In this document: positions 1 through 64,000 of the stretch, one piece after another | How positions within the stretch are numbered: the stretch's first letter is position 1 | Layout: each line of letters begins with the position of its first letter | DNA from: Acinetobacter suaedae | GTDB lineage: Bacteria; Pseudomonadota; Gammaproteobacteria; Pseudomonadales; Moraxellaceae | Assembly (NCBI RefSeq): GCF_008630915.1 | Contig: NZ_CP043909.1 | Span: forward strand, 2,170,001 to 2,234,000 | Length of the DNA stretch: 64,000 nt | Direction: 5' to 3' | Program-made: the position numbers and the translations under genes | The notes under the pieces: generated by a model | Told to the model about the DNA's origin: nothing | The model's input: only the letters and a program-made list of their open reading frames with translations | Databases searched by the model: none

Positions 1-927
1 AATTTGGATGTGTTTTTTCTGCTGTTCAAAGCAATAAGGCTGTCGATTGATCTTGCCCGCATTCACCTCAATAGCCCCCGTTCGTCCAACAAAAGAAAAT
101 TGTTGGTTATCAGCACCGGCTAGGAACTGCTGGCTAAGCGTCCATGCATCACCACCAAATGCCAACAAACGTTGAAATGCCATATTCTCTGGTTGTTCTT
201 TGTAAGCCTCAATTAGGTCTGCCCATTGTCCATTATACAAAGCGGGTGTATCACAGAAACGTAATCCGATGGGAATAGATTTCCCCTCTTCGATACTCAT
301 CGGAGTTGCATAAATATTCTGTTTTGGTAATGAACCAAGCCCCATCATCCACTCATGATCCCCTAATAGTAACAATCCTGTTTTTTTAGGTAGTTTTTTA
401 GGTAATTCATGAATCACTTCAATCGCAGCATGTGACTGAGACATGAGTGACATCATAAATAGTTCTGTCGCAGACTCAGTCCCAGCTTCACGCAATACCA
501 ATAAAGTTTGGATTTGATCCTTGATGAGTAATTTATTTAAAGCTTCAGCGTCATGCTGTTTAGCCAAACTAAATTGCCATACATTTTCAGTTTGTGTATT
601 CACATCGTTTAGTGCTAACACAGGAACTTTCGGTTTTAGTTTAATCACCGCCTCAATATCAGATCGGCCTAATGGCCCAACAACCAATTTCGTATTTTTA
701 TTAACCCTAGTTTTAAAAATTTGATTTACGTTACTTTTTGCAGAATCCACGAAAATAATTTTTTCTTTACTTCCCGATGCTGTATAAGCACTCATGAAAC
801 CGCGTTTAATACTTTCACCAGCTCGCGCCATAGGGCCCGATTCAGGTAGAATGACCAATACGTCCGCATAGGCTGGACTAATCAATGCTGCCAAACTAAG
901 TAGCAGCCAATATTTTTTTGAATACAT
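1..927 (-). CDS. lpoA: Penicillin-binding protein activator LpoA (LppC family), 3' end outside window
   Basis: 309 codons are visible; the reading frame is open to the left edge. The family binds the outer-membrane-facing side of bifunctional PBP1A and stimulates peptidoglycan synthesis, and has a periplasmic-binding-protein-like fold. The N-terminus is a clear secretion signal (MYSKKYWLLLSLAALISPAYA, then DVLVILP), followed by the LppC-like core with 'ILPESGPMARAGESIKRGF', 'VVGPLGRSDIEAV' and 'PVLALNDV'. The signal ends in an Ala-X-Ala type I site (AYA|D); there is no Cys lipobox, so this copy is not an obvious lipoprotein, unlike E. coli LpoA. It is divergent from rsmI with 16 bp between start codons, the same arrangement as E. 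coli yraM/yraL, which supports the call. Confidence 0.85.
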   Translation of the reverse strand, partial: MYSKKYWLLLSLAALISPAYADVLVILPESGPMARAGESIKRGFMSAYTASGSKEKIIFVDSAKSNVNQIFKTRVNKNTKLVVGPLGRSDIEAVIKLKPKVPVLALNDVNTQTENVWQFSLAKQHDAEALNKLLIKDQIQTLLVLREAGTESATELFMMSLMSQSHAAIEVIHELPKKLPKKTGLLLLGDHEWMMGLGSLPKQNIYATPMSIEEGKSIPIGLRFCDTPALYNGQWADLIEAYKEQPENMAFQRLLAFGGDAWTLSQQFLAGADNQQFSFVGRTGAIEVNAGKINRQPYCFEQQKKHIQI

Positions 928-943
928 TATGGAGTTACCTTTT

Positions 944-1780
944 ATGAGTGCTCAATTATTTGTTGTAGCAACCCCGATTGGGCACTTGGATGACATGACG
1001 TTTCGTGCAATCGATATTTTAAAATCAGTCTCGGTGGTTGCAGCAGAAGATACCAGACAATCTGCTCAATTATTCAAACACTATAATATCTCAACTCCGC
1101 TCACTGCGTGTCATGATCACAACGAAAGTAACAAAATTGATCAACTTCTCCAAAAAATGTTAAATGGAGAAACAGTTGCATTAATCAGCGATGCTGGAAC
1201 ACCTTTAATTAGTGATCCAGGGTTTAAACTTGTTCGTGCTGCCCAAGAACATGGTATTCGTGTGATTCCAGTCCCGGGCGCATGTGCCGCAATTGCTGCA
1301 TTAAGTGCAGTTGGTTTACCGAGTGATCGCTTTAGTTTTGAAGGTTTTTTACCATCAAAGGCGTCTCAACGAATTAGCCAGCTTGAGAAACTCAAAGATG
1401 AAACACAAACACTTATTTTTTATGAAGCTCCACATCGTATTTTGGCGTGTATTCAAGATATGGTCCAAGTTTTTGGTGAAGATCGTCCAGTAGGTTTTGC
1501 CCGTGAAATCACCAAAACCTTTGAAACCATCAAGAAAATGACTTTAAAAGAGTTACTTGATTTCATTCAAAATGATCACAACCAAGAGAAAGGCGAAATT
1601 GTAGTCGTTGTTGGCGGTGCAACCACTGAAAAAGATATGGCACAAGATAAATTGGATGAGCTATTAAAACGCTTGCTGCAAGATTTATCCGTAAAAGCAG
1701 CATCTCAACTTGCTGCAGATTTAACTGGAATTAAAAAGAAAATTGCATATCAACGTGCTTTAGAGTTGACTCAAGCTTAG
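944..1780 (+). CDS. rsmI: 16S rRNA (cytidine(1402)-2'-O)-methyltransferase RsmI
   Basis: Methylates the 2'-OH of C1402 in the 16S rRNA decoding centre using S-adenosylmethionine. The 278-aa product has the tetrapyrrole-methylase fold: N-terminal 'FVVATPIGHLDDMT', 'AAEDTRQSAQL', the SAM-binding 'ALISDAGTPLISDPG' segment and 'VIPVPGACAAIAALSAVGLPSD'. An in-frame ATG lies upstream at 929, but the ATG at 944 is preceded at about 9 nt by GGAG and gives the usual family N-terminus (MSAQLFVVATPIG), so 944 is preferred. Divergent from lpoA, as in other gammaproteobacteria. A stem-loop follows the gene. Confidence 0.95.
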   Translation: MSAQLFVVATPIGHLDDMTFRAIDILKSVSVVAAEDTRQSAQLFKHYNISTPLTACHDHNESNKIDQLLQKMLNGETVALISDAGTPLISDPGFKLVRAAQEHGIRVIPVPGACAAIAALSAVGLPSDRFSFEGFLPSKASQRISQLEKLKDETQTLIFYEAPHRILACIQDMVQVFGEDRPVGFAREITKTFETIKKMTLKELLDFIQNDHNQEKGEIVVVVGGATTEKDMAQDKLDELLKRLLQDLSVKAASQLAADLTGIKKKIAYQRALELTQA

Positions 1781-1794
1781 CTATAAACATGGAT

Positions 1795-1825
1795 GCAAGG
1801 TAATTATCAGAAGATATTACCTTGC
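1795..1825. terminator. Stem-loop between convergent rsmI and argP
   Basis: Perfect 9-bp inverted repeat gcaaggtaa / ttaccttgc with a 13-nt loop, lying between the stops of rsmI (+) and argP (-). Neither side has a strong T-run, so it may be a weak or bidirectional transcription end. Confidence 0.4.
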
Positions 1826-1846
1826 TCTATTATCAAAAAATTTCCA

Positions 1847-2737
1847 TCATTTCAGCGCTTGCTTAGCCGCTTGAACAATACATTCTGTCAATACATCCAA
1901 TTGTTTAGACTGTCGTTTCCAATGATGCCAATATAATGGAATATCAAGTTGGGCATCAGGCATAATATCAACAAGCGTTCCATTTTCGAGTAGCGGTTGA
2001 ACCTGCAACTCAGGCACCATGCCATAACCCAAACCTAATTGAATTGCTTTGACGAAAGCATCTGTTGCTGGAATAAAACTATAGGGATAACTTTGCATCG
2101 GTAAGCCATACCCCTTTAATAAAACCTCTGAATGCATTAAGTCTTTATGATTAAAAATAACTGCTGGCGTTTTTCTTAATGCTTCTCTATTAACTCCAGC
2201 ACTGAACCATTTATTTACAAATTCAGCTGAAGCCAACATTTTATAACGCATTTTTCCTAGAGGTTGAGCTAAACAACCTGACATAACCTGCTCTTCGGCA
2301 GTGATACAGGCATTCACCTGTCCTGTTTCTAATAATGTATGGGTATGTGATTGATCATCAATTTTAAGCTCTAAAACGATTTTTTCTCTAAACAGAGTTG
2401 GCTGAATACTCGGTAACAACCATGTTGCCAATGAATCTGCATTGGATGCCAAAGCAATCTTATAAAATTCCGATTCAGAGGATTTTCCCATCAAACCTTG
2501 TAAAAGATTTTGTTCCATTAACCGAGTATGACGCAAATGCTGTAACAAGGTTTGCCCTGCCTGGGTAAGCACACATGGTCGTCCGCGAATAATTAAAACT
2601 TGTCCTAAATACTTTTCTAAAGCTTGTACACGTAACGATACTGCAGAAGGTGTAATGTATAAGTGTTCTCCTGCCGCATCAAAACTTCCTGCTTCAGCTA
2701 CAGCAAGAAATGCTTCACACTGTTTACTATCTAACAC
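1847..2737 (-). CDS. argP: LysR-family regulator ArgP (IciA)
   Basis: 296-aa LysR-type regulator. The N-terminal winged helix-turn-helix covers residues about 2-60 ('FLAVAEAGSFDAAGEHLYITPSAVSLRVQALEKYLG') and is followed by the effector-binding periplasmic-binding-like domain. In E. coli, ArgP senses lysine/arginine and activates the exporter gene argO. Here it lies divergent from an argO homologue with about 107 bp between them, which is the main reason for the specific name. The start codon is GTG at 2735-2737, preceded by a GGTGGGTGAG purine-rich stretch. Most likely it controls the facing argO promoter, as in E. coli; that is inference from position. Confidence 0.88.
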   Translation of the reverse strand: MLDSKQCEAFLAVAEAGSFDAAGEHLYITPSAVSLRVQALEKYLGQVLIIRGRPCVLTQAGQTLLQHLRHTRLMEQNLLQGLMGKSSESEFYKIALASNADSLATWLLPSIQPTLFREKIVLELKIDDQSHTHTLLETGQVNACITAEEQVMSGCLAQPLGKMRYKMLASAEFVNKWFSAGVNREALRKTPAVIFNHKDLMHSEVLLKGYGLPMQSYPYSFIPATDAFVKAIQLGLGYGMVPELQVQPLLENGTLVDIMPDAQLDIPLYWHHWKRQSKQLDVLTECIVQAAKQALK

Positions 2738-2844
2738 TCACCCACCTAAATTATTTTTAGCCAAACCTAATTATTCTTAATATTACTTATTTTACCTTTA
2801 AAAGTCAGATAATTCTCACATCTAGATTTTCCGTTTTATTTGTT

Positions 2845-3447
2845 ATGTTCTCTCTTAGCGTCTTTATGAAAGGTTTTGGTATTGGTAGCGGTCTTATTGT
2901 CGCTATTGGTGCTCAAAATGCTTTCGTTTTAAAACAAGGTTTAAAGCAACAATATGTATTTTGGCTATGCTTATTGTGTGCACTTTCTGACTCCATTTTA
3001 ATTGCATTAGGTGTATTGGGTTTTGCCGAGATCATGGCTACGTCACCACTGTTAATAACAATTGCTAAATATTTAGGGGCAACATTTTTATTGGTCTATG
3101 GTGCTAAAGCATTTCATGCAGCTTTGAAAAACACTCAAAGCATAGAACTTATGAGCCATCAAAAACAGACTTTAACTCAAGTGCTTTTAACAGGTCTTGC
3201 TTTCACTTGGTTAAATCCACATGTCTATGTAGACACAATTGTTTTAATTGGATCGGTTGCCACGCAGTTCGAGGATAAAATCAGTTTTGCACTTGGTAGT
3301 ATTGTTGCATCATGGATTTTCTTTTTTAGCTTAGGATACGGTTCTAAACTGTTAAAGCCGTTATTTACCAACCCAAAGGCGTGGAAGGTCTTAGATTTTA
3401 TCATTGGTTGTATGATGTGGAGTATCGCAATTTCATTACTCCTCTAA
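2845..3447 (+). CDS. argO: Arginine/lysine exporter ArgO (LysE family)
   Basis: 200-aa inner-membrane LysE/RhtB-type exporter with about six hydrophobic segments. Diagnostic stretches are 'GLIVAIGAQNAFVLKQG' near the N-terminus, 'LCALSDSILIALGVLGFAE' and 'TWLNPHVYVDTIVLIGS', which match E. coli ArgO closely. It exports basic amino acids, protecting against excess arginine/lysine and toxic analogues. ATG 2845 gives the family-length N-terminus. It is a single-gene unit ending in a strong hairpin at 3461-3490 and is divergent from argP, its expected activator. Confidence 0.92.
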   Translation: MFSLSVFMKGFGIGSGLIVAIGAQNAFVLKQGLKQQYVFWLCLLCALSDSILIALGVLGFAEIMATSPLLITIAKYLGATFLLVYGAKAFHAALKNTQSIELMSHQKQTLTQVLLTGLAFTWLNPHVYVDTIVLIGSVATQFEDKISFALGSIVASWIFFFSLGYGSKLLKPLFTNPKAWKVLDFIIGCMMWSIAISLLL

Positions 3448-3460
3448 TTTATTAAAAACG

Positions 3461-3490
3461 AAAAAGTATCATCCGTAGATGATACTTTTT
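3461..3490. terminator. Bidirectional intrinsic terminator between argO and the cation transporter
   Basis: Perfect 13-bp stem aaaaagtatcatc / gatgatacttttt with a CGTA loop, flanked by A/T tracts on both sides. It serves argO (+, stop 3447) and the convergent transporter gene (-, stop 3504). Confidence 0.85.
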
Positions 3491-3503
3491 AAACAACACA
3501 TAT

Positions 3504-4145
3504 CTATGCTTCTCGCCCCATTGTAATACTCGATTGTTTTCTTTCTCGCAATGACTGTCTAATAACAGCATAACCTGAAGAAACACCTAAGTACGCGATA
3601 ATAAAGGCAACAAACAAATCAGGAAACATAGTGCCCGTTCCCAAGACACCTAAAGCTGCGACAATAATCGCAATATTTGCAATTGCATCATTACGACTAC
3701 ATAACCACACAGAACGCATATTCGCATCACCATCTCGAAAGGCATAAAGCATTACTGCTACAGCAACATTTACTAGCAACGCGAGGACACCAATTGCACC
3801 CATCAACATTGGTTCTGGTACCATACCATGCCACCATGACCAAAATACTTTTACAATAACAAACACGCCGAATGCAGCCATAGTCATTCCTTTTAATAAT
3901 GCCGCAGTTGCTCTCCAATACAATGTCATCGATAGTACGGCTAAAGAAATTGCATAGTTTGCAGCATCCCCAGCAAAATCTAGTGCATCTGCCCACAATG
4001 AAACTGAGCGTGCATGCGATCCACCTATAATCTCCACAAAAAACATTAATGCATTTAAAACCAGCGCAATCCATAATGCTCTTCGGAATTTTGGGCTAAT
4101 TTTTTGTGTTGGGGAACAGGTTGTACTACATCCACATCCAGCCAT
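3504..4145 (-). CDS. CDF-like heavy-metal cation transporter
   Basis: 213-aa inner-membrane protein with about five or six hydrophobic segments, related to the cation diffusion facilitator superfamily that exports Zn2+/Cd2+/Co2+. The short N-terminus is Cys-rich (MAGCGCSTTCSP). The TM2 metal site reads D-F-A-G-D (DxxxD, as in FieF-type transporters). The TM5 site reads 'RNDAIAN', so the usual HxxxD is DxxxN. ATG 4143-4145 is preferred over an upstream GTG because GTGAG lies about 9 nt before it. The gene is divergent from a CadR/ZntR-like MerR regulator with a recognisable operator between, so induction by Cd/Zn/Pb is the likely control. It lacks the long C-terminal cytoplasmic domain of classical CDFs. 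The exact metal is unknown. Confidence 0.78.
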   Translation of the reverse strand: MAGCGCSTTCSPTQKISPKFRRALWIALVLNALMFFVEIIGGSHARSVSLWADALDFAGDAANYAISLAVLSMTLYWRATAALLKGMTMAAFGVFVIVKVFWSWWHGMVPEPMLMGAIGVLALLVNVAVAVMLYAFRDGDANMRSVWLCSRNDAIANIAIIVAALGVLGTGTMFPDLFVAFIIAYLGVSSGYAVIRQSLRERKQSSITMGREA

Positions 4146-4179
4146 GACTTTTCTCACTTAATATTTTATAGTGATTTAA

Positions 4180-4204
4180 AACCCTAGAGTAACTCCAGAG
4201 TCAA
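4180..4204 (-). promoter_or_regulatory. MerR-type operator/promoter of the cation transporter
   Basis: Read on the minus strand: -35 TTGACT (4204-4199), a 19-bp spacer holding the imperfect dyad of ACTCTGGAGTTACTCTAGGGT (plus-strand 4181-4201), then -10 TTAAAT. The overlong 19-bp spacer with an internal dyad is the signature of promoters activated by MerR-family DNA distortion, and the sequence resembles ZntR/CadR boxes. Confidence 0.75.
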
Positions 4205-4206
4205 GC

Positions 4207-4656
4207 ATGATGAACTTTACAATTGGACAATTATCAAAAAAGGCAGGTGTTTCTGTCGATACCATTCGTTATTATGAAAAAATAGGACTACTTGAAAAAG
4301 CAAAACGAACTGCTGGAAATTATCGAAATTACTCTGAACAAATGCTTTCAGAACTGTTATTTCTAAAACATTGTCGAGAGTTAGGTATCACTTTGCAAGA
4401 TATACAAAAACTCAAAGAGTTATCAACCAACCCCGATCAGACATGTAGTGAAGTTGATCGTTTGATTGACCAATATCTTGCCGATGTATCGCAAAAAATT
4501 AACAACTTAAAGCATCTTAAACAAGATTTAATGTACTTAAAACAACAATGCTCTCAACATCGTACAATTGAACAATGTGGAATTTTAAAAGAACTACACC
4601 AACCATTAGAATGCGAACACGAATCACACCAGCATAAAAAAGCACCACAATCGTGA
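4207..4656 (+). CDS. MerR-family metal regulator, CadR/PbrR/ZntR-like
   Basis: 149-aa MerR protein. The N-terminal helix-turn-helix is 'TIGQLSKKAGVSVDTIRYYEKIGLL'; a dimerisation helix follows. Metal ligands fit the Cd/Pb/Zn subgroup: a Cys in 'PDQTCSEVDR' (CadR Cys77 position) plus two C-terminal Cys in 'QQCSQHRTIEQCGILKEL'. The tail is His-rich (HESHQHKK), as in CadR-type regulators. It very likely activates the divergent transporter gene through the 19-bp-spacer promoter at 4180-4204. Two adjacent ATGs (4207 and 4210) are possible starts. The stop codon is inside a terminator hairpin. Confidence 0.87.
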   Translation: MMNFTIGQLSKKAGVSVDTIRYYEKIGLLEKAKRTAGNYRNYSEQMLSELLFLKHCRELGITLQDIQKLKELSTNPDQTCSEVDRLIDQYLADVSQKINNLKHLKQDLMYLKQQCSQHRTIEQCGILKELHQPLECEHESHQHKKAPQS

Positions 4657-4664
4657 TGCTTTTT
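4637..4664. terminator. Terminator overlapping the merR stop codon
   Basis: AAAAAGCA / TGCTTTTT stem with an inner CAC/GTG pairing and an AATC loop; the TGA stop of the regulator (4654-4656) lies inside it. A- and T-tracts on both sides allow termination in both directions; the convergent neighbour ends at 4677. Confidence 0.75.
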
Positions 4665-4676
4665 GAATCTTCTAAC

Positions 4677-4925
4677 TTATTCGTGAGTTTCGCCCGGCGG
4701 AACTTCAGTAATACGCCCACCACGTGCAAGGAATGCTGCAACTTCATCTTCTAAAGCTTGGCGTTGTTTCTGCTTAGCAGTAACAGTTAAGCTTTCAGCT
4801 TCAGCTAGATCTGCATCATTAATGCTTGATTCCTCGTCAGTCGCACCATTCTCGGCAGCTTTCGCTTCCTCATCATCTACAGTCGCATCTTCTGTATTTT
4901 CGTCGTAATCATTCATTTCCGTCAT
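4677..4925 (-). CDS. SutA-like small acidic RNA polymerase-binding protein (tentative)
   Basis: 82-aa protein in two parts: a very acidic, probably disordered N-terminal half (residues 1-45, dominated by D/E/A) and a compact C-terminal segment 'AKQKQRQALEDEVAAFLARGGRITEV'. The C-terminal segment resembles that of Pseudomonas SutA, a disordered RNA polymerase-binding factor that raises transcription of ribosomal and maintenance genes during slow growth. A strong GGGGAG ribosome-binding site precedes ATG 4925. It lies downstream of ubiI across a 173-bp gap, so probably has its own promoter. Family assignment rests on recalled motif similarity, not a search. Confidence 0.55.
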   Translation of the reverse strand: MTEMNDYDENTEDATVDDEEAKAAENGATDEESSINDADLAEAESLTVTAKQKQRQALEDEVAAFLARGGRITEVPPGETHE

Positions 4926-5098
4926 ATTACTCTCCCCACAATGACTAAATCTTCATCATCGCTATTTGGTCATCAGAACTTGATGAAATTTAACAAGCTC
5001 TTCTCGTTTATCAAAGCAAAATATTTATCAATTTGCGCTTTTTTCAACCAAATTCACTCTGATTTATAAATGATTGTTTAAAAAATATCTACTGTTTT

Positions 5099-6331
5099 TT
5101 AGCACGCATAACGCGTCTCTTTCAATGCGACCAATCCATTGGCTTGTTGCATGAAACGATCTTTAAGCCAATCCAGTTGTTCAACCTGTTTCAGACCTAA
5201 ATTTCTCGCCCAAACAAAAGGAAATAACTCTGAACTTTCTAACCAACCTATCGCTGACATGCTATGCATCATGGCATCGTTCTGCCCTTTACGTTGGTGT
5301 TCGTAACGTAACAAAGTCTGCTCATTTGCCCATACACCACGTTTTAGATCGTGCAGCAAAACATCACAAAGCACCGCTGCATCTAAGCAACCAATATTGA
5401 CACCTTGTCCAGCTAAAGGATGAATCACATGTGCTGCATCTCCAATCAATGCTAGACCTGATTTGATATACCGTTGCGCAGCGCGAGCTTTCAATGGGAA
5501 CTGTGCTCTTGAACGTACTTCAACCACTTCACCAAGCATTTGCAAACTTTCTTGGGTCAGCAATTGCATAAATTCCTGATCACTGAGTGCTGAATATTCA
5601 TCAGCATAATCATCTGGTAATGTCCACACAATCGATTGCCAATAACCATTGTCTTGCGCGTCCAAACTCGCCATTGGTAAATAAGCCAATGGTCCTGTTG
5701 GTAGGAAAATTTGGCGTGCCACATATTGATTCGGTTGAGTGGTTTTAATCGCACAACTGATTGCAGCTTGTTTGTAATCTAAGACATCCAAATCAATATA
5801 AGCTTGTTCACGTACAAACGAGTTTGCCCCATCAGCACCGATCAACAGTTTGGTTTTCAACGTTGTACCATCTGCTAGCTGAATCGACCAACCTTGTGGA
5901 ATTTGCTCGATACGAATCACTTTCACCTGAGTGCGGTAATCTTTAAGCTGCTGCAACATTTTTTGTTGAATCGCAACATTCAGGACACTTGGCTCCACCA
6001 TTGAACCCAATGCTTGATCTGCATGTGGTGGTCGCTCCGATGCATGTCCAAAATTGATTTCTCCATAGCCATTTTTATTCCAGACCTGCATGCCTGAATA
6101 TGGCATCTGACGGGCTAAATCATCCCAAACATCCACAGTCTTTAATAGATGAATGGTTGCCTGACTGAGGGCCAACACGCGTGGATTCATCACCGCAAGT
6201 GTTTTTTCTTGATCCAGTACAGGGGCAGCGTCCAATACTGTTGCTTGCACATTACCTTGTGCCAATAGCAAGGCGGTTAAGCCACCAACCAAGCCACCTC
6301 CTACAATGACCACATCTAACATTTCACTCAT
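5099..6331 (-). CDS. ubiI: Ubiquinone-pathway FAD monooxygenase UbiI/VisC type
   Basis: 410-aa flavoprotein hydroxylase of the UbiH/COQ6 family, acting on a polyprenylphenol ring in ubiquinone synthesis. Visible motifs: N-terminal FAD-binding 'VVIVGGGLVGGLTALLLA' (GxGxxG), the 'IGADGANSFVRE' DG motif, and 'LALIGDAAHVIHPLAGQGVNIG' (the GD...P FAD/ribityl motif). It is the second gene of a ubiH-ubiI pair: its start overlaps the ubiH stop by 4 nt, so the two are translationally coupled. By position in the pepP-ubiH-ubiI order it corresponds to E. coli ubiI (visC, C5 hydroxylase). Telling UbiI from UbiF by sequence alone is uncertain. Confidence 0.82.
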   Translation of the reverse strand: MSEMLDVVIVGGGLVGGLTALLLAQGNVQATVLDAAPVLDQEKTLAVMNPRVLALSQATIHLLKTVDVWDDLARQMPYSGMQVWNKNGYGEINFGHASERPPHADQALGSMVEPSVLNVAIQQKMLQQLKDYRTQVKVIRIEQIPQGWSIQLADGTTLKTKLLIGADGANSFVREQAYIDLDVLDYKQAAISCAIKTTQPNQYVARQIFLPTGPLAYLPMASLDAQDNGYWQSIVWTLPDDYADEYSALSDQEFMQLLTQESLQMLGEVVEVRSRAQFPLKARAAQRYIKSGLALIGDAAHVIHPLAGQGVNIGCLDAAVLCDVLLHDLKRGVWANEQTLLRYEHQRKGQNDAMMHSMSAIGWLESSELFPFVWARNLGLKQVEQLDWLKDRFMQQANGLVALKETRYAC

Positions 6332-7536
6332 GCTTTCAGCCCCATTGCGTAATTGGCAACCAACGGCTTAATTCCCGGAATCACGTCAAAGGCAACCAAT
6401 CCTGTATTACGTATTAATTTTAAAATTGGATTTTGATTACTAAAGCCACGAACGACTGAATCACAGAACTTGATCACGCGTTGTTGGTCTTTCAAACGTG
6501 CTTGCTCATAAGCCAACAAATTGTCTGGGTGACCAATATCATCTGACTTCACTAATTGTTCCATCAAGAAACGAACCAGCACATCAGCATCACGTAAGCA
6601 CAGATTAAAACCTTGTCCTGCAACAGGGTGAATGGTGTGTGCTGCATTGCCCATCAACACCACACGCCCAACGGCTTGTTTATGTGCCAAGACTTGAGAC
6701 AATGGATAACTAAAACGTTTGCCTGTTTTTTCAAATTTACCCGCACGATCGCCATAGGTTTCCTGTAGGGCTTCAAGGAAGTGCTGATCGTTTTCTTCAC
6801 CTAACCATTCAGCTTCCGTACCCTTCTTCACAGGCCAAACCACTGAACGGCGGTATTCACCCGGTAACGGTAAAAGTGCCAACGGTCCTAAAGCGCTAAA
6901 ACGTTCAAAGCCAACTTGTTGATGCGGTTTAGAAGTTTGCACAGTGGTGACAATCGCCACTTGGTCATAATCATGTTCATCTACACCCACGCCAATCGCC
7001 TGACGACAGAACGAATCACGACCATCGGCTGCGATCAGTAATTTTGATTCGAGCTGTAGGTTTTCCTCACCACGCTGCGCTTCGATATAAACAAACTCAG
7101 CATTTTGAGTTAAAGTCGTAACCTTTACCCCATCAATCAACTCAATGAGTGGTTGTTGGCGCACTTGAGTCAGCAATACTCGACCTAACCACGCATTCTC
7201 AATCACCTGCCCAAAGCTTTCTACTTTTTCTTGTTCTGCGACTAGTCGTGCTTTACCAAAGCTACCTTGCTCTGTGATATGCACTTGTAAAATTGGGGTC
7301 GCATGCTGTTGTAATGCATCCCACAATCCTAACTTTTGATAAATTTGCACACTACGGCGTGACAATGCGGTATTTCTTGCATCAAAACTAGAATGATAAG
7401 GCGCAAGGTTTTCATCATCATAATTTGGATATTTCACAGCTTCTAATAGCTTTACGGCAATATTAGATTTTGCCAACATTAAAGCAAGGCTGAGTCCAAC
7501 CATACCCCCACCGACAATGATGACTTGTTGCTGCAT
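6328..7536 (-). CDS. ubiH: 2-octaprenyl-6-methoxyphenol hydroxylase UbiH
   Basis: 402-aa FAD-dependent monooxygenase of ubiquinone biosynthesis (C1 hydroxylation in E. coli). Motifs: 'VIIVGGGMVGLSLALMLA' for FAD, 'SFDARNTALSRRSVQIYQKLGLW' typical of UbiH, 'LIAADGRDSFCRQ', and 'VVLMGNAAHTIHPVAGQGFNL'. An AAGGA box precedes ATG 7536. It lies downstream of pepP, but a terminator at 7658-7684 separates them, so ubiH-ubiI probably starts at its own promoter in the roughly 120 bp upstream. Confidence 0.9.
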   Translation of the reverse strand: MQQQVIIVGGGMVGLSLALMLAKSNIAVKLLEAVKYPNYDDENLAPYHSSFDARNTALSRRSVQIYQKLGLWDALQQHATPILQVHITEQGSFGKARLVAEQEKVESFGQVIENAWLGRVLLTQVRQQPLIELIDGVKVTTLTQNAEFVYIEAQRGEENLQLESKLLIAADGRDSFCRQAIGVGVDEHDYDQVAIVTTVQTSKPHQQVGFERFSALGPLALLPLPGEYRRSVVWPVKKGTEAEWLGEENDQHFLEALQETYGDRAGKFEKTGKRFSYPLSQVLAHKQAVGRVVLMGNAAHTIHPVAGQGFNLCLRDADVLVRFLMEQLVKSDDIGHPDNLLAYEQARLKDQQRVIKFCDSVVRGFSNQNPILKLIRNTGLVAFDVIPGIKPLVANYAMGLKA

Positions 7537-7657
7537 AATATTATTCCTTATCAGTTTTTCATGACTTGATGTTTCGGGTCTATCTTACTCTAACTCAAAT
7601 TGGGATTGGAATTTGTACTTTGTTTGGTCTGTGTTTTATTTTAATTCGACAAATAAA

Positions 7658-7684
7658 AAAAGGCTTATCCGAGAATAAGCCTTT
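7658..7684 (-). terminator. Intrinsic terminator of pepP
   Basis: Minus-strand hairpin formed by aggcttat / ataagcct (AAAGGCTTATTC-TCGG-ATAAGCCTTT) followed by a run of seven T, 18 nt after the pepP stop codon. Confidence 0.85.
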
Positions 7685-7701
7685 AGATCAATATTTCTGA
7701 C

Positions 7702-9018
7702 TTAACTAGCCATTAATTGCTCAATTTCTTCAACAGTTTTCACTACATTCTTAGTCAAAACCAACGGTCCATTTTCAGTGACTACAATATCGTCTTCGAT
7801 ACGAATCCCAATACCACGCCATTTTGCATCTACCGTTTCATCGTCAGGTGCAACATATAAACCCGGCTCAACGGTAACCACCATGCCAGCTTCATAAGCA
7901 CGCCAATCTTCATCAATTTTGTAAGAACCGACATCATGCACATCCATGCCTAACCAATGCCCTGTACCATGCATAAAGAATTGACGGAATGCTTCACTCT
8001 CTATCAGCTCATCTACATCACCTTGCAGTAAACCAAGATCAACCAAACCTTGAGTTAAAATCTTTACAGCAACTTCATGCGGATATTTATAATTATTGCC
8101 AATACGCGTAGCATCGATTGCGGCAAGCTGGGCATCTAAAACAATATTGTAAAGTGCTTTTTGTTCTGGACTAAATTTACCATTTACAGGGAATGTACGG
8201 GTAATGTCTGAAGCATAGCATTCATACTCACAAGCCGCATCAATTAAAACCAGATCACCATCTTTTAACGGCTTATTATTTTCAACGTAATGCAAAATAC
8301 AAGCATTTTCACCACCGCCTACAATGCTATTGTAAGCAGGGACACAGCCATTTTTACCGAAAATATAATTGAGTTCTGCTTCAAGTGCATACTCCATCAT
8401 ATCTGGCTTTACAGTTTGCATCGCACGCGTATGTGCTTCTGCACTGATATTGGATGCGATCTGCATCAGTTCAATTTCTTGCGCCGACTTCTTCAGACGC
8501 ATTTCATCAATAATTGAATCAATTTGAATAATTTGCTGAGGTGCATCGCCACCCTGACGTTGCATTGCTTTTGCTTTGTGTAACCACCCACCCACTTCAG
8601 CATCAAATTTTTTCGTTTGTCCTAGTCGAACAAAGAGTTTCGATTTATTTAAAAGTAAAGGAACAATTTTCTGATCCAACTCATGGATGGCAAATGCTTG
8701 ATCTGCATGATATTGTTCGACTGCACCTTCTAGTCCTGCTCGGTAACCATTCCAAATTTCCATTTCACGGTTACGTTCCCGACAAAATAGCGTATAACGA
8801 TATGCCTCACCCTGAGCAAAAGTCTCGATCACTGCAACAGCTTCAGGTTCAGCGAATCCAGTAAGATAATAAAAACTACTGTCTGCACGATATTTATAAT
8901 CTGCATCACGATTACGATACATTTCCGCTCGTGTCGCAATTACCGCTACACTGTTACTGCCCATTTGTTCCGCAAGGCGATCTCGACGTTTTTTAAAATC
9001 TGCTTGAGTTAGTTTCAT
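7702..9018 (-). CDS. pepP: Xaa-Pro aminopeptidase PepP
   Basis: 438-aa cytoplasmic M24B metallopeptidase removing N-terminal residues that precede proline. The N-terminal domain ('YLTGFAEPEAVAVIE') is followed by the pita-bread catalytic domain. The two-metal ligands are visible: D in 'GDLVLIDAACEYECY', D in 'ASDITRTFPV', H in 'HGTGHWLGMDVHD', E in 'VVTVEPGLYV' and E in 'IGIRIEDDIVVTE'. It belongs to the conserved ygfB-pepP-ubiH-ubiI block; the intergenic gap to ygfB is short (54 bp), so ygfB and pepP probably share a transcript. Confidence 0.95.
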   Translation of the reverse strand: MKLTQADFKKRRDRLAEQMGSNSVAVIATRAEMYRNRDADYKYRADSSFYYLTGFAEPEAVAVIETFAQGEAYRYTLFCRERNREMEIWNGYRAGLEGAVEQYHADQAFAIHELDQKIVPLLLNKSKLFVRLGQTKKFDAEVGGWLHKAKAMQRQGGDAPQQIIQIDSIIDEMRLKKSAQEIELMQIASNISAEAHTRAMQTVKPDMMEYALEAELNYIFGKNGCVPAYNSIVGGGENACILHYVENNKPLKDGDLVLIDAACEYECYASDITRTFPVNGKFSPEQKALYNIVLDAQLAAIDATRIGNNYKYPHEVAVKILTQGLVDLGLLQGDVDELIESEAFRQFFMHGTGHWLGMDVHDVGSYKIDEDWRAYEAGMVVTVEPGLYVAPDDETVDAKWRGIGIRIEDDIVVTENGPLVLTKNVVKTVEEIEQLMAS

Positions 9019-9072
9019 ATTATCCTACGACTAAAAAGTCCCTCCGAAGAGGGATCTATAAAATTAATGCAA

Positions 9073-9708
9073 TTAACTTGGGCGATGTGGCGTAAACATT
9101 TCAACGATCGTTTGTGGATCTGAAACCGTCTCATCTTGATTGCGGCTTTTTGCATGGAAATTTCGCAATAAAGAACTTTCAGCAACAGGAACTTTTGTTC
9201 GTCCAATCGAAAGACTAACAGGAATTAGGCGCACAAACTCATACAGCTCCTGATAACTTTCTTCGCCTTCTTCATCATTGTCTGAATCTTCAAATTCAAC
9301 AGCTGCAACATCTTGTAAATGTTCAATCAGTTCTTGCTCTTCGCCTCGAATATGCCCCGAAGCTAAACCAAAACCAAGTACAACTCCTGCACACCAATCT
9401 GCCAATGCTTGAACTCGATCAGCCAGTACATGACTGTCATCTGGCAACATTGGTAAATAATCTAATTCATCATCGGATAAAGCATGTGCTACATCTTCGG
9501 CCTCATCAGTCAAACTTCTGAGGGCTTCGGGTGAAAGTGGTGGTACATTGAGGGTGTTTAAGATTTGTGACCATTCATCTGAAGTTGGTGCTTGTGTCAC
9601 ACAAACTATACCTGTTAGCAAACCATGTAACTCACTTGGACTTGAAATTTCTTCAATCCCCTCAAAATGAGCATTCCATTCGTTCCAACCTGAAATATCG
9701 TCTTGCAT
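9073..9708 (-). CDS. ygfB: YgfB/YecA-like UPF0149 protein
   Basis: 211-aa acidic protein of the UPF0149 family, with 'SPSELHGLLTGIVCV' near the N-terminus and 'WCAGVVLGFGLASG' in the middle, both typical of the all-helical YgfB fold. The family sits upstream of pepP in many gammaproteobacteria. In Pseudomonas, YgfB has been linked to ampDh3 expression and beta-lactam tolerance; whether that applies here is unknown. A TTG codon at 9720 is in frame, but ATG 9706-9708 with an upstream GGA is the more plausible start. It faces the coiled-coil gene at 9775 across about 66 bp. Confidence 0.88.
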   Translation of the reverse strand: MQDDISGWNEWNAHFEGIEEISSPSELHGLLTGIVCVTQAPTSDEWSQILNTLNVPPLSPEALRSLTDEAEDVAHALSDDELDYLPMLPDDSHVLADRVQALADWCAGVVLGFGLASGHIRGEEQELIEHLQDVAAVEFEDSDNDEEGEESYQELYEFVRLIPVSLSIGRTKVPVAESSLLRNFHAKSRNQDETVSDPQTIVEMFTPHRPS

Positions 9709-9774
9709 TCGTTTATCCAATCTCTATACTGCTGTATATATTACCTTTGATTGCAACTCTGTGCGACCTTCGTT

Positions 9775-10335
9775 ATGTTAGAACAATTACAGCGTCTACA
9801 AGCGCATATTGGTGTTTTAAAAACACGCTTAAGTCATTTAGAGCGAGAAAATAACTCGCTTTCTGAAGCTAAACAATTAGCCGCAACTGATCACCATGCA
9901 CAAATTGTGCAAAAAAATAGCATCATCACGCAAAAGCAGGATGAGATTGATAACTTAACTGAACAACTGTCTCAGTTACAAGATCAATTCAAACAACTGA
10001 ATAATGATGCAACAACTTTAGCAGAGCGCTATAGTCGTTTGGAAAAAAGTACCACCGATTTGAAAAATCGTTTCCAAGAAATTTTGGCCGAGCGTAATGA
10101 TTTACGCGTAATCAAAGAAAAGTTACAAGCGCAACAACGTAACAACATGCAAGAGATCCAAGATCTACAACAAGATCGTGATCGCCTATTGCAGAAAAAT
10201 GAACTGGCTAAATCAAAAGTTGAAGCCATTATTCAACGTCTAGCGATTTTGGGTACAGCCCAAGATCAAAATGCACAAGAAATCCAACAGCTCGCCCACC
10301 CTATTGCTGAACCTCAAGAGGAGTCACAATCATGA
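9775..10335 (+). CDS. Coiled-coil protein upstream of zapA (TIGR02449-like)
   Basis: 186-aa protein, almost entirely heptad coiled coil (Q/L/E/K-rich, residues about 2-165), with a short polar tail. The segment 'KNELAKSKVEAIIQRLAIL' resembles the C-terminus of the small conserved proteins encoded next to zapA in Pseudomonas (TIGR02449 type). The present protein is much longer than those (about 65-70 aa), the extra length being coiled coil. Its stop overlaps the zapA start by 4 nt (ATGA), so it is translationally coupled to zapA and may act in division or FtsZ-ring organisation; that role is inference. ATG 9775 is preferred over an in-frame codon at 9751. Confidence 0.75.
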   Translation: MLEQLQRLQAHIGVLKTRLSHLERENNSLSEAKQLAATDHHAQIVQKNSIITQKQDEIDNLTEQLSQLQDQFKQLNNDATTLAERYSRLEKSTTDLKNRFQEILAERNDLRVIKEKLQAQQRNNMQEIQDLQQDRDRLLQKNELAKSKVEAIIQRLAILGTAQDQNAQEIQQLAHPIAEPQEESQS

Positions 10336-10619
10336 GTGAAACTATTGTCGTTGAACTCCGTTTAATTGAGCAGACTTTTCGCCTCAATACGACTGAGGAT
10401 AAACGTGAAGAGTTAGAGCGTGCAGCGGAACTATTGAATCAGAAATTTCATGATATGCGTCGTAGTGCTCCGAGAGTCGAACATAATAAATTGGTGATTA
10501 TGGTGGCTCTACAAATGGCACAGGAAGTTTTTAGTTTAAACAAGTCTTTACAGCAATATGCGCACTGCGAACGTTTGCTGCAAACTATTTTAGAAGATGT
10601 TGAACAAACTGTTGAGTAA
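10332..10619 (+). CDS. zapA: Cell division protein ZapA
   Basis: 95-aa ZapA family protein that cross-links FtsZ protofilaments at the division site. The N-terminal beta-rich segment ('VVELRLIEQTFRLNTTEDKREELERAAELLNQKF') precedes a helical dimer/tetramer domain ('NKLVIMVALQMAQEVF'). A good AGGAG site lies inside the end of the upstream coiled-coil gene, with which it overlaps by 4 nt. It is immediately upstream of 6S RNA, as in E. coli and Pseudomonas. Confidence 0.92.
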   Translation: MSETIVVELRLIEQTFRLNTTEDKREELERAAELLNQKFHDMRRSAPRVEHNKLVIMVALQMAQEVFSLNKSLQQYAHCERLLQTILEDVEQTVE

Positions 10620-10677
10620 AATTGCACAAAGCCTCATCAATTAGTAAGTATCGTTACAGATAAACGGCTAGCAAACA

Positions 10678-10705
10678 TTGCCATCAGGTCAAGATCAGTT
10701 ATACT
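10678..10705 (+). promoter_or_regulatory. Sigma-70 promoter of 6S RNA
   Basis: -35 TTGCCA (10678-10683), 16-bp spacer, -10 TATACT (10700-10705); the predicted start is about 7 nt downstream, at the first bases of the 6S terminal stem. Confidence 0.7.
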
Positions 10706-10711
10706 TAATAC

Positions 10712-10896
10712 TGTCTCTAGGGTGTTCGCCAGCCGGTCTGATTCCCCTGAGCCGATATCATCTCTTTAGGATGGTGTCCTGCATATTTAGAGCGTATGCC
10801 TACCCCGAGTAGGAAACCCAGCAAGTATGCGTCACCTCCACCTTGAACTTTAGGGTTCAAGGGTAACGACATGCAGCGGCATCTCTGGAGCATTTT
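10712..10896 (+). ncRNA. ssrS: 6S RNA
   Basis: A global regulator that mimics an open promoter and sequesters sigma-70 RNA polymerase in stationary phase. Recognisable blocks are 'gtgttcgccagccgg', 'cccctgagccgatat' in the 5' half, and 'caccttgaac...gggttcaaggg' and 'gcagcggcatctctggag' in the 3' half. The 5' gtctctaggg and 3' catctctggag ends form the closing stem. It follows zapA directly. Ends are estimated to within a few bases. Unlike the common arrangement, fthC (ygfA) is not next; it lies at 34227. Confidence 0.93.
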
Positions 10897-10915
10897 ATTT
10901 TTGCATCATTTCAAA

Positions 10916-12169
10916 TCACTCATCATTCAAAGAACATTCAAAATGAGTCGGTTGTTGTGAACAACGAACTTGTTTAAGCAGTCTCATCATTTCTTTATTG
11001 TAATACCCCTCTTTGGTCATTTGAATACGCGCTTCACGCATTAATCGCATATAACCAGGCTTATCGCTTTCGTGGATATCCATCCAGTATTTTTCAGGAA
11101 TATCTTTTTCAATTTTGTCTACAAAATCAAAGGCAGGTTGTAATTGTTTAGAGATAATCTCGCGTGCAATCGGTCCCATTCCCGCAGGAAACTTATTTCG
11201 ATGCATGATTAAGGTTCCTGTTACCTGAACCACAGGAAAACGAATGATTCCTCCAGCCACTTTACCTGATTTATCGGTCATGCCCTTATGCAATTCCAAA
11301 GGATCAAATAAAATTGCTGGACCAGCAATAATCTCAACTTCTTTGTTATTAAATTTAGGGCCGACTGTCGCCAAATCTACTGATACAGGCTGTGCACCCA
11401 CATTTTGTGCTAATTTTTTCTGTGTAGGATCAAAGGAGAATACCGCAACTTTTCGCCCAGCAGCCTTTGCCAATGTATTGATATTTCGGTCACTGACCAT
11501 AATATACGCTGCGCCAAGCGGTACAATTCCGACCACCTCATAATCTTTATTTACCATTTTTTCATCAAATTTTGGATCTGCTAACAACTGAATTACTGAA
11601 GTTAATTGCTTATAGTTTTGCAGTGCTCCAATCGCATCAATACTTCCAACAAAAGAGTTGAACTGGCGCGCCCTTAAATTACTAATCCCTGCTCCATCAC
11701 AACGCTTGCTACGAAAATCCTCAGTTAATACACCTTCATTGGTATACACTTTGAGCGTCACCATCGTAGAAGCAGTTTGCTTTAATTTAGGATAATCAAT
11801 ATCAATTTTAAGTTGTAAATTAGAAGGTCGAGTGATGTTCATATTGACCCCATACTGTTTTGCAATGCGCACAATACGTGGTAATTCACTCATATAACTG
11901 GTGGCTTGTTGGAATGCCTCACCATGCTCACCATTGGGTGAGTAAACACATAGGGTCACTTGTTTTGGAATTTGCTGCCAAATTTTTGGATCATTTAACA
12001 ACGTTTTAATTTTATTTTGAGAGTGTTGGGATAGTGTGAGATCTAACTTCTCGGCTGGTGCTGCCTGGACAGTCGTAGTTAGTAATAGCGGTGTTAGCAA
12101 AGAAGCTGTAAGGGATATAGATTTGAATAAATGTCCCAATTTAAATTGTTTTTGTTGTTTAAACATCAT
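10916..12169 (-). CDS. Putative periplasmic solute-binding protein (AdeT/TRAP DctP-like)
   Basis: 417-aa exported protein with a signal peptide ending in 'TTTVQA|APAEK'. The core resembles TRAP-transporter DctP-type binding proteins ('NSFVGSIDAIGALQNYKQL', 'VVGIVPLGAAYIMVS', 'GRKVAVFSFDPTQKKLAQ'). Acinetobacter proteins of this type have been called AdeT and described as RND efflux components; the sequence here has no permease features and looks like a secreted binding protein. No TRAP membrane subunits are adjacent, so the ligand and partner are unknown. The start is one of two adjacent ATGs (12167-12169 or 12164-12166) behind an AGGAG box. It is convergent with the 6S RNA gene. Confidence 0.65.
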   Translation of the reverse strand: MMFKQQKQFKLGHLFKSISLTASLLTPLLLTTTVQAAPAEKLDLTLSQHSQNKIKTLLNDPKIWQQIPKQVTLCVYSPNGEHGEAFQQATSYMSELPRIVRIAKQYGVNMNITRPSNLQLKIDIDYPKLKQTASTMVTLKVYTNEGVLTEDFRSKRCDGAGISNLRARQFNSFVGSIDAIGALQNYKQLTSVIQLLADPKFDEKMVNKDYEVVGIVPLGAAYIMVSDRNINTLAKAAGRKVAVFSFDPTQKKLAQNVGAQPVSVDLATVGPKFNNKEVEIIAGPAILFDPLELHKGMTDKSGKVAGGIIRFPVVQVTGTLIMHRNKFPAGMGPIAREIISKQLQPAFDFVDKIEKDIPEKYWMDIHESDKPGYMRLMREARIQMTKEGYYNKEMMRLLKQVRCSQQPTHFECSLNDE

Positions 12170-12267
12170 TATCACTCCTGTGAATTATTCTTACACTAAG
12201 TAAATCCCTCGCAAATAAAATTGACCTGAGTTGCGTTGATCCCGTCAAAATAGTCAAAACAACGTAT

Positions 12268-12302
12268 AAAAAAAGCTGTCGATCTATATCACGACAGCTT
12301 TT
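12268..12302 (-). terminator. Intrinsic terminator of the copper ATPase gene
   Basis: Minus-strand stem AAAAGCTGTCG / CGACAGCTTTT (11 bp) followed by a run of seven T, about 45 nt after the ATPase stop codon. Confidence 0.85.
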
Positions 12303-12346
12303 CCTATCTCTAAAAAATTAGAGTTTATTTACATTTTAGCTTTGTA

Positions 12347-15055
12347 TTATGAGCGATTTAATCTCAAAGCATTCACAACAACCGATAAGGAACTTAACGA
12401 CATTGCGACAGCAGCAAACATCGGTGTGAGCAATAAGCCTGTTAATGGATAGAATAATCCTGCTGCAACAGGTACTCCCAATCCATTATATACAAATGAG
12501 AAAGCAAGGTTTTGCTTCATATTTTTCACGCCTAGTTTTGCCATATGAACCGCATGTGCAACGCCCTGAATATCCCCTTTTACCAAAGTCACTTGAGCAG
12601 TTTGCTTGGCAATATCTGTTCCTGTTCCCATCGCAATACCCACGTTAGCTTGTGCAAGTGCTGGTGCATCATTGATACCATCACCTGCCATCACGACAAC
12701 TTTTCCTTCGGCTTGCACCTGTTTCACAATCTCAAGCTTTTGCTTTGGATCACAATTTCCATAGACCTGATTAATCCCAAGTTGTTCTGCTACCATCTGT
12801 GCATTTTTCTCATGATCACCTGTTGCCATAATGACATCAATACCATCCGCATGGAGTTGATCAATCACCGCTTTCGCATTTTGTTTAATTGCATCATGGA
12901 TCGATACATAAGCAATCACTTCTTGTTCAGACATCAGAAAACTAATCACATCACCTTGTGATCTCATCTGATCAAGTTGCTTAGTTAGACTCTCACTAAA
13001 GGTTAAACCAAGTTGATCCACAAGTTTTTGGCTACCAATGTACAAGGTCTTACCATCGATCTGCCCTTTTACTCCAAAACCCGTAACATCCTCAAAATCA
13101 ATAACATTTAATAATTGCGTAGGTTCAACCAATTTGGTTAAGGTCTGTGCAATCGGATGTGTTGAATATTGTTCAATGGACGCGATCCACAATTCAATTT
13201 GTGCTTGAGTATATGTCTTAGACAATGGCTGAATTTTCTTTAAGCTTGGCTTTCCTTCAGTTAATGTCCCTGTTTTATCAATAATTAGGGTATTTACCTT
13301 ACTCAAAGCTTCAATCGCTTCAGCATCTTTAAACAAAACACCTTTCTGTGCGGCTCGACCTGTTGTTGCCATCACAGACATCGGTGTCGCCAAACCTAAA
13401 GCACAAGGACATGCGATAATTAAAACTGCTACCGCACACATTAACGCTAAATCAAATTGCGCTTTACCAAACACCATCCATGCGATAAATGTCAAAACAC
13501 TGATTGCGAGAACCACCATCACAAAATATTTTGCGACTACGTCAGCAATCCGTTGTAATGGTGCTTTGGAACGCTGTGCATCAGCGACGGTTTGGATCAT
13601 TTTTGCCAGAGTTGTATTGGTACCTACAGCCGTCGTTTGGATACGAATTGAACCTTGTTGATTGATGGTTCCACCGATCACTTGATCATCCTTTTCCTTT
13701 TTCACAGGTACGGGCTCACCTGTCATCATGGATTCATCAACGTAGGTTTTCCCCTCAATCACCACACCATCCAGAGGAATTTGCTCGCCCGAAGCTATTT
13801 GTAATACATCACCTTGTTTGATCATGGCAATATCAACATCAACCACTTGATCATCTTGAACTAACTTCGCTTTACTCGGTTGTAAACGTAATAAAGCTTT
13901 TAGTGAATTCGCTGTTTGCGAACGCGCTTTCAGTTCTAAAACTTGTCCCAATAAACTCAGTGAAACAATCATACAGGCGGCTTCATAATATACGGCAACA
14001 CCATGCCCTGTTTTTGCCTCAACTGGAATCAGTGATGGGAAAATCGTTGCCACAACACTATAAATAAATGCAGCAAGTACACCGACACCGATCAAACTCC
14101 ACATATTGAGATGTCCTGTTTTATATGACACCCAACAACGTTGTAAAATTGGATAACCTGCCCAGAGTACGACAGGTAAACTTAAAATTAATTCAAGCCA
14201 AGGCTGAATATGGGGAGAAATAAAAGCATGAATATGCGATCCCATTGCCAAAACAACAACCAATAAACTTAAAGGTAAAGTTGTCCAAAAACGCTTGCTA
14301 AAATCAACTAACTCAGGATTTGGACCTTCATCCAAAGTCGGTTGCATTGGTTCTAATGCCATACCACAAATCGGACAGGTTCCTGGTCCTTTTTGCACAA
14401 TTTCGGGATCCATCGGACAGGTATAATCCATATCCATTGCCCCTTCAGGCACAGGACGCTGATCGACAGGAATCAAATAAAATTCTGGATCATTTTTAAA
14501 TTTTTCTAAGCAAGAAGGATTACAGAAGTAATATGTTTTGCCTTGGTGATCTGTTTTTAAATCGGTTGTTGTCTTCACTGACATACCGCAAACAGGATCA
14601 ATCTCTGTTTCTCCATCAGTAACTTGATGTGCGTGTCCACCACCGCAACACGCAGATTTTTTCACTTCTGGTTTAGTCGGCTGTAATTGAGTTTTATGAT
14701 CACAACATGTACTTGCCTTAGATGCATCAGGTTTTGGAGCACAACAAGAAGATGTTTCTGTAACTGTCAGTTCTTCTTTCTGAGTATCGCAGCAACTTGA
14801 CTGCTTTTGCTGCTTTTCTTCAGGGCAGCAAGATGATGCTTTTTGCTCAGTTTTATCCACGTTTAAGTAGTTTTTTGGGTGCGCGCTAAATTTCTGTTGG
14901 CAACCAGCCGAACAAAATAAATATCGAACACCTTGATAGTCGAAAGAATGTTCAGATGTTTCAGCAACCTGCATCCCACATACAGGGTCAATATATTCAT
15001 AAATAATTGCCGATTTGTTACCTGAACAACATGATGAAGATTGTTGATGTGCCAT
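12347..15055 (-). CDS. copA: Copper-exporting P1B-type ATPase with YHS domains and Cys-pair N-terminus
   Basis: 902-aa inner-membrane heavy-metal P-type ATPase. It carries the CPC metal-transit motif ('ACPCALGLATPMSV', about residue 550), the phosphorylation loop DKTGT (about 593), 'TGEPVPV' in the actuator domain and 'GDGINDAPAL' (about 792), so it should pump Cu+/Ag+ out of the cytosol. The N-terminus is unusual: instead of CxxC HMA domains it has two YHS domains ('IDPVCGMQV', residues about 21-63, and 'IDPVCGMSV', about 152-194), a region with six CC pairs in between, and a 'YTCPMDPEIV...CPICGM' heavy-metal-binding domain. It is divergent from a CueR-like MerR gene with a perfect operator, and ends in a strong terminator. 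Confidence 0.92.
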   Translation of the reverse strand: MAHQQSSSCCSGNKSAIIYEYIDPVCGMQVAETSEHSFDYQGVRYLFCSAGCQQKFSAHPKNYLNVDKTEQKASSCCPEEKQQKQSSCCDTQKEELTVTETSSCCAPKPDASKASTCCDHKTQLQPTKPEVKKSACCGGGHAHQVTDGETEIDPVCGMSVKTTTDLKTDHQGKTYYFCNPSCLEKFKNDPEFYLIPVDQRPVPEGAMDMDYTCPMDPEIVQKGPGTCPICGMALEPMQPTLDEGPNPELVDFSKRFWTTLPLSLLVVVLAMGSHIHAFISPHIQPWLELILSLPVVLWAGYPILQRCWVSYKTGHLNMWSLIGVGVLAAFIYSVVATIFPSLIPVEAKTGHGVAVYYEAACMIVSLSLLGQVLELKARSQTANSLKALLRLQPSKAKLVQDDQVVDVDIAMIKQGDVLQIASGEQIPLDGVVIEGKTYVDESMMTGEPVPVKKEKDDQVIGGTINQQGSIRIQTTAVGTNTTLAKMIQTVADAQRSKAPLQRIADVVAKYFVMVVLAISVLTFIAWMVFGKAQFDLALMCAVAVLIIACPCALGLATPMSVMATTGRAAQKGVLFKDAEAIEALSKVNTLIIDKTGTLTEGKPSLKKIQPLSKTYTQAQIELWIASIEQYSTHPIAQTLTKLVEPTQLLNVIDFEDVTGFGVKGQIDGKTLYIGSQKLVDQLGLTFSESLTKQLDQMRSQGDVISFLMSEQEVIAYVSIHDAIKQNAKAVIDQLHADGIDVIMATGDHEKNAQMVAEQLGINQVYGNCDPKQKLEIVKQVQAEGKVVVMAGDGINDAPALAQANVGIAMGTGTDIAKQTAQVTLVKGDIQGVAHAVHMAKLGVKNMKQNLAFSFVYNGLGVPVAAGLFYPLTGLLLTPMFAAVAMSLSSLSVVVNALRLNRS

Positions 15056-15089
15056 TGCTACACCTATCTTTTATTTTCTGATAGGGTTA

Positions 15090-15120
15090 GGATAAAGTCT
15101 GTACCTAGGTACAGAGTCAA
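15090..15120 (-). promoter_or_regulatory. CueR-type operator/promoter of the copper ATPase
   Basis: Minus strand: -35 TTGACT (15120-15115), 19-bp spacer, -10 TTATCC (15095-15090). The spacer contains the perfect 16-bp palindrome CTGTACCTAGGTACAG (15099-15114). This is the overlong-spacer architecture activated by copper-loaded MerR-family regulators. Confidence 0.85.
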
Positions 15121-15152
15121 GCAATTTTTAGCACTTTTTTAAGGAACAGCAA

Positions 15153-15539
15153 ATGAACCTTACTATTGGTAGACTGGCAAAAGCATGTCAGTTAAATGTT
15201 GAAACGATCCGATACTATCAACGGATTGGTTTAATGCGTATACCTGAAAGTACACAAAGCTATCGCTACTATCATCAACAAGATATAGAAACCTTAAATT
15301 TTATTCAAAAAGCAAAAGATGCTGGTTTACAACTCAACGAAATTAAAGAGCTGCTCACTTTAAATTTAGGAGATCGCGTTGAAGTACGCCACGTCATAGA
15401 ACAACGTTTGAATAAAATCGATGAACGTATAAAAGAATTACAAGGGCTTAAACAACGTCTTTCAACATGGCTGGATGAGTGTAAAACTACAGAAAATGAG
15501 TGTTGCCCTATCTTATTAGAACTGAAGAAATCAATTTGA
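15153..15539 (+). CDS. MerR-family copper-responsive regulator, CueR-like
   Basis: 128-aa MerR protein with helix-turn-helix 'TIGRLAKACQLNVETIRYYQRIGL'. The C-terminal metal loop 'DECKTTENECCPILLEL' has Cys residues eight apart, as in CueR (Cys112/Cys120). The position that holds the third Cys in MerR/CadR is Asp/Val here ('LGDRVEVRHV'), which argues for monovalent Cu/Ag rather than Hg/Cd. It sits divergent from the copper ATPase with a 19-bp-spacer operator between them, so it is the likely activator of that gene. An AAGGA site precedes ATG 15153. Confidence 0.85.
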   Translation: MNLTIGRLAKACQLNVETIRYYQRIGLMRIPESTQSYRYYHQQDIETLNFIQKAKDAGLQLNEIKELLTLNLGDRVEVRHVIEQRLNKIDERIKELQGLKQRLSTWLDECKTTENECCPILLELKKSI

Positions 15540-15603
15540 TATCTCAAATGTGACTAGTATTTAGATGCAATAACAAATAGTGAAGTACCTATCCCACCAC
15601 TAT

Positions 15604-15804
15604 TTAAACAAAAGACCAAATCACATTTTCGTCTTGTTGTTTTAATATAAAGCTCACTTGCTGATCATCTTCTACAACAATATGTTGATTTGAAATCATT
15701 TTTACTTTTAGTAATGTGTCATTTTCATATACTAAATCACTTTTACCCTCTTTTGTTAAGATAAGTGTTCGATCTAAAACAATTAGGTTTTTTGATTCCA
15801 ACAT
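15604..15804 (-). CDS. Small hypothetical protein
   Basis: 66-aa soluble protein with alternating hydrophobic/polar residues suggesting a small beta-rich fold ('NLIVLDRTLILTKEGKSDLVYEND', 'HIVVEDDQQVSFIL'). No family recognised. ATG 15802-15804 has a strong AGGGGGA box 5-8 nt upstream, which makes real translation likely; an earlier in-frame ATG at 15819 lies before that box. It stands alone between the CueR-like gene and the yeh cluster. Confidence 0.55.
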   Translation of the reverse strand: MLESKNLIVLDRTLILTKEGKSDLVYENDTLLKVKMISNQHIVVEDDQQVSFILKQQDENVIWSFV

Positions 15805-16015
15805 AGCTTCCCCCTTCATAACCGTTCTACAATTTTATGCATATCTTTCAAGTCCATCACAACTAAATGACATCCATAAAATTGATATCTCAACATACTA
15901 AACTTACTGAGGATTTTAGATTATTTATCGGTCAATTACACATTTTTTGTAGGACATATCACATAAATTTAATTTTTTGCATAAATTCTCAAATTTTACC
16001 AAGATCATATAAAAA
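15805..16015. other. AT-rich intergenic region downstream of the yeh cluster
   Basis: About 210 bp, strongly AT-rich, separating the small gene at 15604 from the end of the yehQ-like gene at 16016. I see no convincing hairpin terminator or gene. Confidence 0.4.
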
Positions 16016-18139
16016 CTAAACATTTAGCTGTATAGGAAAACGGACCTGCATCTTTAATGTTAAATCACAAAGATAAGCCAACTGTAAAATTGACCCAACG
16101 TTTAATTTAGAAGCCTCAAGCATTAATGTAAGTTGCCTTGCAAGTATGTTCATTCCTGCATCTGCGGCTAACTGACGTTGTTGCTGGAGAGTTTCAATCT
16201 GAGAACGGCTTAATATCATTCGCCCTGAACAGCTTTGGCTAAGTAATATATCTAGAATAGGTTCACAAACTTTCTGCCCCAAACCTTTTGAAGGGGGAAC
16301 TTGTTTTTTTTGTTGTTGTTTTCTCGCTAGGAGTTGCTCAATACGTCCCACTAAACTTTCTTTTAGGGTTTTCTTAGGCTCAACCCACTGATCAAAATCC
16401 AAATTAAACAGTCGTGTTTTTTCGTTTTGCGTGATTAATAAACTCATAGGTGACAAGACCAGCTCATGTTCTTTAATTTGGCAATACACAAAAACAGAGT
16501 TGATTTGAATCTTTTGAGTACAGAAACGTTCGAGCTGACGAATTTTTTCTATTTCTGATGTTTTCCAATCTAAACGTAAATGTATCGCTGATTGATTCTG
16601 ATCATAGACCGCCCACCACAGGCATTGCTCAATTTCATCAACTTGAGGGCTGTCATAGTCAGAAATATTAAGCATTACCGTTTGATCAACACCATCAATG
16701 CTTTGTAATTGTTGCTGCCAACGTTGTTGTAGTTTTTTCCAATCATTAAATCCGATGTGTTGATAGACACTAAAATCCTGAAGATTATCTAAGCTATTTA
16801 ATGGTAAAGCGCGACTTTGCCCTGATGCCGATAAACGATTATTCTCTGAAAATCGTGGCTGCTGTAGTCGTACTTTTTTCTGCATGAGTTGTTGGGCTGT
16901 CATCATCCAAATGCTTTGTTGGGACCACGCATTGTAACGATTAAAGTTTGGATCATTATTTTCAGTACGTGCTAGTGTCACCTCAAAAATTTGAGGGTTG
17001 TCTTGTTCTGAGAAATATAAAGTTAATCCTCTAGCTCCACCTAATGTTCTCCACCAACGCGCGCCTAAAGGTAAAAGCTCTAAATCTATTTGTTCTTGAT
17101 CCACTTCATATTGACGACGTGACCGGCCTCTTAAGCGAACTAAAACCTCACCTTTAGCATGTTCTAATTGGTAGAGATACGCATTCATTTGCGCTAAATA
17201 CAATAATGTTTCGTGTTCAGAACTATGTTCGTCACGATTTAAAAGTCGACTGACCTGACCACTAAGCTGTCTTAACATTCCAGCCAAACGTGGTAATGAT
17301 TCACTTCTAGCTGACATATTCAGTAGATGTAATTGTCGTGCAGTCATTTCGTTTACATGTGATAAACCAAATTCAATCAACTGAGCAAGATCATCTTTGA
17401 GTTCTATAATAAATTGACGTTCACTCTCACTCAGAACTGTGAGATTCTCTGTTTCACTGAGTTCCAACTCAGTCCAGAATTTTCCTTGCAGTCGTTGTAC
17501 TTCACTTAAAGCAGCTAAATAATATGCGGGCTGATCCTTTTCTAAATTGGACAGCATTCCAGCAAAACCAGCCCCTGCAACATAAATAATGTCTTCAGCT
17601 AGACTCTTGATACGAATTTTTAAACTGTACTCTTCTTCCAATAATTCCGTTTGTTGTTCTTGTTGCCAAAGCCGAGCTAGTTTAATAGCTTTTTGAGTTT
17701 GAGCTTTACCGATTTTCTTGCCAATTTGGCTAAGATCGAATGCTAATATTTCTTCGATAAGGTTGAGCTGAATATCATTTTTATGCTGTTCAGTCAGTTC
17801 AACCGTCGCACCTTGAATCTCTGTAGCTGAGTCTGGTACTGGTTTTACAATCGGTTGCTGAACAGGTTTTTGTAAATGTTGTTGCAGATATAAAACGGCT
17901 GCAACAATATGCTTACAAGCACCTGTTGCTGGGCAGGTACATGATGCATTAACTAAACCTGCCGATGATAAACCAACCTGTTGACCATCACTCTCAATGG
18001 TGATGTGTTCAGATTGCTCCGTTTGTAAAATCACCTTTCCTGCCTCAATATCTTTTAAGGCACGGCGAACTAAACCAGTATTTGCATAAGTAGCAAGACT
18101 GTCTTGATCATAAGCCAAATATTGGCGTTGCCAGCTCAT
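16016..18139 (-). CDS. yehQ: SWIM zinc-finger protein, YehQ-like
   Basis: 707-aa protein with an N-terminal SWIM domain: Cys67, Cys69, Cys75 and His77 in 'SCTCPATGACKHIVAAVLYL' (CxCxnCxH). SWIM domains bind DNA or protein. The long remainder is mostly helical, with no recognised catalytic motif. It is the last gene of a five-gene unit homologous by order and content to E. coli yehI-L-M-P-Q. Its ATG overlaps the VWA-gene stop (ATGA, 18136-18139), so the start at 18139 (MSWQRQYL) is preferred over a codon 21 nt upstream. Function unknown. Confidence 0.8.
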   Translation of the reverse strand: MSWQRQYLAYDQDSLATYANTGLVRRALKDIEAGKVILQTEQSEHITIESDGQQVGLSSAGLVNASCTCPATGACKHIVAAVLYLQQHLQKPVQQPIVKPVPDSATEIQGATVELTEQHKNDIQLNLIEEILAFDLSQIGKKIGKAQTQKAIKLARLWQQEQQTELLEEEYSLKIRIKSLAEDIIYVAGAGFAGMLSNLEKDQPAYYLAALSEVQRLQGKFWTELELSETENLTVLSESERQFIIELKDDLAQLIEFGLSHVNEMTARQLHLLNMSARSESLPRLAGMLRQLSGQVSRLLNRDEHSSEHETLLYLAQMNAYLYQLEHAKGEVLVRLRGRSRRQYEVDQEQIDLELLPLGARWWRTLGGARGLTLYFSEQDNPQIFEVTLARTENNDPNFNRYNAWSQQSIWMMTAQQLMQKKVRLQQPRFSENNRLSASGQSRALPLNSLDNLQDFSVYQHIGFNDWKKLQQRWQQQLQSIDGVDQTVMLNISDYDSPQVDEIEQCLWWAVYDQNQSAIHLRLDWKTSEIEKIRQLERFCTQKIQINSVFVYCQIKEHELVLSPMSLLITQNEKTRLFNLDFDQWVEPKKTLKESLVGRIEQLLARKQQQKKQVPPSKGLGQKVCEPILDILLSQSCSGRMILSRSQIETLQQQRQLAADAGMNILARQLTLMLEASKLNVGSILQLAYLCDLTLKMQVRFPIQLNV

Positions 18140-19272
18140 TGCATCACCTCTGCCATCCATTCGGCAAAATGTTCAGGGGTGAGCGCTGCAACAGACATGC
18201 CCCTCTCATTCAGCTTCTGTGCCATTTGAATATCATAGACAGGATTAGCTTGTTCATCTAAAGCAGCTAAGCCCAATAACTTTACGTGTTGACTTTGCAA
18301 GCGACTAATCGCATTGAGTAAATGTGCTACAGAACCACCTTCTTCAAAATCACTGATTAACGTAAAAATCGTGCGATTTGGTTGCTTGATAAAACGTTCG
18401 CAATAATTCACCGCTTTGGCAATGTCTGTGCCACCGCCAAGCTGAACAGTCAATAGCACTTCAACGGGGTCATGTGCCATATGAGATAAATCAACAATAT
18501 TGGTATCAAATAATACGAGATGTACTTTCACAGCAGGTAAACTTGCGAGGATGCTGGCACAAATCGCACTGTACATGACAGAGTTCATCATTGAACCACT
18601 TTGGTCCACGCACAACACGACAGTCCATGGTAAATGACGTTGTACCCGCGCATTGAAGAATGGTTGTTGAATAATGAGCTTATTTAAATCAGCGTTATAG
18701 TGTTTTAGATTTTCTCGAATCGTGCGTCGCCAGTCAAAGTTCTGGCTATTTGCAATCAAAGAACGGCGAAAACGATTGCGTCGACCATGAATCGCATTGA
18801 TAAAGTTAGGTTTTAATCGTGCAACGATTTGCTCTACTACAGTTTGAATAATCTCTCGGACAGCATCTCGAGTTTGCGCATTCATTCGCCCACGCATCGT
18901 CAATAAGGCTTTAGCAAGCTGAGGTGTAGGTTCTAAACTTTTTAAGCTTTGCGGATCTTTGAGTAATGCATCTAATTGGTAGCGTTCAACTGCTTGAGTT
19001 TGAATACGTTCAAAGGTACTTTGCGGAAATAATTTTCGCGCTTGATTGAGCCAATTAATTGCAGTGAGCTGTGAGTCATCTAATGAGCCATGACGAGACT
19101 CCCCTGCAACATGACCACGTTGTTCATACTCACGGTTGTATAAATAATCGAGAGTACGTTCCAAGCGTAATTGTTCTGCATCAAGCTGTACCTGATCCAA
19201 AGCTCGATCACTATAGCGACCCAGAATCAACCGCCAACGTGCTGCAAGGTTATTAGAGTTTGAATCATTCAT
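18136..19272 (-). CDS. yehP: VWA-domain protein, YehP-like
   Basis: 378-aa protein with a C-terminal von Willebrand A domain whose metal-ion-dependent adhesion site is intact: 'VVLCVDQSGSMMNSVMYSA' (DxSxS), a Thr in 'LGGGTDIAKAV', and Asp in 'FTLISDFEEGG'. The N-terminal half is helical ('NWLNQARKLFPQSTFERIQ', 'ALLTMRGRMNAQTRD') as in E. coli YehP. VWA proteins of this type pair with MoxR AAA ATPases, here encoded upstream. Start ATG 19272 shares its A with the TAA stop of the preceding gene, and the end overlaps the SWIM gene by 4 nt, so the three are coupled. Confidence 0.85.
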   Translation of the reverse strand: MNDSNSNNLAARWRLILGRYSDRALDQVQLDAEQLRLERTLDYLYNREYEQRGHVAGESRHGSLDDSQLTAINWLNQARKLFPQSTFERIQTQAVERYQLDALLKDPQSLKSLEPTPQLAKALLTMRGRMNAQTRDAVREIIQTVVEQIVARLKPNFINAIHGRRNRFRRSLIANSQNFDWRRTIRENLKHYNADLNKLIIQQPFFNARVQRHLPWTVVLCVDQSGSMMNSVMYSAICASILASLPAVKVHLVLFDTNIVDLSHMAHDPVEVLLTVQLGGGTDIAKAVNYCERFIKQPNRTIFTLISDFEEGGSVAHLLNAISRLQSQHVKLLGLAALDEQANPVYDIQMAQKLNERGMSVAALTPEHFAEWMAEVMQ

Positions 19273-21767
19273 TATACTAACCAACCTTGTAAATTTCGCT
19301 TGATCAAAAATTCTTGTAGTTGTTGATTTAATTGAACACCTTGTAGCATTTCAGCTTTTGAAACCTCACTGATATATTGAGAGATATCCAAACTTGAAAC
19401 ATCATTCAGCTGTGCAATCTTCTCAGCAAAAGCTGCTGTTTCCTTCGGTTTAAAATGAGTAAATGCTTGGCGTAAATCAGGTAGAATCGACACAAAGGAA
19501 GCCTCATCCCATTTTAATAACAGTTGATTCAGTAGTTGTGCCATGGCAGGATAACGCAATAATAATTCAGGTGAGCTTTGCATCATTCCAGATAGATAAG
19601 CGACTGCATGTTCAGGGTTTGCACCCAAACCAAAATGTCGCTGAACTGATTGCTGTAAATCCTGTTCAGTCAAATCACCATCAATAAAACGTAAGGCATC
19701 AACCGCACCCGCCAACACATCTAGCTTTTGCCACTCCATATTTAATCTTGCTAAAGCATTATAAAATTGTGCTAAGAAATTTTGCTCACCACCTACTACA
19801 CGATTTATCTGCTTAGACAAATTGCGTAATTGCAAAACTTGATTAAGAATTTGCTGTTGTTGATCTGCTGGTGGCGTAGCCAACTGAGACAGTAAAAATA
19901 ATGCTGTGGGGATGACTTGCTGCATCAGCACTTTAAGTTCAGGTTGTTGCTGAAAAGCTAAGAAATCTTTGCCTGTCCATAAATTTAATAATTTTTGTCC
20001 ACATTGAATCACCGAATCCAAATCAGGATCAGTTGGTAAGAATTGTTGAACTTCAACAAACAGAATTGGAATTTGTTTGTGCAATCCCATCAATGCTGCT
20101 CGAATTAAAAGCTGTACTGCAAGATGAGATGATCTTCCTTGCCCTGTCTGAGAAAAAGTCTGTTTGATATGCAAGAGTTTTTGTATTGCAACAGTATTTA
20201 ACTCACCTCCTAATTCTGATAATTCAATCAACTGAGCTTCAACATGTGGTGTCCATGCATAATCCCATTCTTCAAATAATAAATGTAAGCGTCCTCCACC
20301 TAGGAAATCTGGACCACTCACCGATTTGGCAAATCCCACTTGCAAGAAATCAAGTAAATGTAGGAAACGACTTCGCAAACGATGTTTATGATTACGAAAG
20401 ACATCCAGTTTTGCGCGTTTGGCCGTAGTTTCATCCAATTTAAAACGATGAACTTTTGCTAAGTCGTAGACTTGAGCTAATAATGGTGGAGTCTGTGTGG
20501 ATTGCACCACTTGTCCTAGACGCGCACCACTCAGAATTTGTTTCAACAGGCTTTGAAATGCTTGTTGTCCATCATCTAAACTGCCTTTGATAAAACTACT
20601 TTGACAGGCATCAATTAAATCAAAACGACTAATTAAATGATGTCCTCTTAAAGCTGCTAATCTAATTGCCTGTTCAGTTGCATTTTTAACCGTAATAAAA
20701 CTGCTTTCTAAAATCTGCTGTTCGCGTAATTGCACAGAAAAATCAGACAGTAACTCGACAGTTAAGGCTTGTCGTTGCTCAGTATCATCAAAGGATTTCT
20801 CCATCATATGTTGCCAGCAACGTTGATAAAACGCAGGTGATGGCATACCCGAAGCATAACCATTTAAAGCATCAAGACGATCAAAGCTATAACGAATCAA
20901 CCACGCTTGGTCGTCCTGATCGGCTGACTTTATTTTTTTAATTTTCTTAGGTTTCTCAACCAGTAAATGTGCTGCCAATTGCTCAATTAAGGCCAAGGTG
21001 TGAAAACCACCTGTAAGGATACAGATTGTGCCTTTTTTATTTGCATAGCATTCTAAGATGCTTTGCAGCATGCATTGTTCTCGGATTAAAGAAGCATCGG
21101 CTTCTAAAACGCTATCCTCATAATCTAAACGAGACATAGCACACCAAACGAGCACCTCATGGAAAAAGCTTTGCCAATCATGCATCTCCAGCTTCGGCTT
21201 TAACTCAAATAAGTGATCCCAAAGTTCATCATGATTTCGACAGTGCAACTTCTGTGCTAGGGTTTGTAAATACTGACTATGAGCCAAATAGCGCTCTTGC
21301 TGTAAGCTTCGACTTTGCCAAGTTTGTTTGGTAATCATCTTTAATTCATGATCAATCTGACTTGTCCACGCTAAATCAATAAACTCAACCTCAGCATCAA
21401 TTTCTGGCGCATATCGCAGCGCAACCCATTCAGGTGAATAATCGCAAAATGGATAATAAGCAGTACGCGTTTGTTTCTGTTCCGTCTTTTCATCAGTAGA
21501 AGCATTACTCTTTGCTTCGATGATTTCGGTTTGACACAGTACAGCTAGTGGTGGCTGACTATCTGGATGCTGTAAATCTGCAATTAAACGATTAAATGAA
21601 CGTGGTGCTTCAATCAATATGTGTTTAGGCTGTAATTGCTGCAACGATTGTAAAGCAGCATAAGCACATGCTGGGCTATGATGGCGAATAGGTAAAAAAT
21701 GAATACCTTTATCTGCCAAAGCCTTTTGCTGTTGTAATGCTTGTTGTAAGCGTTGTGGTATAGTCAT
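19272..21767 (-). CDS. yehM: DUF5682 family protein, YehM-like
   Basis: 831-aa protein with the DUF5682 opening 'IHFLPIRHHSPACAYAALQ' and 'HILIEAPRSFNRLIADL' and a long helical C-terminal region. In E. coli yehM sits between the MoxR ATPase gene yehL and the VWA gene yehP, as here. Function unknown; the conserved N-terminal His/Asp/Glu residues look like those of an enzyme or a TraB/PrgY-like fold, but that is only a suggestion. It is separated from the upstream ATPase gene by a 256-bp gap with inverted repeats, and its stop overlaps the VWA gene by 1 nt. Confidence 0.82.
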   Translation of the reverse strand: MTIPQRLQQALQQQKALADKGIHFLPIRHHSPACAYAALQSLQQLQPKHILIEAPRSFNRLIADLQHPDSQPPLAVLCQTEIIEAKSNASTDEKTEQKQTRTAYYPFCDYSPEWVALRYAPEIDAEVEFIDLAWTSQIDHELKMITKQTWQSRSLQQERYLAHSQYLQTLAQKLHCRNHDELWDHLFELKPKLEMHDWQSFFHEVLVWCAMSRLDYEDSVLEADASLIREQCMLQSILECYANKKGTICILTGGFHTLALIEQLAAHLLVEKPKKIKKIKSADQDDQAWLIRYSFDRLDALNGYASGMPSPAFYQRCWQHMMEKSFDDTEQRQALTVELLSDFSVQLREQQILESSFITVKNATEQAIRLAALRGHHLISRFDLIDACQSSFIKGSLDDGQQAFQSLLKQILSGARLGQVVQSTQTPPLLAQVYDLAKVHRFKLDETTAKRAKLDVFRNHKHRLRSRFLHLLDFLQVGFAKSVSGPDFLGGGRLHLLFEEWDYAWTPHVEAQLIELSELGGELNTVAIQKLLHIKQTFSQTGQGRSSHLAVQLLIRAALMGLHKQIPILFVEVQQFLPTDPDLDSVIQCGQKLLNLWTGKDFLAFQQQPELKVLMQQVIPTALFLLSQLATPPADQQQQILNQVLQLRNLSKQINRVVGGEQNFLAQFYNALARLNMEWQKLDVLAGAVDALRFIDGDLTEQDLQQSVQRHFGLGANPEHAVAYLSGMMQSSPELLLRYPAMAQLLNQLLLKWDEASFVSILPDLRQAFTHFKPKETAAFAEKIAQLNDVSSLDISQYISEVSKAEMLQGVQLNQQLQEFLIKRNLQGWLV

Positions 21768-21831
21768 ATTCTTTATTTCAATAAATTTTCACTTTTTATA
21801 TAAACTACATACAACATCTGATACTCGGAAC

Positions 21832-21957
21832 GTCATTCACAGCCTGCGTGGTATCTGTCAAATGTTGTTTCTGCGACTCGATTAACTAAATGTAAGAAGT
21901 CAACAGGTTCTGTGAATGACAAATGGTTTTGCCTACTTTTGTCGAAACAAAAGTAGG
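21832..21957. repeat. Intergenic inverted-repeat element between yehL and yehM
   Basis: The 256-bp gap inside the otherwise tight cluster holds an 11-bp inverted pair, gtcattcacag (21832-21842) and ctgtgaatgac (21910-21920), extendable with a 2-nt bulge. It is followed by a perfect hairpin cctacttttgt-CGAA-acaaaagtagg (21932-21957). No T-run follows the hairpin on the minus strand. It looks like a small dispersed palindromic element or an RNA processing site; copy number elsewhere is unknown. Confidence 0.6.
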
Positions 21958-22023
21958 TCGAGCCGAAGGCTTATCCTCAAATAAGATGAGAACTCGGCAC
22001 GACTCAGTTAAGACTCAAAAAAT

Positions 22024-23115
22024 CTACTGCCAAAACGTTTTTCCAGCATCAAAAAAAGCCTTCCAAGTTACATCCTGTTTGGCACGTTCACGGGCAACAT
22101 TATCCATATAAAAACGCATCCGCTTGGCATCGTCAGCATTATCTTTCAACACTACGCCAATCAACTGGCGTGCAATCGCAGAACCACTCAAAGATTGATC
22201 ACCTAAATAATAACCTTCTAAAGCAGCTGCATAAGCGATATTGACCGCTTCAGCAGTCGACATCACAGCATCAGGTGTTTTAATTGATGTACCATCTTTG
22301 GTTGTGCCTTGGCGTAACTCTTGAAAAACTGTGACAAGTAGATCAACCACAGATTCAGACATTTGAATCTGATCAGATAAATCGCCTAACTCGCGTTTCA
22401 ACTGGGTTAGTACAAGCTCACGTTCAAAAACAGGATCAGCAATTGGTCGTACAGTTTCAAAATTAAAACGACGTTTCAATGCCGATGACATCTCATGCAC
22501 ACCGCGATCTCTTAAATTGGCGGTAGCAATAATATTAAATCCTGCTTTGGCATACACACGACCTTGATTCCCAAGCTCAGGAATCATCATGGTCTTTTCA
22601 GACATTAATGAAACTAAAACATCCTGAATTTCAGGTGGACAACGCGTGATTTCCTCGAAACGAATGATCTTGCCATGCTGCATCGCTTGATAAACAGGTG
22701 ATGCAACTAAAGACTTCTCATTAGGACCTTCAGCAAGCAATAAAGCATAGTTCCATGAATATTTGAGATGATCTTCAGTTGTGCCTGCTGTTCCTTGAAT
22801 GGTTAATCCTGAATCACCACTAATCGCTGCTGCTAATAACTCCGATAGCATAGATTTTGCTGTACCAGGTTCACCAACCAACATGAGACCTTGTTTACCC
22901 AGTAAAGTCACAATCGCTCTGTCGACTAAAGCATCATCACCATAAAATTTACGGCTAATCGCTAATTTCTCATCACCGAGAATGAATTGACGTACTGCAC
23001 GGGGTGAACGTAGCCAGCCTTGAGGTTTAGGTGCATGGTCATGCTCACTGAGCATGGTGAGTTCTTCTGCAAAACGTTGTTCAGCGCTTAGTTTAATAAT
23101 ATTTTGTGGATTCAT
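22024..23115 (-). CDS. yehL: MoxR-type AAA+ ATPase, YehL-like
   Basis: 363-aa AAA+ ATPase. Walker A 'MLVGEPGTAKSML', a Walker B region reading 'IIRFEEITRCPPEIQDVL' (Glu-Glu in place of the usual Asp-Glu), sensor 1 'IIATANLRDRG', and an arginine-finger region 'SALKRRFNF'. MoxR ATPases act as chaperones that remodel or load metal centres into partner proteins together with VWA proteins, and such a partner (yehP-like) is encoded downstream. It lies 12 bp after the DUF4132 gene, so the two are co-transcribed. Corresponds to E. coli yehL by sequence and order. Confidence 0.87.
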   Translation of the reverse strand: MNPQNIIKLSAEQRFAEELTMLSEHDHAPKPQGWLRSPRAVRQFILGDEKLAISRKFYGDDALVDRAIVTLLGKQGLMLVGEPGTAKSMLSELLAAAISGDSGLTIQGTAGTTEDHLKYSWNYALLLAEGPNEKSLVASPVYQAMQHGKIIRFEEITRCPPEIQDVLVSLMSEKTMMIPELGNQGRVYAKAGFNIIATANLRDRGVHEMSSALKRRFNFETVRPIADPVFERELVLTQLKRELGDLSDQIQMSESVVDLLVTVFQELRQGTTKDGTSIKTPDAVMSTAEAVNIAYAAALEGYYLGDQSLSGSAIARQLIGVVLKDNADDAKRMRFYMDNVARERAKQDVTWKAFFDAGKTFWQ

Positions 23116-23127
23116 ATCTTTACCATT

Positions 23128-26100
23128 TTACCAAGGTGTTTTCTTCTGCCATTCAGGATCAAAACCTGAACATGCCTCGGCAACTTTTAAATAATCAGCA
23201 TAAGTTTCCGCTAATAATACTGGTGGTACATCTGTCAACTTCATCCCACTGTCACGCCACGAACGTACATTTTTATTCTCAAAACTAAGGTCATACAACA
23301 CTGCTGCAAGATTTTCTTCAGGCACATAACTGCCACTAAAACGAATCACTGCCGATAAACCAATCTGGCTAAAGGGTTTAAAGTAACTATCAAAAGAGCC
23401 ACCATCTTCAATTGAAGCACGTTGATAACCGAGTTTGGTGATCACACCACGTAAAGTAAAGGTATCAGTCAGCCAGCCTTTACGATCCTCAATAATTTCC
23501 GCATGTGCTGCAAAAACAGGAAGCTGGTGTGTCATCTGCTCAAATAGGAACTTCACTTTATAATCTTTAAAATGTGCTTGCCATGCTTCTGCATCTTCAG
23601 CGCTGATCAAAACACCATGTGCAACTTTGATTTGGCTATCTTGTGCTAATTCAATTTCATCATCTTCAAGATTTAATAAGCTACCGTCATCACTCGGCCG
23701 GAAACTTTGTAAAACAGTACCTTCTGAAGAAATCTCCAACCACACTAAACCTTGAATCAAACGTTTCATAATTGGGTGAGCAAATAGATATTCTTGCCAA
23801 TCCACACTGCTCCAAGTTCGCTCACTACACATCGCCTCATATAAACGTTGTGTTTGCAGATCAATCACTTGTTTAAACTCTTTCTTACTACTGCTGAATA
23901 AAGATTTGGCTTCTTTAATTAAGCTTTCATCATCACCTTGTCGTGCTGCAGGCAAAGCTTTAATAATTTTTCCATCTTCATTTTTAAGTACGAACTTATC
24001 TTTATCATCCACATAGGCAGTTAAGATTCGAGAACCATATTCTAAAGTGAGAATACCAGTATCATCCAAACCAGCTGTTGGAATGGTACGATCCGCTAGC
24101 TCATCACTGCTCCAGTGATTACGCTCAGCAATTTGCTCGACCAATTGTTTCGCCAGATTTTGAACCGATGCGGTACGGTAGCGACGTGACACACTCAACA
24201 ATAATTGAATCATCAATGGATCATCGCTGACTGAAAAACTACTCAACATGGCTTCGATTTGCGCGCGACGTTGATAATGTTGCTTCATATAATCTTGCAA
24301 CAATTTCACCGCAATACTGCCTTGCGTTTTAAAAGTCAGTGCCAACATACCCTTATTTTTGATTGCAGAGCCTAAATAAATCGCCAAACGTTCTCGTTTG
24401 ATTTCCTCAACCACTTCGTCTAACGTGATATGCTCATATCGCCCATAATATTCTGGGTATTTTTTTCCATAATCCTGCCAATAAATTTGGTATTGCTGTA
24501 AGCGATTCGGTGCTTCCTTGGCCGCAAATTCCATTGCTTCTTCTAAAGTTGGATTACGGGTATCTTGATAAATAAAGCTTTGTAATAAATGTAAAGAAAG
24601 TGCTTGCTGACTCTTTTCATTTAACAATTCCATATAGCGTTGCAATAATGCATTGGGAACCGGATCTTTCAATTTATCAGCCAAGATCACCCACCAGCGA
24701 ATAATTTGGGGATTAACGGTGCTTCCATCTTTCCATTGCACTTGAGGTAAATGCTTTAGATCAAACCACGTAAAACTACTAGCAATTTTACCTTTTAATC
24801 CTTTTTCAGCATCTTTCAGCAAGTTTTCAGGTGAAAGATAAATACTGATGTCTTCTCCTAATTGCTCCAAGGCCGTCAAAACCGCTGCAATAACCACTTC
24901 CTTTTTTTCTTTTTTTAATAAATCATATAACGCGGGTACAGCTGCCTGATGCTGTAAACGAGCAAGCCACTCCACTGCTGTAACACGAATTTCTTGTTTA
25001 CCATTTGTCAACGCTTCAATCGCACGCAAATGGATATCGGGGAGCTTTCTCAAAACTTCCTGTGCATTAAAACGTAAACGTTTACTATCCCCCAATGCAA
25101 ACTCGAGTAAACGAGGAATAAACGGTTTAGGTACCTGTGGAAAACGTTGTAGTAATGCCAATGCTTTGATTGGATCATAATAACGCCATTGGTTTTTATT
25201 TTTGCTTGGGAGCAAACCCAAAGCTTCAGCAATAAAATCAATATTCTCAAGGAAAAATGGAATGATTTGCTCATCCTCACAAATTCTTGTATTTAACTCT
25301 TCACCACTATAATTTTCCAAGTATTCATTAGCAATACAGCGCTTGCTACTTTCTTCTGTAAGCCCTACATCTATTAAAACTTTTGCCAACTGACGTAGTT
25401 CAATACTTTGCCAATCTTTAGCATCTAAAAATTGGAAAAACTGATACCAATTCATCCAATCATTGTTTCCATGCCCTAGCACCAAACGAGCTGCATGAAT
25501 CAAACTAAACTCTGGTAACTGCTGTAACTTTTTTTGATAATTGGCAATTTCTTCAATATACGAACGATAGTTTTTTTGACCATTTAAATGACCAAGAATT
25601 AATTTTCCCACATTTTCGACTTTGTCATATGATTTGCAGAAGTCTCGATAGTTATTCTGTCTCCAATGGCTTTTATATCCCCCTTTTTCAACAGCTTTAT
25701 TATCTTCAATTTCTTGTTCAGCAACTTGACGATATTTTTCTCGTAACGCCAAATAATTCTCTTGTAAAACCGTAGCAAAACTTTCAGGGATTTCTTTTGC
25801 TTCTATGATCTCGACCTCAGGTAAAGCATAATCCGTTTCTACCACTTTTCCCAACGATTCGAGACGCTGTAAAGCCGCAATAATATTACTTTGTACTGAT
25901 TTTAATTTTTCATTCTCAGCAGCTTGCTGCAAAATTTCAAGGTTCTGCTCTCCCAAACGTGCCAATAGATCTGCCGCATAACTACGCTGTTTACTGTCTC
26001 CACTCATCAGAAAATGCCGCAAATGCTGCTGACTTTCAATCTCATCTAGCTGTGTAAGGAGTACTGTGGCCTGTTCACGCACAGTTTTACTAGGACTCAA

Positions 26101-26916
26101 TGCAAGCAAGATAATCAACTCAGCCTGCTGTTTTAGTAATTCCTGCTGTTGAGCAATAAAGTCTAGGAAAATTACCTGTGCGGTAGCAGAAAGTTTGGGT
26201 AAAACCTCTTGAAGCTGCTGAGCATGTTCAGTAAAAAATTGAATACTATCATTCAATTTGAATAAAAGATCGAGTTCACCATAGTGGTAACTATTTACAC
26301 CACCCCGTTCAAATAAAGTCGCAATAAAGCTTTCAATATTATTTTCTGCTTCAGACAAATAAAGTTGCTTTAGCCCTGTAAGTGACCATGTCTCACGATG
26401 AGACTTTCTTTGTTTATCATCGAAATGTTGATGTTTAAAGCTGCTCAACAACCCATCAACCAAGATATAACCAAACCAGACCGGAGTTTGTTTAGAGAGC
26501 TGTGAATAATTCCTTTGCTGAGTCGCTGCCTCTAAAAACTTGCCATAGCGTACAATCTGTTCACTGTTTAAGGTCGAGAAAATATTGATATATAACTTAT
26601 AACGTGCATTTTGCGAGGCTTTACATAACTTTCTCTGCGTATGGGTCAAGTCAGTAGATGGCCAAAACCACCCATACGTTCCGGAGCTCCCCAGTAAAGC
26701 ACAAATTTGGTCTGTTGCTTGTTGCTTTAAGTTCAGTAAAAACTCTGGATTTTTTCCATTTACAATATAGTTTAGCGCTTGATTGGGTAAAGCTGCATCG
26801 ACTTCCGCTAAAGGCTCAACAATCGTATCGAGTAAAGCTAATGTTTCTGGTGCTACAGCATTTTGCTCTTGTGGATTAATCAACTGATTTACTTTATTCT
26901 TAATACTTTCAAACAT
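23128..26916 (-). CDS. yehI: DUF4132-domain protein, YehI/MolR-like
   Basis: 1262-aa protein. The N-terminal and middle parts are helical and carry HEAT-like repeats ('LTNGKQEIRVTAVEWLARLQHQAAVPALYDLL' region), and the C-terminal part is the DUF4132 domain ('RLIQGLVWLE', 'VHGVLISAEDAEAWQAHF'-like segment, 'GYQRASIEDGGSFDSYFK'). In E. coli yehI lies near the yehL-M-P-Q genes, and the same association here supports a common function. Possible role: scaffold or sensor for the MoxR/VWA pair (inference). ATG 26914-26916 with a GAGG box about 8 nt upstream is preferred over a start 24 nt earlier. It is the first gene of the five-gene unit. Confidence 0.82.
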   Translation of the reverse strand: MFESIKNKVNQLINPQEQNAVAPETLALLDTIVEPLAEVDAALPNQALNYIVNGKNPEFLLNLKQQATDQICALLGSSGTYGWFWPSTDLTHTQRKLCKASQNARYKLYINIFSTLNSEQIVRYGKFLEAATQQRNYSQLSKQTPVWFGYILVDGLLSSFKHQHFDDKQRKSHRETWSLTGLKQLYLSEAENNIESFIATLFERGGVNSYHYGELDLLFKLNDSIQFFTEHAQQLQEVLPKLSATAQVIFLDFIAQQQELLKQQAELIILLALSPSKTVREQATVLLTQLDEIESQQHLRHFLMSGDSKQRSYAADLLARLGEQNLEILQQAAENEKLKSVQSNIIAALQRLESLGKVVETDYALPEVEIIEAKEIPESFATVLQENYLALREKYRQVAEQEIEDNKAVEKGGYKSHWRQNNYRDFCKSYDKVENVGKLILGHLNGQKNYRSYIEEIANYQKKLQQLPEFSLIHAARLVLGHGNNDWMNWYQFFQFLDAKDWQSIELRQLAKVLIDVGLTEESSKRCIANEYLENYSGEELNTRICEDEQIIPFFLENIDFIAEALGLLPSKNKNQWRYYDPIKALALLQRFPQVPKPFIPRLLEFALGDSKRLRFNAQEVLRKLPDIHLRAIEALTNGKQEIRVTAVEWLARLQHQAAVPALYDLLKKEKKEVVIAAVLTALEQLGEDISIYLSPENLLKDAEKGLKGKIASSFTWFDLKHLPQVQWKDGSTVNPQIIRWWVILADKLKDPVPNALLQRYMELLNEKSQQALSLHLLQSFIYQDTRNPTLEEAMEFAAKEAPNRLQQYQIYWQDYGKKYPEYYGRYEHITLDEVVEEIKRERLAIYLGSAIKNKGMLALTFKTQGSIAVKLLQDYMKQHYQRRAQIEAMLSSFSVSDDPLMIQLLLSVSRRYRTASVQNLAKQLVEQIAERNHWSSDELADRTIPTAGLDDTGILTLEYGSRILTAYVDDKDKFVLKNEDGKIIKALPAARQGDDESLIKEAKSLFSSSKKEFKQVIDLQTQRLYEAMCSERTWSSVDWQEYLFAHPIMKRLIQGLVWLEISSEGTVLQSFRPSDDGSLLNLEDDEIELAQDSQIKVAHGVLISAEDAEAWQAHFKDYKVKFLFEQMTHQLPVFAAHAEIIEDRKGWLTDTFTLRGVITKLGYQRASIEDGGSFDSYFKPFSQIGLSAVIRFSGSYVPEENLAAVLYDLSFENKNVRSWRDSGMKLTDVPPVLLAETYADYLKVAEACSGFDPEWQKKTPW

Positions 26917-27127
26917 ATAACGTCCTCTTTCCTTCCCCAACTTGTACTTACTTTTTACTTTCCGATTTAAAAATCAGTTTTTCTTTCTTTTCAAAATTCT
27001 ATAACACTCCATAAGCATTCACCGAATATTTTTCCAATGTTTTGATTATAGAGCGTTACAAAATAAAAACGTGTCTAAAAAACCCATACTGCGACAAATA
27101 TTGTCGCTCAACTCTTTTTCCTCAAAA

Positions 27128-27155
27128 AAAATGGCTACTTTAAAGTAGCCATTTT
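27128..27155 (-). terminator. Intrinsic terminator of the ata-ompA operon
   Basis: Near-perfect palindrome aaaatggctacttta / taaagtagccatttt followed on the minus strand by a run of eight T, 15 nt after the stop of the OmpA-family gene. Confidence 0.88.
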
Positions 27156-27169
27156 GTCTTTAGACCGCA

Positions 27170-27961
27170 TTACCAACTAATATTTACTCGTCTATTCGGT
27201 GCCAAACAACCAACAAGTTTAGCGTTGGCTTTGCTGCCTGCACATTGTTGATATAGGTCAGTCTGGCTATTTGCCTGAATCTGAATACGGTTTGCATCAA
27301 CACCTTCATTTACCAGCAACTTCGCTACTGTATTGGCACGTTGTGCGGATAATTGATGATTATACGCAAATTTACCCAATGGATCCGCAAAGCCTGCAAC
27401 AAGAATTGGACCTGTTGAATTGCTTTGTTTAATACGTTGTGCAATTGCTGATACTGAAGCCGAACCCTGTTCAATTGCATTGGCATTAAAGCGGTCAAAG
27501 GCAAAGAATACGCTACCAGAACGTGCAGTATTTACGTTTGCATCGCTCGGCACCTGATTATTTGCACCCCAAGCCATTAAACCTTCACATGCTTCACCTT
27601 TCCAAGATAATCTTTCTGATAGATATTTTTTATCAAAATCGACACGGAGTTGGCAACGTAAATAGTCTTGGCTATTCGGCTGGCGGATGTCCAGTACATA
27701 ATTCCAAGTCTTCACAAAGAATACACCCTCACTAAATTGAGGATTGCCCAATAAGTGACGGATCTGGTCTTTGGTTAAACCTGTATCTAAACGCGCAACG
27801 TCATCATATTCATAACGCTTTACTTGTTTTAAATAACTCTTTTCAACCGCAGGAAACTTGATTTCTTCTTGTTGAACAGGAGCTGTATTTTCATCTGCAT
27901 AAGTCGCTACTGAGAAACCAGCAAGAGCTGCTACTGCTAAGCATTGAATCGTTTTTTTCAT
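27170..27961 (-). CDS. OmpA-family protein with BamE-like N-terminal domain
   Basis: 263-aa exported protein: signal peptide ending 'VATYA|DENT', an N-terminal SmpA/BamE-like segment ('[24 protein letters not shown]', 'TWNYVLDIR', residues about 55-130) and a C-terminal OmpA/MotB peptidoglycan-binding domain ('[31 protein letters not shown]', 'NRRVNI'). It lies 57 bp downstream of the trimeric autotransporter, the same arrangement as the OmpA-like gene beside ata in A. baumannii. It probably helps assemble or anchor the adhesin at the outer membrane/peptidoglycan; that is inference from pairing. Confidence 0.85.
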
Positions 27962-27989
27962 TTCATTACTCTCTTCATATGTTGAGTAA

Positions 27990-28007
27990 GGAGAGCGTGT
28001 GCTCTCC
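27990..28007 (-). promoter_or_regulatory. Stem-loop in the ata-ompA intergenic gap
   Basis: Perfect hairpin ggagagc-GTGT-gctctcc immediately after the adhesin stop, without a T-run. It could stabilise the upstream message end or reduce read-through into the ompA-like gene. Confidence 0.45.
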
Positions 28008-28018
28008 CCGCCAGTTTC

Positions 28019-31000
28019 TTAGTTGATTACACCACTTACACCAATACGTACACTTGGCTCACCTTGTGATGCAGCTGCAACACCACCGGTAATTGACCAG
28101 CGACCATTATCCGAAGTTTTACGTAAGGTGACGCCGACTGCATTTTCACCGCCATGGTAAGCAGCACCCGCAGCATAGGTATATTTACCTGCAACAAATG
28201 GGGCTGCTTCCAATGCCATTGCTGCTGCAATACCTGCATTGGCTTTTTTCTCTACGCTATCAATACGCTGGTTTGTGTCGTAGAAGGCTTGTTGTAACTG
28301 GTCACCGAGGTTGGTAATACGGTTACCCAATTCCTGATTTGACTGGTTTAAAGTACCAATCGCATCATGGATATTGTCTTTTCCTGTACCACCAACGTTC
28401 TTGGTTTTGATGGTTCCATCCGGATTTACCGTAGTGTTACCACCGATGCTGTTCTTGATGCTGTCAGAGATATTATGGATCTGACCACCATTCACCGCAT
28501 CTTTAGAACCTTTTGCAATGGTCCCGTTATCTACACCCTTAACAACACGGTCGCCATCTTTACCTGCCATATTGACACTCTTACCACCAGTGTCTTTACC
28601 AACCGTGATTTCACCTTTCGGATCCTGTTGCTGAACAAGACCAGACTTACCATTGTTGATGTTGTTGATATTGTTCTGGATGTTCTGGATGTCATTGGTG
28701 TTCTTGTCAACATTCTGTTTAACATCCCACAATTGACCACCATTCACCGCATCTTTAGAACCTTGCTCAACCTTACCATCAGCAACATTCTTCAAGTTAG
28801 TGCCCTTATCGCCACCACCTAAAGTCACTGAGTTTTTATCAACATTGCCATCTTTGTCTTTGTCATACTTCACAGCATTATCAGACAAATCACCAATCTC
28901 TTTACCGATTTGGTCTTTAACATCATTGATTTGCTTGTCCAGCTGACCTTTATTCACAGCATCTTTCGCATCGACACCGTCAGCAACATTGGTAATTTTC
29001 TTACCACCAGCATCAACACCATTAATGGTGATACTTGGACCTCCTTTAATTACCAGGCCATTATTGTTCAACACTGTATTGCCCGTGGTAATGCTGTCGA
29101 ATTTCGCATCTTTCAACAATTCAATCTTGATGCCGTCTTTAGTGGTACGGGTAATCACATTTTCACCGCTGGTCTTGTCTTCTGCTGTTGCTGCATCAGC
29201 GCCACCTACGATGTTTAACTTGTCACCCAACTTACGGTGTACATCTTTACCCACATTGCCTGCAAAGTTCAGACCTTTGTTGGTCAGGTCATTTACACCA
29301 TTGGTAACTTTGTCATCAACTGACTTGATTGCATCATTGATGTTGTTTTTGCCTGTTCCACCAATGTTATTCGTCGTGATGCTACCATCCGGATTAACCG
29401 TGGTGTTACCACCAATGCTGTTCTTGATGCTGTCAGAAATATGCTTGATCTGACCGCCATTCACCGCATCTTTAGAACCTTGAGCAATTGAACCATCAGC
29501 AACATTGCTAATGACCTTGTTACCTGCATTGATGCCGTCTTTAGTGATGCTTGGGCCATCTTTGATGGTCAAGCCATTGTTGTTCAATACGCTGTCGCCA
29601 GTCGTTACGCTGTCTAAAGTCAGGTCTTTCTTGGTCGATACTTCGTAGTTCGTACTGCCATCTTTATTGGTCGTTTCTTTAACAACAATGTTGTCGCCTT
29701 CAGTCACTGTGGTTTTCGCTTTGGTTGCAGCGTCTTTTACATTGCTGATTGCATCGTTGATGTTGTTTTTACCTGTACCACCAATGTTATTCGTCGTGAT
29801 GCTACCGTCCGGATTTACCGTGGTGTTGCCACCAATACTGTTCCTGATGCTGTCAGAAATATGCTTGATCTGACCACCATTTACCGCATCTTTAGAACCC
29901 TTGGCAATTGAACCGTCAGCAACGTTAGTAATGACTTTGTTACCCGCATTGATACCATCTTTAGTAATGCTTGCACCATCTTTGATGGTTAAGCCGTTGT
30001 TGTTCAATACGCTGTCGCCAGTCGTTACGCTGTCGAACTTCGCATCTTTCAACAATTCAATCTTGATGCCGTCTTTAGTGGTACGGGTAATCACATTTTC
30101 ACCGCTGGTCTTGTCTTCTGCTGTTGCTGCATCAGCGCCACCTACGATGTTTAACTTGTCACCCAACTTACGGTGTACATCTTTACCCACATTGCCTGCA
30201 AAGTTCAGACCTTTGTTGGTCAGGTCATTTACACCATTGGTAACTTTGTCATCAACTGACTTGATTGCATCATTGATGTTGTTTTTGCCTGTTCCACCAA
30301 TGTTATTCGTCGTGATGCTACCATCCGGATTAACCGTGGTGTTACCACCAATGCTGTTCTTGATGCTGTCAGAAATATGCTTGATCTGACCGCCATTCAC
30401 CGCATCTTTAGAACCTTTGGCAATTGAACCGTCAGCAACATTGCTAATGACTTTATTACCTGCATTGATGCCATCTTTAGTGATGCTTGGACCATCTTTG
30501 ATGGTCAGGCCATTGTTGTTCAATACGCTGTCGCCAGTAGTGATGCTGTCGAACTTCGCGTCTTTCAACAATTCAATCTTTATACCATCTTTAGTGGTAC
30601 GGGTAATGACATTTTCACCACTGGTCTTGTCTTCTGCTGTTGCTGCATCAGCACCACCCACGATGTTTAACTTGTCACCCAACTTACGGTGTACATCTTT
30701 GCCTGCATTGCCTGCAAAGTTCAAACCTTTATTGGTGAGGTCATTTACACCATTAGTAACCTTGTCATCAACTGACTTGATCGCATCATTGATGTTGTTT
30801 TTGCCTGTACCACCAATGTTATTCGTCGTGATGCTACCGTCCGGATTCACCGTGGTGTTACCACCAATGCTGTTCTTGATGCTGTCAGAAATATGCTTGA
30901 TCTGACCGCCATTCACCGCATCTTTAGAACCCTTAGCAATTGAACCGTCAGCAACATTAGTAATGACTTTATTACCTGCATTGATGCCGTCTTTAGTGAT

Positions 31001-33772
31001 GCTTGGGCCATCTTTGATGGTTAAGCCGTTGTTGTTCAATACACTGTCGCCCGTGGTAATGCTGTCGAACTTCGCATCTTTCAACAATTCAATCTTTATA
31101 CCATCTTTAGTGGTACGGGTAATCACGTTTTCACCGCTGGTCTTGTCTTCTGCTGTTGCTGCATCAGCGCTACCTACGATGTTTAACTTGTCACCCAACT
31201 TACGGTGTACATCTTTACCCGCATTGCCTGCAAAGTTCAGACCTTTGTTTTCCAGCTCAGTCTTCGTATTGTCGATCTTACTGTTTAACTCAGTCTTGGT
31301 GTTATTGATCGTGTTGTTTAACTCAGTTTTGGTATCGGTAATCTGAGTCGTTAACTGATCTTTAGTGTCATTCAACTTATTGTTGGTATCTGTGATACGG
31401 TTAGCCAAGTCTTTCTTGGCATCATTCAAATTTTTATTGGTATCTGCAATTTGATTGCCCAAATCAGTTTTGGTGTTATCAATTTTCTGATCTAGATTGG
31501 TAATGTTTTTCGCATTTTGATTCACACGAGTATCAACATTCTTGAGCTGACGTACAGTCACTGCATCTGAATCAGCAGAACCATCTTCAACATTAGTAAT
31601 ACGACGCTCTTTTCCAGCTGAACCTACTGACACAACACCATTAGACATTGATGCATCACGGTTGGTCAGGAAAGAATTACCTGTTGCTTGAGTTGCAACA
31701 GCATCTTGACCTAATGCCACACTATTTTCCGCTTCAACACGACTGCGAGCACCTAATGCCACACCACCAGTAACCATTGATCGGGCGTCTTGTCCGACTG
31801 CAACAGCATTTTCCTGATCAGCAACGGCTCCACCACCAATCGCAGCAGAATTTTTACCTGTAGCTTGAGCACCACTACCGATTGCAGCTGCACCATCTCC
31901 TGTTGCCTTTGCACCTTGACCAGGTTTATTGCCCGAACCAATTGCTGTTGAGTTAGTCCCAGAAGCAACTGAGTTAATACCCATGGCTGATGCACCATCA
32001 CCTGTAGCCTGAGCCACAGCGCCAAAAGCAGCAGCGCCTTTTCCAGAAGCATTTGCCATAACACCAAATGCCGATGATGCATCACCAGTTGCTTTAGATG
32101 TCATACCAAAAGCCGAAGAAAATGCCCCTGTACCAACCGCTTGAACACCTACAGCAGTTGAACCATGATTTGCTTCTGTTGTTGGATAGTGTCCGGCCTT
32201 CAGCACACCACCTGTAATTTCAGTATAGGTTTTACTCAACTCAGCATCTTGGGCAATTTTATCAACATCATCTCCACCAATTGCAACTGATGAATTACCA
32301 CGAGCGATTACATCAGCACCAATCGCAACTGATTGATCACCAATCGCTTTAGTTTGGTCACCAATCGCAACTGATTGATTGCTGTAACCAGGTACAACAC
32401 CTTCTGCACCTCTAGTAGACGCATTGCGACCAATCGCAACGTCCCCACGACCAACCGTTTCACTACTACTACCCATTGAAATGGCACCAGAACCAACGGC
32501 TTGAGCATTACCACCTATTGCCATCGAATCACGACTAGAAGCTTTAGTGTTTACACCGACGGCTATTGAGTTTCTTCCTGTTGCACCGTCATTTTCAAAG
32601 TTGCCACCTTGCTGTCCATTATCATTGATACTGACATAATGAGTACGAGCTGCTTTTAGCTGACGTACCGTTGCTGCATCTGAATCTGCTGCACCATCAG
32701 CAACATTTTGAATACGACGTTCAGCGCCAGCACTACCCACAGATAACACACCTTTCGGCGCGACTTGATTCGTAAGAAAGCTTTCACCCGTTGCTTGTGT
32801 CGCTTTTGAGTCTTTGCCTAAAGCAATACTATTTTCTGCATCTGAACGTGCCCCTTTACCAACTGCAACACCACCTTCAAAAGTTGCTTCTGCTTGATCT
32901 CCAATCACAACTGCATGGTCTTTATTCGCTTTTGCACCTGTACCAATTGCAACTGACTTCTTGCCAGTTGATTCAGAGAAAGCCCCGATTGCCAAAGCAT
33001 TTTCCTGAGTTGCAACTGCACCGCCCCCAAATGCAATCGAATCTTTACCTGTTGCTTTTGTTGCCATTTTCGGTTGATATGCGGCCCCTGCCTGACCTGC
33101 AACTTCCTCAGCACTATCAATATCAGGAGAACCAATTGCAATTGAACGATAACCTTCTGCAGTTGCAGAGTGACCAATTGCTAGAGACCCTTTACCTGTT
33201 GCAGCCGCTACATTACCAATTGCTTGAGAAAAATCTCCTTTAGCAGCAGATTGACGACCAATTGCTAGAGCTGTATTTCCAGAAGATAAAGCAGCCGTAC
33301 CGATTGCCACGCCAGAGATATTTTGTGTTGTTGCATATGAACCAATAGCCGTTCCTAAGCTTTTCTCTACACTAGCGCCAGTACCTATGCTTACAGCTCC
33401 GCCCTGCTTCAAATTGCCTTCAAAAGCACCCTTTGAGTTATTATAAGGATTTTGGCGATTTGCAATATTTGCAGCAGTCGAGTCCAATGTCTTAGCACCA
33501 CAGCCTAATGCAATATCTTTAGCATTTGCTGTATTTGCGGTTCCTTCCCGACACATCATATTCGAACCTGAAATGGATGTACCTCTGCCCACTCCACCAT
33601 CAATATTAGTCGCCGCAAAAGCTGCTGGAGAAAAACTAACGACTCCCAATAAAACACTCGCTGATAAGTTAAAAGTTTTTGATTTGGTTTTTGTTCTGCT
33701 TTTGGCAATTTCTGAAGTTGCAACCCACGCACCAATTGATGCATTCCAAACCACTTTAAACACTTTATTCAT
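28019..33772 (-). CDS. ata: Trimeric autotransporter adhesin, Ata/YadA-like
   Basis: 1917-aa surface adhesin (type Vc secretion). Layout: extended signal peptide of the ESPR type ([21 protein letters not shown]..., cleavage near 53); YadA-like head of left-handed roll repeats ('[10 protein letters not shown]' type); a neck near residue 330 ('[28 protein letters not shown]'); a second head about 380-690; a second neck near 700; a short right-handed coiled coil about 735-845 built from 'TDTKTELN'-like repeats; a stalk of long, nearly identical repeats about 840-1605; further stalk; and a C-terminal YadA beta-barrel anchor (last ~100 residues, '[24 protein letters not shown]'). Likely binds host matrix and drives biofilm, as known for Ata. 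In operon with the downstream OmpA-family gene. Confidence 0.93.
28960..31250 (-). repeat. Long near-identical stalk repeats in the trimeric autotransporter gene
   Basis: A 172-codon (516-bp) unit starting 'NKGLNFAGN' and containing '[13 protein letters not shown]', '[24 protein letters not shown]' and '[19 protein letters not shown]' recurs with very few differences. Unit starts lie near 31240, 30720, 30205 and 29265. The third spacing (about 939 bp) contains a shorter partial unit with a unique insert ('[19 protein letters not shown]'). Such DNA repeats recombine and change stalk length. Confidence 0.88.
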
Positions 33773-34226
33773 AAAACTTCTCAGACGATTTTTACAGTTA
33801 TTGAGAGACTAAAAATGTGAAATCACATTTTTTCTCAAATGCCGGTTAAAAAAGATCGCGAATGCTAATGAAATAATCTAAAGAGGTAAATGAATCCCCC
33901 AAAAACCAAGAGCAAAAATGAGACATATTTCTCATATTTAAAAAATAAATAAGAAACTAAAATACTAATAAATATTGATAAAAAATTAAAATGTTTAGTT
34001 TTGTACACTTTAAGTAAAAGATATAAAATTCAACTAATTTTAGAATGATAACTCTATATAAAATAAGCATAAATGAACAAAAAACATACTAAGTATGATG
34101 ATTTTTAATTTTGATCGTGTATGAAAACTTTTTGCTATTTTCTTTTTCTCAAGTAAAAAATATTGATAAAGAATTAAGATACTAAATCAGTTATGATTTA
34201 TCCATCAAAACGAATTTCTCAGCAGC
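33773..34226. other. AT-rich divergent promoter region, no gene seen
   Basis: 454 bp between the divergent starts of ata and fthC, strongly AT-rich. It must hold the ata promoter and probably the fthC promoter. I see no strong TTGACA/TATAAT pair, no RNA-like structure and no open frame with a ribosome-binding site. Confidence 0.4.
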
Positions 34227-34814
34227 ATGAGTCAAGAACTGAATACACTTAGAAGACAGCTCCGCCTAAGAAGAGGACAACTCTCTTTGTTTCAACAAAA
34301 ACAAGCTGAGCAACAAGTTCTCCATCAGTTTAGACGACTAAACTCATTTCATTCAGCGAAAAAAATTGGTCTTTACTTACATGCATTCGGTGAAATTCAT
34401 ACACAAAAACTTCTAGAACTGTGCTTCCAACACGGAAAACAAGTTTATCTTCCAATGATATGCAATATGAATCAAAAACTGGTTTGGGTAAAAATCAGCG
34501 CCAACCAATATAAAAACAAACGTTTTTCCCATCATCCTCTTGGTATGAAAGAACCCATGGCTGGACGTGGTCAATCGGTTTCAAATTTAGATCTACTCAT
34601 CATGCCATTACTTGCTTGTGATCACCTTGGTACAAGAATCGGCATGGGAGGTGGTTATTATGATCGAACTTTAGCTACAGCCCCACATCGGCCTTTTCGA
34701 CTTGGTTTAGCGCATACATTCCAATATTTGCACTTTCCCTTGTCACGCCAAAAATGGGATCAACCTTTAGATGCATTGATCACCCCAACGCAAAAATATT
34801 TTTTCAAACGCTAA
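34227..34814 (+). CDS. fthC: 5-formyltetrahydrofolate cyclo-ligase
   Basis: 195-aa cytoplasmic enzyme converting 5-formyl-THF to 5,10-methenyl-THF with ATP. Family motifs: N-terminal 'LRRQLRLRRGQLS', 'IGLYLHAFGEIHT', 'LLIMPLLACDHLGTRIGMGGGYYDRTL' (the ATP/folate-binding GxGGGYYD loop). The homologue (ygfA) normally follows 6S RNA in gammaproteobacteria; here it is about 23 kb away from ssrS. It is followed 144 bp later by lon on the same strand. Confidence 0.93.
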   Translation: MSQELNTLRRQLRLRRGQLSLFQQKQAEQQVLHQFRRLNSFHSAKKIGLYLHAFGEIHTQKLLELCFQHGKQVYLPMICNMNQKLVWVKISANQYKNKRFSHHPLGMKEPMAGRGQSVSNLDLLIMPLLACDHLGTRIGMGGGYYDRTLATAPHRPFRLGLAHTFQYLHFPLSRQKWDQPLDALITPTQKYFFKR

Positions 34815-34958
34815 ACACATCATCTTTATACAATTTCGCCCAAATCCCAACCAATTTAGTCTTTTTTTTATATTTTCTAGATAAAACCCCTTGTAATTTT
34901 TAAAATGCACATCACTATAAAAACATGGCAACACCGTTGTCACTCATTAGGAGTGCCC

Positions 34959-37388
34959 ATGTCTGAATATATTATGAATAATGAAACTAACTTAGAGCCG
35001 CAGGTTCCAAGTGTATTACCACTATTGGCGTTACGTGATGTTGTGGTTTACCCACACATGCAAATTGCGCTCTTCGTGGGTCGTGAAAAATCGATCAATG
35101 CAGTGGATGTGGCTCGTAACAGTGACAATTTAGTATTTGTAGTTGCGCAAAAAGATTCGCTTACAGAAGAAATTGATCACGATAATCTCTATCAATATGG
35201 AACCGTGGCTAAAATCGTACAGGTTGTAAATCATGAAAATGATGAAAACTGTATTAAGGTGCTGATTGAAGGCCTACATCGTTCTAAATTAGAACGTATT
35301 ATTGACGGGGAACAATACTTAACTGCTGAGCATCACCTTAGTCCAATGACGGTTGCATTGGATCAAGAGACTCAAGAAACTCGCTTAAATGAATTACGCA
35401 CCCTATTTGCTCAATATGCTGAAGCAAAACTACGTAATGCGCGTGAGTTGGTTGCAGCAGCAAATAAAATCGAAGACTTATTACAACTTATGTTCTTCGT
35501 TGCAACTCGTGTGCCTTTAAATATTGAAGTGAAACAAAAATTTTTAGAGCACGATGAGTTTGAAGCACATTTGCAAGAGTTAATGAGCTATTTGATGAAT
35601 CAATCTGCTGAACAGCAAATTGAGCAAACGCTACATGACAGCGTAAAACGTCAAATGGAAAAGAATCAGCGTGAATACTTTCTCAATGAAAAGATGAAAG
35701 TTATTCAGCGTGAACTTTCTGATATGAATGGTGGCGCTGAAGATGACGTTGCTGAAATTGAGAAACGTCTTGCTGAAGCAGATTTACCTGAGCATGTACG
35801 CAAAAAAGCGGAGGCTGAGTTTCGTAAACTGAAAGCAATGCAACCTGCTTCAAGCGAAGCAGCTGTGGTGCGTAATTATCTAGAAGTAATTTTAGATACA
35901 CCTTGGAATAAAGCCAGCAAAGTCAGTATTAACTTGGCAAAAGCACAAGAAATTCTTGATGCTGACCATTATGGCTTAGATGATGTCAAAGATCGTATCG
36001 TAGAGTATCTCGCAGTCCAGTCTCGCGTGAAAAAACTCAAAGGTCCGATTCTATGTCTAGTGGGTCCTCCAGGTGTAGGTAAAACATCACTAGGTGAATC
36101 AGTTGCGAAAGCAACAGGTCGTGAATTTGTTCGTATGGCACTCGGTGGTGTCCGTGACGAAGCTGAAATTCGTGGTCACCGTCGTACCTATATTGGTGCG
36201 ATGCCAGGTAAAATTGTGCAGTCTTTAACGAAAGTTGGCGTAAAGAATCCACTATTCTTGCTCGATGAAATCGACAAGATGGCACAAGATTATCGTGGTG
36301 ATCCAGCTTCTGCATTGCTTGAAGTTCTTGATCCATCACAAAATAGTAAATTTAACGACCACTACTTAGATCTTGATCTTGACCTTTCAGAAGTGATGTT
36401 CATCTGTACAGCGAATAGCATGAACATTCCTGAAGCTTTACTAGATCGTATGGAAGTGATCCGTCTACCGGGTTATACCGAAGATGAGAAAGTAAACATT
36501 GCTGAGCGCTACCTTGTGCCTAAGGCAATCAAGAACAATGGTTTACGTACAAAAGAGTTAACAATTCATGAAGAAGCAATTCGTGATATTGTACAACGCT
36601 ATACTCGTGAAGCTGGTGTGCGTAACTTAGAACGTGAAGTATCAAAAATTGCACGTAAAGTTGTAAAAGAAGCAGTCAGCAAAAAGTCTAAAAACTTACA
36701 AGTTGATGTGACCTCTGCTAATCTTCCGACATACTTAGGTCCACATAAATTTGACTTTGGTATGGCAGAAGAAGAAGCTCAAGTCGGTCGTGTGAATGGT
36801 TTGGCTTGGACTTCGGTTGGTGGTGAGTTATTGACGATTGAAGTTGCGGCAGTAAAAGGTAAAGGTAAATTCATTACGACGGGTTCACTCGGTGATGTAA
36901 TGAAAGAATCTATTACAACCGCGATGACATTAGTCCGTACTCGGGCAGATGAATTAGGTATCGAATCTTCTCGTTTTGAAGAGACCGATGTTCATGTTCA
37001 CTTACCTGAAGGCGCAACACCAAAAGATGGACCGTCTGCTGGTTTAGCGCTCACAACTGCTCTAGTCTCTGCATTTACAGGCATTGCAATTCGTCCAGAC
37101 ATCGCCATGACAGGTGAAACTAGTCTAGGTGGTCGAGCCATGCGCATTGGGGGATTAAAAGAGAAACTTCTTGCAGCACATCGCGGTGGCATTAAGTTAG
37201 TATTTATCCCACAAGATAATGTTCGTGACTTAGATGAGATTCCAGACAATGTCAAAGAAGGCTTAGAAATCAAAGCGGTGAAAAGCATTGATGAAATCTT
37301 ACCTCTTGCTTTGACTGATACGCCTAAGCCTTTGCCAAAAACACCGATTGTAAAACCGGTGGAAGATGCAAAAGCAGCACGTCACTAA
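34959..37388 (+). CDS. lon: ATP-dependent protease Lon
   Basis: 809-aa cytoplasmic AAA+ serine protease that degrades misfolded and regulatory proteins. N-terminal substrate domain ('LPLLALRDVVVYPHMQIALFVGRE'), Walker A 'GPPGVGKTS', Walker B 'LFLLDEIDKM', and the protease domain with catalytic Ser in 'PKDGPSAGLAL' (about 693) and Lys in 'GGLKEKLLAA' (about 736). An in-frame ATG lies 54 nt upstream, but ATG 34959 has a TAGGAG box at the right distance and gives the usual N-terminus. It ends in an intrinsic terminator at 37401-37430. Confidence 0.97.
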   Translation: MSEYIMNNETNLEPQVPSVLPLLALRDVVVYPHMQIALFVGREKSINAVDVARNSDNLVFVVAQKDSLTEEIDHDNLYQYGTVAKIVQVVNHENDENCIKVLIEGLHRSKLERIIDGEQYLTAEHHLSPMTVALDQETQETRLNELRTLFAQYAEAKLRNARELVAAANKIEDLLQLMFFVATRVPLNIEVKQKFLEHDEFEAHLQELMSYLMNQSAEQQIEQTLHDSVKRQMEKNQREYFLNEKMKVIQRELSDMNGGAEDDVAEIEKRLAEADLPEHVRKKAEAEFRKLKAMQPASSEAAVVRNYLEVILDTPWNKASKVSINLAKAQEILDADHYGLDDVKDRIVEYLAVQSRVKKLKGPILCLVGPPGVGKTSLGESVAKATGREFVRMALGGVRDEAEIRGHRRTYIGAMPGKIVQSLTKVGVKNPLFLLDEIDKMAQDYRGDPASALLEVLDPSQNSKFNDHYLDLDLDLSEVMFICTANSMNIPEALLDRMEVIRLPGYTEDEKVNIAERYLVPKAIKNNGLRTKELTIHEEAIRDIVQRYTREAGVRNLEREVSKIARKVVKEAVSKKSKNLQVDVTSANLPTYLGPHKFDFGMAEEEAQVGRVNGLAWTSVGGELLTIEVAAVKGKGKFITTGSLGDVMKESITTAMTLVRTRADELGIESSRFEETDVHVHLPEGATPKDGPSAGLALTTALVSAFTGIAIRPDIAMTGETSLGGRAMRIGGLKEKLLAAHRGGIKLVFIPQDNVRDLDEIPDNVKEGLEIKAVKSIDEILPLALTDTPKPLPKTPIVKPVEDAKAARH

Positions 37389-37400
37389 TTATTTATCAAT

Positions 37401-37430
37401 AAAAAAGAGAGCTACAGCTCTCTTTTTTTG
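37401..37430 (+). terminator. Intrinsic terminator of lon
   Basis: Stem aaaaaagagagct / agctctctttttt followed by a T-run, 13 nt after the lon stop codon. Confidence 0.9.
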
Positions 37431-37443
37431 TTACATAATTTGG

Positions 37444-37471
37444 TTGAAAAATAACCCGCATATTGCATAAT
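37444..37471 (+). promoter_or_regulatory. Sigma-70 promoter between lon and rlmH
   Basis: -35 TTGAAA (37444-37449), 16-bp spacer, -10 CATAAT (37466-37471), each 5/6 to consensus and located just after the lon terminator. The predicted start is near 37478, upstream of two hairpins. Confidence 0.6.
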
Positions 37472-37477
37472 AAAATA

Positions 37478-37596
37478 GAGTCGATAAAAACAAAGGCTAA
37501 GTTTGGCTCATGTGCAACTCATTTTTTAGTATCATCTGAACTCCAGACAGATGATACTTTGATCGCAGCTCATACGCGTTTTGAGCTGCGTTTTTT
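37478..37596 (+). ncRNA. Candidate small RNA between lon and rlmH
   Basis: A roughly 120-nt transcript is predicted from a strong promoter (37444-37471) to a strong terminator. It would contain an 11-bp perfect stem agtatcatctg / cagatgatact (37528-37558) and then a terminator hairpin cgcagctca / tgagctgcg (37564-37590) with six T. There is no open frame with a ribosome-binding site in this span. The lon transcript already ends at 37430 and rlmH starts at 37712, so this terminator otherwise has no gene to serve. I do not recognise a known family with confidence. Confidence 0.55.
37564..37596 (+). terminator. Intrinsic terminator of the candidate small RNA
   Basis: 9-bp GC-rich stem cgcagctca / tgagctgcg, loop tacgcgttt, then TTTTTT. 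Confidence 0.85.
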
Positions 37597-37711
37597 ATGG
37601 TCAAGATAACTCTCTAATTTGTCTTTTTTATGACAAGATAAACCACTGTACTCCCCCATGGCATGACTGCAAGCTTTATAATGCACTTAATTTTATAAAT
37701 GAAACGAAACT

Positions 37712-38191
37712 ATGAAAATTCGCATTCTGACGATTGGTCAAAAAATGCCTGCATGGGTGATTACTGGGTTTGAGGATTATTTCAAGCGAATTCAACCTTT
37801 TGTACAAACACAGGTGGTTGAGTTACCCATGGCGAAGCGCGGAAAAAATGATTCAGAAGCAGATATTTTAAAATACTGTCAAATTGAAGGTGATAGTATT
37901 TTAAATGCGATCAAACCCAATGAAACCTTGATCGCACTAGAAGTAGGTGGCCGTGAATTAAGCACTGAAAAACTCGCAGATACCATGAAACAATGGATGC
38001 TTGAAGGCAATGATGTCGTGCTAGCCATAGGAGGCCCCGATGGACATTCTGATGCCGTACGCAAGGCTGCAGCTTGGCATTGGTCGTTATCAAAGCTCAC
38101 CATGCCCCACCCAATGGTACGTATTTTATTAATCGAGCAGTTGTATCGAGCGATGAGTATCAATCACAATCACCCCTATCATCGCGCCTGA
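37712..38191 (+). CDS. rlmH: 23S rRNA pseudouridine(1915) N3-methyltransferase RlmH
   Basis: 159-aa SPOUT methyltransferase acting on m3-pseudouridine 1915 in helix 69 of 23S rRNA in assembled ribosomes. Recognised by the N-terminal 'MKIRILTIGQKMPAWV', 'LIALEVGGRELSTEKLA', the SAM-binding knot 'LAIGGPDGHSDAVRK', and the C-terminal 'LPHPMVRILLIEQLYRAMSI'-like segment with its terminal HPYHRA motif. It stands in its own small unit downstream of the candidate small RNA. Confidence 0.95.
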   Translation: MKIRILTIGQKMPAWVITGFEDYFKRIQPFVQTQVVELPMAKRGKNDSEADILKYCQIEGDSILNAIKPNETLIALEVGGRELSTEKLADTMKQWMLEGNDVVLAIGGPDGHSDAVRKAAAWHWSLSKLTMPHPMVRILLIEQLYRAMSINHNHPYHRA

Positions 38192-38297
38192 TTTAAACAG
38201 TGTTCTGATTTAAGAACAATCTGTTGAAGCCTATCAACTTTTAAATTGTGCTGATCTTTGTCACCATAGGCGTATATTTCCATTCAGGTGCTTGATT

Positions 38298-39071
38298 ATG
38301 AATCTGCAAACATTACCAGGGTTATTTATCTCTCATGGTTCACCAATGCTTGCACTTGATCCTGAGCAAGTTGGACCAGCTTTACATCGCCTGAGTCATA
38401 ATCTTCCAAAACCACAAGCGATCATTGTCATGTCTGCTCACTGGGAAAGTCAGGCTTTGGAAGTCAGCACATCTACACGACCACAAACTTGGCATGACTT
38501 TAGAGGTTTCCCTCCAGAGCTATATCGAATTCGTTACCCTGCTGCCGGTGCACCTGACTTAGCAGAAAAAATACTGGCACTATTTGCAGAAGCTGGAATA
38601 TCTGCACATGCAAATAGTACACGGCCACGAGATCATGGTGTCTGGATGCCTTTGTTGCATATGTATCCAGATGCAGATATTCCTGTAATTGAAATTTCAC
38701 TTCCGATCTCGATGAGTTCCGATGATATTTATAAAATCGGGCAAATCCTTGCTCCCTTGAGAGAACAACAAATTTTACTGATTGGTTCAGGTAGTATTAC
38801 CCACAACCTTGCTGAACTGTCATGGCAAGCAGATGCCGATATACCGGTTTGGGCAAGTACTTTCCGTAATGCTGTTGTGAATAGACTTTCCCATCAAAAT
38901 TATGATGCAGTTCTCGATTGGCCATCATTACCATATGTACAGCGTAACCATCCAACACTCGAACATTTTGCACCACTATTTTTTGCGATGGGAACAGGTA
39001 ACCGTTTCAACATCGTCCATAGTAGTTTCTCCATGGGATCCTTAGGAATGGATATTTATCGCTTTGATTAG
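38298..39071 (+). CDS. Class III extradiol dioxygenase, DODA/YgiD type
   Basis: 257-aa LigB-superfamily enzyme. Non-haem metal and catalytic histidines are visible in 'LFISHGSPMLAL', 'VMSAHWESQAL', 'RPRDHGVWMPLLHMY' and 'IGSGSITHNLAEL'. The family opens aromatic rings such as DOPA or catechols with Fe2+ or Zn2+; the physiological substrate in bacteria is generally unknown. ATG 38298 is preferred because an AGGTG box lies about 8 nt upstream; a TTG codon two triplets earlier is in frame. It stands alone between rlmH and the META lipoprotein gene. Confidence 0.88.
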   Translation: MNLQTLPGLFISHGSPMLALDPEQVGPALHRLSHNLPKPQAIIVMSAHWESQALEVSTSTRPQTWHDFRGFPPELYRIRYPAAGAPDLAEKILALFAEAGISAHANSTRPRDHGVWMPLLHMYPDADIPVIEISLPISMSSDDIYKIGQILAPLREQQILLIGSGSITHNLAELSWQADADIPVWASTFRNAVVNRLSHQNYDAVLDWPSLPYVQRNHPTLEHFAPLFFAMGTGNRFNIVHSSFSMGSLGMDIYRFD

Positions 39072-39186
39072 TTCGCTAATCATATAACTTATCCAAATTC
39101 ATATTTCTGAACAATTACTCTAAAGAAGTGGTTTTTCATGTTAGTTAATCCACTAAAACTTCTATACTTTTATCATATTTTACAAA

Positions 39187-39216
39187 TTGACACATTTAAC
39201 AAACTTAATGCATAAC
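39187..39216 (+). promoter_or_regulatory. Possible promoter of the META lipoprotein gene
   Basis: Perfect -35 TTGACA (39187-39192) with a weak -10 CATAAC (39211-39216) at 18-bp spacing, about 70 bp upstream of the start codon. Confidence 0.35.
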
Positions 39217-39286
39217 GTGCTGCCATGCGCTTCATTTAAGAATACTTTAAGCTAATACCTGCTATTTTTTATGTGTTGTTTAAAAA

Positions 39287-40396
39287 ATGAAAATCAAATA
39301 CTTAATCCTTGCTTTACTCCCTTTTTCTTTGATGGCTTGTCAAACGGTGCAAAATGTTGCAGATCATGTAAGCGCTGAAGTCAACAATGCTGCTGCAAAA
39401 AAACTTACTGATTATCGTTGGACTTATCAAGCATCAACAGCATCTAAGCCATTGGTACTAAACTTTAATAATAACCAACAACTATCAATCCAAACTGGCT
39501 GTAATGGCCAAGGCGGCACATGGAAGGTTGAAGGCGGCAATACCATCGTAACGTCAGCACTTGTATCAACGATGATGGCGTGCTCTGATGATTTAATGCA
39601 GCAAGAACGCTTATCAGCAGATATTTTTAGTGAGAAAAAAGTACCATTCCAAGTCAGTACAGCAGATAACCAAGCAATTTTGACTGTAACCGATAGTAAA
39701 GGTCAAAAACACGTATTTACAGGCGCTAAAATGACTGATAGTAAGCTTTTAACGAACTATACTTGGTCTTACCAATCAACTGAAACTAAAAAACCAATCG
39801 TTTTAAGTTTCTTGGATAACAATCGTTTATCTGTAGACACTGGTTGTAACCGTCAAAATACTTCTTGGAAAGTTGAAAATGATGTGATTGTTACAGGTGA
39901 TTTGGCTTCTACACTTATGGCGTGTGAACCTACACTGATGAAACAAGAACAATTCGCTGGCGATCTTTTACAAAAGCGCCAAATCCCATTTGAAATGAAT
40001 GTAAGCGACTTGGATCAACCGACTCTAGTGGTACGTGATACTAAAGGTCAAGCTTATACATTTGTTGGTAAAATGACACCTGAAGCGAAGTACCAAACTG
40101 AGCCAAAAACAGTATTTTTGGAAATCGCGCCAGAAACAAAATCATGTGTTGGCGTAGCACCACAAACTTGTATGCAAGTTCGTGAAATTAAGTATGATGA
40201 CAAAGGCATCAAAACTTATGCTGATAAAGACTGGTCACTTTACTATGGTCAAATTGAAGGATTTGAACATAATCCAAATCAACGTGTAATCGTTCGTGTT
40301 AAGCGTTTTGAAGTTAAAAACCCAGCAGCAGACCAATCAAGCCTAGCTGATGTATTAGATATGGTTGTTGAACAAGAAGTTGTTAAAAAGCCGTAA
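39287..40396 (+). CDS. Lipoprotein with two META domains and a DUF4377 domain
   Basis: 369-aa outer-envelope lipoprotein: lipobox 'FSLMAC' (Cys18). Two META (HslJ-like) domains follow, each with the 'TGCN' signature ('TGCNGQGGTWKVEG', residues about 40-135, and 'TGCNRQNTSWKVEN', about 150-250), then a DUF4377 domain ('VFLEIAPETKSCVG...CMQVREI', about 275-360). META domains occur in heat-shock and resistance-linked lipoproteins; the molecular role is not established. The two META copies probably arose by duplication. A strong bidirectional terminator follows. Confidence 0.87.
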   Translation: MKIKYLILALLPFSLMACQTVQNVADHVSAEVNNAAAKKLTDYRWTYQASTASKPLVLNFNNNQQLSIQTGCNGQGGTWKVEGGNTIVTSALVSTMMACSDDLMQQERLSADIFSEKKVPFQVSTADNQAILTVTDSKGQKHVFTGAKMTDSKLLTNYTWSYQSTETKKPIVLSFLDNNRLSVDTGCNRQNTSWKVENDVIVTGDLASTLMACEPTLMKQEQFAGDLLQKRQIPFEMNVSDLDQPTLVVRDTKGQAYTFVGKMTPEAKYQTEPKTVFLEIAPETKSCVGVAPQTCMQVREIKYDDKGIKTYADKDWSLYYGQIEGFEHNPNQRVIVRVKRFEVKNPAADQSSLADVLDMVVEQEVVKKP

Positions 40397-40407
40397 TACA
40401 TTGTTAT

Positions 40408-40440
40408 AAAAAAGATCCGATGTTTTCATCGGATCTTTTT
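40408..40440. terminator. Bidirectional terminator between the META lipoprotein and the T6SS island
   Basis: Stem aaaaaagatccgatg / catcggatctttttat with a TTTT loop and A/T tracts on both sides. It closes the META gene (+) and the minus-strand T6SS immunity array whose last stop is at 40473. Confidence 0.88.
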
Positions 40441-40472
40441 ATTTAAATTTCTTACACGACCTTCTATCTTTC

Positions 40473-40718
40473 TCATTTCTTATCAAAATAATCTTCTGGA
40501 TAGGGATCTGGACCTTTTAAATTTTTTCGATATTCCATGACACTAAATAGTCTGGTAAACCATTTATACTTGCTAAAGTTGCAGCAGCTCATACCACCTG
40601 ATTCTGAAAATAATGATACTAACGCTGTAGCACTTGCTTGTGATCTAAGCTTTGGGAGTTGACCTACAATGGCTTTAACAGACTCTATGTTTTGAACTAT
40701 GCCATAGCTGACTTTCAT
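40473..40718 (-). pseudogene. Truncated fourth copy of the probable T6SS immunity gene
   Basis: The first 40 or so codons match the first copy at 42878 almost exactly ('SVKAIVGQLPKLRSQASATALVSLFSESGGM'). Where the intact copies read GGMGAAATL, two G are missing, so the frame changes to 'SCCNFSKYKWFT' and the homologous frame ('AAATLASINGLPDY') continues out of phase until it stops. The remaining 81-aa frame ends in 'PDPYPEDYFDKK', unrelated to the other copies. No membrane segments remain. It looks like the decayed end of a tandem array. Its ATG overlaps the preceding stop by 1 nt. Confidence 0.75.
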
Positions 40719-41440
40719 TATCGATCAACTAAAGGCTGTGGATCATAATCTAAAAACTGAGTATAATCATGCACATCCTCATAAATACGATCTGTTTCTT
40801 TATCCTCATACGGTTGAGGATCATTTTTTATAAGCGCTTTATTTAGTGCATCTATATCTTTAACCCCAAGTATTTTATAAATTCGCTCTGACTCCTGTGC
40901 ATAACCTCTAAATTGTTTTTTTATACTTTCTCCAAGAAAAGAAATTATTATTGCAAAAATAATTAATCCTGATAAAAATAAAAATAAATCAAATCCTAAA
41001 AAAATTAATCCTAAAGCCATAAGCGTATTAATTCCAACATACATAAATAGAGTATTCTTATTATGAGCTTTATCGGAGATAGCCACAGTATGGCCAAAAG
41101 GAACAGCCATACCCAGTAATTTATTATTTTTATTCATGATTGCAAGTACATTAAAGTTCTGTTCTATATCCTCATCATAGACAACATAAACTTCTTCACC
41201 TTCTTTAAAAAATACCCCTGTAAACGCAGCGTAGAATGCTTCCCCATCAATTTCAAAATGAATATAGTAGCCTGGAAAGCCATTGATACCACTTAATGTT
41301 GCAGCTGCTCCCATACCTCCAGATTCAGCAAACATCGACACCAAAGCAGTTGCTCTCGCCTGTGTCCTTAGTTTGGGTAGCTCACTAACTATTGCATCGA
41401 CAAATTGGAGATTTTGAACTATGCCATAGATGACTTTCAT
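40718..41440 (-). CDS. Probable T6SS immunity membrane protein, third copy (intact)
   Basis: 240-aa protein: a soluble N-terminal domain ('VYGIVQNLQFV'-like start, 'SGGMGAAATLSGINGFPGYYIHFEIDGEAFYAAFTG', 'KEGEEVYVVYDEDIEQNFNVLAIMN'), two hydrophobic segments near residues 125-170, and a cytoplasmic tail ('SIKKQFRGYAQESERIYKILGV', ending 'DPQPLVDR'). It is one of four tandem paralogues immediately downstream of a VasX-like effector, so immunity against that effector or relatives is the likely role. Similar proteins are sometimes labelled putative T6SS effectors; position and membrane topology favour immunity here. Its start overlaps the stop of the previous copy by 1 nt. Confidence 0.7.
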   Translation of the reverse strand: MKVIYGIVQNLQFVDAIVSELPKLRTQARATALVSMFAESGGMGAAATLSGINGFPGYYIHFEIDGEAFYAAFTGVFFKEGEEVYVVYDEDIEQNFNVLAIMNKNNKLLGMAVPFGHTVAISDKAHNKNTLFMYVGINTLMALGLIFLGFDLFLFLSGLIIFAIIISFLGESIKKQFRGYAQESERIYKILGVKDIDALNKALIKNDPQPYEDKETDRIYEDVHDYTQFLDYDPQPLVDR

Positions 41441-41688
41441 TATCGATCAACTAAAGGCTGTGGATCATAATCTATAAACTGTGTATAATCATGCACTTCC
41501 TCATAAACACGATCTGTTTCTTTATCCTCATATGGCTGAGGATTATTTTTTATAAGCATTTTATTTAGTGCATCTATATCTGTAACCCCAAGTATTTTAT
41601 AAATTCGCTCTGACTCCTGTGCATAACCTCTAAATTGTTTTTTTATACTATGTCCTATTGAAAACATTAATACCATCGAAAAAACTAC

Positions 41689-41702
41689 TATATATATATA
41701 TA
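41689..41702 (-). repeat. (TA)7 dinucleotide tract in the second immunity copy
   Basis: Fourteen bases of TA repeat within the region coding for a membrane segment. Seven units leave the upstream and downstream parts out of frame; six or nine would put them in frame (given 8 or 11 G at 41756-41765). Confidence 0.85.
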
Positions 41703-41755
41703 TTCCATATTATCCATGCCAACAAAATAAGCCATTATACAGCCACCTATCGCTG

Positions 41756-41765
41756 CCCCCCCCCC
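41756..41765 (-). repeat. G10 homopolymer tract in the second immunity copy
   Basis: Ten consecutive C on the plus strand, i.e. G10 in the coding strand. It begins with the G of an ATG codon and forces a stop at CAG CGA TAG. Tracts of this length are typical of slipped-strand phase variation; miscounting during sequencing is also possible. Confidence 0.85.
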
Positions 41766-42143
41766 ATAAATACAGTATTCTTATTATGAGCCTTATCGGA
41801 GATAGCCACAGTATGGCCAAAAGGAACAACCATACCCAGTAATTTATTATTTTTATTCATGATCGCAAGTACATTAAAGTTCTGTTCTATATCCTCATCA
41901 TAGACAACATAAACCTCTTCACCTTCTTTAAAAAATATCCCTGTAAACGCAGCGTAGAATGCTTCCCCATCAATCTCAAAATGAATATAGTAGCCAGGAA
42001 AGCCATTGATACCACTTAATGTTGCAGCTGCTCCCATACCACCTGATTCAGCAAACATCGACACCAAAGCAGTTGCTGTCGCCTGTGATCTCAGTTTGGG
42101 TAGATCGCCAACTATTGCATCGACAAATTGGAGATTTTGGACT

Positions 42144-42878
42144 TTACCGTAGATGACTTTCATCAATTTTTACATCTACTAGTGGCTGAGGGTCATAAGA
42201 TAAAAACTGTGTATAATTATAAACATCGTCATACATACGATTGTTTTCATCTATATAGGCTTTCATTCCTGTTTTTTCTAGATCTTTTAGATCAGTTATC
42301 CCAAGTATTTTATAAATTCGTTCAGACTCTTCTGCATATCCTCTAAATTGTTTTTTAACACTGTATCCAACTGATAATGAAATAATAAAGGCAATCATTG
42401 TGTAATATATATATATATATATATCTTTTACACCTGATAATAGACCTGCGATTAAACCAAATATTGAAATTGCAATTCCCATATTTATACTTGTTCTATT
42501 ATGAGACTTATCGGACATAATCACTGTCTGTCCAAAAGGAACAGCCATACCTAGTAATTTATTATTTTTATTCATGATCGCAAGTACATTAAAGTTTTGT
42601 TCTATATCTTCATCATAGACAACATAAACCTCTTCACCTTCTTTAAAAAATATCCCTGTAAAAGCCGCATAAAACTCAATATCATCAATATAAAAATGAA
42701 TGTAGTATCCCGATGAACCAGTAATCCCGCCCAAAGTTGCAGCAGCTCCCATACCACCTGATTCTGAAAATAATGATACTAACGCTGTAGCACTTGCTTG
42801 TGATCTAAGCTTTGGGAGTTGACCTACAATGGCTTTAACAGACTCAATATTTCTCACTATTCCGAAGATAACTTTCAT
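42144..42878 (-). CDS. Probable T6SS immunity membrane protein, first copy (intact)
   Basis: 244-aa protein with the same plan as the later copies: soluble N-terminal domain ('SGGMGAAATLGGITGSSGYYIHFYIDDIEFYAAFTG', 'EVYVVYDEDIEQNFNVLAIMN'), two hydrophobic segments ('MGIAISIFGLIAGLLSG' and 'YYTMIAFIISLSVGYSV') and a cytoplasmic tail ('KKQFRGYAEESERIYKILGI'). It begins 5 bp after the effector stop, the usual place for a cognate immunity gene. The loop between the two membrane segments is encoded by an (AT)10 run ('DIYIYIY'). The C-terminus differs from its siblings ('VDVKIDESHLR') and overlaps the start of the second copy by about 20 nt. Confidence 0.72.
   Translation of the reverse strand: MKVIFGIVRNIESVKAIVGQLPKLRSQASATALVSLFSESGGMGAAATLGGITGSSGYYIHFYIDDIEFYAAFTGIFFKEGEEVYVVYDEDIEQNFNVLAIMNKNNKLLGMAVPFGQTVIMSDKSHNRTSINMGIAISIFGLIAGLLSGVKDIYIYIYYTMIAFIISLSVGYSVKKQFRGYAEESERIYKILGITDLKDLEKTGMKAYIDENNRMYDDVYNYTQFLSYDPQPLVDVKIDESHLR
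42405..42424 (-). repeat. (AT)10 dinucleotide tract in the intact first immunity copy
   Basis: Twenty bases of AT repeat inside the coding region, translated as alternating Ile-Tyr. Gain or loss of one unit would shift the frame between the two membrane segments and cut off the protein. Confidence 0.88.
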
Positions 42879-42883
42879 CTAAA

Positions 42884-45685
42884 TTATATTCCTATGACTT
42901 CTGCAAATGCTTGATTAAACGCTTCCAACTCTTTACCTTCATTTTGAAATTTTACTGCATCTATACCAAAAGCTGATTTTTTACACCATTTTTCCAATTC
43001 ATTTGGCATGAAAAAGGCTTTATAGGTGATCTCAATTGCAGTTACACCTAATATGATTAAATTAAGGCGTGCTAGCCAAACTACACTGCCCAAAAATGAG
43101 AAAAAACGATAAACATTAGTTCGAACTAATATTTCTGATAAACGAATTAATGTAGGGCGTTTTGTTAAATCTCCAATTTTCTGCAAAAAGTTAATAGATA
43201 CTATAGTATATCCAAAGGCTAGACCTGCATAAGTAGCACTACGTGCACCATATATAACCCCCAAGAAAGTATCTGTTTTTAAATTATCATTCATCTGCCT
43301 AAAATCATAAATCGCAAAAAAAGCACTTCCAATAATTGCAAAACTATTAGCGGCAAGTTTAATTGCATTGTGTGCTGCATGTTCAGTAGCTGCTGTAAAG
43401 ACACCGACCAATTCCAAACTGGCAGTAATCAAACCACATGCACCACCAAAGATCTGTAATTTTTGTTGTGCATCTATCGGCCGATCCAGTTGGAATATTA
43501 AATTAACTGCTTCTAACGCCATAACTAGAGAAGCAGTTCGGGTCGCACCTTTGTTCTTGGCATCATTTAAAATTGAAGTGACTTGTTTAGACACATCAGT
43601 TGGTGGTTTATAGTTAGGGTCTAAACTTGGCACAGCAAAAAACATGAGAGATTTTAAGTTAATCCCTTTATCTAAGACACCTGTACGCGCATAAAGGAAA
43701 GTACATACTTGAGTTGCCACTAAACGATCAGTACCACCAGCTTTCGCTTTTTGTGTCGCCACTCGAATAAACTCGGCACTCCAACGACCAATACGACCTA
43801 CAAAGGTTTTATCAAAGTTCGGCAACATATAATGTTTATTGGCATTGTTGGAAACCCAATCATCCCATGCCGCATCTAACGCCGCAATCGTCACGATAAA
43901 TTGCTTATAAGTACTTTGTGAGGTGTTCCAATCTGTATAATTTGTGACTGTACTAAAAAAGTCCTGTGTTCCCTGATTATAATGCTGTATTGCAGAATGA
44001 TGATTAAACAACACACTCCGCATAAAAATATTTTCAAGTGTAATCGTTTTCGTTTGAATCCATTGATCTATGAATTTTTGACCTTGTTCGGTAACACCAG
44101 TACCTTCCATCGCTTGCATCGTATATTCATAAAAAACGAAACCACTTTCTTTATGATTGGGGTCGAAAGCATGTAACTCATCAACCAACTGTTTTGATTG
44201 CAACCAAGTTAAATGATCTTTAGCAAGCGCAGCGGCATTTTTCATACCATTTTGGGTATGTAATGCTACATTTCTTTTAACTTCATCCAGCTTGTCAAGA
44301 TGTAATAACGGAACATACTTTTTCACCCATTCATCGGCGGCCTTGGTGGTATTTTCTTCTATACGCTGTTTTTCTAGCACTTTCGGATCAGTATTGAATA
44401 CCGTTGTTGTTTCATGTCGCCCTTTTACCCAATCTGATGATGACTTATTGATCGGATACATTGCAGGATCAACGATAAATCTCTGAGATGTATTATTTTG
44501 AGAAAATGTAGAACTTTTCTTATTAATTTTTTTTAAATTCTCCATCATCTGTTGTTGAGACTTTTGATCTCCCATTGCAGTTGCAAACTTCTTTTGTTGA
44601 TCTCCAATTCGTTTTGCCCAATCTTTTGCTTCCTGAATTGCTTTTGTTTTTAAACCTTGCTCAATAGATTCAATTAAAGGAATACTATTGAAACGTTGAT
44701 GGTTGCTGATACCATCTTTATAGCTATTCATATAAGCTGAAAGTTCAATAAACTGATCATTTCTACGTTCATTGAGTTCAATGGTTATTCCTAAAGCATC
44801 ATAAATGGCGACCCCACAGACGGCTTCAGGAAACACAGCAAATTTTTCGGAAATTTTCTGTTTTCGAGTTGAATTCACTTTCGAACTATATTTTTCAAAG
44901 TTTGGTGTAGGTACATGCTTATCAAAGACTTGTTGATTAAAACAATGGTTAGACTTTTGAGCAGATCGCCATTGATTAATATCAATTTTTTGCCATTTCT
45001 TTTCTGTCGCATATAATGCTTTATTTTTTCGATAGAGTTGTAGTCGTGCTTGGGTAAGAAAACCTTTAGAAAATAAAAGATAAGCAATTTTAGCTTTTGA
45101 TTTTTGGTATGGCGCAAGGCAAATCATAGAACTGTTGGCAAAGTGCTTCTCATTGGCACAGCCATAAGGTGTAGGCGCACAATCAGGATCAAGAGGATTT
45201 TTAATTTTCGCTAAAAAACCTTCTTCATTCACTCGATAGGCTAACCATCTATGCATTCCGTTTTCATATTCCACTAAAGCATATAGATAACCTACATTTA
45301 AATATTTCAAAGTGTACTTCGAGTAATGAATGCTTTTGTCACTCACATAGCCATTGAGCTGGGTTGGAAGTGATGGAAATTTTGAATCATTTTTTTTGGC
45401 AATCGCGTATCGCACAGGGAATAGATAAAAACTATCATCTTCCGCATGACAAAAAGGACAATCCTTTTTTTGCTCATTGACAACACCCGATGGCGTCGGC
45501 TGTATTGGGATCTTCTTAGGTACTACTTTGTGAGCATTTGGATTCAGTTCAGCTTTCTTTTGTTCAACCTTAGCCAAATCATATTTTTTTAAATTCTGTC
45601 CCCAAGAAATATTTTGATTTCCCTGACTACTTTTTGCATTTTGCAAATAAGGAGGCGCTTTTTTACTAGAATTTTTATTATCCAT
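42884..45685 (-). CDS. T6SS effector of the BTH_I2691/VasX-like type, probably membrane-active
   Basis: 933-aa protein. The N-terminal region matches the VasX/BTH_I2691 N-terminal domain: 'CPFCHAEDDSFYLFPVRYAIAKK', 'YTLKYLNVGYLYALVEYENG', 'WLAYRVNEEGFLAKI' (residues about 75-180). The long middle is helical and hydrophilic. The C-terminal 220 residues hold at least four hydrophobic segments ('IFGGACGLITASLELVGVF', 'SFAIIGSAFFAIYDF', 'SATYAGLAFGYTIVSINFL', 'VVWLARLNLIILGVTAIEI'), as expected for a colicin-like pore former. It starts inside the end of the DUF4123 adaptor gene (8-nt overlap) and is followed by an immunity array. Likely delivered by the VgrG encoded upstream. Confidence 0.82.
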   Translation of the reverse strand: MDNKNSSKKAPPYLQNAKSSQGNQNISWGQNLKKYDLAKVEQKKAELNPNAHKVVPKKIPIQPTPSGVVNEQKKDCPFCHAEDDSFYLFPVRYAIAKKNDSKFPSLPTQLNGYVSDKSIHYSKYTLKYLNVGYLYALVEYENGMHRWLAYRVNEEGFLAKIKNPLDPDCAPTPYGCANEKHFANSSMICLAPYQKSKAKIAYLLFSKGFLTQARLQLYRKNKALYATEKKWQKIDINQWRSAQKSNHCFNQQVFDKHVPTPNFEKYSSKVNSTRKQKISEKFAVFPEAVCGVAIYDALGITIELNERRNDQFIELSAYMNSYKDGISNHQRFNSIPLIESIEQGLKTKAIQEAKDWAKRIGDQQKKFATAMGDQKSQQQMMENLKKINKKSSTFSQNNTSQRFIVDPAMYPINKSSSDWVKGRHETTTVFNTDPKVLEKQRIEENTTKAADEWVKKYVPLLHLDKLDEVKRNVALHTQNGMKNAAALAKDHLTWLQSKQLVDELHAFDPNHKESGFVFYEYTMQAMEGTGVTEQGQKFIDQWIQTKTITLENIFMRSVLFNHHSAIQHYNQGTQDFFSTVTNYTDWNTSQSTYKQFIVTIAALDAAWDDWVSNNANKHYMLPNFDKTFVGRIGRWSAEFIRVATQKAKAGGTDRLVATQVCTFLYARTGVLDKGINLKSLMFFAVPSLDPNYKPPTDVSKQVTSILNDAKNKGATRTASLVMALEAVNLIFQLDRPIDAQQKLQIFGGACGLITASLELVGVFTAATEHAAHNAIKLAANSFAIIGSAFFAIYDFRQMNDNLKTDTFLGVIYGARSATYAGLAFGYTIVSINFLQKIGDLTKRPTLIRLSEILVRTNVYRFFSFLGSVVWLARLNLIILGVTAIEITYKAFFMPNELEKWCKKSAFGIDAVKFQNEGKELEAFNQAFAEVIGI

Positions 45686-46607
45686 TTACCACATCTCTTT
45701 TTAAAACTTCAATTTCTAAATCCGAATATGTATTGAGCGTCTCAAGGATTTGCTCATAATCTTCTTTATGCCACAAGGCTTTGATTTCTTCATGTTCAAT
45801 CAAATTTGGGCTGATCATATAAAACCAATATACAAGCTCACTAATAACACCAAATTCAATATTGGCTGAGTTTCCTCTTATCAAAATCAGGTGCTCATAA
45901 GTCCGCATCGGTTCAATTTGATTTGATGGAATATCTTTATTGATTAAATATTTATTAATACTATTCACATCTTCGCACATCATTAAAAAATCAATCACTG
46001 ACTTAGGATAAACATTGTTGAATTTAAATGCTGTTTCAAAAAAGGTTTTACGATAAAGTCCTGTAGGATGTAAATGCTCCCATGACTTATATGCTTTGAG
46101 ATGATGTAGATATAAAACCTCTTGCGCGAGGTTTTGAAATACATATTGAACTCGCGGATCATACCATCTTAAAAGATAAGATTTTTTAGAGTTTTCAAGT
46201 TGAGCGACTGAGTTCTTCATAAATGAAGTTTTTATGACGTCGAGTGATTCTGTACTATTCCCCCAGCCACAAACGATTTGACGAGTTGAGTCATAACCTT
46301 TTTGCTCCAATAAAAGTTCAATCAACTGAGGTACATACTCATTAAATTTTTTATCATTTCTTAGTCTTAGCAATGCTATTGGTTGCTTGGCTTGTTTAGA
46401 ACTAATAGGTTGTGCAATAAAAAATTTCTCAACAGCAACAAGCGGATCAAAATCATCAATAACTTCACTGAAGAGATCAATATCGACGGTACGATCAATG
46501 AGAAAATCAATCTCACCATCCGTTTTATAAATTGCTTCAAATCGAGCTAGAAGTAAGTCAGCATCAACCTTATCAATAGGTTCGCATAATTCAAATAAAT
46601 CTGACAT
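45678..46607 (-). CDS. DUF4123 T6SS effector adaptor/chaperone
   Basis: 309-aa protein with the DUF4123 hallmark 'SYLLRWYDPRVQYVFQNL' in its middle. DUF4123 proteins (Tap/TEC) load a specific effector onto its cognate VgrG before secretion. The gene lies directly between vgrG (2 bp upstream) and the VasX-like effector (8-nt overlap), which fits that function exactly. ATG 46607 (MSDLFELCEP) is preferred over an in-frame codon 12 nt upstream that overlaps the vgrG end. Confidence 0.85.
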   Translation of the reverse strand: MSDLFELCEPIDKVDADLLLARFEAIYKTDGEIDFLIDRTVDIDLFSEVIDDFDPLVAVEKFFIAQPISSKQAKQPIALLRLRNDKKFNEYVPQLIELLLEQKGYDSTRQIVCGWGNSTESLDVIKTSFMKNSVAQLENSKKSYLLRWYDPRVQYVFQNLAQEVLYLHHLKAYKSWEHLHPTGLYRKTFFETAFKFNNVYPKSVIDFLMMCEDVNSINKYLINKDIPSNQIEPMRTYEHLILIRGNSANIEFGVISELVYWFYMISPNLIEHEEIKALWHKEDYEQILETLNTYSDLEIEVLKRDVVNG

Positions 46608-46608
46608 T

Positions 46609-49216
46609 TTAGATCTCAACTAATGCTGCACCGTTTGTTGCTGCTGAATGTTGCTTCGCCGAACAATCAGGTAAATCAATCGCAGGAACACTGACAGATG
46701 CTCCACTCTTCAACAAATGCTGCCCTGCCTTTGCCTCAAACTTTCCACCAGTGGTTGGGAAAATTCCACCACCATTGATTTCAAGTTGTGAACCTCCCGC
46801 CAAGATCACAATTTTCTTTTTCGCCGTAATTTCAATGCGTCCCTCTGTTGAAGTCACTTGCAAAGCATTCCGAGCAATCAGATCAGCCCCATCACCTTGT
46901 GCCTGTATCTCAACCTTACCTTTGCCTGCAACTTGTTTGATTCCATTTTGAGCAGCAAATAAACTGATCTTTTGACTGGCTTGGGCAATCAAGTTCTTCT
47001 GTGTAGTCAGGTTAATACTGTCCCCTGCAAATTGGTTCAGTTGTCCATCTGCGGATAGATGGATGTCTTCTGAGGTGCTGAGTCCAATGCCATTCGGTGA
47101 ACTGAGTAACAGCATCGCTTGTTCAAAGCGGGCTATTTTCTCTTGGATCTGTTCTGCAAAGCTCTTGAGTTGTTCTAAGGCTTCGAGTTCATCCGTTTGT
47201 TGGTTCTTTGCCACTTCACTCAAGGCTTTGGCATTGTTTTGGTTGCTTTCCAGTTGCTGTTTGGCTGTTTGCGCTTCGAGATGATCACCTTCAGCTTGCG
47301 CTTGTACATGCGTGGTGATCAGTAAGCCTTCGCCTGCTCGAATCGCGCCCCATTGGTCTGTGCGTAGTTCAAAGCCTTCACCCCGGTCTTCGCTTTCTGC
47401 TTGGGCTTTGGGATGGCTCAGTTTGCCGAGATTGAGTTGGCTGGCTGCATGGCTACTTTGTAGTTGGGCACTGATCTGTCCGGTGGTGTCGTCAAAGCGT
47501 AGTTGGTTGTAGCCTGAGCCTTGGTATTCTTTGGATTTGATCCCTGCCAGTTTTTTGGTATCAGGTAATTGTCCTGCATTGTCGAATTTGCTTGGGCTGC
47601 GTTGTGCTTCGTGCAGTCGTCCGGTGACAAAGGGACGGTCAATGTTGCCATCAAAGAAGTCGATGATGACGATTTCACCAATGCGGGGGAGGAAGCGTGC
47701 GCCATAGCCTTCGCCTGCCCATGGGGTCAGTACATCCACCCAAGCTGAATCGGTGTCATTGTTGCTGCTGCCAGCACCACCATCGTGGCTATGGTCGTCA
47801 TTGCGGGTAAATAGGAAGCGAACTTTGATTCGTCCCCATTCATCCACATGGATTTCTTCGCCTTCGGGTCCCACCACTCTGGCACGTTGTGGGTGAGCAG
47901 TTGGACGGTGTTGCAGTGGGTGGTATTTCGGGTACGGTTTTGATGTTGCGGCGTTGTAGCGTCAGTTGGTTGGCTTGGCGTTCTTCTGGGTTTGTGTTTT
48001 GGTTATCTTGCCATTGGCTTTGGGTGATCAGCTGATGGATTTGTTGTTGTAAGTCTTTTGGGAGGTTGTTTTGGTTGTAGTAGCTTTTGGCAGTGATTAG
48101 AAATTCTTGGTCTGCACCACTGTGTTGGTCGATCTCTGGGTGTTCGTTGAGTTTAAACCAGTAGCCCACTTGGGTGTCTCGTACCGTGGTATTAGCGATA
48201 AATTGTTTGGCTTGGGCATCGTGGTAATGACTGAGGTGTTGGTTCAGTTTTTCGATTTGGGCGTTGCCTGAAGCGGTTGCACCATCTTCACCATTCAGGT
48301 CTTGCATCCATGCGGGAGTGAAGTGCCATGCATCTTCGAGTCCTAGACTAGCGTTGTCGTGTTGTTGGCTATGTTGGTGTTTGCTTTGGACGCTACCTGC
48401 CCCATCTTCTTGTTCTAGGGCATCAGCTTGCCAGCGTTGGATATGGACTGCCGTTGGTTGTAACGAACGTTCTGCAATGAGGCTGGTCATGCTGTCGTAT
48501 TGTTCGGTGGCACTGCTGCGGTGGTAGCGAATTGTTCTTCGATCTAGGGCTTGGTATTGGCTGTTGTCATCGATCAAGCGGAGTTTTTGGGCTTGGATTG
48601 GACTGTTGCTGTTGGCAACAGTGAGCTGTGCTTCGTCGATCAGCCAGTTGATGCCTTCGCTTCGGAGTAAGCGGGTAATGAAGTCGTAGTCGCTTTCATT
48701 GGCTTGCATTACAAAGGGACGGATGTCATAGTCTTGTTTGATCCCACCAAGGTCGAGTGTAAGACTCGATGCAAATAGTGGGCTGCGTTGTTGCCATTCT
48801 TTGAATAGGGTCTGTACGATGTCGAGTACATTTTTATTCATAAACACGCGGCTGTTTCGGCGTTTATGCCACAGCGCGGTTGCATCTTGTAGTTTGAGTT
48901 TATACAGCGTGAGGCTACCGTCAGATTGTCCTTGTACGGCTTCTGTGATAATCCCTGTGGTTCTAAACAGTGTACCTGTATCGGTGACTTGGTCTATCGC
49001 TGCCTGACAGCCGATGAATTGTTTTAATGGGATGTGGGCGTTAGTGGATAGGCAGATCAGTTCTGCAGTCATGCCCTGATTAATGGCATGCTGACCTTGA
49101 ATTTTTTGGAGGAAGACTTGTTGATTTAAGCTCGGATTGGCAAATTGTATGTGTATCGCACGTTTTTGTGCGGTAAGACCTAATTGGTCAAGCGCTTTGA
49201 ATATGTTGTTTAACAT
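46609..49216 (-). pseudogene. vgrG: T6SS spike protein VgrG, interrupted by a single-base frameshift
   Basis: Two overlapping frames together make one VgrG of about 870 residues: 49216 to about 47925 encodes the gp27/gp44-like base ('FVMQANESDYDFITRLLRSEGINWLIDE') and 47877 to 46609 encodes the gp5-like OB-fold and needle plus DUF2345 ('VGPEGEEIHVDEWGRIKVRFLFTRNDDHSHDGG', 'LFAAQNGIKQVAGKGKVEIQAQG'). At about 47925-47927 the coding strand reads CCCGAAATACCAC where CCCGAATACCAC (V-P-E-Y-H-P) would keep the frame: one extra A. The first frame then runs into a nonsense tail. Both halves are otherwise well preserved, so the lesion is recent, or a sequence error. There is no toxin extension at the C-terminus. 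Confidence 0.85.
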
Positions 49217-49382
49217 TTGTTATAAAATATCGCCTAAAATCTCGAGCATTCTATAAGAAACATACAAGTTCGTCTATGTATTTAATGTTATAGATCTGGC
49301 GCAAAAGTCAACTCCTCTATCGAGATGACTCGTCGTAGACAGTGATTATTGCTATACTATCGATCCTGTTTTTGCTGCTCCT
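49217..49382. other. Divergent intergenic region between vgrG and rnfB
   Basis: 166 bp between the vgrG and rnfB start codons; it must contain both promoters. A TATACT (49353-49358) lies about 25 bp before rnfB but lacks a clear -35 at standard spacing. Confidence 0.35.
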
Positions 49383-50186
49383 ATGTTCATGTCCCCATCC
49401 TCACAACATTCGCTTATTGTCCAAATAGACCAACACTTACCCCAAACACAATGCGGTTTGTGTGGGCATCGTGACGGATGTTTACCTTATGCTAAAGCCA
49501 TTGTAGAAGGTGAAGATGCCAATAAATGTGTACCAGGCGGACAACCAGTTGCAGATGCTTTAGCAACACTCCTGCAACGTCCTCGATTGGTTGCTGAACC
49601 AAGTGTCTGGGAGGTTCAAGCCGATGGTCGTCCACAACGTATGAAAGCAATCATTCGCGAGGATGAATGTATTGGCTGCACCAAATGCATTAGTGCTTGC
49701 CCTGTTGATGCCATTATTGGAAGTGGTAAATTAATGCATAGTATTTTGACCGACTTGTGTACAGGTTGTGAATTATGCATTCCTCCTTGTCCGGTTGACT
49801 GTATTGATTTGATCCCAGATACCAAACCATTGCCAACCGAAGTGCAACGTACAACAGAACAAGACGATTTAAGACATCGTTACTACGCACATATCCAACG
49901 TGAAGAAAAACGGCGCATTCATCGCAAAGGTCCAATTGTACGTGCAGAAATTGATGTCGAGTTTTTTGCTCAATTTTCTCAGACAGTGAACAATGTCCCT
50001 GTCATTACACTCGCTGAACAACCAAAAGAAAAGCCATCACTAGATGCAAAAACCACGATTGAACTTGCCAAGATCCGTACTCAAATCAAGAAATTAGAAA
50101 AGCAACTCAGTGTACGTGCGGATGAACAAAAACAAACACAACTCATTGCTCTCCAACAACGTTTAAATGAATTGCAAGGAATCTAA
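49383..50186 (+). CDS. rnfB: RnfB-like iron-sulfur protein, orphan
   Basis: 267-aa ferredoxin-like protein. It has an RnfB-type Fe-S domain ('TQCGLCGHRDGCLPYAKAI' plus Cys in 'NKCVPGG', residues about 20-55), two 4Fe-4S motifs ('CIGCTKCISACP' and 'CTGCELCIPPCP', about 95-140), and a charged helical C-terminus. It lacks the N-terminal membrane helix of E. coli RnfB/RsxB and no other rnf/rsx gene is in the window, so it is probably a soluble electron carrier rather than part of a full Rnf complex. nth follows 2 bp later, echoing the rsxABCDGE-nth operon of enterics. Confidence 0.82.
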   Translation: MFMSPSSQHSLIVQIDQHLPQTQCGLCGHRDGCLPYAKAIVEGEDANKCVPGGQPVADALATLLQRPRLVAEPSVWEVQADGRPQRMKAIIREDECIGCTKCISACPVDAIIGSGKLMHSILTDLCTGCELCIPPCPVDCIDLIPDTKPLPTEVQRTTEQDDLRHRYYAHIQREEKRRIHRKGPIVRAEIDVEFFAQFSQTVNNVPVITLAEQPKEKPSLDAKTTIELAKIRTQIKKLEKQLSVRADEQKQTQLIALQQRLNELQGI

Positions 50187-50188
50187 AA

Positions 50189-50875
50189 ATGCCTGTCAAA
50201 AATATGACCAAAAAGCAAATTCAGATTTTCTTTGAACGTCTACGAGAGCAACGCCCACACCCTCAAACTGAACTCAACTACAGCTCACCGTTTGAACTAC
50301 TGATTGCTGTCATGCTTTCTGCACAAGCGACAGATATAAGCGTCAATAAAGCGACCGATAAGCTTTATCCAATTGCAAATACGGCACAAGCGATTTTAAA
50401 TCTCGGTGTTGATGGCTTAAAAGAATATATTAAAACGATCGGTCTCTATAATGCCAAAGCAGAAAACGTGATCAAGACCTGTCAGATTTTGGTCAACCAA
50501 CATCAAGGACAAGTTCCTGAAACACGTAAAGAACTTGAAGCCCTACCCGGTGTTGGACGCAAGACTGCAAACGTCGTTTTGAATACCGCATTTGGTCAAC
50601 CTACGATGGCTGTGGATACACACATTTTCCGAGTAGGGAATCGTACAGGCTTAGCGATTGGAAAAAACGTGTTAGAAGTTGAAGATCGACTGATTAAAGT
50701 CATTCCGAAAGAATTTATCATCGATGCACATCATTGGTTAATCTTGCATGGACGCTATTGTTGTATCGCACGTAAACCCAAATGTGGCGAATGTATTGTT
50801 TCAGATGTATGTCATTGGCCCGACCGTTTTGAGTTTGGGGCGAACAAAGCGATTACAGTTAAAAATCTCAATTAA
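50189..50875 (+). CDS. nth: Endonuclease III
   Basis: 228-aa base-excision-repair DNA glycosylase/AP lyase for oxidised pyrimidines. Helix-hairpin-helix 'LEALPGVGRKTANVVLN' with the catalytic Lys, the catalytic Asp in 'MAVDTHIFRVGNRTGLA', and a C-terminal 4Fe-4S cluster C-x6-C-x2-C-x5-C ('CIARKPKCGECIVSDVC'). An AAGGA box overlaps the end of rnfB. The two Fe-S proteins are likely co-expressed. Its TAA stop overlaps the stop of the convergent small membrane protein gene. Confidence 0.96.
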   Translation: MPVKNMTKKQIQIFFERLREQRPHPQTELNYSSPFELLIAVMLSAQATDISVNKATDKLYPIANTAQAILNLGVDGLKEYIKTIGLYNAKAENVIKTCQILVNQHQGQVPETRKELEALPGVGRKTANVVLNTAFGQPTMAVDTHIFRVGNRTGLAIGKNVLEVEDRLIKVIPKEFIIDAHHWLILHGRYCCIARKPKCGECIVSDVCHWPDRFEFGANKAITVKNLN

Positions 50876-51054
50876 TCTTGAGATTTTTTTTGCTGCTGTA
50901 ATTTAGGATGAAGCTGACGCGCTTTACCATGTTTTTTATTTTCTAAAGCTTGTTGTTGTTGCACATGGCGCAGCATTTTTTGACTTTGATACAATAAAAA
51001 AAGCAATAATGCAAAACTCAAAACCACGACAATAATCAAGATAAACTTTAGCAT
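50872..51054 (-). CDS. Small single-pass membrane protein
   Basis: 60-aa protein: one N-terminal transmembrane helix ('MLKFILIIVVVLSFALLLFLLY') followed by a basic, Gln/Lys-rich cytoplasmic tail. Its reading frame ends by overlapping the nth stop (shared TTAA). No family recognised. It lies downstream of adk behind a terminator, so probably has its own promoter or lives on read-through. Confidence 0.6.
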   Translation of the reverse strand: MLKFILIIVVVLSFALLLFLLYQSQKMLRHVQQQQALENKKHGKARQLHPKLQQQKKSQD

Positions 51055-51069
51055 TGCTTTTCTCCCAAA

Positions 51070-51099
51070 TAAAAAGAGCTCTATATTCAGAGCTCTTTT
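51070..51099 (-). terminator. Intrinsic terminator of adk
   Basis: Minus-strand stem AAAAGAGCTCT / AGAGCTCTTTT with GAATAT loop and a following T-run, about 18 nt after the adk stop. Confidence 0.88.
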
Positions 51100-51116
51100 A
51101 TCATCAACAACTTAGA

Positions 51117-51785
<669 letters not shown>

Positions 51786-51852
51786 CTAAAAACAATAAAT
51801 CTTAAATTGAGCAATATCATACAGATTTATCGCTCAACCAACATCAAATTAA

Positions 51853-53166
51853 TTATAAGAAAGCGACAAATAAGTGAATTAAACCAGCAAAGAAACCAGT
51901 TACACCACCCAGTACAATTAAAATCCATTCATCCTCTTGGAATGCAGGGCGTAATAAGTTCTGGAATTCTTTCGGCGTCAGTTCACGAATTCGATCTCTA
52001 AACATTTGAAAGATTTTCTGTGCACGGCTTGCATTCAAGGCTGGATCACATACTGGACCCATGGTAATTTCAATCGAACGATCAATCAAGTCGGTCTTTA
52101 GTCTAGCATACTCTCTTGGACCTAAAGATAATTGCAATGATGTTCGCACCAAAGGTGTTTCCATAATTTCATTGATATGACGTTTAACGATACGGCGCGT
52201 TTTATCTTTTTTACTACCATACATCATTTCAGTCATAATCGACTTCAATGTAATCAGATCTTCTGTTACGACACTGGCAAATACATCCGAAACCTCTTCT
52301 TGACGTTTCATAAATGCACCCTGCACATTGTAAGTACCAATCTTAAGTACAGGCACTATCCAAGGGAATTTACGGTCTTTGGTTAAACGGAAAATCTGAG
52401 GATAACGAATCGGATGTGGTTCAATCGGATTGAATACCATCCAGATCGCAATCCAGTTGGTCAAGAAGCCCCAAATTGCCGCCCAAAATGGAACTGTCCA
52501 ATGCCAAGGCACAATGAACCAAACAATCATTTGGAAAATACCAAAGAACATTCCGATTAATGCGCTGATATGCCAAATAAAGTTAATTTCTTTTTGACCA
52601 ACTTTGAGGAACATACGCACCATTAAACGGCGATCACCTTCCATCTGGCTCACGACCATTTCACGCATATCAACCAATGACTCAACGTTCATGGTCAGTT
52701 CAGTCACTAACTCTTTAAGCGTATTTGGTAACTGTTTATGTGCTTGGGCATAAATACGACGCTTAATCGAATACGGGAGGTTTTCCCATAGCACCGCATT
52801 TCGATCAATCATGACCTCATCAATTAAGTGTTCAAGTTCAAATCCAACTTGTTCACCAATGATCATTGCCATGTCTTCAGGATCCATCGCTTCTAAAAAT
52901 TCACGCAATGAACCTAACTTTGACAGTGTATTGTCAGTAATAATGCCTGAAATACGCCCCGCTTTACGTGGCACGATTCCTTGCCATCCTACGGGCAACG
53001 GCCCTAAGTGAAATCCCCAAAAATTAATTGGGTAAAACACCATTTTCAAAGCCATCCACACGTGTGCCCAAGTCACAAAAGCAGTTACAGGTATAATACT
53101 GAGGACTGCCCAAAAATCTGGACGAGCTAAAAAAATCTGCCACAATTCATTGACGTAATCAAACAT
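51853..53166 (-). CDS. DUF445 family inner-membrane protein
   Basis: 437-aa protein of the DUF445/YheB type: an N-terminal hydrophobic segment, 'ALKMVFYPINFWGFHLGPLPVGWQGIVPRK' (conserved start of the family), a central hydrophobic region ('ISALIGMFFGIFQMIVWFIVP...FLTNWIAIWMVFNPIEP'), and a C-terminal membrane helix ('WILIVLGGVTGFFAGLIHLFVAF'). The 'TNWIAIWMVFNPIEP' block repeats the N-terminal family motif, consistent with an internal duplication. Function unknown; it may be an envelope integrity protein. Monocistronic, between adk and an outer-membrane protein gene. Confidence 0.85.
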   Translation of the reverse strand: MFDYVNELWQIFLARPDFWAVLSIIPVTAFVTWAHVWMALKMVFYPINFWGFHLGPLPVGWQGIVPRKAGRISGIITDNTLSKLGSLREFLEAMDPEDMAMIIGEQVGFELEHLIDEVMIDRNAVLWENLPYSIKRRIYAQAHKQLPNTLKELVTELTMNVESLVDMREMVVSQMEGDRRLMVRMFLKVGQKEINFIWHISALIGMFFGIFQMIVWFIVPWHWTVPFWAAIWGFLTNWIAIWMVFNPIEPHPIRYPQIFRLTKDRKFPWIVPVLKIGTYNVQGAFMKRQEEVSDVFASVVTEDLITLKSIMTEMMYGSKKDKTRRIVKRHINEIMETPLVRTSLQLSLGPREYARLKTDLIDRSIEITMGPVCDPALNASRAQKIFQMFRDRIRELTPKEFQNLLRPAFQEDEWILIVLGGVTGFFAGLIHLFVAFL

Positions 53167-53227
53167 GCATGACTCTCAGAATTATTGATACATTATGACT
53201 CATCGGCGTTAAACAACTTGTTCACAC

Positions 53228-53746
53228 TTATAAGCCAAAACTTAAGGTATAAGAGAATTGAATTGTAGGCTCTGTTTTCTCTATGAGATCACCTTTCGCA
53301 TTTTTCATACGCTCACCTGCTCCAATTCCCACACTAAAGGTACTGATACGTTCCGAATTCAACCACACGAACGCAAGATCTACACCCGCGCCTAGGCGCG
53401 CTTTTTCTTCATTATCAATCTGTTTACTTTCAATATGGCCAACATATGCACCGATGTAATAACCATTTTTATCTGTACCCGTTAAATGGTATGGATAACG
53501 AAATCCAAGTTGTCCACCTGCTGGATTGTCATCATTCATAAATGCGCCTGCTTTGGCATAGGCGATTCCATAAGGGTTTACCCATTCCAAATTGGCGTGT
53601 AATAATTTCTTAGTAAAACCTGCTCCAACATTCCACGTTGAAACATTTGCCCCTGTCAATTTTGCTTCTGGAAGAAATGTATTTCCTTCAGCGTGTACCA
53701 AACCACTAAATGCCGTAACCGCGAGTAAAAGATAAATTTTTCTCAT
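53228..53746 (-). CDS. Putative outer-membrane protein
   Basis: 172-aa exported protein: signal peptide ending 'SGLVHA|EGNT', then alternating hydrophobic beta-strand-like segments and an aromatic C-terminal end ('FSYTLSFGL'), which suggests a small beta-barrel. No specific family recognised. ATG 53744-53746 (MRKIYLLL) with GGAG 7 nt upstream is preferred over an ATG 12 nt before. Confidence 0.65.
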   Translation of the reverse strand: MRKIYLLLAVTAFSGLVHAEGNTFLPEAKLTGANVSTWNVGAGFTKKLLHANLEWVNPYGIAYAKAGAFMNDDNPAGGQLGFRYPYHLTGTDKNGYYIGAYVGHIESKQIDNEEKARLGAGVDLAFVWLNSERISTFSVGIGAGERMKNAKGDLIEKTEPTIQFSYTLSFGL

Positions 53747-53987
53747 TATTTTCTCCATTTTCCCTAAGAGTGTGTATTGGTCTTTCCTATCTCAAGCAGT
53801 TTGTGACTTTAACAGAATTATTTTGCTTCTAATATACAAGACCGTACAATTTTAATGTCTGCAAAGTCAAAAACGGTCAGTCGAACATTTGCATGATTCG
53901 CTGAAAATTCTACAGTAAGATCATGCAACTTACGTTAAAATATTCAGTCTTTGTATTCTCTCAATCTTGTAATTAAGTCGATTCCCT

Positions 53988-55973
53988 ATGAAACAGCACT
54001 TTCCTTTAAAAAACATGCAACAAGAAAAGCGCATTTATAAGGGTCGAATTTTCTTTGCAATGTTTGTCGTTGCAACTTTTTTATTATTATTACTTTGTCG
54101 CTATGCATATTTACAGATCATTCATTACGATGATTTTACAACAGCATCAGACAAAAATAGAATTCGTTTGCAACCCCTACCACCTGCGCGCGGTTATATC
54201 TATGATCGTAATGGCATTTTATTGGCAGATAACTACCCTGTCTTTACAGCAACACTCAGTCGAGCCGATGTCAGTGACATTGAGGATACCTTAGAACGTC
54301 TGATCCCTGTATTAAGTCTGACACAAGAAGATGTGGATCGTTTTAAAAGCCGTGTCAAAACTGCCCGAAAAACTGAACGTATCGCCATCAAGCTCAATTT
54401 AAACGAAGCCGATATTGCAAAATTTAGTGAAGTCAAATATGCATTTCCTGGGGTAAAAATCGAAACGCAAATGACACGCTATTACCCGTTTGGCGAATTA
54501 TTTGCGCACGTCATAGGTTATGTTGGACGTATCAATGACCGAGAGCTAAAAGCGATCGATAAAGACTTATATGCGGGGACGAATCTAATTGGAAAAATCG
54601 GCGTAGAAAAAAGCTATGAAGAGCTTCTCCACGGACATCCTGGCTATGAATCAGTCGAAGCTGATGCACACGGGAATGTGCTTCGTAAGCTAGGCCGCAA
54701 AGATCCGACTCGCGGCAATGATTTATATTTATCCTTAGATTATGGTTTACAGACCATTGCATCAGAACAATTGGCTGGGCGACGTGGTGCTATTGTCGCC
54801 ATGGATCCTCGTACTGGTGAGATTTTAGCTCTCGTTTCTAGCCCAAGCTTTAACCCTAATCTGTTCGTCACCGGCATTAGTTACAACGATTATGGGTCAT
54901 TACGTGACAACCCTGATCAACCATTATTTAACCGTGCAGTACAAGGTGTATATCCTCCTGGGTCAACCATTAAGCCAATGTTTGGCCTGGGCGGCATTCA
55001 TTATGGTTTAGTAGACTGGAACACAGCAATTTCCGATCCTGGTTATTTCTCACTACCGGGAGATAGCCACCGCTTCCGTGACCATAAGAAAAGCGGTCAT
55101 GGACTGGTCAATATGCACAAAGCTCAAATCGTTTCTTGTGATACCTATTTCTATGTCTTGTCTTATCGTATGGGCATTGAGAAAATGAATGAGTGGATGC
55201 GCCAATTCGGTTTTGGTGAGAAAACAGGAATTGATTTACCTAGTGAAAGCTCTGGTTTATACCCAAGCCCGGAATGGAAAATGAGAACCCGAAATGCCAA
55301 ATGGTTAAAAGGTGAAACCATTTCTGTGAGTATTGGACAAGGTGCCTTTACAGCGACACCACTGCAATTAGCAATGGCAACTGCGATTACTGCCAATCAG
55401 GGTGCACATGTTACCCCTCATGTCTTACGTGAAACAAAAGGCACAAAACAATTCGATGTTCATAATGCACCAGATGGACAAATTCAATTCAATGGCACAT
55501 TAGATGATTGGATCAGAATGCGTGAAGCAATGGTCGATGTCATTCAATCTGGTACAGGTCGAGGTATCAAAAGCGGTTTACAATATTCAATTGCTGGTAA
55601 AACAGGTACGGCCCAAGTTAAAAGCATTGCCCAAGGCAAACGATATAACGAAGCAGCACTCTCTGAACGTCAGCGCGATCACGGTCTATTTGTTGGTTTT
55701 GCTCCCGCTGACAACCCCGAAATTGCGATTGCTGTGGTTTGGGAAAACGGTCGAAGTGGTGGTGCAGCAACACAAATCGCGCGCCCGATCTTTGATTATT
55801 GGTTACTCAAACGCAAAACTGCACCTTTACGGCCAGCCAATCATCAAATCAGCGGAGGCTTGATGACTGCTGGTATCAAACCTGGTGAACTACCAAGTGG
55901 CAATGTATCCACTACTGCACCTGTAACGTCAACCGAACAGCCAACTCAACCTGCCGATGGAATTTCAGAATAA
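53988..55973 (+). CDS. mrdA: Penicillin-binding protein 2 (elongasome transpeptidase)
   Basis: 661-aa class B PBP of the cell-elongation complex. One N-terminal membrane helix ('FFAMFVVATFLLLLLCRYAYL'), PBP dimerisation domain ('LPPARGYIYDRNGILLADN'), and the transpeptidase domain with Ser in 'YPPGSTIKPM' (SxxK, about 326), 'VSCDTYFY' (SxN position) and 'AGKTGTAQ' (KTG). It is the target of mecillinam-type beta-lactams. It has no rodA next to it here; rsmD follows with a 1-nt stop/start overlap. The C-terminal 50 residues are Pro/Thr-rich and probably disordered. Confidence 0.96.
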   Translation: MKQHFPLKNMQQEKRIYKGRIFFAMFVVATFLLLLLCRYAYLQIIHYDDFTTASDKNRIRLQPLPPARGYIYDRNGILLADNYPVFTATLSRADVSDIEDTLERLIPVLSLTQEDVDRFKSRVKTARKTERIAIKLNLNEADIAKFSEVKYAFPGVKIETQMTRYYPFGELFAHVIGYVGRINDRELKAIDKDLYAGTNLIGKIGVEKSYEELLHGHPGYESVEADAHGNVLRKLGRKDPTRGNDLYLSLDYGLQTIASEQLAGRRGAIVAMDPRTGEILALVSSPSFNPNLFVTGISYNDYGSLRDNPDQPLFNRAVQGVYPPGSTIKPMFGLGGIHYGLVDWNTAISDPGYFSLPGDSHRFRDHKKSGHGLVNMHKAQIVSCDTYFYVLSYRMGIEKMNEWMRQFGFGEKTGIDLPSESSGLYPSPEWKMRTRNAKWLKGETISVSIGQGAFTATPLQLAMATAITANQGAHVTPHVLRETKGTKQFDVHNAPDGQIQFNGTLDDWIRMREAMVDVIQSGTGRGIKSGLQYSIAGKTGTAQVKSIAQGKRYNEAALSERQRDHGLFVGFAPADNPEIAIAVVWENGRSGGAATQIARPIFDYWLLKRKTAPLRPANHQISGGLMTAGIKPGELPSGNVSTTAPVTSTEQPTQPADGISE

Positions 55974-56521
55974 TGAAGAATCAGCTACGTATTATTGGTG
56001 GAGAATGGAAACGACGCGTTTTGCCATTTGCCAGTATCGATGGTTTACGCCCCACACCAGATCGTGTGCGGGAAACATTATTTAATTGGTTAATGTGGGA
56101 TATTCAAAATGCACAAGTGTTAGATCTATGCAGTGGCTCAGGCGCACTTGCTTTTGAGGCACTGTCACGCGGTGCAGCAAAAGTTGTCATGATTGAGCCA
56201 GATGCAACTCAAGCACGTTATTTAAAAGACAACATTCAAGTGCTGAAAGCACAAAATTGCCAATTGATAATTAGCACTGCTCAACAAGCACTGAAAAAAC
56301 TAAATGATCAATTTGATGTTGTGTTCCTCGATCCTCCTTATAGCCTAGATTTATGGCAAGAGCTATCAATATTGGCAGACCCCTTGATCAAAGAAAACGC
56401 TTATATTTATGTCGAAGCTGACCGTGAGTTATCTCAAATCCAATTACCAGTTTCATGGCAAAAAATAAAGGAAACCAAAGCTGGATTAGTGCGAGCAGCG
56501 TTATACCAAAAGAAAATTTAA
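55973..56521 (+). CDS. rsmD: 16S rRNA (guanine(966)-N2)-methyltransferase RsmD
   Basis: 182-aa SAM-dependent methyltransferase acting on G966 of 16S rRNA. Motifs: 'MKNQLRIIGGEWKRRVLPF', 'LRPTPDRVRETLFNWL', SAM site 'VLDLCSGSGALAFEALSRGA', catalytic 'VVFLDPPYS'. Its ATG shares a base with the mrdA stop (TAATG), so the two are co-transcribed. Its end overlaps the end of the convergent gene at 56518 by 4 nt. Confidence 0.95.
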   Translation: MKNQLRIIGGEWKRRVLPFASIDGLRPTPDRVRETLFNWLMWDIQNAQVLDLCSGSGALAFEALSRGAAKVVMIEPDATQARYLKDNIQVLKAQNCQLIISTAQQALKKLNDQFDVVFLDPPYSLDLWQELSILADPLIKENAYIYVEADRELSQIQLPVSWQKIKETKAGLVRAALYQKKI

Positions 56522-56919
56522 AACAGGCGTAACCAAAAAAAACGAATTAACTGTCCCCGATCAAATGGAAAGCTAGACAAATATTCGTAGCCAATCCGAT
56601 TGCTTGGGTTAAACTGATACACAACGCCATACCCCAATGAAATAGAAAAATCATCAAGGGAAATGCTTTGTGTATCACCTGTCAGCATTTTATAGTCGAA
56701 TTGATTGGTCTGATAAGCAGTATAATTATAGATACGCCAACGCTCATCCTGAAAAAACAGATTATGCATAATTGAATAATCTGTTTTGATTTGCTGCGGA
56801 TAAGCTGAATCAAACAATGCTTCCGTGTCATCTTTTACTTCTGCAAAAAAATCATAATCTTCTGCATACGTGTAACAAGAGCAAAGTAAAAGAAGTCCAC
56901 AAATAAAAAACTGCATCAT
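56518..56919 (-). CDS. Hypothetical exported protein
   Basis: 133-aa protein with a signal peptide ('FFICGLLLLCSCYTYA|EDYD'). The mature part has beta-strand-like alternation and aromatic residues ('SISLGYGVVYQFNPSNRIGYEYLSS') and ends in Phe, suggesting a small outer-membrane-associated protein. A Cys pair lies within the signal but the site does not look like a lipobox. No family recognised. Convergent with rsmD, sharing 4 nt at the stops. Confidence 0.6.
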   Translation of the reverse strand: MMQFFICGLLLLCSCYTYAEDYDFFAEVKDDTEALFDSAYPQQIKTDYSIMHNLFFQDERWRIYNYTAYQTNQFDYKMLTGDTQSISLDDFSISLGYGVVYQFNPSNRIGYEYLSSFPFDRGQLIRFFWLRLF

Positions 56920-57058
56920 TAATTTAAAATATGTGAGATCATGAGTCGAGATAGCATAATGTCTTAAATAATTTTCACCATGTTAGACATAAACTATTAT
57001 TTTATAAAATGAATATTATATACAATAATACGCTCTTTAGAATTTTATCCTGAATAAT

Positions 57059-57409
57059 ATGAAACTTTTTTTCTTGATCGTTGCTGCTCTAAGTTTAACT
57101 GGCTGTCTGTTTGGAAAATCAAATGAACTACAACGCGCAGAGAAAATTTTTCAAAATTTTGAATGTAGCAACATTGAAACAAGTCAATTGGCATCATCAT
57201 CAATTTCTAGCTTTCATCAGCAATCACTTGCAGTGAATAAAGAAAAAGCTCGTTCTTATATTGAACAATATAAGAATGGTGAAGATCTCTTTGACATCCC
57301 CTTAGATGAAGTTGTACAACAAAAATATCAGTTATATAAACAAGCGTGTCAGGCACTTGGTGGTATCTCTTCAGCGAAACAAACCATCCGCATAGATGAT
57401 GCTGAATAA
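57059..57409 (+). CDS. Hypothetical small lipoprotein
   Basis: 116-aa protein with a classic lipobox 'LSLTGC' (Cys16), followed by a helical polar region with two further Cys ('NFECSNIE', 'KQACQAL') that may form a disulfide. No family recognised. It is followed by a DUF2238 membrane protein gene 38 bp downstream on the same strand, possibly one transcript. Confidence 0.7.
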   Translation: MKLFFLIVAALSLTGCLFGKSNELQRAEKIFQNFECSNIETSQLASSSISSFHQQSLAVNKEKARSYIEQYKNGEDLFDIPLDEVVQQKYQLYKQACQALGGISSAKQTIRIDDAE

Positions 57410-57447
57410 GATCCAAACTCAGTGTTAGACCTCATTTGAGACATGGC

Positions 57448-58092
57448 ATGATCGAAAAAAAACTTAATTTAAAACATTATGTTGCCCTTGCAATAGTGCT
57501 GCTTTTTATCATCATTGCAAGCATCAATCCATTAGAGTTTGAGTCTTATTTATTACACCAAGCAGGTACCATCATCATGCTGGTCGTTCTCATTGTTACA
57601 ATGAGAAAAATCGGCATCAGCTTTTTTAGCTTTTGTTTATATTTAGTTTTTCTATTTATTCACATTATTGGAGCACATTATTTATATTCTTATGTTCCAT
57701 ATAATCAATGGATCCTAGACCTCTTTGCTTTTGATTTAAATCAAAGTATGGGGTGGTCACGTAACATGTACGATCGACTAGTCCATTTTGCTTACGGCGT
57801 ATTACTTTATCCATTTTTTTATCGTTGTTTTCAAGTTTGGATTCCTTCTGCAAAACCTTTCGTCCTATTTTTATTGGTTCTCCAATTTGTCATGGCATCC
57901 AGTATGGTTTATGAGCTACTTGAATGGGGACTATCCATCGGACTATCTCCTGAAGATGCAGAAAATTATAATGGGCAACAAGGTGATATGTGGGATGCCC
58001 ATAAAGATATGTTCTTGGCGACTATCGGCGCATTATTAATAGGTATCTGCTATCTTTACCAAACTAAAACTGCTTATCCCCCCTCGGCATAA
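57448..58092 (+). CDS. DUF2238/YjdF family inner-membrane protein
   Basis: 214-aa protein with about six hydrophobic segments. Family markers are 'FIHIIGAHYLYSYVPY', 'NMYDRLVHFAYGVLLYPF', 'MVYELLEWGLSI' and 'GQQGDMWDAHKDMFLATIGA', where conserved His/Asp/Glu residues sit at membrane edges. Function unknown. ATG 57448 is preferred over a TTG four codons upstream. The stop codon lies inside a terminator hairpin. Confidence 0.85.
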   Translation: MIEKKLNLKHYVALAIVLLFIIIASINPLEFESYLLHQAGTIIMLVVLIVTMRKIGISFFSFCLYLVFLFIHIIGAHYLYSYVPYNQWILDLFAFDLNQSMGWSRNMYDRLVHFAYGVLLYPFFYRCFQVWIPSAKPFVLFLLVLQFVMASSMVYELLEWGLSIGLSPEDAENYNGQQGDMWDAHKDMFLATIGALLIGICYLYQTKTAYPPSA

Positions 58093-58101
58093 GCAGTTTT
58101 T
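58066..58101. terminator. Terminator overlapping the DUF2238 gene stop
   Basis: Perfect 12-bp stem aaaactgcttat / ataagcagtttt, loop of 11 nt, followed by T. The TAA stop (58090-58092) is inside it. The convergent Bap-like gene ends 20 nt further, so it probably works in both directions. Confidence 0.82.
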
Positions 58102-58120
58102 ACACAATACACGCCATGAT

Positions 58121-60307
58121 TTAAATGATTGGATGTTGAACCGTATCAAGTAATGCAAAAGGATCAGATTTGATCGTTTGTGAAAAATCTGTATGTACTG
58201 TACTAAATCCAGTATCTGATACGCTTGTTTCTGTTGGAGCTACAGTTTGTTCTGGAGCGAGTTGATCCAGCACATCATCCAGTTGATTAGAATGTTGATC
58301 AGATGAAATCAAGACCTCATCTAATGCTATCGTTTCGAGTTGCTCAAAAGGCTGTGCATTTGCCTCAGTATTGGCAAGTAGTTCCTCTAAACTCACTGAA
58401 TCTATCAGTGAGACTTCAGTGTACTCCGTTTCAAATGATTCTGTTTGAGCCAATGTGTTGGTCGTTGCAGGGGCAACTACTGTAAAATTAAATGCATCAC
58501 TAATTTCACTGGTATTTCCAGCGGCATCTGTTTGAGTTAACGTGATTTTATGAGATCCCAAAGCTAAATCTTGACTAATTTCGAAACTCCACTTTCCATC
58601 ATTGCCAACCTTAACTGTCCCAATCGGCTGCCCATTGTCATAAATGGTTAATACAGCTTTGGCTTCCCCTCTTCCAGACAATGTTGGTCTGGCATCATCC
58701 GTACTTCCACCTGTACTAATTGGACCTTTTACCGCCCCAACATCATCCATAACTTTTTCTAATACAGGTTTAGTTGGTGCAATGGTATCTTTGTTCCCAA
58801 CAACATTTGCTTCAACTGAACGGTTACCAGCCGCATCAATCACATAAACCTTACCAATATTTTTATCTGTTAAAGCAGGTGTCACTGTAACCGTGAATTT
58901 ACCATCAGCGCCAACTGTACCAGAACCAATCACTTTTCCATCTGCACTTCTAATTTCAATTTTAGCATTGGCTTCAGCTGTCCCCGTTATGGTATCGCCT
59001 GCTGCATTAATTTGTACGGTTGCTTGATCAGGTGCAATCGTATCTTTACCCGCATTAATTTCGACGGGTTTAGACTGATTACCAGCTGCATCTTCAATAA
59101 TAATCGTACCTTTTTCTCCATCTCCCAGCGCAGGGGAAATATTTACTTCAAATTTACCTTGGGCATCAACCGTACCACTTCCTATCACATTTCCATCGGC
59201 ATCTTTAATCAGTACTTTTGCATTTGCTTCCGCTTTCCCCTGAATCACTGAACCTTCTTTATTCACTTCAACTAAGGGTTGTTCTGGTGCAACTGTATCT
59301 TTACCTGCGATCACTTTAGATGCTTCAGACTTATTACCAGCAGCATCTTCGGCTATCACAGTCCCACCTTTTTCACTAGTTAATGGTGGCGAAACCTGTA
59401 TCGAGTACAAACCTTCTTTATTTGCTTTAACTGTTCCTAATAATTTTCCATCAGAATCAAAAATAGATACTTTGGCATTTGCTTCAGTTTTACCGGTTAC
59501 GATCGTACCGTCTGCATTTAGCTGAGCAGTTGGTGCATCAGGTGCAATCGTATCTTTCGTACCAGTCACAGAGGTACCTTGTGAAACATTGCCCGCACGA
59601 TCTACAGCTACAACACTCACCTTATTACCATCAGTCAACGCCTGATCAAGTTTTACCGTATAGTTTCCTTGATCATCAGCTTGACCACTTGCAATCACCT
59701 TACCAGTTGCATCACGAATTAATATTTTAGCTTTTGCTTCAGTTTTACCTGAGATCGTTAATGCATCACTGGCTAAAGTCGCTGTAGGGGTCGCTGGTGG
59801 TGTAATATCTTTAGGTGAGTTATCACTCTTTTTATTGTCATCATCATCCTTAACAGCCCAAAGGTAAATCCCTTCTGCTGCAAGCGCAACTAGACCAGCC
59901 TTCATCAGTTGCGACTTCGTAATTCCATAATCATCCGATCCATCTTGATTTAATGGAGTCTGTGTTGGTGGTTGAGTATAAGCAAATTGAGACAATTGAG
60001 TTGCAGGTACATAACGGATCAATTGACCAGATTGATCAAACTGTGCGACTTCATACGATCCATCAGCTTTAGCAAGTGCTAGACTGTGTTCACTAGTATT
60101 ATTTTCATTATAGAAGCCACTAATTACGATTTTTTCTCCATTTTTCAGTGTAATGACAAGGTCATTACCTTGTTTTGAAACTGATTTTATATCTGCTTGA
60201 GTTACACCAATCTGAACAATCGAAGGTTGATTTAAAATCACTTCTTTCATTTGTGCATCTTGTAAAGTCATTAAATTTTTCTTTGAAGAAACGACAACGT
60301 TCGTCAT
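58121..60307 (-). CDS. Short Bap-like protein with BapA prefix and Ig-like repeats
   Basis: 728-aa protein. The N-terminal ~135 residues resemble the BapA/Bap prefix domain ('VVVSSKKNLMTLQDAQMKEVILNQPSIVQI', 'DLVITLKNGEKIVISGFY'), followed by a hydrophobic stretch ('LMKAGLVALAAEGIYLWAV') and an Asp-rich linker. Then come five bacterial Ig-like repeats of about 85 residues, each opening 'DTIAPDxP' and containing 'GKTEANAKV' and 'DAAGN', and a sixth divergent one. The last ~110 residues are acidic, without a recognisable type I secretion signal. Biofilm-associated Bap proteins of Acinetobacter are normally several thousand residues. ATG 60305-60307 preferred over a GTG 12 nt upstream. Confidence 0.78.
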   Translation of the reverse strand: MTNVVVSSKKNLMTLQDAQMKEVILNQPSIVQIGVTQADIKSVSKQGNDLVITLKNGEKIVISGFYNENNTSEHSLALAKADGSYEVAQFDQSGQLIRYVPATQLSQFAYTQPPTQTPLNQDGSDDYGITKSQLMKAGLVALAAEGIYLWAVKDDDDNKKSDNSPKDITPPATPTATLASDALTISGKTEAKAKILIRDATGKVIASGQADDQGNYTVKLDQALTDGNKVSVVAVDRAGNVSQGTSVTGTKDTIAPDAPTAQLNADGTIVTGKTEANAKVSIFDSDGKLLGTVKANKEGLYSIQVSPPLTSEKGGTVIAEDAAGNKSEASKVIAGKDTVAPEQPLVEVNKEGSVIQGKAEANAKVLIKDADGNVIGSGTVDAQGKFEVNISPALGDGEKGTIIIEDAAGNQSKPVEINAGKDTIAPDQATVQINAAGDTITGTAEANAKIEIRSADGKVIGSGTVGADGKFTVTVTPALTDKNIGKVYVIDAAGNRSVEANVVGNKDTIAPTKPVLEKVMDDVGAVKGPISTGGSTDDARPTLSGRGEAKAVLTIYDNGQPIGTVKVGNDGKWSFEISQDLALGSHKITLTQTDAAGNTSEISDAFNFTVVAPATTNTLAQTESFETEYTEVSLIDSVSLEELLANTEANAQPFEQLETIALDEVLISSDQHSNQLDDVLDQLAPEQTVAPTETSVSDTGFSTVHTDFSQTIKSDPFALLDTVQHPII

Positions 60308-60502
60308 TATTATGCTCACTGATCCATTATAATTTTAAGGACTTATCGATTAATGAATAATTAAGTTATTAATCTAGCAATTAAAGTATCAAATGATCAC
60401 CATAAGAACAATCATATCTAAGAAAGTTTTTCGCTTTTACTTAATTGACCATTTGTTAAAATCTTTAAAGTTTTATTTTTGAAAACAATTAAATTTACCC
60501 AT
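60308..60502. other. AT-rich upstream region of the Bap-like gene
   Basis: About 195 bp before the sohB terminator, containing the likely promoter of the Bap-like gene; no gene or clear promoter hexamers seen. Confidence 0.35.
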
Positions 60503-60530
60503 AAAAAACCAGCCTTATCTTAGACTGGTT
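60503..60530 (-). terminator. Intrinsic terminator of sohB
   Basis: Minus-strand stem AACCAGTCT / AGGCTGGTT (one mismatch) followed by six T, about 45 nt after the sohB stop. Confidence 0.75.
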
Positions 60531-60573
60531 ATTCGCATCTATGAAATACAGATCCTATGTAATCAACACTACA

Positions 60574-61536
60574 TTAGAACTTAGGATCACGCATTTGTAC
60601 CAAACTGCTATTTGCTTTAGCTAAACTATCAGCCAACTTACCCATGACAGTTGGAATAAGATTTTCAGCCATTTGTGCTGCTTGTAATCCAAGCTTTTCA
60701 CCAAAAGTTGGACGCTTGCGCGTATTAATGACATAGACATCATGTTGCGACAACAAACCAAGTAAATATTCATCTGAGGTCTGAAGCTTATCCACTAAAT
60801 TTAACTGACGTGCATCTTCACCATACCAGTGCTCACCTGTTGCAACTTTTTCAACATCCAATTGAGGACGATATTTTTCGATGAAGTGTTTGAAGAGAAC
60901 GTGTGTCTGTTGTAATTCTTCTTCAAATTTAGCTTTGCCTTCAGGTGTATTTTCACCAAACATGGTTACTGTACGTTTATATTGACCGGCTGTATAAAGA
61001 TCAAAATCAACATGATGTTGTTTAAGCAAACGATTAAAATTTGGAACTTGCGCCACCACACCAATCGATCCAACGACCGCAAAAGGCGCTGAGATGATTT
61101 CATTCGCGATGCATGCCATCATATAACCACCGCTGGCAGCCACTTTATCCACACAAATTGTCACATGAAAACCAGCATCACGTAAACGAACCAATTGTGC
61201 AGCAGCAAGACCATAACCATGAACCATACCACCTGGGCTTTCTAAGCGTACCACAACACGATCATGCCCTGCTTTTGCAGTTGCAAGAATCAAAGTGATT
61301 TCTTCACGAATAGTGTCTACAGCAGAAGCCTGCATATCCCCTTTAAAATCTAGAACATATATTTTCTTATCATTCTTTTTACGTGCTTTTGCTTCTTTTG
61401 CAAGCTGTTGAACAAGTTGCAATAATTCCAAACGAGAAGCTGTGGTTTGCGCAATCTTTTTTCTTTGTTCATTTACACGCGCGTTTAAATGGCTAATACG
61501 AATTTCGGCAGGAAATTTAGGTAAATGGAATAACAT
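60574..61536 (-). CDS. sohB: S49 family peptidase SohB
   Basis: 320-aa signal-peptide-peptidase-type serine protease. The nucleophile Ser lies in 'DKVAASGGYMMACIA' and the Lys general base in 'TAGQYKRTVTMFGENTPEG'; 'VVRLESPGGMVHGYG' is the usual oxyanion/cleft motif. E. coli SohB has an N-terminal membrane helix; here the N-terminus ('MLFHLPKFPAEIRISHLNARV') is not hydrophobic enough for one, so this copy may be soluble or peripherally bound. Monocistronic, with its own terminator. Confidence 0.88.
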   Translation of the reverse strand: MLFHLPKFPAEIRISHLNARVNEQRKKIAQTTASRLELLQLVQQLAKEAKARKKNDKKIYVLDFKGDMQASAVDTIREEITLILATAKAGHDRVVVRLESPGGMVHGYGLAAAQLVRLRDAGFHVTICVDKVAASGGYMMACIANEIISAPFAVVGSIGVVAQVPNFNRLLKQHHVDFDLYTAGQYKRTVTMFGENTPEGKAKFEEELQQTHVLFKHFIEKYRPQLDVEKVATGEHWYGEDARQLNLVDKLQTSDEYLLGLLSQHDVYVINTRKRPTFGEKLGLQAAQMAENLIPTVMGKLADSLAKANSSLVQMRDPKF

Positions 61537-61640
61537 AAAATAAGTGCTCTTTAGTTCGGCTTTATTGCTCTAAGATGCGGTCTGTTCAATAAAAATTCAA
61601 TAGTGAATTTGCAAAATAGATTCATTTTCATCTATATACA

Positions 61641-61679
61641 AAAAAGCACTTTGCTCATGAATACTTGCAAAGTGCTTTC
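61641..61679 (-). terminator. Intrinsic terminator of the pst genes
   Basis: Minus-strand stem GAAAGCACTTTGC / GCAAAGTGCTTT with a 13-nt loop and a following run of six T, about 35 nt after pstB. Confidence 0.88.
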
Positions 61680-61714
61680 AAAGAACCATCGCTTAGATGA
61701 TTGGATCGGAGGAA

Positions 61715-62629
61715 TTAACCAAAACGACCCGTAATATAAGCTTCAGTTAATTGATGATCAGGTTGAGTGAAAACTTTTTCTGTTGAATTCACTTCAATCA
61801 AATCACCTAAGTGAAAATACGCTGTACGGTCAGAGACACGTGCTGCTTGTTGCATTGAGTGGGTTACAATTGCAATTGTATATTGTTCAGAAAGCTCAGA
61901 TATTAACTCTTCAATCTTTGCTGTTGCAATCGGATCTAGTGCTGAACATGGCTCATCCATTAAAATCACTTCTGGACTGACCGCAATCGTACGTGCAATA
62001 CACAAACGCTGTTGTTGACCACCAGATAAACCTGTACCAGGTTGATTTAAACGATCTTTGACTTCATCCCATAGACCAGCTTTACGTAAACTATTTTCTA
62101 CAATTTCTTCTAAGTCATATTTGTTACGTGCCAAACCGTGAAGTTTAGGACCATATGCAACGTTGTCAAAAATTGACTTTGGGAATGGGTTTGGTTTTTG
62201 GAATACCATGCCAACTTGTGCGCGCAATAACACCACATCTAAGTTTGGATCATAGATATCTTGATTATCTAATGTCACCTTGCCTGTTACACGACAAATA
62301 TCAATCGTGTCATTCATACGATTCAGTGTACGAAGAAAGGTTGATTTACCACACCCAGATGGACCAATAAATGCAATGACTTCATTTTGGTAAATATCAA
62401 GGTCAATCCCCTTGATTGCCTCAGTTTCACCATAGTACACATGAACATCTTGAGTACTAATTTTCACATCACCTTGCAATGAGCTTTTTGCTTTGACAGA
62501 AGTTTCAAACTGCGCAACAAAAGCTGTTTCTTGATGTGCTGATGTTTCTGACGATGTAAATTGAGTTTGCTGTGGATTCACTGATTTATCCTTTTCTAAG
62601 GAGTTCGTGGTATCTATAGTATTCATCAT
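61715..62629 (-). CDS. pstB: Phosphate ABC transporter ATP-binding protein PstB
   Basis: 304-aa ATPase of the high-affinity phosphate importer PstSCAB. Walker A '[21 protein letters not shown]', signature '[15 protein letters not shown]', Walker B '[13 protein letters not shown]', and the H-loop '[14 protein letters not shown]'. It has about 50 extra N-terminal residues (Ser/Thr/Gln-rich) before the ABC core compared with the ~257-aa E. coli protein. Start ATG 62627-62629 has GGAG 6 nt upstream; a longer frame overlapping pstA exists but lacks a good site. It follows pstA by 11 bp in the usual pst order and is expected to be under Pho control. Confidence 0.95.
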
Positions 62630-62640
62630 GTTATCTCCGA

Positions 62641-64000
62641 TTACCAACGTACTTCAAATTTCTTACGTAACCAAATTGCAAGACTGTTTAAACCAATCAT
62701 CAGAGCAAGCAACACAATAATCGCTGCTGCGGTACGCCCTTCGAAGAAGTTGCGCAATTCATTGCCCTGCCATAAGAAAATTTGTACAGGTAACGCTGTA
62801 GATTGATCTAATGGCGAAGCTGGTACACTCGCGACGAAAGCACTCATACCAATTAACAAGAGTGGTGCTGTCTCACCAAGTGCTTGTGCAACACCAATAA
62901 TTGCTCCCGTCAAAATACCAGGCAAAGCCAACGGTAAAACATGATGGAAAACGGTTTGAACTCTCGATGCACCCAAGCCTAGAGCAGCTTGACGAATCGA
63001 AGGAGGAACGGCTTTCAGTGATGCACGTGTTGTAATAATCACTGTTGGAAGCGTCATTAAACTCAAGACCAAACCACCCACTAATGGCGCTGAGATCGGT
63101 AAATGCATCCAGCCAATAAAGATTGCTGCACCTAATAAACCAAATACAATCGAAGGTACTGCTGCCAAGTTATTGATATTGACTTCAATAATATCAGTCA
63201 TCACATTCTTTGGTGCAAACTCTTCTAAGTAAATCGCACTTGCCACACCGATTGGAATCGAAATCAAGATCACGATAAGCATCATGAACAAAGAGCCCAT
63301 GAATGCACCTGCCAAACCACTCGTTGCAGGAGAACTACGCGAATCTGGATTAACAAACAAGTTCGTATTAAAACTATTTTTAATCACGCCATCTGCTTTT
63401 AATTGATCCGCTAACTGACGTAATTCTGGGTTTAATTGCTGCTGTTCATCTGGAAGAGAACGATCAATATTACCTGCCAACCAAACATCTACATTTGCAT
63501 CAGCCAAAATCTTAATATCTTGTGTTTTACCAATCAGTGATGGATTGGCAAATACCATGTCACGTAAACGGTATGCTTCTGAACTGGTATATAGACCTCT
63601 CAACTCATCACGTTGAGATTCAACCGCAGGATCTTTTGTAATGATCGCATTTGCAATTAAAGCATCCCAATCGACCATTCCCATTTGCGTTTGCCACTCA
63701 ATATAACGCTCTTCAAAACGCGCTGGACTCTCACCAGCTTGACGCTTTGGAGGTGCACCCGCATCGATAATAGTCGGATCAAAATACACTGGAATCGTCA
63801 TCGTATTTTGCCAGAAAGCTGGAAGCCCCTTCGATAAAATACTCACGAAAAGCAATGCAACAAACGCTAAGCCAAGCATCACGGCTGAAAACCCAAAGAA
63901 ACGAAAGGTCTTTTCTTTGCGATGACGTTTCGCAAGTGACTTTTCAATTCTTGCTTTACGCTCTTCACGTAATTCTTGCGCTGCTTGCGGGTCAAATGCA
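62641..64000 (-). CDS. pstA: Phosphate ABC transporter permease PstA, 5' end outside window
   Basis: At least 452 codons, open to the right edge, so the start codon is not in the window. The visible N-terminus is a charged cytoplasmic stretch ('[20 protein letters not shown]', '[15 protein letters not shown]'). It is followed by the first membrane helix, a roughly 150-residue periplasmic insert ('[20 protein letters not shown]...'), and the permease core with the EAA loop '[35 protein letters not shown]' and several membrane helices. The insert makes it longer than E. coli PstA (296 aa). pstB follows; pstC and pstS would be expected beyond the right edge. Confidence 0.93.

What the first reader, a model, noticed from the sequence alone, without database searches (positions are those of the whole stretch)
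40473..42878. Slippage-prone repeats (G10, (TA)7, (AT)10) inside a tandem T6SS immunity array
Directly visible: copy 2 is split by a ten-G tract and a (TA)7 tract. Frame arithmetic shows that 8 or 11 G together with 6 or 9 TA units would restore one reading frame joining the two parts. Copy 1 is intact but carries an in-frame (AT)10 tract at the corresponding membrane-loop position. Long homopolymer and dinucleotide tracts of this sort drive phase variation in other bacteria. On-off switching of an effector immunity protein would be a little-described form of self/non-self control between sister cells. It could also let an array of spare copies drift and be re-activated.
Basis: partly seen in the sequence, partly recalled or inferred. 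Interest (0 to 1): 0.75.

Follow-up and report, generated by a model that had tools for sequence, protein, structure and literature searches.

The report
Slippage-prone repeats in T6SS immunity genes
In this Acinetobacter genome and some relatives, genes that probably protect the cell from an injected pore-forming toxin carry unstable DNA repeats in one membrane-spanning segment, and spare copies are often out of frame while the copy beside an intact toxin gene is open; whether this is a useful on-off switch is unproven.

Summary
The repeats are real and exceptional: the G10 tract and both TA tracts are the only matches to G9 and to (TA)6 in the whole 3.37 Mb genome. The array is three tandem copies plus a remnant of a membrane-protein family (NF041560) behind a VasX/BTH_I2691-type effector; most likely immunity proteins. 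The tracts lie in one variable transmembrane hairpin. In 36 fetched family loci plus the window, hairpins hold 14 long tracts in 13.5 kb, flanking domains 0 in 42 kb, surrounding DNA 2 in 338 kb; unit lengths are 1, 2, 5 or 8 nt, never a multiple of three. Homologous copies differ in tract length and frame between genomes. Copies directly behind an intact effector ORF are open in 18 of 18 cases; of 51 other complete copies 16 are broken. I read this as a mutation-prone hairpin: frame-breaking slips are purged where self-protection needs the gene and persist, perhaps reversibly, in spares. Shorter runs are explained by composition. Switching within one population could not be tested, and drift of redundant copies is a serious rival. 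The phase-variation idea is partly supported, for spare copies rather than the cognate one.

The parts
42144..42878 (-). Copy 1, open, 244 aa; effector-adjacent, presumed cognate immunity gene
   Evidence: NF041560 103.5 bits, cut-off 90; directly behind the effector
42369..42488 (-). Variable transmembrane hairpin of copy 1 (residues 131-170)
   Evidence: mean pairwise identity 0.31-0.35 in 38 full-length relatives
42405..42424 (-). (AT)10 tract, in frame
   Evidence: one of only two (TA)>=6 tracts in the genome
41747..42166 (-). Copy 2, N-terminal part, 139 aa
   Evidence: 77.3 bits to NF041560, below the cut-off by itself
41756..41765 (-). G10 tract of copy 2, out of register
   Evidence: only G>=9 in the genome; frames
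41689..41703 (-). TA tract (15 nt) of copy 2, out of register
41443..41709 (-). Copy 2, C-terminal part in another frame (89-codon open frame)
40718..41440 (-). Copy 3, open, 240 aa, no long tract
   Evidence: NF041560 113.5 bits
40473..40718 (-). 81-aa deletion remnant with ends of two family branches
42884..45685 (-). Effector, 933 aa, VasX_N and BTH_I2691 family
   Evidence: PF20249 62.2 bits over cut-off 27; NF041559 327.2 bits over cut-off 150
45678..46619 (-). DUF4123-like adaptor (weak match)
   Evidence: PF13503 23.2 bits, just under its cut-off 25.8
46609..49216 (-). VgrG in two overlapping ORFs (46609-47877, 47840-49216), frameshifted against two relatives

Best explanation
The genes are tandem immunity proteins against a pore-forming T6SS effector of the VasX/BTH_I2691 kind: a conserved N-terminal domain, a fast-evolving transmembrane hairpin and a conserved C-terminal domain. 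The hairpin, which I infer to be the membrane-embedded recognition part, is where long tandem repeats of non-triplet units arise and slip. A slip that breaks the frame of the copy guarding against the cell's own effector exposes that cell to its siblings and is removed. In spare or orphan copies such slips persist, so these copies differ in reading state between strains and may return by further slips. Shown: location and rarity of the tracts, length and frame differences between homologous copies, open state of effector-adjacent copies. Inferred: immunity role, recognition role of the hairpin, purging by kin killing. Unknown: rate and reversibility in one population, and whether switching is adaptive.
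For: Only tracts of their class in the genome, all in this array. Strict tracts 14 in 13.5 kb of hairpin, 0 in 28.5 kb N, 0 in 13.8 kb C, 2 in 338 kb flank; in 53 open copies 9 long tracts other than A/T homopolymers, codon redraws at most 3 in 1000 rounds. Homologue in G038 is 10 nt shorter at a TATTT tract and broken, four others are open. 11 of 16 indels of 30 close pairs in hairpins, substitution densities alike (Fisher p 0.0003). 15 of 22 frameshifts in hairpins, hand count. Effector-adjacent copies 18 open, 0 broken; others 35 open, 16 broken, p 0.007. Two broken homologues keep 11 synonymous to 2 nonsynonymous codon changes outside the hairpin.
Against: No within-population data. Short runs are no more frequent than amino acids and codon use predict (22 against 16.8 +- 3.0 or 23.4), and the total of long tracts (14) is within dinucleotide shuffles (mean 8.9, maximum 18) because shuffles make many T-runs. 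Six of the nine tracts in open copies are related pentanucleotide tracts, all at five units, so tract length can also stay fixed. Seven of 22 frameshifts lie outside the hairpin, as plain decay would give. Close pairs and sister genomes are not independent. The immunity role was not tested, and NCBI's own text for the family says putative effector.
Confidence: 0.55

Rival explanations
1. Neutral decay. Spare copies are redundant, and the AT-rich membrane-coding hairpin is simply the likeliest place for a first frameshift. Nothing switches back.
For: Broken copies only among those not behind an intact effector; arrays without an effector or with a remnant of it (G138, G037, G038) hold broken copies; short-run density is compositional; some copies have several lesions or lesions outside the hairpin (G137, G093, G095).
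Against: Seven of the nine open copies with long tracts are effector-adjacent, so tracts are not a mark of dying genes. The two broken homologues of G096 and G131 kept codon constraint outside the hairpin. Units of long tracts are never multiples of three.
Confidence: 0.35
2. Adaptive phase variation: the tracts are kept because switching immunity on and off pays.
For: Non-triplet units, length and frame differences between strains and species.
Against: No population data; cognate copies are open in 18 of 18; an OFF cognate copy would be killed by siblings; the pentanucleotide tract has the same length in open copies of four genomes.
Confidence: 0.25
3. Repeats as raw material for hairpin change: in-frame gains and losses alter the helix and so the specificity; frame loss is a by-product.
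For: Open-to-open pairs differ by 3 or 6 nt in the hairpin (G095/G097, G062/G069, G095/G096, G038/G096); the hairpin is the least conserved segment; copies 2 and 3 are 93-97% identical outside and 48% inside the hairpin.
Against: If in-frame change were the gain, triplet units should be common; none is seen among long tracts.
Confidence: 0.3
4. Assembly error in the homopolymer and dinucleotide runs of this genome.
For: Long runs are error-prone (general knowledge); VgrG nearby differs from two relatives by one base and is split.
Against: Relatives in other strains and species end in the same hairpin, some at the same kinds of tract; the genome is one contig, 100% complete. Of eight neighbouring or overlapping ORFs checked, five match families over nearly their length, three match nothing and cannot be judged.
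Confidence: 0.08

Closest known systems
Orphan T6SS immunity gene arrays of Vibrio cholerae (PMC5361080, passages seen)
   Same: Several immunity genes behind one effector; remnants of displaced effectors beside arrays (here G037 and G038)
   Different: In the passages seen, no repeat tracts; those arrays mix immunity types of different effectors, here the copies are one family
Tke5-Tki5 of Pseudomonas putida (PMC12909789, passages seen)
   Same: BTH_I2691-family pore-forming effector with adaptor, VgrG and immunity gene in one cluster
   Different: Single immunity gene named there; I did not compare the Tki5 sequence with these copies
Phase-variable contingency genes with simple repeats (recalled; PMC11868660 seen as a listing only)
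   Same: Non-triplet repeats inside genes whose unit number sets the reading frame
   Different: Switching in a clone not shown here; the target is an immunity gene, not a surface structure
MafB/MafI toxin-immunity islands of Neisseria (PMC4287609, passages seen)
   Same: Toxin followed by immunity genes, with spare immunity genes in the island
   Different: The only slipped-strand passage there is a reference on a capsule gene, not on immunity genes

Membership tests
NCBIfam NF041560 (T6SS_Burk_ExIF) | score over the curated cut-off of 90 bits | tested here: met
   copy 1 103.5, copy 3 113.5 bits; the copy-2 N part alone 77.3, below it
BTH_I2691 / VasX effector family | NF041559 and VasX_N over their cut-offs | tested here: met
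   327.2 over 150; 62.2 over 27
T6SS immunity protein | gene directly behind the effector, membrane protein fit for a pore-former | tested here: met
   (two long helices at 119-148 and 153-191 in a low-confidence model, mean pLDDT 53)
T6SS immunity protein | protects against the effector | not testable with these tools
   needs an assay
Orphan immunity array | several immunity genes per effector, with displaced effector remnants | tested here: met
   three copies and a remnant in the window; C-terminal effector remnants of 136 and 363 aa in G037 and G038
Phase-variable contingency locus | non-triplet repeat tract in the gene | tested here: met
Phase-variable contingency locus | tract length and frame differ between related genomes | tested here: met
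   G038 against four genomes; P0045 against copy 2 at protein level
Phase-variable contingency locus | frequent, reversible change within a clone | not testable with these tools
   no reads or clone series held
Phase-variable contingency locus | change of phenotype with tract state | not testable with these tools
   needs an assay

The most novel reading that the evidence does not exclude
Immunity arrays of this family are a repeat-driven archive: spare immunity specificities are switched off and on by slippage in the hairpin, so a clone hedges against kin effectors it may meet, while kin killing itself removes cells that slip in the cognate gene. That would be phase variation of interbacterial immunity policed by the clone's own weapon.
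Probability: 0.27. Interest if true: 0.82.

Novelty: new variant of a known kind. Interest (0 to 1): 0.6.

Why it matters
If the switching is real, a bacterial clone would vary which siblings and strangers can kill it, and T6SS self-recognition would be partly a matter of chance. Even if it is only drift, the pattern is a natural test of how strongly kin killing keeps an immunity gene open: open in 18 of 18 copies behind an intact effector ORF, broken in 16 of 51 others.

Tried and rejected
Viral contigs and plasmids: no relative of the query found. Structure: poor model (mean pLDDT 53) and no PDB match at E 0.001, so no fold claim. Short runs (T8 and the like) as evidence: rejected, composition explains them. 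G runs as a sign of phase variation in this genus: rejected by themselves. Whole-hairpin exchange as a general rule: only 2 of 168 pairs with N domains at least 80% alike have similar flanks and an unlike hairpin, one of them copy 2 against copy 3. The effector stretch 751-900 as the most variable part of the effector: true against P0058 only; among nine effectors residues 361-450 vary more. Papers: five searches of the held library for slippage or phase variation in T6SS immunity genes or Acinetobacter showed no report of it in the listings; the library lacks most subscription papers.

Limits and dropped rows. Protein searches see only lengths of 0.55-1.75 times the query, so breaks before about residue 134 or 76 are hidden. 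Of 55 proteins, 38 were taken as full length; of the other 17, 13 end in the hairpin (2 after MGGG, 7 in an IYIY-like stretch, 4 elsewhere in it); P0042, P0044, P0048 and P0054 lie on contigs under 1 kb and may be cut by the contig end. The other four are P0018, P0040, P0052 and P0055. Place lists were cut short; among listed places three lie in family copies (G000, G094, G076). Counts use 36 fetched loci plus the window; searches left out seven loci with only fragments or contig-cut pieces (L106, L107, L112, L113, L115, L116, L117). The 22 frameshifts are a hand count and include L036, which one search lists as two fragments; one in-frame stop (L112) was not counted. One of the 11 hairpin indels is copy 2 against copy 3, whose hairpins hardly align. 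The 16 broken copies include the window's deletion remnant. Sister genomes (G062/G069, G014/G068) count separately.

Full report
What is there. The window lies in a 3,373,643-base single-contig genome. The closest named protein to copy 1, P0002 (97%), is from Acinetobacter haemolyticus, so I take the host to be that species or very near; the genome itself is unnamed. On the minus strand stand VgrG (in two ORFs), a DUF4123-like adaptor (weak match), a 933-aa effector with VasX_N and BTH_I2691-family matches, three tandem copies of the family NF041560 and a short remnant. NCBI describes NF041560 as a putative effector; its place behind the effector and its membrane hairpin argue for immunity. 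In Tke5-Tki5, a studied member of the effector family, the immunity protein neutralises the helical pore region (PMC12909789, passages).

The observation. In the whole genome nine Gs in a row occur only in the copy-2 tract and six TA units only in the two TA tracts of this array. In the genus TATATATATATATA is found in 10 of 173 genomes, this one included, while G9 is found in 117 of 173. Copy 2 is in three successive frames, so both of its tracts are out of register.

The hairpin. In 38 full-length relatives the ten-residue blocks from 131 to 170 have mean pairwise identities of 0.31-0.35; the other blocks range from 0.44 (201-210) to 0.91. Copies 2 and 3 of the window are 95% identical in DNA in the N domain, 93-97% in the C domain and 48% in the hairpin. 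The effector against P0058 is 80-100% identical per 30-residue block up to residue 750 and 50-80% in 751-900; but among nine effectors the least conserved stretch is 361-450, so a matching variable part in the effector is only a lead.

Repeats across the family. The family profile matches in 52 of 173 Acinetobacter genomes, 24 of them over the curated cut-off. I worked on 36 fetched loci plus the window. With loose thresholds hairpins hold 37 tracts in 13.5 kb, N domains 8 in 28.5 kb, C domains 3 in 13.8 kb, flanks 101 in 338 kb; membrane segments of other genes hold 13 in 15.3 kb. But redrawing codons for the same amino acids gives 16.8 +- 3.0 (23.4 with the hairpins' own codon use) against 22 observed in open copies, so short runs are no evidence. 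With strict thresholds there are 14 in hairpins, none in N or C domains and 2 in flanks. Thirteen of the 14 are not T-runs: two G9, one G10, the two TA tracts of the window, seven pentanucleotide tracts and an 8-mer repeated seven times in G046 (A. lanii by its contig length). Dinucleotide shuffles made tracts other than T-runs 91 times in 1000 rounds, though with T-runs their total (mean 8.9, maximum 18) is as large as observed. In 53 open copies there are 9 long tracts other than A/T homopolymers, codon redraws gave at most 3 in 1000 rounds; six of the nine are related pentanucleotide tracts. No long tract in a hairpin has a unit divisible by three.

Tract length and frame differ between homologous copies. 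In G131, G096, G069 and G062 an open copy carries five TATTT units. In G038 the homologous copy, 93.5-95.5% identical, is 10 nt shorter at exactly that tract, has no other internal indel in the roughly 260 bases aligned, and is broken (state). G095 and G097, both open, differ by 6 nt at a like tract. Two broken homologues in G096 and G131 differ by two single-T indels in T-runs and no other indel; outside the hairpin they show 5 synonymous and 0 nonsynonymous changes in the N part and 6 and 2 in the C part. In 30 pairs of at least 88% identity the hairpins have 11 of 16 indels in 5.5 of 22.4 kb, with substitution densities alike in the three domains (Fisher p 0.0003; pairs not independent). 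By hand count 15 of 22 frameshifts fall in the hairpin, 7 elsewhere. Of 17 relatives not taken as full length, 13 end in the hairpin. P0045, 99% identical over 98% of the copy-2 N part, reads on beyond the Gly-Gly-Gly of the G tract and ends shortly after the IYIY stretch, so the counterpart of copy 2 differs in frame between strains. This is protein-level evidence, and P0045 is tied to A. haemolyticus only by sharing a contig length with P0024.

Which copies are broken. I sorted complete copies by whether they directly follow an effector ORF of at least 700 aa. Effector-adjacent: 18 open, 0 broken. Others: 35 open, 16 broken, besides 8 fragments (Fisher p 0.007). In G037 and G038 the broken copy next to effector sequence stands behind a remnant only. 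Of nine open copies with long tracts seven are effector-adjacent, copy 1 of the window among them. So tracts are not a mark of dead genes, but frame loss is so far seen only in copies the cell can spare.

Interpretation. The best reading is a mutation-prone, fast-evolving recognition hairpin under two regimes: kin killing keeps the cognate copy open, while spare copies drift through open and broken states. Whether changes in spare copies are reversible and useful cannot be decided from assemblies. For the cognate copy I see no sign of switching. VgrG of this cluster is itself frameshifted against two relatives; five other VgrG genes and one VipB gene are open in the genome, so whether this strain delivers this effector is uncertain.

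Novelty. Immunity arrays, orphan immunity and repeat-driven phase variation are known separately. Their combination in a T6SS immunity family did not appear in the listings of five searches of the held library. I call it a new variant of a known kind.

Noticed in passing
window 46609-49216: VgrG beside the effector is split by a one-base difference from two relatives, while five other VgrG genes in the genome are open.
   Followed up: partly
   Followed up: partly
L034 2192-5486 and L052 3910-4998: Other ORFs stand in front of C-terminal remnants of the BTH_I2691-type effector (136 and 363 aa), as if the effector had been displaced.
   Followed up: partly
L114 5268-5978 (G000:C1:1991291-1991932): A second, distant family member, open for 250 aa, elsewhere in the own genome with no effector match beside it.
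   Followed up: partly
P0007, P0015, P0018, P0022, P0034, P0035: Public sources name these family members 'transposase', which looks like a misannotation.
   Followed up: no
window 42884-45685: Among nine effectors, residues 361-450 are the least conserved (0.36-0.43); against P0058 the differences gather in 751-900.
   Followed up: no
L094 1500-1519 and L095 1501-1515: Long TA tracts in other Acinetobacter genomes also read IYIYI in membrane proteins; these two look like polysaccharide polymerase and flippase by eye only.
   Followed up: no
window 28019-33772: A 1917-aa ORF with internal repeats that looks like a trimeric autotransporter adhesin (recalled type, no family search).
   Followed up: no
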